This document shows, piece by piece, positions 1-22,551 of a DNA stretch of 22,551 bases. Every line of letters begins with the position of its first letter. Positions within the stretch are counted from its first letter, which is position 1. Both the position numbers and the translations under genes were made by a program. The notes beneath the pieces were generated by a model, which saw nothing but the letters and a program-made list of their open reading frames with translations, did not search any database and was not told where the DNA came from. Source of the stretch: a virus; the IMG/VR virus record IMGVR_UViG_3300046755_000318, positions 1 through 22,551 of that record; one strand, given 5' to 3'.

Positions 1-182
1 GATAATCTATCGTCTGCATCAACTAACATTACAAGTGCTTCTTCAGCATTTTTGTAAAAATCTTCAGTTGAATGGTCTCCAATACCTACTGCCTTATTGC
101 CTAATAATTCTAATGATAATAAAGCTTTATCTTTATCCGCTTGTGCAGATGATTTAAGCATGTTGTATAATTCTAGTGTCAT
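1..182 (-). CDS. Hypothetical protein, C-terminus cut by window edge
   Basis: An ATG at 182 opens a frame that runs off the window; 60 codons are visible, beginning MTLELYNMLKSS and rich in Ala, Leu, Asp and Glu, which suggests a small helical acidic protein. Its ATG overlaps the TGA of the gp62-like gene (ATGA), so translation is probably coupled. In T4 the gene after gp62 is the translational repressor regA, but the visible residues do not resemble RegA. I do not recognise the family and assign no function. Confidence 0.7.
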   Translation of the reverse strand, partial: MTLELYNMLKSSAQADKDKALLSLELLGNKAVGIGDHSTEDFYKNAEEALVMLVDADDRL

Positions 183-598
183 TTTAATAATGGTTTTATT
201 TCTTTTTTTTCTAATCCTATTTGATTTAATATACGACTAATTTCTTGGTTCCCCAAAATATTAATATATTCTTTAGCTTCTTTAGAGGAACATTCAAAAT
301 AATTTTTAATATATTCTACTAAATCTTTATTTGGCTGTTTTGTTTTTGATTTAATATATTTATTCCATTTATTATTTTTAGGAATAAATTCCTTATAAAT
401 GTTATAAATCATTACTTTTTCTTGAGGTGGAAATTCTTGAACATAATTTACTACTTCAATTAAACTTTTATCCATAGATATAAACCTATGAATCATATAA
501 CTATTAAAAACATCCCAATCTTTATCTGTAAATTTTGATGGGGGTGTTTTATACTGATTTATATGTTTAAGCCAATCAAATATATTAGCACAGTTCAT
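179..598 (-). CDS. 62: Clamp-loader small subunit, gp62-like
   Basis: Predicted small subunit of the phage clamp loader, which with gp44 opens the gp45 ring and places it on primed DNA for the polymerase. The 139-residue protein is shorter than T4 gp62 (187) but about the size of the gp62 of marine cyanophages, and it shares their pattern: an N-terminal FDWLKHIN segment, a central helical stretch with NKWNKYIK (cf. KRFSKWHK), and a C-terminal YFECSSKEAKEYINIL (cf. YFGYSNEKARE). That comparison is from memory, not alignment. It lies two genes downstream of gp44, as in T4-like phages. The ATG at 598 overlaps the preceding stop by 14 nt, and the TGA overlaps the next ATG. The main alternative is an unrelated small helical protein, which the context makes unlikely. 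Confidence 0.78.
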   Translation of the reverse strand: MNCANIFDWLKHINQYKTPPSKFTDKDWDVFNSYMIHRFISMDKSLIEVVNYVQEFPPQEKVMIYNIYKEFIPKNNKWNKYIKSKTKQPNKDLVEYIKNYFECSSKEAKEYINILGNQEISRILNQIGLEKKEIKPLLK

Positions 599-827
599 CA
601 GCTAATTCTTCTCTTAGATCTTTAGGCACTGAATCGGTTAAAATTTTATTTACAGTTGGATCGTAAAATACTGGAATTGGCATTAAAGCATCACTATCTG
701 TTCCTGTTACAAAACGAGATACTTTACGTAAAATTACTCCTTGTTGAAAAATAGACCCTCCTTCACTATTTTTTACTTCGCTAGTGTTTTTTAGGTCAAT
801 TTGAGGTTGTTGAACTTGTTGTTCCAT
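585..827 (-). CDS. Small conserved-looking hypothetical protein
   Basis: An 80-residue protein of unknown family lying between gp44 and gp62. The first 20 residues are Gln- and polar-rich and probably disordered. The middle (GGSIFQQGVILRKVSRFV, then PIPVFYDPT) looks like a small beta-rich unit, and the end is an acidic helix (KDLREELADEL). It has no signal peptide or TM segment. It begins 2 nt after the gp44 stop and overlaps gp62 by 14 nt, so it is co-translated with the clamp loader and may be an accessory of it. That is inference from position only. Confidence 0.7.
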   Translation of the reverse strand: MEQQVQQPQIDLKNTSEVKNSEGGSIFQQGVILRKVSRFVTGTDSDALMPIPVFYDPTVNKILTDSVPKDLREELADELC

Positions 828-829
828 AA

Positions 830-1774
830 TTATTTATTATTTATTAAATTTGAAATTAGTGACATTGTATTTATTTCCTTGTCGATTCGGAAATTTGCTT
901 TATATTGATGTTCATTTATTAAAATAGCTGCTGTACCTTCTTTATCTTGTAAATATTCAGAAGCTCTTTCATATAATGCTTTAAATAATTCATCAAAATC
1001 ATCTACATTAGCATCTGCTATAATTTGGCGAATATCATTATAGCAATCTATTCTATTATGTTTAGATCCCTCTGATAAAGCATTAATAACTTTATCTATA
1101 TAATTAGATGATACTAATACTGATTGGTCTAAGTTAAGATATAAATCATTTGCCCCACCATCTACAGTTGATAATTGTATAGTATTAATACACTTACGTA
1201 AATCGGGATAATATTGATTAACCAATGGTACTAAATCATTTATGTCATGTGAAATTGATTCTTGTTGTAAAATCCAATTTAAATGCTTAGCAACATCTTT
1301 TTTATTAGGAGGCACAATTTTAAGTACTTGACATCTAGATTGTAAAGGATCAATAATACGTTCTACGTAATTACAAGTTAAGATAAATCTAGTAGTTCGC
1401 GAAAACGTTTCAATGATATTACGGAGCGAAGCTTGCGCTTGAATAGTAAGAAAATCAGACTCGTCCAAAATAACAACCTTAAGTGGCTTAAACGAAGCCA
1501 CACTAGCAAAGCTTTGTACTTTATCTCTAATTGTTTCAATACCTCTTTCATCGCTAGCATTAATATAAATGCTGTCACAATCAAGATTTTGTACAATGAG
1601 TTTAGCAAGAGTTGTTTTTCCGGTTCCAGCAGGTCCATAAAATATTAAATTTTGAATATCATTTTGTTCTAAATATTTAGATATAGATTTCTTAATATTC
1701 TCATTACCTACATAATTTTCTAATTTATTAGGTCTATATTTTTCTACTAATAAACTATTCTCCGAATTCCCCAT
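830..1774 (-). CDS. 44: Clamp-loader ATPase large subunit, gp44
   Basis: AAA+ ATPase of the phage clamp loader (RFC small-subunit/gp44 family), which uses ATP to open the sliding clamp and load it onto primer-template DNA. Seen in the 314 residues: LVEKYRPNKLENYVG (the classic clamp-loader N-terminus), Walker A GPAGTGKT at about 47-54, Walker B VVILDE at about 100-105, sensor 1 region LTCNY at about 132-136, and the SRC arginine-finger motif at about 146-148. The C-terminal helical collar follows. The length matches T4 gp44 (319). The ATG at 1774 overlaps the preceding gene by 20 nt. The neighbours gp62 and, further upstream, gp45 and the polymerase support the role. Confidence 0.97.
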   Translation of the reverse strand: MGNSENSLLVEKYRPNKLENYVGNENIKKSISKYLEQNDIQNLIFYGPAGTGKTTLAKLIVQNLDCDSIYINASDERGIETIRDKVQSFASVASFKPLKVVILDESDFLTIQAQASLRNIIETFSRTTRFILTCNYVERIIDPLQSRCQVLKIVPPNKKDVAKHLNWILQQESISHDINDLVPLVNQYYPDLRKCINTIQLSTVDGGANDLYLNLDQSVLVSSNYIDKVINALSEGSKHNRIDCYNDIRQIIADANVDDFDELFKALYERASEYLQDKEGTAAILINEHQYKANFRIDKEINTMSLISNLINNK

Positions 1775-2024
1775 ATATGGAATATGTTTTTATTGGTTCT
1801 GGTTTTATTTCTACTTCTTCGCTACTAATAGCATATAATTTACTTTCCAGTGGTTCTAATCTATAATGCCCTTGGAATCCTGTTTTATGCATGTATGCTT
1901 CTAGGGCGTCAGTTAAACTAGTATGAATTTTACCATTTGGTTCATCTTCTAATTGCCATCTATCCCCAGGTGCTTGTCTATTAGCTATTAAAATTTGATT
2001 TTCAATGTATTCTATTTTACTCAT
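1755..2024 (-). CDS. Hypothetical protein upstream of gp44
   Basis: An 89-residue soluble protein of unknown family. It has a mixed alpha/beta look: an N-terminal helix (IEYIENQILIANRQ), a Trp-containing turn (GDRWQLEDEP), a helix (SLTDALEAYMHKTG) and a short beta-rich C-terminus ending IYGEFGE. It overlaps gp44 by 20 nt, which suggests translational coupling to the clamp loader. The sequence directly before its ATG is the CGTATATT motif discussed in the findings, so a promoter there would make this transcript leaderless or would serve the genes behind it. No function is assigned. Confidence 0.72.
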   Translation of the reverse strand: MSKIEYIENQILIANRQAPGDRWQLEDEPNGKIHTSLTDALEAYMHKTGFQGHYRLEPLESKLYAISSEEVEIKPEPIKTYSIYGEFGE

Positions 2025-2040
2025 AATATACGAAATTATT

Positions 2041-3660
2041 TTACATCATCCCCATCATTGGGTCCATTTGTGGTTGAGCTGTTTCTTCACTTGGTTCATC
2101 TACTACTGTACATTCAGTTAATAAAACCGTACCAGCTACTGATGCCGCGTTTTGTAAAGCTGTTCTAGCTACTTTAGTTGGATCAATTATACCTGCTTCT
2201 TTCATATTAACTTTTTTAGCGGTTTTAATATTAAATCCAGTCCAAGCATCATCACCAGAATTAACTAAATTATCGGCCATAATTCTACCATCAACTTCAT
2301 CCCAACCAGCATTTACTAAAATTTGACTAAATGGTTTAGCACAAGCAGCTACTACAATTTGGGCTCCTGTTGATTTAGCTTCTAAACCTGATGAAGCATA
2401 TAATAGTGCAGTTCCACCTCCTGGTACTATGCCTTCTTCAATAGCAGCTTTAGTTGCATGTAATGCATCATCCACTCTATCTTTCTTTTCTTTCATTTCA
2501 GTTTCAGTATTTCCACCTACGTGAATAATAGCTACTCCTCCGACGAATTTCGCCAACCTTTCTTGAAGCTTTTCTGTTTCGAACGGCGTTGTTGCCTTGT
2601 CGATTTGTTGTTGTAGTTCTTCAATACGTGCTTCAATTTGTTCAATTCCTCCTTTTCCATCTACAATTGTTGTTTCATCTTTTCCTACAGTTACTGTTCT
2701 TGCTTCACCGAACCATTCCCAACTGAATTTATCTAGTTTCATTCCTTTTTGTTTATCAAAAACTTGACCACCAGTTGTAATAGCTATATCATCTAACATT
2801 AATTTTCTTCTATCACCAAAATCAGGTGCCTTAACAGCACATACTTTCATTGTACCTCTCATTTTATTTACAATAAGAGTAGCTAAAGCTTCATTATCAA
2901 TATCTTCAGCAATAATTAAAAGTGATTTTGCTTGTGAAGATACACTTTCTAAAATTGGTAATAATTCTTTTACTTGGGTTATTTTTTGATTTGCTATTAA
3001 AATTAAGGGGTTTTCTAAAACAGAAGTCATAGTGTTATTATTTGTAACAAAATAAGGTGATTTATACCCTCTATCAAACTGTAACCCTTCAACAGTTTCA
3101 AGATATGTTTCTCCTGTTTTAGATTCCTCAATATGGACAACCCCTTCCATTCCAACTTTTTCAATAGCAGTAGAAATTAACTTCCCAGTTTCAGGATCAT
3201 TATTAGCAGAAATTGTTGCAATTTGTTCTAATTGTTCTTCACCTGAAATATCTTCAGCTATATTATTTTTAAGATTATCAACTACTTCTTTAACTGTAGT
3301 ATCAATATCTCTTTTAATTTGAACTGCATTTTCATTATTATTTAGAGCTGTTAGCCCTGCTTTAATCATTTCTCTAGCTAATAAAGTAGATGTTGTAGTA
3401 CCGTCACCTGCTTTTTCAGCTGTTTTAATTGCAGCTTGTTTTACTAATTGAACTCCTAGTTCTTGATTTGGGTTTGATAGTGTTATTGATTTAGCAACTG
3501 TAACTCCATCTTTGGTTGATTGTGGAGATCCCATTTTATTTGCTATTACTACATTTCTACCATTTGGTCCTAATGTTGATACAACGGCATCCGCTAATGT
3601 ATCAATTCCTTTTACTAAATTAGTTCTTGCTTCAGAACCTAAAATAACTTGTTTACTCAT
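2041..3660 (-). CDS. groEL: GroEL-type chaperonin (Hsp60), phage-encoded
   Basis: Group I chaperonin, a ring-forming ATPase that folds proteins with a GroES lid. At 539 residues it is nearly the length of E. coli GroEL (548). Seen: nucleotide site TLGPNGRNVVI, KDGVTVAKSI, and GDGTTT at about 85-90 with the Mg-binding Asp; apical residues FDRGYKSPYF and ELLPILE for substrate and GroES contact; DRVDDALHATKAA with the Asp equivalent to catalytic D398; VPGGGTALL; and a short Met-rich tail DPMMGMM in place of the longer GGM repeat. All key residues are present, so it should be an active foldase. The GroES gene lies 1 nt upstream. Its likely clients are phage capsid or other virion proteins, by analogy with T4 and host GroEL; that is inference. 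Confidence 0.97.
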   Translation of the reverse strand: MSKQVILGSEARTNLVKGIDTLADAVVSTLGPNGRNVVIANKMGSPQSTKDGVTVAKSITLSNPNQELGVQLVKQAAIKTAEKAGDGTTTSTLLAREMIKAGLTALNNNENAVQIKRDIDTTVKEVVDNLKNNIAEDISGEEQLEQIATISANNDPETGKLISTAIEKVGMEGVVHIEESKTGETYLETVEGLQFDRGYKSPYFVTNNNTMTSVLENPLILIANQKITQVKELLPILESVSSQAKSLLIIAEDIDNEALATLIVNKMRGTMKVCAVKAPDFGDRRKLMLDDIAITTGGQVFDKQKGMKLDKFSWEWFGEARTVTVGKDETTIVDGKGGIEQIEARIEELQQQIDKATTPFETEKLQERLAKFVGGVAIIHVGGNTETEMKEKKDRVDDALHATKAAIEEGIVPGGGTALLYASSGLEAKSTGAQIVVAACAKPFSQILVNAGWDEVDGRIMADNLVNSGDDAWTGFNIKTAKKVNMKEAGIIDPTKVARTALQNAASVAGTVLLTECTVVDEPSEETAQPQMDPMMGMM

Positions 3661-3661
3661 A

Positions 3662-4024
3662 TTAAATATCTGTTAACATTTCTTTTTCAGTTTCACTTAC
3701 TTCTGTTTCTGCTACTATATCTTCAACACTTATTGTTTCAGTAATTTTAGCAAGGATTTGATTACCAGGACCTACATAATATTCTTCTCCATCATATGGT
3801 AATTTTGTAAAACCCATTGTTGGTAAAACAACCTTATCTCCTATATTAAGTGGTAAAGGAATAGTAGATCCATTACTTACTAATCTTCCAGGACCAACGG
3901 ATATAATTTCTCCTATTTCATTTTTTTCTTTACCTACATCTGGAACTATAATATTCCCATATGTTGTTTCTTCAATTTCTATCGGTTTAACTATAACCGC
4001 ATCAAATAGTGCTTCTAAGGCCAT
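3662..4024 (-). CDS. groES: GroES-type co-chaperonin
   Basis: Heptameric lid for GroEL. The protein has the GroES layout: FDAVIVKPIEIEE at the start, a mobile loop ending in the GroEL-binding hydrophobic triplet (GNIIVP, cf. GGIVLTG in E. coli), GEIISVGPGR, the roof hairpin around SNGSTIPLPL, the GDKVVLPTMG strand and a closing ILAKI strand. At 120 residues it is longer than cellular GroES (about 97) because of an acidic tail of roughly 24 residues (SVEDIVAETE onward) of unknown use. It lies directly before groEL with a 1-nt gap, in the cellular groESL order. The T4 analogue gp31 is far more diverged, so this resembles an acquired cellular-type groES. Confidence 0.93.
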   Translation of the reverse strand: MALEALFDAVIVKPIEIEETTYGNIIVPDVGKEKNEIGEIISVGPGRLVSNGSTIPLPLNIGDKVVLPTMGFTKLPYDGEEYYVGPGNQILAKITETISVEDIVAETEVSETEKEMLTDI

Positions 4025-4322
4025 CTGTATAATTTTTAATATTGATTTCTATTGATTTAAATTCATTTAAAAACTCAGAAAGTGATTCGTAATCCTTTCG
4101 AGTATGTAATTTTTCTTTAGCAATTTTAGTAAGTGCTTGTTGAAATTCAGGATAATATCCCTGGGGTTTTGAGTATTCAGTTCCATTTCCTTTTGATCTA
4201 AAATGATCTTTGTTTGGAATAATTCTTTCATTTACAGTATAACATACTTCATCTTTAGTAATAAAGTAAGGTTCCATTAAAGGATCTGAAATTGTCGTGA
4301 GTGATTTTGCTTTTCTAGCCAT
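4002..4322 (-). CDS. Hypothetical protein upstream of groES
   Basis: A 106-residue basic, soluble protein. It starts MARKAKSLTTISDP and carries FITKDEVCYTVNERI, then a region with KGNGTEYSKPQGYYPEF, then helices (FQQALTKIAKEKLHT, LSEFLNEFKSIEI). I believe similar small proteins occur in other T4-like phages but cannot name a family. It overlaps groES by 23 nt and is the first gene after an intergenic block that holds a terminator-like hairpin and a CGTATATT motif, so it may head the groES-groEL-gp44-gp62 transcript. The ATG at 4322 follows an A/T-rich leader without a Shine-Dalgarno. Confidence 0.72.
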   Translation of the reverse strand: MARKAKSLTTISDPLMEPYFITKDEVCYTVNERIIPNKDHFRSKGNGTEYSKPQGYYPEFQQALTKIAKEKLHTRKDYESLSEFLNEFKSIEINIKNYTDGLRSTI

Positions 4323-4346
4323 ATATAACTTATTTATTTGGACGTG

Positions 4347-4355
4347 AATATACGA
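4347..4355 (-). promoter_or_regulatory. Candidate promoter element (TCGTATATT)
   Basis: Read on the minus strand this is TTTTTCGTATATTC, 24 nt upstream of the ATG at 4322 and just after a hairpin. The same 9-mer occurs in the short intergenic spaces near 2025 and 16249, with a one-base variant near 6029. The position fits an extended -10 or phage late promoter for the groES-groEL transcript. It is inferred from recurrence alone. Confidence 0.35.
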
Positions 4356-4377
4356 AAAACAATGTGCTAGGACACAT
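4355..4377 (-). terminator. Terminator-like hairpin after hsp20
   Basis: Minus-strand ATGTG-TCCTAG-CACAT followed by TGTTTTT: a 5-bp stem, a 6-nt loop holding CTAG, and a short U-run. It lies between the hsp20 stop and the next gene, directly before a candidate promoter. The stem is short, so efficiency is uncertain. A second hairpin with CTAG in its loop lies on the other side of hsp20. Confidence 0.4.
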
Positions 4378-4393
4378 ATTTTTAATAAAACTT

Positions 4394-4804
4394 TTAACTT
4401 ATTTTTAGAGTTTTTGGCTCTGATCCCTTAGTATAAGGGATAATAATTCTTAGTAACCCATCTTTAAACTCAGCGGTTGCTGTGCTTAAATCAAACTTAC
4501 CATCAATTTTCCAACCTAGGTTGAATGAGCGTTTCGCAATACCCTTATGGATATAGACGTCGTCTAATTCAGCTTTTGGTTTTTCGTAATTTACTCTGAT
4601 TATATTACCCTCAATAAGGATTTCGATATCCTCTTTAGAGATTCCAGTACAGGCAATATCAATGCCTAAACCATTGTCTCTTTCGTAAATATCTACTGGG
4701 TGGGGTAATTTGGATTCTGCTAGTGGTCTGTATTGGCTAGCGTCTTGGAAAAAATTCCTAACTAAAATGTCGAACGGATTCCGTTCTAAAAATAATGTAC
4801 TCAT
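4394..4804 (-). CDS. hsp20: Small heat-shock protein, Hsp20/alpha-crystallin family
   Basis: An ATP-independent holdase that binds unfolding proteins and passes them to ATP-driven chaperones. The 136-residue protein has an N-terminal region (NPFDILVRNFFQD) and an alpha-crystallin domain from about residue 36 on: VDIYERDNGLGIDIACTG, ISKEDIEILIEGNIIRVNYE, YIHKGIAKRSFNLGW, and the GLLRIIIP form of the A-x-x-x-n-G-x-L-x-v-x-x-P signature near the end. The very short C-terminal extension ends in LKIS rather than a clear I-x-I. Cyanophages of the T4 type carry similar proteins with the same AKRSF segment. It has intergenic spaces on both sides (70 and 116 nt), each with a hairpin, so it is probably a separately controlled single-gene unit. 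Confidence 0.93.
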   Translation of the reverse strand: MSTLFLERNPFDILVRNFFQDASQYRPLAESKLPHPVDIYERDNGLGIDIACTGISKEDIEILIEGNIIRVNYEKPKAELDDVYIHKGIAKRSFNLGWKIDGKFDLSTATAEFKDGLLRIIIPYTKGSEPKTLKIS

Positions 4805-4839
4805 ATCATTTAAAATTTATGCGGCCTAAGCTCGCGGTT

Positions 4840-4878
4840 TAACAAAAACATAACAAATGTGCCCTAGACTCCATTGTT
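4840..4878 (-). terminator. Hairpin upstream of hsp20, terminator-like
   Basis: On the minus strand AACAATG pairs with CATTTGTT (7 bp with one bulged base) around a loop containing CTAG, followed by ATGTTTTTG. It could end the transcript of the DUF2452 gene (stop at 4921). Because it lies downstream of a TATAAT-containing palindrome, it could instead be a 5' leader structure of hsp20. Confidence 0.35.
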
Positions 4879-4882
4879 ATTT

Positions 4883-4898
4883 TATTATACATATAATA
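4883..4898. promoter_or_regulatory. Perfect 16-bp palindrome with TATAAT on both strands
   Basis: The sequence tattata-ca-tataata is a perfect inverted repeat (7-bp arms) in the leader of hsp20. Each arm contains a consensus-like TATAAT. It may be an operator or a -10 box for hsp20. Such AT-only palindromes also arise by chance in a genome this AT-rich. Confidence 0.3.
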
Positions 4899-4920
4899 TA
4901 AAAAAAGAAAATTAATATTC

Positions 4921-5286
4921 CTACCTATCTTCAACTTTTATCCATTTATTATCTGAGTCTAATTTTACGGACCCAACATAAAGTTGATCCCAAAAATCAG
5001 GTTCAACCAACGATAAAAATAAATTTCCATTTTCTCTTTGATAAAGGAAATAAATATGCCCTTTAACAGGAATAAAACTAAAATCTGCTTTATTTACAAG
5101 TTCATTCCACTTATATAAAGCAATAAGTTTAGCATATTCTTCTTTTAATTCTTTAAATTTAGTTGACAAATAATTATTAATATCCACTGTTTGTTTTGCA
5201 ACCCATGAATTAGTATCTTCTAATTCTATTTTGGGAGCAGCTACACTATCACCATAAGGCATAATTGCCTTATCTTCAGCATACAT
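4921..5286 (-). CDS. DUF2452-family protein
   Basis: A conserved protein of unknown function. The 121 residues from ATG 5286 show the pattern I associate with DUF2452: MPYGDSVAAPKI near the start, a helical middle (FKELKEEYAKLIALYKWNEL), FSFIPVKGHIYFLYQ, and a C-terminal FLSLVEPDFW with YVGSVKLDSDNKW. A longer frame exists to 5352, but it would start with TTG and overlap the sliding clamp by 56 nt. The ATG at 5286 leaves a 10-nt gap and precedes the conserved part, so I prefer it. Position directly after the clamp suggests a replication-linked or general phage role, but nothing in the sequence shows an activity. Confidence 0.75.
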   Translation of the reverse strand: MYAEDKAIMPYGDSVAAPKIELEDTNSWVAKQTVDINNYLSTKFKELKEEYAKLIALYKWNELVNKADFSFIPVKGHIYFLYQRENGNLFLSLVEPDFWDQLYVGSVKLDSDNKWIKVEDR

Positions 5287-5296
5287 ATCAGGTTTT

Positions 5297-6022
5297 TTAT
5301 TCGTTTCTTGCGACAAAATATTCACTTTTAATATCTTCGGATTCAAATTCAATTTTTAATATTCCCGTATTTGATAGTTTTAAAGAACAACTATCCATAT
5401 CTTTATTATTATTTAATATATCTTTAAATATATCAGAATTAAATGGAATACTTAAAGTATTGTCTTTAATTTCACCACCATTTACTTGATATGAAATTTT
5501 ATTTGAAAATCCTGTATTATCTCCAAATATAAATTCACAAATATTATTACCATCAAAATCATTAGTTGTAGTAATTAACATATTATCTATATCACCTAAT
5601 GCATTTTTAGCTTTAATTAAAGCATCTACATCTTCTGATTCTAGTACTATATTAATATCTAAATCTTCAGGGTCTTCATACCAAACATTTTTTCCTAAAA
5701 TTAAAGTATCAGCTAATGAATAAGTTAAATTATAATTAGAATCTTGAATATGCATTTTAGTATAAATTGCTTTCATTTTTTCTAATGAGATCATTAAATC
5801 ACCATTAGTAATAGATAATAATTTATTTAATTTATTAGTATCAAACACCCCTAACTCAGCATCTTCTAATGGGAAATTATTAGCTACTACTTTACATACT
5901 CTTCCTGCTTCACCAGCATAAATTGTAAGCGTATTGTCTTTAATTCTCCATTTTACTTGGTTATTTAAACCATTAAGATAATACTTTGATATAACACTTG
6001 TTAATGTACTTTTATTTATCAT
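5297..6022 (-). CDS. 45: Sliding clamp (DNA polymerase processivity factor), gp45-like
   Basis: A 241-residue protein matching the size of T4 gp45 (228), a trimeric ring that tethers the polymerase and, in T4, activates late transcription. Clamp-like features are repeated strand-turn-strand units rather than catalytic motifs: KWRIKDNTLTIYAG, an ELGVFDTNKLNKLLSI segment that resembles the gp45 'AIYDLNGFLGILSL' region, DDLxx-like ESEDVDALIKAKNALGD, and a final LKIEFESEDIKSEYFVA strand pair. It lies 23 nt downstream of the polymerase C-part, the T4-like arrangement with 44 and 62 further on. Identification rests on context plus this resemblance. The CATATATT motif before its ATG may be a promoter. 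Confidence 0.85.
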   Translation of the reverse strand: MINKSTLTSVISKYYLNGLNNQVKWRIKDNTLTIYAGEAGRVCKVVANNFPLEDAELGVFDTNKLNKLLSITNGDLMISLEKMKAIYTKMHIQDSNYNLTYSLADTLILGKNVWYEDPEDLDINIVLESEDVDALIKAKNALGDIDNMLITTTNDFDGNNICEFIFGDNTGFSNKISYQVNGGEIKDNTLSIPFNSDIFKDILNNNKDMDSCSLKLSNTGILKIEFESEDIKSEYFVARNE

Positions 6023-6028
6023 AATTGT

Positions 6029-6037
6029 AATATATGA
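6029..6037 (-). promoter_or_regulatory. Candidate promoter element (TCATATATT variant)
   Basis: On the minus strand this reads AATTTCATATATTACAATT directly before the clamp ATG (6022). It differs by one base from the TCGTATATT element found in three other intergenic spaces. If it acts as a -10 box, the clamp mRNA would have almost no leader. Confidence 0.28.
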
Positions 6038-6045
6038 AATTTATT

Positions 6046-7002
6046 TTATATTTCAAAGCTTTTTAAAGCATTTACATAAGGATTTAAATTAAGAGACCAA
6101 CCTAAGTCACTAAAAAATCCTTCTAATTTATTTAATAATATTGAATCAAATACTTTCTGTCTATCAGCATAAGTATTTAAAAAATCAACTATTTTATCTG
6201 GCATTTCATAATCAAAGAATGCTAATGCTTCTATTTTATAAGGATTATCTTTTAGATAGATCCATTTTACTTTATCTGCCATTGTAATTAGATTGTACTT
6301 TCTATCTAATTGCCATAATCTAAGTAAATCATTATAACGAATAGCTGCTCTTACGGGGGCAGGAGCACCTTTTAATATTTCAGTAAACATTTCACCTGCA
6401 CGAGCACTTTTACCACTATATTTATCTAGTTTTTTTACAGCAGTAGGATTACCTAGTTTAGCTAAAGGAATAGTACCATCTAAAATTTGAGTTTTAAATA
6501 CTTTAATTTGATCAATAATACTTTTATGTTGTTCTCCTTTAAGTACTTGTTGTAAAATGTCATTAAAGAAATCTCCTAATATGGGTGGGAAATTTGCTTT
6601 CATAAATTCTAAACCTTTAATATCTAAAGTTTCTTTAGCAATACCTTCTTGTTTAGTAATCCATTGTGCATATCGTCTTGTTGCTCTAAAATAGGCTGAT
6701 CTTATTACACATTCAGTTTTCATTTCAAGCCAATGGGGTTTATCAAACCAACCAAACTGTTTAACATTAAAACAATCAGTAGCTAAATTATCATAATGTT
6801 CAGTAATAATATCTTGATATGCTAAAGCTACACCTTCTAACTTTTCATCTTTTTCTTCATCTGAAAATAATTCAAAATCAGGATATAAATGTTTTAATAT
6901 GGGTTCGGCATTAAAGTAATTAGAATCTGTATCAACATAAGCACAATAATTCTCATCTTCTTTATCGCAAATAAACCAAGGTGTTTCTTCTAAATGTTTC
7001 AC
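6046..7002 (-). CDS. 43B: Family B DNA polymerase, C-terminal part (split gp43)
   Basis: Second half of a split replicative polymerase. It opens MKHLEETPWF and reaches the catalytic motif C, YVDTDSNYF, at about residues 22-30, whose two Asp bind catalytic metal. The rest is the palm remainder and the thumb (KLDKYSGKSARAGEMF, RYNDLLRLWQ, KVKWIYLKDNPYKIEAL). It has no exonuclease or motif A/B; those are on the gene at 7655-9364. The two parts total 887 residues, close to T4 gp43 (898), so the split enzyme is nearly complete. The start is GTG at 7002, overlapping the upstream TGA as GTGA; no ATG precedes motif C in this frame. The halves must associate to be active. Confidence 0.93.
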   Translation of the reverse strand: MKHLEETPWFICDKEDENYCAYVDTDSNYFNAEPILKHLYPDFELFSDEEKDEKLEGVALAYQDIITEHYDNLATDCFNVKQFGWFDKPHWLEMKTECVIRSAYFRATRRYAQWITKQEGIAKETLDIKGLEFMKANFPPILGDFFNDILQQVLKGEQHKSIIDQIKVFKTQILDGTIPLAKLGNPTAVKKLDKYSGKSARAGEMFTEILKGAPAPVRAAIRYNDLLRLWQLDRKYNLITMADKVKWIYLKDNPYKIEALAFFDYEMPDKIVDFLNTYADRQKVFDSILLNKLEGFFSDLGWSLNLNPYVNALKSFEI

Positions 7003-7385
7003 TTATAATCTTTATATGATTTCTCTTCTATTAAACCTGAATTAGTTGTTCTATTAATAATTTTTTTAACTTCACTTCTTTGATCATTAGTAACATAAAT
7101 AGATCTTGATAATTGAATAAATTCTTCATCAAATCTTTTTTCTCGTTCACAATCTCTAATCCAATCTTCTATATCCCACAATAGCCCATTTATACGAGCC
7201 AACTCAAGATAATGATTTTGTAGTTGGCCTCCAAATTGCTTAAATAATTCTTTAGCTAAAGGATTCAATGTATCAAATTCTTTTTGAATATTAACTAATT
7301 TTTCTTTATCTTCAATTTTAAGTAATTTTAGTTCTAAAATTGAAATCTTATCTAATAATTCTCCATTTGATACTTCTACTTTCAT
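6999..7385 (-). CDS. DUF6165-like protein inserted between polymerase halves
   Basis: A 128-residue, highly charged helical protein. It follows the pattern I know for DUF6165: VEVSNGELLDKISILELKL at the start, LWDIEDWIRDCEREKRF in the middle, FIQLSRSIYVTNDQRSEVKK, and EEKSYKDY at the end. The function of that family is unknown; homologues in bacteria are often found near glycan or methyltransferase genes. It shows no nuclease signature (no GIY-YIG, HNH or LAGLIDADG). It sits between the polymerase parts, 3 nt after the upstream gene and overlapping the C-part start by 3 nt, so it is translated with the polymerase. Whether it helps join the halves is unknown. Confidence 0.8.
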   Translation of the reverse strand: MKVEVSNGELLDKISILELKLLKIEDKEKLVNIQKEFDTLNPLAKELFKQFGGQLQNHYLELARINGLLWDIEDWIRDCEREKRFDEEFIQLSRSIYVTNDQRSEVKKIINRTTNSGLIEEKSYKDYK

Positions 7386-7388
7386 AAT

Positions 7389-7655
7389 TTAAAATTTACC
7401 ATCTTCTCCTGGGATTTGGATTATTCCACTGTCTCTACTACCATCTGATCTTAGATTATCAGCTTTAGATAATTCAACTATGTATTTAATTCCTTTTAAT
7501 TTAAAATGTCCTCCCTGTTTTAACATTTTTCTAAAGAAATTTTCTTGAACTTCAGTCCATTCTTCACTAATTAATATTAATTCATCTTTACTGATTTTAT
7601 CACCATTTGCTGTGATATACATTCCTTTTCTTATTGATTGTTTACTTAAAGCCAT
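7389..7655 (-). CDS. Small hypothetical protein inserted between polymerase halves
   Basis: An 88-residue protein of unknown family. It begins MALSKQSIRKGMYITANGD, continues with a helix (EEWTEVQENFFRKMLKQGG) and a short beta unit (HFKLKGIKYIVEL), and ends in a flexible GRDSG / PGEDGKF-like tail. It overlaps the stop of the polymerase N-part by one nucleotide (TAATG). It could be part of the insertion that split the polymerase; no homing-endonuclease motif is visible. Confidence 0.7.
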   Translation of the reverse strand: MALSKQSIRKGMYITANGDKISKDELILISEEWTEVQENFFRKMLKQGGHFKLKGIKYIVELSKADNLRSDGSRDSGIIQIPGEDGKF

Positions 7656-9364
7656 TATAATTCTAATTTTATTTCATTACGTAAAACTTTATTCATATGT
7701 CTATTAGCACATAATGCTGATTCTTGGATAATTCTGTGACCTGATAATGTTATTGCTTCACTTAAAATAGATAAACTTAAACCATATCTAAATGAAGGTA
7801 ATGCTGTAGCTCCATATAAACTATTAAGCAAAATTTTCATTGTATATTGCATTAAATGGTAATAAGCACCTTTTTCTTTATCACCTGCTTTATATGCTTT
7901 TTTCATTTTACCTTTATACAACTTACGTTCAGAAAACCATTTATCCAGTACTGTAGATAATGTTGATTGTCTATCAGTAGTAAACATAGAGCCATTAGCA
8001 GATAATGTTAAGTTATTTTGTTCAACCATAGAAATTAATCTTCCAACATTAACTCTAGTTTGTTGTCCTTTGGCATTTTCAACTAGCAATTCTTCAGATT
8101 CATCACGTTCTTTTAAATCATTAAGACCCAATCTATTATTACGGTCATCAGCATCTATAATACGTCCCTTATATGTTTCGCGGCCTATGTTTAAAGACAT
8201 GATTATAGATGGATATAGTGATGTTAAATCCTCATCAAACATATACTTGTACAATCCAGCTTTAGGGCAAAAAAGGTAACCACCGGCATATCCTTTTTTA
8301 CTTCTAGGATTAGGATCTTTACCTGGTGGGATTATTTTTTGGGATAATAAATAAGCTGAGATTGCACCATCTTGAGTTTTACTATTTGCATAAACCTCAC
8401 TATAGTTATGTTTTCCTTTATGGGATAGATTTTTAGTTAAAGCAATGTATTGGAGTTTTTCATCTAATAACTTTAGTATTTCAACATCACGAAAGTTATA
8501 CTGAATATATTTTTGTAGATCAGTTTCAAATAATTGATCAAGATTCCCATCATAATCTACTTTACCTATACCTGTATATTTTTCTCCTATAGCGTCTAAT
8601 TTCCAACTTGGTTCATCTTTCCAACTATATTTTTTATGTAATCTCATATAGTCTAAAGATTCAACTCCAATAATATCTACGAATTGATTTTGTTTAAAGA
8701 AATATTCATTATTCTTTTTAGCATTTACTTTGCCTAAGGGAGATAATTGATCAGCCCATTCTTTACCTAATACATTACACATTCTATAATATAAGTAAGG
8801 GATATCAAAAAAATCACTATTATAACCAATTAAAATATCAGGATCAATTTCTCTAAAACGTTCTAAAAATTTAGCTAATATTTCTTGTTCTGTTCTACAA
8901 GGTACAATTTCTTTATTTTTAGCTTTGGTACGTTTTAATTCACCCTTATCATCACGAACTAAAATAACCCAATGATCCTCTGATTTATCCCAATAAGCTA
9001 TTGTAGTAATAGGCATAGGGGCTCTTTCAATATATTCTTCAGTTAAAGCACCACCAATTTCACACTCAATATCAAAAAATAATTCTTTATGTCCTATAGA
9101 TGGTTCATCATTAACCCCATATTTTTCAATTAAAAACTTTTGATAAGGGGTTATATCATGAAAATGGAGATTAGAAGTATTTTTATCCCATTTATAAATT
9201 TTACGAAGAGGCTCTCCACTTAAACCTGTGTGAGTTGCCTCTTCTTCAGAACATTCTTGGTAAGCAGGATTATGCCATTCGATTTCATCATACCCACCTT
9301 CGTCCCATAAATGAATCTTATATTTATTACTCCCTAACCTTGTAGCATAACATTTTTTATACAT
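7655..9364 (-). CDS. 43A: Family B DNA polymerase, N-terminal part (split gp43)
   Basis: First half of the replicative polymerase, with the 3'-5' proofreading exonuclease and most of the palm and fingers. In order: Exo I FFDIECE (about 97-102), Exo II YNSDFFD (181-187), Exo III YNFRD (289-293), GGYLF (361-365), motif A DLTSLYPSII (379-388), and motif B KILLNSLYG (510-518). It stops at residue 569, about 50 residues after motif B and before motif C, which is encoded by the gene at 6046-7002. The break falls in the same general zone where some Aeromonas T4-like phages have a split gene 43. The ATG at 9364 overlaps the upstream TAA by one nucleotide. All exonuclease acidic residues are present. 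Confidence 0.96.
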   Translation of the reverse strand: MYKKCYATRLGSNKYKIHLWDEGGYDEIEWHNPAYQECSEEEATHTGLSGEPLRKIYKWDKNTSNLHFHDITPYQKFLIEKYGVNDEPSIGHKELFFDIECEIGGALTEEYIERAPMPITTIAYWDKSEDHWVILVRDDKGELKRTKAKNKEIVPCRTEQEILAKFLERFREIDPDILIGYNSDFFDIPYLYYRMCNVLGKEWADQLSPLGKVNAKKNNEYFFKQNQFVDIIGVESLDYMRLHKKYSWKDEPSWKLDAIGEKYTGIGKVDYDGNLDQLFETDLQKYIQYNFRDVEILKLLDEKLQYIALTKNLSHKGKHNYSEVYANSKTQDGAISAYLLSQKIIPPGKDPNPRSKKGYAGGYLFCPKAGLYKYMFDEDLTSLYPSIIMSLNIGRETYKGRIIDADDRNNRLGLNDLKERDESEELLVENAKGQQTRVNVGRLISMVEQNNLTLSANGSMFTTDRQSTLSTVLDKWFSERKLYKGKMKKAYKAGDKEKGAYYHLMQYTMKILLNSLYGATALPSFRYGLSLSILSEAITLSGHRIIQESALCANRHMNKVLRNEIKLEL

Positions 9365-9903
9365 TAAATAAAGGTTGCTGGTTTGTGGAATTTTTGTAAT
9401 TCATCCCCTGTAAAAAATTGTTTTAAATCTGGTCTATAGTAATTAATTGATTTCATTACTTTACGATCACGTGTTCTGTATACTACAAATCGGTCTTCGA
9501 TCTGTTCAAAGTGACATGGCTCATCTTGTTCTTTAGAGCGGAGGGTGACAGTTTCCATGGCTTCCTCTTTAGTGCTACAAGACTTCGACATATTGCTTCC
9601 TTGTACTTCTTGATATGCAGGCCATATCTTATCTTTAAGGCCGTGTAACATAGTACCGTTCCCAAGGGAAACGTAAGCAATATCACACAAAGCATCCAGA
9701 ACTTCCACGATGTTTCCTTCTTCGCAAGCCTGTCTATATTCTTCCAATTCTTCAAGTACAAAGTCGTATACGAATTCCCACTCCTTTTTTTCTGGTATTG
9801 TCGGTTCATAGTTGTTTGGTTTTCCGAACGTGCGATTAAATATTTCTACTTCATTAACAAAGGGCACGTCGGCTTTGCTAAATAATTCTAATTGTTTACC
9901 CAT
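9364..9903 (-). CDS. MazG/HisE-like NTP pyrophosphohydrolase
   Basis: All-alpha NTP pyrophosphatase family enzyme, which typically hydrolyses (d)NTPs to NMP and pyrophosphate and cleans or reshapes nucleotide pools. Seen in the 179 residues: EELEE at 51-55 (EExxE) and EVLDALCD at 67-74 (ExxD plus a further Asp), the four-helix metal-binding pattern. A C-terminal segment RDRKVMKSINYYRPDLKQFF resembles the 'GKVLKGPNYFxPD' end of Bacteroidota homologues. A Cys/Glu-rich insertion (residues about 105-150) is unusual. It overlaps the Gpt-like gene by 8 nt and the polymerase by 1 nt. It may remove unmodified or damaged dNTPs for the phage; the substrate cannot be read from the sequence. Confidence 0.82.
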   Translation of the reverse strand: MGKQLELFSKADVPFVNEVEIFNRTFGKPNNYEPTIPEKKEWEFVYDFVLEELEEYRQACEEGNIVEVLDALCDIAYVSLGNGTMLHGLKDKIWPAYQEVQGSNMSKSCSTKEEAMETVTLRSKEQDEPCHFEQIEDRFVVYRTRDRKVMKSINYYRPDLKQFFTGDELQKFHKPATFI

Positions 9904-10441
9904 TTTTATTCATTTTATTTTGAAATTTCATAAATGATCCCTCTTTATCATTAGTTAATCCTCCTATAGTATGTAATTTACTATCTTCTTCTGACCATAC
10001 CACGGAGTTATCCTCTCTTTCTGCAAATTCTAAAAATTCATCTGATTGTAAGTAATCTTGTTTAGCCGGTGCTTTAAAATCTTCCCAAGGAAAGACTAAC
10101 CATTCATCTCCTTCATGTAATTTAGAATATACATTTGGAGTAAAAATTGAAGTATGTGGTTTGTGATATAATACAGCTGTCCATTGTCCAGGCATTTTAT
10201 CCATAGTAACTCCACTATCTGTCATATCATCAACTACTAAAGTATTTTTTCCTATTGTATCTACTAATGGTAAACCTGTTGAATGTGATAACATAACTGC
10301 AGGAATTAAACCACCTCTTGGTATTCCATAAATTGAATCAGCTAATGGTACTTCAAATGGGATTTTATTAGTTAGATCTTTTATAAGATCTGTCATATCC
10401 CACCAACTAATTCCTATTTTCTTATCATCTATTTTTAACAT
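9896..10441 (-). CDS. Gpt-like purine phosphoribosyltransferase
   Basis: Type I phosphoribosyltransferase, which joins a purine base to PRPP to make a nucleotide. The PRPP loop LVVDDMTDSGVT lies at about 68-79, with YGIPRGGLIPAV at 38-49. An N-terminal SWWDM and a C-terminal WLVFPWE match the TWDM and WIxxPW features of E. coli Gpt (xanthine-guanine phosphoribosyltransferase), so I favour that subgroup over Hpt or Apt. After about residue 125 an extra charged tail departs from Gpt. It lies 3 nt after the FolE stop and overlaps the MazG-like gene. It may salvage guanine-type bases for the phage; a link to 7-deazaguanine is speculation. Confidence 0.8.
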   Translation of the reverse strand: MLKIDDKKIGISWWDMTDLIKDLTNKIPFEVPLADSIYGIPRGGLIPAVMLSHSTGLPLVDTIGKNTLVVDDMTDSGVTMDKMPGQWTAVLYHKPHTSIFTPNVYSKLHEGDEWLVFPWEDFKAPAKQDYLQSDEFLEFAEREDNSVVWSEEDSKLHTIGGLTNDKEGSFMKFQNKMNKNG

Positions 10442-10444
10442 AAC

Positions 10445-11140
10445 TTAAATATTGTGTCCTCCGTTATTAATTTTTAAACTATCAAAAAATTCTTTACGAG
10501 CTAAGTTATCATTATCTCTAAACACTCCAGATGCTTTTGTAGTAACCATTGCTGCTCCTTGATGTTTAACTCCTCTACAACTTACACAATTATGAGTTCC
10601 TACAATAGTAACAATCACACCCTTATTTCCATCTGTAATTTTAGATACAGCATTATGAATTGCTGATGTTAATTGTTCTTGGATAGCTCCTCTTCTACCA
10701 AATAATTCTACAATTCTATTTAATTTAGAGAGACCAATTACTTGACCACCTTCTCCTGCTATATAACCAATGTGAACTACACCTCCAATTGTTTGGTGGT
10801 GATGAGAACACATTGAAGTTAACGGTATATTACGTTCTATAATAATACCGTCATAACCATCTGATGGAAATGATGTAATAGGAGACATAGCAGTGTATCT
10901 ACCAGCCCACAAATCATTGACATAAGCTTTAGCTACTCGTCTTGGTGTTTCCATTGAATTAGGATCATTTCTCCAATCACATTTTAAAGCATCTAAAAAC
11001 TTACCATAAGCTTTTTCTGCTTGATTAATCATTTTTTCTTTTTGTTTATCTGTAAAAGGGAATCCTTCAGCAACACCATTTGCAAAACCAACTTGTACAA
11101 CTTCTAGTTCTTCATGAACTTTTCTACGTTTGTTCTCCAT
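10445..11140 (-). CDS. folE: GTP cyclohydrolase I
   Basis: Converts GTP to 7,8-dihydroneopterin triphosphate, the first step of both folate and 7-deazaguanine synthesis. In 231 residues: PRRVAKAY (67-73), the zinc-binding CSHHH at 111-115 (usually CEHH), VIGLSKLNRIVELF at 134-147, and HNCVSCRG at 183-190 with the second Zn Cys. The length is near E. coli FolE (222). The Glu of CEHH is replaced by Ser, but Cys and His ligands are retained. With QueE, QueD and QueC in the same block it most likely feeds preQ0 synthesis rather than folate. It starts at ATG 11140 and is overlapped by a 46-codon gene upstream. Confidence 0.96.
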   Translation of the reverse strand: MENKRRKVHEELEVVQVGFANGVAEGFPFTDKQKEKMINQAEKAYGKFLDALKCDWRNDPNSMETPRRVAKAYVNDLWAGRYTAMSPITSFPSDGYDGIIIERNIPLTSMCSHHHQTIGGVVHIGYIAGEGGQVIGLSKLNRIVELFGRRGAIQEQLTSAIHNAVSKITDGNKGVIVTIVGTHNCVSCRGVKHQGAAMVTTKASGVFRDNDNLARKEFFDSLKINNGGHNI

Positions 11141-11264
11141 TTATATAACTTTTTAATTTATCTATTAATACTAATACTTCATCTGGTTCCATAGTAATGG
11201 CACAGCATGTATTTACGTTTTCTTCTATTTCTTCTAATATACTAAGAGCTTCTTCTTTATCCAC
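11124..11264 (-). CDS. Very small acidic hypothetical protein (46 aa) between queE and folE
   Basis: A 46-residue frame fills what would otherwise be a 123-nt gap. It starts GTG at 11264, overlapping the QueE stop as TAGTG, and ends TAG at 11124, overlapping folE by 17 nt. The protein begins MDKEEALSILEEIEENV, carries adjacent cysteines (TCCAIT), and has a second amphipathic helix (EPDEVLVLIDKLKSYI). The tight overlaps at both ends and the coding-like amino-acid composition support a real gene; an internal ATG would give only 22 residues. It has no known family. Confidence 0.6.
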   Translation of the reverse strand: MDKEEALSILEEIEENVNTCCAITMEPDEVLVLIDKLKSYINGEQT

Positions 11265-12049
11265 TACACTTCTCGTTTATCTTCAAAAGCAATAATATGA
11301 GGTCTCCAAGTCATTCTATAGCCATTATCTCTTACCCAATCAAATAAAACAGGATAAGATTTAAATAACGCTTCCCTAGAATCCCCAGCTGGCATAAACC
11401 ATACTTTATCAGGAGATACTTCTAATTGAGCTAAACAATCCATAATTTCAGCTAATGCATCTTGATCTTTACCATCCCAAACTGGTTTGATATGAAAATC
11501 AGAATGATAAGATATTGATTGTTTTATGGCTTCATAATTTAATCTTTTCGAATTATGTTTTTTAACCATCCTTTCGTCAGTAATTCCTCCTTGAGGAGTA
11601 GCAACACCAATAACGGGAACGCTATTACTAAATTTAGGAGAAATACTAAGTAAATTGATAGGATAATCAGTAGGAAGGAAATGAGATCCTTCAGTTTCGA
11701 TAGTAATGAATATATCATTTTCATGTGCAAAGTGTGTTAACTCATTTACTAAAGCAGGATGCATTGTTGGTGAACCACCTGTAAGCATCATTTCTTTAAT
11801 ATGGGGATTTTCTTTATACTTATTAATTATATCATTAAAAGTATATTGGCCTTTTTCTGGGTGGATACTTGTATACCATGAATCACACCATCCACCTTCA
11901 CCGAAGTAACATCTATGTGTACATCCTGTTGTTCTAATTACTACTGTAGGATATCCTGCTCTAGAACCCTCAGATTGAACTGCAGTATAAACTTCTACAA
12001 TTGGAAGATTTTTTTCGTAATCTTCAATACGTTTTAATTGTTTGTGCAT
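11264..12049 (-). CDS. queE: 7-carboxy-7-deazaguanine synthase (radical SAM)
   Basis: Radical SAM enzyme that contracts 6-carboxy-tetrahydropterin to 7-carboxy-7-deazaguanine (CDG), step three of preQ0 synthesis. The 261 residues begin with the QueE hallmark VEVYTAVQSEGSRAGYPTVV. The cluster cysteines are C43, C47 and C55 (CTHRC then GGWC), giving CX3CX7C rather than the classical CX3CX2C; QueE proteins are known for cluster-loop variation. MLTGGSPTMHP at about 93 is the SAM-binding GGxP region, and SISPKFSN follows. The extra length over compact QueE (about 210-220) is at the C-terminus. It overlaps the 46-residue gene by 1 nt and lies 43 nt after QueD. Confidence 0.92.
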   Translation of the reverse strand: MHKQLKRIEDYEKNLPIVEVYTAVQSEGSRAGYPTVVIRTTGCTHRCYFGEGGWCDSWYTSIHPEKGQYTFNDIINKYKENPHIKEMMLTGGSPTMHPALVNELTHFAHENDIFITIETEGSHFLPTDYPINLLSISPKFSNSVPVIGVATPQGGITDERMVKKHNSKRLNYEAIKQSISYHSDFHIKPVWDGKDQDALAEIMDCLAQLEVSPDKVWFMPAGDSREALFKSYPVLFDWVRDNGYRMTWRPHIIAFEDKREV

Positions 12050-12092
12050 ATTGTTAATTTTTTAAAGTGGTTTTTCATTCACTAATAACCTT

Positions 12093-12557
12093 TTACTCAC
12101 TATAATAAGCTGCATTTTTACCATGTTCCATAAACTTAACTTTAGTAATTTTTACTCTACCTTCAGTTTCAGTATTAACAAACTTATTTAGTTTGGTATA
12201 AATATATTCAGCGAATTTTTCTGCACCAGTAGCAGGTATAATTCTTACTTGGGCAGCTCCAGCTTTATCCATTTCTAAAAAAGCATTTTTAAAAGGATCA
12301 TCTTCAGCTACAACTAAAGTATGATCAAACATATAATCCATCCATGCTTTAGGAGACATACCATCGATTTGGGTTTTTGCTCTTTTCATTCCACCAAAAT
12401 CCCATACCCAATTTCTATGGTCTAAATCTCCTTCAAAGTATACCTTAAATGAAATTCCATAACCATGTATGAATCTACAGTGTGTTTCTGTTGCTTTCCA
12501 TTGACGGAACACTGTACTAAACCCGTCAAATACTTTACTTGATTGAAATTTACCCAT
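12093..12557 (-). CDS. queD: QueD-like 6-carboxy-tetrahydropterin synthase
   Basis: Predicted to turn dihydroneopterin triphosphate into 6-carboxy-5,6,7,8-tetrahydropterin, step two of preQ0 synthesis. In 154 residues: HCRFIHGYGISFKV at 26-39 aligns with the E. coli CGRLHGHS catalytic/zinc block (Cys27 and His31 hold the same numbers), WDFGGMK at 52-58, FDHTLV at 77-82 and an AEKFAEYIY helix with the conserved Glu. The first and third zinc His of classical QueD appear to be Phe17 and Tyr33; an extra His26 may replace one ligand. I recall a QueD-like subfamily with this FRQW / HCRFxHGY form. It overlaps the thioredoxin gene by 8 nt. Confidence 0.87.
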   Translation of the reverse strand: MGKFQSSKVFDGFSTVFRQWKATETHCRFIHGYGISFKVYFEGDLDHRNWVWDFGGMKRAKTQIDGMSPKAWMDYMFDHTLVVAEDDPFKNAFLEMDKAGAAQVRIIPATGAEKFAEYIYTKLNKFVNTETEGRVKITKVKFMEHGKNAAYYSE

Positions 12558-12798
12558 TATAAAATTCTAAAATATCTTGTTTTGTTTGTAAACCTACTTT
12601 TCTACCTTTAACTTCACCGGTTTCATCTAATAAAATTAAAGTTGGAATATTTCTTACTCCATATTGTATAGATAGATCCTGATTTTCATCAACATCAACT
12701 TTTTGATAATTTACTTCTTCACTTACAGATTCCATAATAGGACCTAATGTTCTACAAGGACCACACCATGCTGCGCTAAAATATAAAATTTTCTTCAT
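12550..12798 (-). CDS. Thioredoxin / glutaredoxin-like, WCGPC
   Basis: A short (82-residue) cytosolic thioredoxin-fold protein. The redox motif WCGPC is at 11-15, the cis-Pro at VRNIPTLILL, and it has the usual DVDENQDLSIQYGV helix. It is shorter than E. coli Trx (108) because it lacks the N-terminal beta-alpha extension, as is common in phage thioredoxins. It would give reducing power to ribonucleotide reductase or other phage enzymes. It has no signal peptide. It overlaps QueD by 8 nt and the small membrane gene by 1 nt (TAATG), so it sits inside the preQ0 transcript. Confidence 0.93.
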   Translation of the reverse strand: MKKILYFSAAWCGPCRTLGPIMESVSEEVNYQKVDVDENQDLSIQYGVRNIPTLILLDETGEVKGRKVGLQTKQDILEFYNG

Positions 12799-13004
12799 TA
12801 TACTAATTCTTCAATTATACCAATTATTTCGCTCAATATAAGAACCCCTGCTGCAATCTCCAAGCTAAATGGTAAAAGAATATAACCAGCTATTCTTATT
12901 CCTGATTTAATAAAACTAATTAATTGGTGGAGCTTAGGATCTGGGATTTTTTGACCATTAATTGAAACACCATCTTGAGCACTTAAATGTATTTTATTTT
13001 TCAT
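12798..13004 (-). CDS. Small membrane protein, unknown
   Basis: A 68-residue protein with a polar N-terminus (IHLSAQDGVSINGQKIPDP) and a hydrophobic C-terminal half with either one long or two short membrane helices (IRIAGYILLPFSLEIAAGV, ILSEIIGIIEELV). It begins in an ATGA overlap with the oxygenase stop and ends in a TAATG overlap with thioredoxin. It is too small for functional assignment; holin or membrane-anchor roles are possible but unsupported. Confidence 0.7.
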   Translation of the reverse strand: MKNKIHLSAQDGVSINGQKIPDPKLHQLISFIKSGIRIAGYILLPFSLEIAAGVLILSEIIGIIEELV

Positions 13005-13624
13005 AATTTTAATTCAGTTAATTCATCTTTATCTCCAAATATTCCTAAAGGTATAGAATTAAAAGAAATACTATATCTAGGAATGTTTGATTTGTTTAAA
13101 TTTACAGAATGTTGTAAATATGAGGGAAATAAAATTAAATTATTTAACCCTAATTCAAATTCTGTATTATTATATTTTGTATATTTTTCTCTAGGTCTTA
13201 AAATAGGAAAACTAAATGATTGAGATTTGTGAAAAGTTATATTAGGTAAAAATTCTTTATTATCTCCAAAATAAAATACCCCAGAAATTATACTATTAGG
13301 ATGGGTATGGATGTCATGCATTTGTCCTGGTTTTTTACAAGATATCCATGATTGGGTTAATTTAAATTGTTTATAATCATAACCTAAAATTTTATTTCCA
13401 TAATCATAAATTTTACTTAAAATAAAATCTTTAATTGTTTTATTTTCTGGTTCATCTAAAATATAAGTATTTTTAGAAATTTCTCCTGTGGTATATAAAC
13501 CATTATCATCTAGTTCATCTTCCTCCATTTCCTGTTTTAATAACCATGCTGTATTTAACATGATATTGTTTGGAATAGGAATATCCATTATTGGAGTTGG
13601 AAATAATTCTATTATATTATTCAT
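13001..13624 (-). CDS. 2OG-Fe(II) oxygenase-like protein
   Basis: Predicted iron- and 2-oxoglutarate-dependent dioxygenase of the phage TIGR02466-type family, with FPTPI at residues 8-12 as is typical of that group. The core double-stranded helix is marked by HDIHTHPNS (103-111), SGVFYFGD (114-121), a distal FPSYLQHSV (167-174) and RYSISFN (183-189) whose Arg would bind 2OG. The usual HxD iron pair is H106-x-H108 here, so metal binding by an HxH form or a different pair should be tested. The 207-residue length fits. It lies between the small membrane gene and tRNA-Gln. The substrate is unknown; proteins, small molecules, or the modified base of this phage are all possible. Confidence 0.83.
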   Translation of the reverse strand: MNNIIELFPTPIMDIPIPNNIMLNTAWLLKQEMEEDELDDNGLYTTGEISKNTYILDEPENKTIKDFILSKIYDYGNKILGYDYKQFKLTQSWISCKKPGQMHDIHTHPNSIISGVFYFGDNKEFLPNITFHKSQSFSFPILRPREKYTKYNNTEFELGLNNLILFPSYLQHSVNLNKSNIPRYSISFNSIPLGIFGDKDELTELKL

Positions 13625-13633
13625 AACTTTTTG

Positions 13634-13706
13634 TTGGCTCGCTAGGGATCGAACCTAGACTCTTCTGGACCAAAACCAGACGTGTTGCCAGTTACACCAC
13701 GAGCCA
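13634..13706 (-). tRNA. tRNA-Gln, anticodon UUG
   Basis: A 73-nt cloverleaf on the minus strand. The acceptor stem is TGGCTCG/CGAGCCA, the D stem GTGT/ACAC with GG in its loop, the anticodon stem TCTGG/CCAGA with loop TTTTGGT (anticodon TTG), the variable loop AGAGT, and the T stem CTAGG/CCTAG with loop TTCGATC. All stems are fully paired. The 3' CCA is not encoded (CAA follows the discriminator A). It lies between the oxygenase and queC. It probably helps read CAA, the favoured Gln codon of this AT-rich genome. It is not one of the GUN-anticodon tRNAs that carry queuosine. Confidence 0.97.
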
Positions 13707-13714
13707 TACGTTTT

Positions 13715-14509
13715 TTAAGCTGCGTATTCAGCTAGTAGCTTTTCTACATGTGATTTTGCTACTTCGTAATCAACTTCTCCAGTTTCATCCTCATATTGTA
13801 CAGGATCTTTTCTCCCCAGAGCAATAAAAGCCTCAATCCTCTCAACACTAGAAGCAGACTTATAATCAGAATTTCCTGAAGGATATGGTTTATAAGAAGT
13901 ATTTGTTCTCTTATATACTTCATCAAACTCAATACCCAATTTATCAATAAGTACTTCTCCATCCTTTAAAATTCCTAATTTATCTGTATCAATATAAGGT
14001 ATAAAAAATCCTACTTTATCAGCATCCCAATTACCAATTTTAAAAGCTTCATAATCAGCATCTCTAAACTCTTGTCTACAATCTGGATAGATAGCATGAT
14101 CACCAGCATGGATACCTAAAGCAATATCACATTCTTCACCTGTTTTTTTAGATACAGATAATGCTACTGCTTGTGTTAATGAAGAGAAAATTTTATTTCT
14201 ATTAGGTACAACTGTTGCTACCATATTTTCTTCTTCATAATGGCCTTCTGGTACATCTTCACCACCTTCTACAAGATTAGAATCTAGTAGGTTTACTAAA
14301 CCATCTAATTTAATTACTTGATAAGTAACTTTTTGCCCATTAGCATTTAAATAATCTACTAATGATTGAGCTCTTTCAAGTTCTACTCTATGTTTTTGAC
14401 CGTAATCAAAAGATAAAGCTGTTACATTGTTATACTCTGATAAACATCTGAGTAGTAAAGTAGAGGAGTCCATCCCTCCTGATAAGGACACTACGACATT
14501 TTTTGCCAT
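13715..14509 (-). CDS. queC: QueC-like 7-cyano-7-deazaguanine (preQ0) synthase, zinc cysteines missing
   Basis: An ATP-dependent enzyme that converts CDG to the nitrile preQ0 through an amide intermediate. The PP-loop SLSGGMDSS is at 8-16; FDYGQKHRVELERA at 34-47, VPNRNKIFSSLTQAVAL at 101-117 and GIHAGDHAIYPDCR at 132-145 are classical QueC blocks. Normal QueC ends with a zinc site, CY...CGxCxxCxxR. Here the matching segment is TSYKPYP (204-210) and NSDYKSASSVERIEAF (213-228): the four Cys positions hold Ser205, Asp215, Ser218 and Ser221, while VERxEAF is kept. The 264 residues are slightly longer than usual (about 220-235). It is overlapped by 19 nt by the upstream gene. It could still act without zinc, or stop at the amide. 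Confidence 0.93.
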   Translation of the reverse strand: MAKNVVVSLSGGMDSSTLLLRCLSEYNNVTALSFDYGQKHRVELERAQSLVDYLNANGQKVTYQVIKLDGLVNLLDSNLVEGGEDVPEGHYEEENMVATVVPNRNKIFSSLTQAVALSVSKKTGEECDIALGIHAGDHAIYPDCRQEFRDADYEAFKIGNWDADKVGFFIPYIDTDKLGILKDGEVLIDKLGIEFDEVYKRTNTSYKPYPSGNSDYKSASSVERIEAFIALGRKDPVQYEDETGEVDYEVAKSHVEKLLAEYAA

Positions 14510-14715
14510 GATTTAAAATAATTAATTAAATTTTGCCAGGTATTATTAAGCGTATAGGCAAACGCTGACTTTAAATGTTTAAATTTACATTTAAGATAAG
14601 ATATAGTATAATGATAAATAGCTACTAATCCAAACCCTCCTGTAAGAAGAGTCCAAATATTTGGATGCCAGTGTTCTCCACAAAATCCTAATGCGTGTTT
14701 TATTACTTCTACCAT
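14491..14715 (-). CDS. Small membrane-associated protein, unknown
   Basis: A 74-residue protein with one likely TM segment (NIWTLLTGGFGLVAIYHYTIS, about 19-39) preceded by a His/Cys-containing stretch (LGFCGEHWHPN) and followed by a basic, amphipathic tail (KCKFKHLKSAF). The order places a short N-terminus and a positive C-terminal tail on the cytosolic side. It overlaps queC by 19 nt. It shows no resemblance to a known family. A single-TM anchor or pinholin-like role cannot be decided. Confidence 0.65.
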   Translation of the reverse strand: MVEVIKHALGFCGEHWHPNIWTLLTGGFGLVAIYHYTISYLKCKFKHLKSAFAYTLNNTWQNLINYFKSWQKMS

Positions 14716-14716
14716 A

Positions 14717-14917
14717 TTATTCGCCTTCTATTAGTTCAGGCCAATCAGTATCTTCTAAAGCTTTATCATGTGATAAATCAAATTCAACCTCATCCATAAC
14801 TTCTTCTTGAAGATCTTCATCTTCTGATTTCCATTTTTTAATTTGTTCTTCAGTTAGAGGTTCTGTTTCTTCCCATCTAATATCTGTGTATATAACTCTT
14901 CTCCTTAATTTTGCCAT
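14717..14917 (-). CDS. Small acidic hypothetical protein
   Basis: A 66-residue protein with a basic start (MAKLRRRVIYTDIRWEE) and a very acidic remainder (EDEDLQEEVMDEVEFDLSHD, ending ELIEGE). The strong charge asymmetry suggests a DNA mimic or a small binding partner of another protein, but no known family is recognised. It overlaps the TGT-like gene by 13 nt and ends 1 nt before the next start, so it is part of the same transcript. Confidence 0.68.
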   Translation of the reverse strand: MAKLRRRVIYTDIRWEETEPLTEEQIKKWKSEDEDLQEEVMDEVEFDLSHDKALEDTDWPELIEGE

Positions 14918-15711
14918 ATATTTACTTTTTTAATATTATTAATTTCTCTAAATTTATTTGTATTATGAAGGACACTTAAATAATTAAATTTATCAAAATC
15001 AATATTAAAATAATCATTCATATTTGCTTTAGGTTTTACATTTAAACCCCTTTCATCATACAATACATCTTCTAAACCAGCCATTACTGGATTTGATGTG
15101 TCAATTGATTCAATTCTAGGATTATTATCATACCAACCAAATTCTTGTGGTATTGAACAACCTAGTAAATGAAACTTAATATCTTTTAATTGTTTTAAAT
15201 TTAATAATCCCTGTACAAATCGTACTCTACCTAATGCTTTTCCCATATCTAAGTTAGTATGTGGAAAAAAATCATTATACCATGTAGCACCGTAAGACAC
15301 ACATAATTTTTCGTATCCTAGATTTGCTAATAAGTTCGCACATAAATATGCTTGATTTTTATTTTCTCCCTGAATTACTGCGGTAAGTTGGGTATTTTTG
15401 GGATATTTAAACTGTTTCCAGTATTTGGCTTGTGCAGCTGTTTGGGCACATTGCATCCAAACATCTGGTACTATAAATTCATTTGGTTTTAATTCTGTAA
15501 CCCAATAACGTAGCCTTTCATGATTATATGCTTCTCCTAATTCGTGTAAAGAGTTATCCATAATAATATAACGACCTGCTTTTTTGGCATCTTTAAAATA
15601 TTGTAAATATTCCTCATCTTGGTCAAATAAATGAGGTAGAGCATAATCATAATCATTAAATTCTTGTGATGCTTCTAATAAACATTTGGGTACTTCGTGA
15701 CTTACTTTCAT
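14905..15711 (-). CDS. TGT/DpdA-like transglycosylase (candidate preQ0 DNA insertase)
   Basis: A 268-residue TIM-barrel-like protein whose spaced residues fit the tRNA-guanine transglycosylase superfamily, from which the DNA-acting DpdA enzymes come. Seen: IIMDNSLHELGEA (49-61; Asp52 like TGT D102 in DSGGFQ), FIVPDVW (79-85; Asp83), LTAVIQGEN (109-117; like VVQGG), FHLLGCS (180-186) and IESIDTSNPV (200-209; Asp204 as candidate nucleophile). There is no C-terminal zinc motif of tRNA TGT, as in DpdA types. It lies in one run with queC, queE, queD and folE. Expected role: exchange of guanine in phage DNA for a 7-deazaguanine, which would protect against restriction. The assignment is by motif and context, not alignment. 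Confidence 0.75.
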   Translation of the reverse strand: MKVSHEVPKCLLEASQEFNDYDYALPHLFDQDEEYLQYFKDAKKAGRYIIMDNSLHELGEAYNHERLRYWVTELKPNEFIVPDVWMQCAQTAAQAKYWKQFKYPKNTQLTAVIQGENKNQAYLCANLLANLGYEKLCVSYGATWYNDFFPHTNLDMGKALGRVRFVQGLLNLKQLKDIKFHLLGCSIPQEFGWYDNNPRIESIDTSNPVMAGLEDVLYDERGLNVKPKANMNDYFNIDFDKFNYLSVLHNTNKFREINNIKKVNIWQN

Positions 15712-16229
15712 TTAATATTTAAACTTTTTGTTGAAGGTCTTCCTCTACGCTTTAATGGGTAAGGCATAGGTACTACCTTATATTTTTCTTCTATAATATA
15801 ATAAAGATCTATTAGGGAGCCACTACAATTTAACATTTCTTCTTCAACTTGTTCTCTATCACATTTAAAATATTTTGTAAATTCAACTGTTAAAGAACGT
15901 AATCTTTCATTTTCATCCTTTTCAAAATCTTCCATTAAACGTTTTCTTCGTGCTCTGATGACTTGGGTTTTTTCTAGGTATTTAGCATAATCCATATCAC
16001 ATTCTTTTAGTATATCATTTAATTGATATTCAACTAAATACTGTTGAGCTTTATAACATGAATAATCAAAATCACCATTGAATATACGATCACGCAATGG
16101 TTGACGATTATCAAGTAGTTTATTTTTTGGAGCATATAATCTCCACCATCTAAATTGGTTATAATTTAGTTTTTGATATTGTGATAATTGTTTTTCGACT
16201 TGTTTCCTTGATATAGGAATATTGAACAT
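15708..16229 (-). CDS. Hypothetical protein with AT-hook-like C-terminus
   Basis: A 173-residue basic, helical protein. It has aromatic and basic clusters (NQFRWWRLYAPKNK), a helical middle (VIRARRKRLMEDFEKDENER), and a second helical part (FTKYFKCDREQVEEEMLN, SLIDLYYIIEEKYK). The end, YPLKRRGRPSTKS, contains an R-G-R-P core flanked by basic residues, like an AT-hook that binds the minor groove of AT-rich DNA. Its TGA overlaps the TGT-like ATG (ATGA). That coupling and the DNA-binding tail make a DNA-modification partner role possible. It is the first gene after a candidate promoter at 16249. Confidence 0.75.
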   Translation of the reverse strand: MFNIPISRKQVEKQLSQYQKLNYNQFRWWRLYAPKNKLLDNRQPLRDRIFNGDFDYSCYKAQQYLVEYQLNDILKECDMDYAKYLEKTQVIRARRKRLMEDFEKDENERLRSLTVEFTKYFKCDREQVEEEMLNCSGSLIDLYYIIEEKYKVVPMPYPLKRRGRPSTKSLNIK

Positions 16230-16248
16230 ATAACTTTTATTTACCCTA

Positions 16249-16257
16249 AATATACGA
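16249..16257 (-). promoter_or_regulatory. Candidate promoter element (TCGTATATT)
   Basis: Minus-strand AAAGGTCGTATATTTAGGG lies 19 nt upstream of the ATG at 16229, in the 36-nt gap after the nuclease gene. It is an exact copy of the 9-mer upstream of the groES block. If it is a promoter, it would drive the 7-deazaguanine genes that follow. Confidence 0.35.
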
Positions 16258-16265
16258 CCTTTATT

Positions 16266-16832
16266 TTACTCTACCAAATAATCTATCCATTTTGTTCCTT
16301 TAGTATCTTCATTAGGAAAAGCAAATATATACTGTTTTCCCCCAAAAGTTATCATTTTTCTAAACCCAGAAGGAATAGTAGCACCCCCAGGTACTTTTTG
16401 ATTAGAAAAATATACTTCAACTCTAACTTTTACTTCATAAAAATTAGCTAAATCCCTTTCAAATGCTTCTAATTCTTTCCAAACACCTCTATTTAATCCT
16501 TGGTGTTGTAGAGCTGAGTTTAGATATGTAAATGTTTTATATAATGTTTCTTTATCACAATTAAATGAAGCTGCAGGTGCTAAATGACCTTTATCCCAAA
16601 TATTATTTTTATAATCATTATTATCTGATGTATGAATTTCTTTGTCTTTATAAAAATCCATTCCTTGTCTAGAAGCATCTCCTTTAGGACATTGCACTGT
16701 ATATTCTACCCATATAGGTTGTTCTTTTTCTTGATCATATTGAACAATAAAAATGTCAGTTTTTATTAACTGACTATGGGTTAAAAAAGGTAATAAAAAT
16801 AATATGCTAATATATTTTTTCAAGATCATCAT
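16266..16832 (-). CDS. Exported DNA/RNA non-specific endonuclease
   Basis: A beta-beta-alpha-metal nuclease of the NucA/EndoG family. Residues 1-20 are a signal peptide (MMILKKYISILFLLPFLTHS) with Gln at +1, so the enzyme should leave the cytoplasm. The catalytic motif is DKGHLAP at 80-86 (normally DRGH), followed by the LNSALQHQGLNRGVW block at about 104-118 with the metal-ligand Asn and the downstream Trp and Glu. The 188-residue mature enzyme has the core length of the family. It starts with tandem ATGs at 16832 and overlaps the membrane gene by 26 nt. Possible roles are degrading host or competitor DNA in the periplasm or outside, or nucleotide supply. Confidence 0.9.
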   Translation of the reverse strand: MMILKKYISILFLLPFLTHSQLIKTDIFIVQYDQEKEQPIWVEYTVQCPKGDASRQGMDFYKDKEIHTSDNNDYKNNIWDKGHLAPAASFNCDKETLYKTFTYLNSALQHQGLNRGVWKELEAFERDLANFYEVKVRVEVYFSNQKVPGGATIPSGFRKMITFGGKQYIFAFPNEDTKGTKWIDYLVE

Positions 16833-17946
16833 CGTATAAATTTGATTTTATTTCTTCAATTTCTTCTTCAATTTTTCTTCTTCTCCATGAAGATAAGGGA
16901 AATGTTAATCTATATTCTAATTCTTCAATTTTTTCTATGGCTTTTTCAATTTCTGTTTTATCAACAATGCCATCTTTATTAAGATCTAAGATATTTTCCC
17001 TTTCAGTTTTTTTTTTAGAATTTTCTATTTTATCTAATTGATCAAAAAATTCTTTTTTAGTTTTAACTTCTTCAGCATCTTTAACTTCAATTACCTCAAT
17101 TTTTTCACCATATAAATTATCCTTATACTTTTTTTTAGGGTAAGCTTTATCAAATGCAAAATTAGCTGCGACTACTAATGAAATAGCTAGAGGATCAAAT
17201 ACAAATATAATTATTAATAAAAGGATATTAATAATCTTATCCATAGGAGTACCTGTAAGTCCTGATAGATACTGTAATGGTCCTAATTCCCCAGCGACTT
17301 CTGTGTTATTATCTAGTTCTAGTACTTGTAATTGAAATTTTTGTAAGCTATCAGCTGCTATTGTTCTTTTAACTTGAACACCTTTTCTATTTTCTTCTTC
17401 AGTTTTAATACGGCTTGCTGCCAACCTAAGTTCGGAAGTTGATATTGTGGTTCTAATGCCTCCAACCACCGAGGTGTCTCGTACTTGGATTTGTTGAGAC
17501 CTAGCATTGGAAAGAGTACTAATGTTATTAGAAATTCTTTCAAGTTCCTGATCATATCTTGTAACATCGTTTTGATAAAAGTCTATTTTTTGTTGAATGA
17601 ATGCTTTTTCGTTTTCTACAATAGATAATTTATTATAAGTTTCTTGGTACGCTGCACTTAAAAATCCATAAATACCCATACTAGTAATAAGTACTAATAT
17701 AATAGTTGCTACAGTTAAATAAGTTCTTAATGTTTTATTAATTGTATCCCAATACTGATATAAAAGTGAAGCTGTGACTAATTTAGCAAATTCTAATGAA
17801 CCAGCCATTATAATAACTTCTAAACTTGCTCCTGCAAAAAGTTTGCTAAGGCCACTAACTGAATAGAAAGCAGCCGAAGCTGAAACTGACAGGGCAGAAA
17901 ATCCAATTAGGAATGGAAACATTCCTTGTTTAATATTCTTAAGCAT
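16807..17946 (-). CDS. Four-TM membrane protein with coiled coil and EF-hand loop
   Basis: A 379-residue integral membrane protein. Predicted TM helices lie at about 10-36, 41-63, 76-98 and 237-265. Between TM3 and TM4 is a coiled-coil region (about 105-150) with many Gln, Asp and Ser. After TM4 is a charged soluble domain with a canonical 12-residue EF-hand loop, DLNKDGIVDKTE at 321-332 (D1, N3, D5, G6, D9, E12). The function is unknown; I have seen the N-terminal TM pattern (FPFLIGFSALSV) as recurrent in marine phages. The frame runs to 17982 only with a TTG start; the ATG at 17946 is preferred and leaves a 37-nt leader with a TATATTTATAAT stretch. It overlaps the nuclease by 26 nt. Confidence 0.85.
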   Translation of the reverse strand: MLKNIKQGMFPFLIGFSALSVSASAAFYSVSGLSKLFAGASLEVIIMAGSLEFAKLVTASLLYQYWDTINKTLRTYLTVATIILVLITSMGIYGFLSAAYQETYNKLSIVENEKAFIQQKIDFYQNDVTRYDQELERISNNISTLSNARSQQIQVRDTSVVGGIRTTISTSELRLAASRIKTEEENRKGVQVKRTIAADSLQKFQLQVLELDNNTEVAGELGPLQYLSGLTGTPMDKIINILLLIIIFVFDPLAISLVVAANFAFDKAYPKKKYKDNLYGEKIEVIEVKDAEEVKTKKEFFDQLDKIENSKKKTERENILDLNKDGIVDKTEIEKAIEKIEELEYRLTFPLSSWRRRKIEEEIEEIKSNLYDDDLEKIY

Positions 17947-17983
17947 GATTATAAATATAGTAAAAAAGAGGGGAAGGGGCAAC

Positions 17984-18400
17984 TTATTTTCTAAGGCCTT
18001 TATGCTTATCTATATTATCCAAAATTTGGTTTAATATTTCTCCCTTAATAAACCCAGCCATTGATGCATTTTTTACTGTACTTATTAATTGAAATATTAC
18101 TAGAGGCATAAGCATGGTTTCACTTAACCACCCAGCTCCCGGTATACTTTTTTCAATTACTAATATTAAAGTTAACATAATAACCCAAAAAATTAAGGTT
18201 CTTAAAATCTTAATTGCTTTATAAGTTTTAAACCCTTCTCTTTTAATTCCAGCAATTATACCAAAAAATCCATCAGTAAATACTAAAGTGGTGATTGCTA
18301 AATATTGTTCTGCATTTTGCATTGTAAGTTCCATAAAATAGGAACATATAAATCCTAACGACATACTAGTAAAGGCTATTATAAATTGAGTTGTTTTCAT
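17984..18400 (-). CDS. Holin-like membrane protein (phage holin family 4-like)
   Basis: A 138-residue protein with four hydrophobic segments: TQFIIAFTSMSLGFICSYF, YLAITTLVFTDGFFGIIAGI, ILRTLIFWVIMLTLILVIE, and the amphipathic TMLMPLVIFQLISTVKN. The order, the positive loop KREGFKTYKAIKILRT and a polar C-terminus with DNIDKHKGLRK match the holin_4_1-type family of Bacteroidota and Firmicutes phages. A holin makes the inner-membrane pores that release endolysin. An upstream ATG at 18415 would add five residues (MIWCK) and overlap the endolysin-like gene by 14 nt; I prefer MKTTQ at 18400, one nt after the upstream TAA. It is followed by the L,D-transpeptidase-like gene upstream, which supports a lysis role. 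Confidence 0.72.
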   Translation of the reverse strand: MKTTQFIIAFTSMSLGFICSYFMELTMQNAEQYLAITTLVFTDGFFGIIAGIKREGFKTYKAIKILRTLIFWVIMLTLILVIEKSIPGAGWLSETMLMPLVIFQLISTVKNASMAGFIKGEILNQILDNIDKHKGLRK

Positions 18401-18401
18401 T

Positions 18402-19010
18402 TTACACCATATCATTACTTTCTAATAATGTATAGGTAAATGAGTTACCCCAAATTTCCCTTGCAGTTTGGCATATATCTAAGAATTGATGCCAATCATC
18501 ATTATCAGCTATTACTTGACAACCAGCAGACCATTTGTCTACTCTAATTGATTTTCCTCCTGATCTTCCAGTTGCTCTATGGATATTAATTCCAAAGATA
18601 CCTTCATCAATATTTTCTTCTAGTAAATCATATTTACCATCTCTATTATTGTCTCTATAAACTTTTACGGCTGATTTTTGCCCTAAAGCTAGATATTTGC
18701 CTTGGTGTAATCTTAATTTATGGGAACCTCTATATTGTCCCGGTTTTAATATTGCTACTCCTTTTTTATTTAATAAATTTTGTTCCCAATGTGAACCTGG
18801 GTCTGTTGTTGCTTGGTAACAGTGAAATTTCCATTCACCATCTTCTTTATATGATATAGTAACACAATCATCAAATGCGTTTGTTACTCTTCCTTTAGTT
18901 TCTGAGTTTCTAACTCCAATTATGTTTACATCAAAGTCACCTCCAGTAAAGTATTTATATCCTTTACTTTCCATTGTAGTTTGAATTTGTTCTCTAGTAT
19001 AACAACTCAT
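18402..19010 (-). CDS. Candidate endolysin, L,D-transpeptidase (YkuD)-like, with EF-hand loop
   Basis: A 202-residue protein, likely a peptidoglycan-active enzyme. His144 in NIHRATG and Ser161/Cys164 in SAGCQV fit the His...SxGC pattern of YkuD-type L,D-transpeptidases, and a following helix (WHQFLDICQTAREIWGN) is typical of related phage proteins. Before it is a DNNRDGKYDLLE loop at 120-131, a canonical EF-hand form (D1, N3, D5, G6, D9, E12). There is no signal peptide, so export would need the holin next door. Transpeptidase-type proteins can also cleave cross-links; whether this one cuts or remodels the wall is not known. It lies directly upstream of the holin-like gene. Confidence 0.72.
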   Translation of the reverse strand: MSCYTREQIQTTMESKGYKYFTGGDFDVNIIGVRNSETKGRVTNAFDDCVTISYKEDGEWKFHCYQATTDPGSHWEQNLLNKKGVAILKPGQYRGSHKLRLHQGKYLALGQKSAVKVYRDNNRDGKYDLLEENIDEGIFGINIHRATGRSGGKSIRVDKWSAGCQVIADNDDWHQFLDICQTAREIWGNSFTYTLLESNDMV

Positions 19011-19015
19011 AATTA

Positions 19016-19270
19016 TTATTTTTTCCCTCCAAATATTTTACCTGCTTCAGCTATACCAAAGGCTCCTAGTACCACTAATACAAAAGAATCATAAATAAAT
19101 TCATTTATTACTAAATCTTTTCCAATATACCCAGTTACTAAATCAGCTACTGCAAATATTACCATTACAGCAAAAGCTAGAAAGCCTACTACTGATTTTT
19201 CATTGATGTTATTATCATCATCAAATAAATTTTTAAATGCCATCCAATTACGTTTTAAATATTTAAACAT
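19016..19270 (-). CDS. Two-TM small membrane protein, holin-like
   Basis: An 84-residue protein with a charged N-terminus (FKYLKRNWMAFKNLF, then DDDNNINEK) and two TM segments (about 28-47, VVGFLAFAVMVIFAVADLV; and 59-78, FIYDSFVLVVLGAFGIAEAG), with a GGKK tail. The layout of two helices with a short basic C-terminus is found in class II-type holins. It lies 5 nt upstream of the endolysin-like gene, so the lysis cassette may hold two membrane proteins. I do not recognise a named family. Confidence 0.6.
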   Translation of the reverse strand: MFKYLKRNWMAFKNLFDDDNNINEKSVVGFLAFAVMVIFAVADLVTGYIGKDLVINEFIYDSFVLVVLGAFGIAEAGKIFGGKK

Positions 19271-19273
19271 AAA

Positions 19274-19300
19274 TAACTAATTTTAATTAATAACTAATTT
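19274..19300 (-). repeat. Short direct repeat in intergenic leader
   Basis: Two exact copies of taactaattt (19274-19283 and 19291-19300) are separated by 7 nt in the 48-nt gap before the two-TM gene. The 17-nt start-to-start spacing is not an exact helical turn, so it could be an operator or only AT-rich drift. A TATTATAG stretch lies just upstream. Confidence 0.3.
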
Positions 19301-19318
19301 GTCTATAATAAATATGAG

Positions 19319-19648
19319 CTAGAAAGCGCTCATTATAAGTTCGTCAATATAATCTTGAAGTTCTTCCCTTGTTGCTGCCATTTTAAAACTAATATCTGCT
19401 TGGTATCTTTCAACTTCTTCTCCATCCTGAAATATTAATATAGTTGGAACAACAACAACTTTAAATTTACCTGCGTCTTCAGGTTTTGATCCTATATCAT
19501 ATTTTTTAATATCACAATCTGTGAGTTTATCTACCCATTCTATTTCATTTGCTGCATTCCAAGCAGCATTAAAATATTTAACTTCTACCTGACTAAACAT
19601 AGTTATAGAGGAGAATAATAAAATAGGTAATATTAAAAACTTTTTCAT
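19319..19648 (-). CDS. Exported thioredoxin-fold protein lacking the CxxC
   Basis: A 109-residue protein with a signal peptide (MKKFLILPILLFSSITMFS, Gln at +1) followed by a short thioredoxin fold. The expected WCxxC position reads FNAAWNAANEIEW, with Trp kept and both Cys missing; a single Cys occurs later (LTDCDIKKYDI). The cis-Pro region VVPTILIFQDGEEVERY and a C-terminal helix are kept. It therefore should bind or scaffold rather than carry out redox. It lies in the surface cluster between the coiled-coil protein and the lysis genes. I recall similar Cys-less proteins in other marine phages but cannot name a family. The 48-nt gap downstream holds a direct repeat. Confidence 0.8.
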   Translation of the reverse strand: MKKFLILPILLFSSITMFSQVEVKYFNAAWNAANEIEWVDKLTDCDIKKYDIGSKPEDAGKFKVVVVPTILIFQDGEEVERYQADISFKMAATREELQDYIDELIMSAF

Positions 19649-19655
19649 AATAAGT

Positions 19656-19940
19656 TTATCTTAGTTTATCAATCTTTTCCTCAATACGTTTCATGTCTTC
19701 TTTTAACTCTTGAACATCTTCTTGAGTAGTCATGATTGTTTGACGGATTAATTGATCTTTCATATCGTATTCCATTCTAGTAACATCTGGTGGTGGTGCA
19801 ACTGGTAATTCTTTTGCTTCTTCTATATCTGCTTGAAGAGCAAACCACATACCAACTACTGTGGCAATACCAAACGCTATACCTATAAGGGTTTGAATAC
19901 TAACTGTAAAACTCGTGCTTTCGCTTAATTCTTTTGCCAT
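19656..19940 (-). CDS. Single-TM protein with proline linker and coiled coil
   Basis: A 94-residue protein with a short polar N-terminus (MAKELSESTSFTVS), one TM helix at about 17-35 (LIGIAFGIATVVGMWFALQ), a Pro-rich spacer (ELPVAPPPDV) and a C-terminal coiled coil (TQEDVQELKEDMKRIEEKID). This is the topology of an inner-membrane spanin-like or tether protein with an envelope-facing helix, but there is no lipobox partner visible in the window. It lies 3 nt after the beta-barrel stop and 7 nt before the exported thioredoxin-like start, so the four surface genes are one transcript. Confidence 0.7.
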   Translation of the reverse strand: MAKELSESTSFTVSIQTLIGIAFGIATVVGMWFALQADIEEAKELPVAPPPDVTRMEYDMKDQLIRQTIMTTQEDVQELKEDMKRIEEKIDKLR

Positions 19941-19943
19941 TTT

Positions 19944-21011
19944 TTAAAAAATTATATAATTAACTCCCATTGAAAAATTATGCCAATTTCTATTCCAATA
20001 TTTATTATATGTTCCTTCTGCAAATAACCCTAATGATTTGGTTAATTTGTAGCCAAATATTAAACCCCCAGAATAATCTGTCCATTGGCCTCCATTATAA
20101 TTATGAAAAGAAAATTCATCACCACCTTTTATATGTATAGGCATTACATTACCCCAAGCATGTAGCCAGAAGTTTTTAGTATACTTATAATAATCAAAAC
20201 CAAATATGGCAGAATATTCTAATCTTAATGGAGCTTCATTTTCTTTTTTTTCTACATAATTAACTAATACTTGTGGAATAATTACTTCTTCCCATACTTC
20301 AGTACTTGTTGCTACTACTGCTCCTTGAGGGTTAAGGTATTCTATATCTCCTCCTCCGTTAAAGTTTACATTATAACCTTCCTGTAGAGCTAAATAGGTG
20401 TAATGTAAATTACCATTACTTAACATCCACTCTTGTAAAGGATCGTATCCATAAGGTTTAGAGAGTCTTTGTGCAACCCCTAAATTAATAGAAAGTTCTT
20501 TAGTTATATTATGTTTATATCTTTGAGAAGCTTGAAAGTACTCTATATCAATAAAACCTCCTACTAGATATTCTACTTTAGCTACCCAATTATCAGCTAC
20601 ATATCTTAAAAAGTGATGCTGGTCTAAATATGTTTCGCCTTGTATTCTTCTATAATCAGCTTCAAATAAAAATTCAAATCCTTTTATTTTACCTAATGTG
20701 GCATTATCTGAATATGATTCTTCTGTACCATTATAAAATACATTAGCTCTATTTTCATATTGAAATCTAGCTATTTTTCTTATACCCAAAGATAAAGAGT
20801 AGTCAAATGGGGTTTCAATTACATCTTGAATTAAAGTTCCAGTATTAACTGAGAATTGGTTTTTGTCTGCAAGAGATGTGCCCCCATTTACTGCGGCGAA
20901 TATGGTTGAAAATTTAAAAGTTTTTTTTAATTCTTTTTTAAATTTGGATTCAGATTCTTGACTAAAACCTAAAAATGGGAGTACTAAAAGTAGTATTAAT
21001 AGTTTTTTCAT
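19944..21011 (-). CDS. Outer-membrane beta-barrel protein with signal peptide
   Basis: A 355-residue protein starting MKKLLILLLVLPFLGFSQ, a clear signal peptide of the Bacteroidota type with Gln at +1. The rest is rich in alternating aromatic and polar strands (SLSLGIRKIARFQYENRAN, FLFEADYRRIQGE, LRLEYSAIFGFDYYKY, GGLIFGYKLTKSLGLF) and ends in Phe after SMGVNYII, the C-terminal signature recognised by the BAM complex. Length and strand spacing suggest 12-16 strands. It should insert in the host outer membrane during infection. Possible roles are exclusion of other phages, blocking of the receptor, a porin or an anchor for the surface protein downstream. The family is unknown. Confidence 0.83.
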   Translation of the reverse strand: MKKLLILLLVLPFLGFSQESESKFKKELKKTFKFSTIFAAVNGGTSLADKNQFSVNTGTLIQDVIETPFDYSLSLGIRKIARFQYENRANVFYNGTEESYSDNATLGKIKGFEFLFEADYRRIQGETYLDQHHFLRYVADNWVAKVEYLVGGFIDIEYFQASQRYKHNITKELSINLGVAQRLSKPYGYDPLQEWMLSNGNLHYTYLALQEGYNVNFNGGGDIEYLNPQGAVVATSTEVWEEVIIPQVLVNYVEKKENEAPLRLEYSAIFGFDYYKYTKNFWLHAWGNVMPIHIKGGDEFSFHNYNGGQWTDYSGGLIFGYKLTKSLGLFAEGTYNKYWNRNWHNFSMGVNYIIF

Positions 21012-21012
21012 T

Positions 21013-22551
21013 TTATTCTTTAATTATTCTTTTATTAAATATTTGAGTTCCATTCTTTATTGTAAGGAAATATACTCCAGCACTAGCTTTCGATAAATCT
21101 ATTACATTTCCAGATGATGGAGGTATAATTAATTTACCTAGTAGGTCTCTTACTTCAAATGTTACCCCTTCTACATTACTTGATATGTTAATAATTCCAT
21201 TTGTTGGGTTTGGATAAATTACAATTGAATTAAAATCTAATGATCTAGAGAACATACCGTCTATATCCATTCCTTCTGGCCATCCGTTTTCACAGTAATT
21301 GTAAGTTTCCTGACAAATTGGATCCCATTCATTTTCACAGCAATAATTATCTACGTCAATTACCCAAGCATAACATTGGTTATTTAACCAATATGGTTCA
21401 CCTGGTCCTGTTATACAACCTGCATCATATAAACAAGCATCAGGATCTGCTACGTTAGCTTCTGGGTTATAGTTATAAGATTCTGGATCCATACATCCTA
21501 CTACTGCTGTAATACATGTACCATTATCTACATTAGCTTCAGGATCAAAATTAATTGAGTTAGGGTCCATACAGCCGTATACTTTTTCTATACAACTAAA
21601 GTCTTCTGTATTTGCATCTGGATTATAATTTAATGCATCTGGATCTGTACAACCTGTTACAATTGGGATACAGCTACCGTCGTCAACAGTTGCTAGTGCA
21701 TTGTAGTTAAATGAGTTAGGATCCATACAGCCATATAAAAGAGGGATACAGCTGCCATCATCGGTATTAGCATCTGGATTGTAATTTAATGAAGTATTGT
21801 CTGTACATCCTTCTACTACAGGAATACAAGAACCATCGTCTACGGTTGCAAGTGGATTATAGTTAAATGAAGTTTCATCCATACATCCATAAAGAATTGG
21901 AATACAAGAACCATCGTCTGTATTAGCTTCTGGGTTGTAGTTTAAAGAGGTGTTATCTGTACAACCATAAATTACATCTATACAACTTCCATCATCAGTA
22001 TTTGCTAATTCATTATAGTTAAATGAGTCTGGGTTTGTACAGCCTGCTAATATAGGAATACAGGAACCATCATTTGTATTAGCTTCTGGATTATAGTTGA
22101 ATGATGTATTATCTGTACATCCTAGAATTACGGGAACACAAGTTCCATTATCTGTGTTGGCATCTGGATTGTAGTTAAATGAATCAGGATCAGTACAACC
22201 GAATACTACTGGTTCACAAGTTCCATTGTCTGTATTAGCATCTGGATTATAGTTAAATGAATCTGGGTCCATACAACCAAATACAACAGGCACACAACTT
22301 CCATCATCTACATTAGCATTAGGATCATAATTAAATGAATCTGGGTCCATACATCCTTCTACTATTGGAATACAACTTCCATCGTCTGTATTTGCATTTG
22401 GGTTATAATTGATTGAATTTTCATCCATACATCCCTCTACAACTGCAATACATGAACCATCATCTACATTAGCATTCTCATTGTAATTAAATGAAGTTTC
22501 ATCCATACAGCCTTCTATAACTGCAATACAATCTCCAGCTGTATTAGCTTC
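21013..22551 (-). CDS. Cys-rich repeat protein with T9SS sorting tail (5' end outside window)
   Basis: A large secreted protein open at its N-terminus. The frame stays open past the internal Met at 22506 to the window end (15 more codons of the same repeat), so the true start lies outside. It holds 14 full 26-residue repeats of the form GCxDxxSxNYNPxANxDDGSC, with two Cys per repeat and acidic, likely Ca-binding, loops. A Cys-rich link follows (CCENEWDPICQETYNYC), then a type A T9SS sorting domain of about 73 residues (IVIYPNPTNGIINIS; VRDLLGKLI; SAGVYFLTIKNG; ending KRIIKE). By known T9SS biology the tail directs export across the outer membrane and is then cleaved. It is 1 nt upstream of the beta-barrel gene. 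Confidence 0.92.
   Translation of the reverse strand, partial: EANTAGDCIAVIEGCMDETSFNYNENANVDDGSCIAVVEGCMDENSINYNPNANTDDGSCIPIVEGCMDPDSFNYDPNANVDDGSCVPVVFGCMDPDSFNYNPDANTDNGTCEPVVFGCTDPDSFNYNPDANTDNGTCVPVILGCTDNTSFNYNPEANTNDGSCIPILAGCTNPDSFNYNELANTDDGSCIDVIYGCTDNTSLNYNPEANTDDGSCIPILYGCMDETSFNYNPLATVDDGSCIPVVEGCTDNTSLNYNPDANTDDGSCIPLLYGCMDPNSFNYNALATVDDGSCIPIVTGCTDPDALNYNPDANTEDFSCIEKVYGCMDPNSINFDPEANVDNGTCITAVVGCMDPESYNYNPEANVADPDACLYDAGCITGPGEPYWLNNQCYAWVIDVDNYCCENEWDPICQETYNYCENGWPEGMDIDGMFSRSLDFNSIVIYPNPTNGIINISSNVEGVTFEVRDLLGKLIIPPSSGNVIDLSKASAGVYFLTIKNGTQIFNKRIIKE
21421..22512 (-). repeat. 78-bp coding tandem repeat array, 14 units
   Basis: Tandem 78-nt units (26 codons each) within the T9SS-tailed gene. 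They begin with GGCTGT or the like and are diverged, with different codons for the same residues and shared substitutions between adjacent units (for example units 4-5 both with DNGTC and units 3-4 both with VVF ends), which suggests repeated unequal crossover or duplication. The array continues past the window edge. Unit number may vary between related phages. Confidence 0.92.

Follow-up and report, generated by a model that had tools for sequence, protein, structure and literature searches.

A candidate phage lysis enzyme with a predicted L,D-transpeptidase fold and a putative calcium-type loop

INTRODUCTION

Phage lysins that are activated by calcium are already known. EndoT5, the L-alanoyl-D-glutamate peptidase (M15_C) of phage T5, is switched on by calcium, which acts on a mobile loop next to the active site; the ion fixes this loop and opens the site, and the calcium of the wall suffices for activation (PMC10487532). 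The CHAP domain of LysGH15 carries an "EF-hand-like" calcium loop of 12 residues, which is not flanked by two helices, lies near the Cys-His site, and acts as an on/off switch (PMC4022735). Both precede the idea of calcium-gated lysis, which an earlier note on the DNA studied here had put forward without a known example. Calcium binding by loops of the type Dx[DN]xDG is known from many contexts that lack flanking helices, strand-loop contexts among them (PMC3123361). The T6SS effector Tlde1a, with its altered L,D-transpeptidase fold, demonstrates that an enzyme of such a fold can kill bacteria when it is delivered to the periplasm (PMC9638812), and YkuD-type phage lytic proteins form a recognised small class with 10 entries in PhaLP (PMC8310338).

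The wall enzyme described here was compared with each of these systems. Like EndoT5, it is a probable phage lysis enzyme with a loop by the active site, the calcium loop being predicted in our case; EndoT5 is a zinc peptidase of another fold, whereas the wall enzyme is a predicted Cys/His enzyme with an L,D-transpeptidase fold. The CHAP domains of LysGH15 and LysK share with it a 12-residue loop without a helix pair near a Cys-His site, but the LysGH15 domain differs in its unrelated fold, its Gram-positive host, and its ligands at positions 1, 3, 5, 7, and 12. Pgp2, Csd6, Bd1075, DpaA, and LdtMt2 are cellular envelope enzymes, which are likened to the wall enzyme by predicted fold (Z 9.1–6.9) and by the catalytic motif, a His and the Cys of (S/T)xGC at similar spacing, with the wall enzyme lying under the YkuD cut-off. 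Tlde1a, which is likened to it by motif, differs in being T6SS-delivered and disulfide-bonded and in having a capping subdomain. The Dx[DN]xDG loops outside EF-hands have the same 1-3-5 ligand spacing and strand-loop setting, although Gly6 is unconserved in the wall-enzyme family. Finally, the YkuD-type proteins of PhaLP are recognised by YkuD models, whereas PHROG_3000, to which the wall enzyme belongs, is not and is filed under "unknown function." What is new is the combination of a large, divergent lysis family of predicted L,D-transpeptidase fold with a built-in calcium-type loop.

RESULTS

The lysis locus

The window, that is, the whole stretch of DNA analysed, comprised the 22,551 nt of virus record IMGVR_UViG_3300046755_000318, from a marine phage, and contained T4-like replication genes and GroEL/GroES genes, which were recognised by reading the translations. 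The wall enzyme of 202 aa is encoded at 18402..19010 on the minus strand, as are the holin-like gene at 17984..18415 and a four-TM protein at 16807..17982, which has 379 aa when started from the ATG at 17946 or 391 aa from the TTG at 17982. According to the earlier note, the first and the last of these proteins each hold a 12-residue motif that matches the EF-hand loop at positions 1, 3, 5, 6, 9, and 12, and their genes are parted by the holin-like gene alone; both observations were borne out. The motif DNNRDGKYDLLE covers residues 120–131 of the wall enzyme (18618..18653, minus strand), while DLNKDGIVDKTE covers residues 321–332 of the four-TM protein counted from the ATG, or 333–344 from the upstream TTG (16951..16986, minus strand). 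The pattern D.[DN].DG..D..E had exactly two matches among the window proteins, compared with 0.0015 per window expected from 2000 shuffles of these proteins, which rules out a chance origin of the two motifs.

The order of enzyme, holin, and four-TM protein genes was present in 79 fetched loci. The product of the holin-like gene has three predicted TM segments and barely reached the cut-off of Pfam Phage_holin_4_1 (PF05105; 22.3 vs. 22.2 bits). In the wall enzyme, the hydropathy scan found no signal peptide, TM segment, or hydrophobic N-terminus, and most relatives from bacterial genomes likewise lacked a hydrophobic N-terminus, as far as their N-termini could be judged by eye. By its location it would belong to the holin-dependent endolysins, being a putative cytosolic enzyme with an adjacent holin-like gene in a conserved order.

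Domain fusions pointed in the direction of the wall as well. A relative from Desulfonema magnum was fused behind a phage lysozyme domain (PF00959, 3.2e-45), and another was joined to PG_binding_1 (6.3e-11). Six further relatives sat behind hub domains that resemble gp5 of the T4 baseplate ("baseplate hub subunit and tail lysozyme"), which is the usual place of the lysozyme. The 18402–19010 protein is very probably a lysis wall enzyme, and it is a candidate for the wall cutter of a holin-dependent lysis cassette, with the wall-cutting activity itself predicted.

Family and fold of the wall enzyme

In PHROGs, the wall enzyme matched PHROG_3000 with 7.6e-35 and also PHROG_33083, which is annotated as endolysin, with 8.4e-19. 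Its AF2 model, built from 60 relatives, had a mean pLDDT of 90.9. When this model was compared using VIA-align, the best 17 PDB entries all came from the L,D-transpeptidase/carboxypeptidase group with Z values of 9.1–6.9, and the next entry had 2.6. They included Pgp2 (Z 9.1), Csd6 (8.9), Bd1075 (8.5), and DpaA (7.9), as well as LdtMt1, LdtMt2, and LdtMt5; one of the 17 is titled merely as an amidase/peptidase/peptidoglycan-binding protein. Plain Foldseek gave weak matches with Pgp2 in first place (best E 0.058), and a PDB sequence search with the wall enzyme and its profile returned nothing meaningful.

The sequence fits the motif HX-X14-17-(S/T)xGC with H144, a spacing of 16 residues, and S161-A-G-C164, and the motif was kept in the stand-alone relatives, where His144 (in INIHRAT; codon at 18579..18581, minus strand) was invariant and SxGC (here SAGC, residues 161–164; 18519..18530, minus strand) was retained. 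The His of (S/T)HGC is replaced by Ala. When the wall enzyme was aligned by hhalign with YkuD proteins from bacterial genomes, the catalytic residues, the His of IHG and the Cys of (S/T)xGC, lined up at low probability. The cut-off of YkuD (PF03734) was not reached: a single one of the 60 family members matched (E 0.055), the wall enzyme itself did not, and the YkuD Pfam model had no match in the window. Since its score lies below the Pfam cut-off, the wall enzyme is not filed as a PF03734 member, while the structure model identifies it as an enzyme of L,D-transpeptidase fold. Based on the predicted fold and the motif, His144 and Cys164 are the predicted catalytic pair. Among the solved enzymes nearest to it are L,D-carboxypeptidases, and carboxypeptidase activity by itself is hardly enough for cell lysis.

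The calcium-type loop of the wall enzyme

The loop was counted in around 237 stand-alone relatives in which it could be aligned, drawn from marine, gut, and jumbo phages and from bacterial genomes. Asp was found at position 1 in 236 of the 237, Asn or Asp at position 3 in 227, Asp or Asn at position 5 in 236, and Asp at position 9 in 213, with Lys, Thr, or Ile replacing position 3 in ten relatives. Positions 6 and 12 drifted (Gly6 97/237, Glu12 124/237). Among 98 close homologues, Asp was invariant at positions 1 and 9, and positions 3 and 5 were either Asn or Asp, with Gly6 in 62 and Glu12 in 79. Positions 1, 3, 5, and 9 were also largely kept across crAss-like, DAC-type, and P2-like phages and bacterial genomes, again with drift at 6 and 12. 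Sea water, to which the earlier note had given a part, does not appear to matter, as the loop persists in gut crAss-like phages and in relatives from non-marine bacteria. In a diverse set of 90 sequences, conservation peaked at residues 120, 124, and 128 (and at 122 as Asn/Asp) and dipped at 121, 125, and 126, and this alternation resembles that in a calcium loop. Arg119, just ahead of the loop, was invariant. The later calcium ligand of the putative site is not pinned by conservation, with positions 6 and 12 being variable.

The loop had been called a canonical EF-hand together with that of the four-TM protein, and this description suits only the latter. In the wall enzyme, PROSITE PS00018 failed owing to Tyr at position 8 and Glu at position 13; across the family, position 8 is Tyr/Leu. 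A helix-loop-helix was absent from the AF2 model, in which DSSP assigned a strand (115–120), the loop, a three-residue helix (131–133), and a strand (134–137), so that the predicted setting is strand-loop-strand and not an EF-hand. Counted from the catalytic His144, the loop spans −24 to −13; the lid of LdtMt2 (Tyr298–Trp324) spans −38 to −12 relative to its own catalytic His336 (PMC5406659). This offset suggests that the loop occupies the lid position of L,D-transpeptidases. We consider it probable, with some reserve, that the putative loop binds calcium; that calcium is required for full activity we consider somewhat less likely than not. A calcium-assisted lysis enzyme is plausible.

The four-TM protein and its tail loop

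The TM scan and the AF2 model of the four-TM protein gave four hydrophobic segments, of which TM3 and TM4 are separated by a long coiled-coil hairpin (residues 92–231; 17254..17673, minus strand), which is predicted to be periplasmic from the AF2 secondary structure and a positive-inside tally. By the positive-inside rule, the tail is predicted to be cytosolic. Homologues were found in Immutovirus, a pelagiphage, and jumbo phages, and no family was found for the protein in Pfam, PHROGs, or NCBIfam. Its fold matches were dismissed as coiled-coil noise, and a weak match to a spanin family (PHROG_1152, E 0.015) was not accepted as an identity.

The tail loop satisfied PS00018 in full (DLNKDGIVDKTEI). 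The tail alone scored 16.3 bits (E 0.0065) with Pfam EF-hand_5, under the gathering cut-off of 25.9, and helices were predicted around the loop at 297–315 and 330–346, with low pLDDT ahead of the loop. The tail is strongly variable. Of the close homologues, 87 had the tail in full, and the loop was present in 56 of these and absent in 31; it was also missing in the homologues of Immutovirus, Mosig, Mel-JY01, XacN1, and RAS14. The carriers kept N3 in 54/56, D5 in 56/56, and D9 in 45/56 with 30-aa flanks that were 21%–29% identical, a conservation that is partly circular because the pattern itself had picked the 56 carriers. Thus, of the two loops whose fate in homologues the earlier note had proposed to check, that of the four-TM protein was lost in many, and that of the enzyme kept positions 1, 3, 5, and 9 with partial loss of position 12.

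In pelagiphage Mosig, the four-TM homologue directly follows a putative glucosaminidase gene, and in Immutovirus it lies around 1.8 kb past the holin with a chitinase-type enzyme also near. In XacN1 and RAS14, it was not beside annotated lysis genes. The four-TM protein may be lysis-associated, and its EF-hand is a separate, lineage-specific feature of the tail, outside the proposed switch of the enzyme.

Stand-alone and hub-fused copies

All six hub-fused copies of the wall enzyme lacked the loop. The jumbo phages LR756502.1 and LR745206.1 each have a stand-alone copy with the loop (RDNDKDSISEE and RDNDKDNNYDLNE, respectively) and a hub-fused copy without it, and the four other hub fusions, from IMG/VR, were also without it. 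An enzyme fused to the hub acts from the virion, with no comparable wait in the cytosol; the loss of the loop is therefore what a release switch predicts. The catalytic Cys was missing in three of the six, which look like one clade, and the loss in this clade may reflect merely relaxed constraint. The paired stand-alone and hub-fused copies within one jumbo-phage genome provide a natural test of whether the calcium loop keeps lysis enzymes quiet in the cytosol.

DISCUSSION

Free calcium is low in the cytosol. Since it has no signal peptide, the wall enzyme, judged from its sequence and gene position, would wait there until the holin opens the membrane. The released enzyme would then meet the calcium-rich periplasm, and the loop Asp120-x-Asn122-x-Asp124-x-x-x-Asp128 (Dx[DN]xD), which precedes the strand of the catalytic His in the putative lid position, would bind calcium. 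By analogy with the calcium loop of EndoT5, the bound ion may help to order the lid, and the enzyme would work best after its release. A holin-released wall enzyme of L,D-transpeptidase fold, whose predicted calcium loop helps to order its lid, is our best explanation, and we propose it tentatively. The suggestion that calcium times lysis survives in this form, in which the conserved enzyme loop, the missing signal peptide, and the adjacent holin make a switch plausible; the timer made of two proteins is not supported.

The calcium of the enzyme loop could instead serve structure alone, as a clamp on which folding or stability always depends, with no role in timing. A structural role is common among Dx[DN]xDG sites (PMC3123361), and the loop was kept alike in relatives from bacterial genomes and in gut and marine phages. 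However, in a cytosolic enzyme at low free calcium, a purely structural site would be empty before release, and the hub-fused copies manage without the loop, so that we regard a mere clamp as rather unlikely. We give similarly little weight to a loop that binds no calcium at all and whose likeness to an EF-hand is convergent; it would then be a turn rich in Asp and Asn that gives the active-site flap its shape or touches the substrate. Such a turn would agree with the unconserved positions 6 and 12 and with Tyr/Leu at position 8, and the invariant Arg119 could mean substrate binding, but the conservation alternates on positions 1, 3, 5, and 9, which are nearly all Asp/Asn, while the positions between them vary.

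The four-TM protein enters two further readings. In the earlier note, the neighbouring EF-hands of this protein and of the enzyme were taken to time lysis jointly, as one calcium timer. Both motifs are real, and many loci have the two genes as neighbours, but the motifs did not co-vary: the presence of the tail loop was associated neither with an acidic residue at position 12 of the enzyme loop (36/9 vs. 26/2, Fisher p 0.19) nor with its Gly6 (Fisher p 0.12). The tail motif is also absent in the 31 close homologues (of 87), in Immutovirus, where the gene is still near the holin and the chitinase-type enzyme, and in those distant homologues that were examined. A joint timer is therefore highly improbable. 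Taken by itself, the tail EF-hand could truly bind calcium or magnesium on the cytosolic side of a lysis-associated inner-membrane protein, for example to keep the tail stable or to sense leakage of the membrane. The full PS00018 match, the residues retained among the carriers between divergent flanks (partly circular, as noted), and the position of the gene in Mosig and Immutovirus speak for such a site; on the other side, it is dispensable in one third of the relatives, the gene lies away from annotated lysis genes in XacN1 and RAS14, and a single EF-hand stays under the Pfam cut-off. We judge this site doubtful.

The explanation by a calcium-ordered lid in a holin-released enzyme can be extended to the family. 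PHROG_3000, which occurs in marine T4-like, crAss-like, jumbo, and P2-like phages, would then be a widespread family of lysis enzymes with an L,D-transpeptidase fold whose lid is not ordered by calcium until the holin has released them, and the gp5-hub versions, which never wait in the low-calcium cytosol, would have dropped the switch. This extension is speculative, and we would not expect it to hold in full. With the lysis assignment, a large phage family of "unknown function" gains a probable function, and the lysins with a possible use of calcium gain one more fold.

The family includes gut crAss-like phages. In five crAss-like phages, the wall-enzyme gene was followed by two overlapping genes for small membrane proteins, a pair that looks like an Rz/Rz1-type arrangement. 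In the P2-like phage ACA1, the wall-enzyme relative was located between the tail-tube and tail-chaperone genes.

Apparent lysin exchange and domain fusions

In Immutovirus (locus L157), the homologous holin gene is adjoined by a putative chitinase-type lysin gene rather than by the wall-enzyme gene. Since this lysin stands in place of the wall enzyme, the endolysin appears to have been exchanged between related flavophages.

Relatives of the wall-enzyme domain were also found in fused form. The lysozyme of gp5-like baseplate hubs was replaced by this domain at loci L274, L275, L276, L277, L167, and L168, and the catalytic Cys was also missing in the hub-fused copies of L168, L274, and L275. 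In Desulfonema magnum (L189:3431-4621), a phage lysozyme (GH24) and a wall-enzyme relative were joined in one fused gene.

Candidate spanins and other membrane or putatively exported proteins

In the crAss-like phages of loci L158, L161, L162, L163, and L166, the wall-enzyme gene precedes two small genes for membrane proteins that overlap each other and are possibly an unannotated spanin pair; the product of the first has an N-terminal TM segment. In the window, a 94-aa protein (19656-19940, minus strand) is a possible inner-membrane spanin; it has a single TM segment at the N-terminus as well as a stretch of prolines and a coiled-coil region.

The four-TM protein (16807-17982, minus strand) carries a TK[TI]Y-type C-terminal peptide, which was conserved in most homologues and persisted even in those whose EF-hand tail was replaced. 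The motif GQNGN(D)GEHY was present in the majority of the tails.

Signal-peptide-like N-termini were recognized on a DNA/RNA non-specific endonuclease (16266-16832; PF01223, 5e-25), a thioredoxin-like protein (19319-19648), and a 355-aa protein (19944-21011), all on the minus strand. Judged from these N-termini, the phage therefore seems to export several proteins from the cytosol.

A repeat protein of at least 512 aa at the window edge (21013-22551, minus strand) comprises about a dozen GC[MT]DPDSFNYNPDANVDDGSC repeats and a C-terminal T9SS type A sorting domain (TIGR04183, 1.2e-13), which is unusual in a phage. Among phage records, a similar repeat protein was found only in marine virus AG-345-P14.
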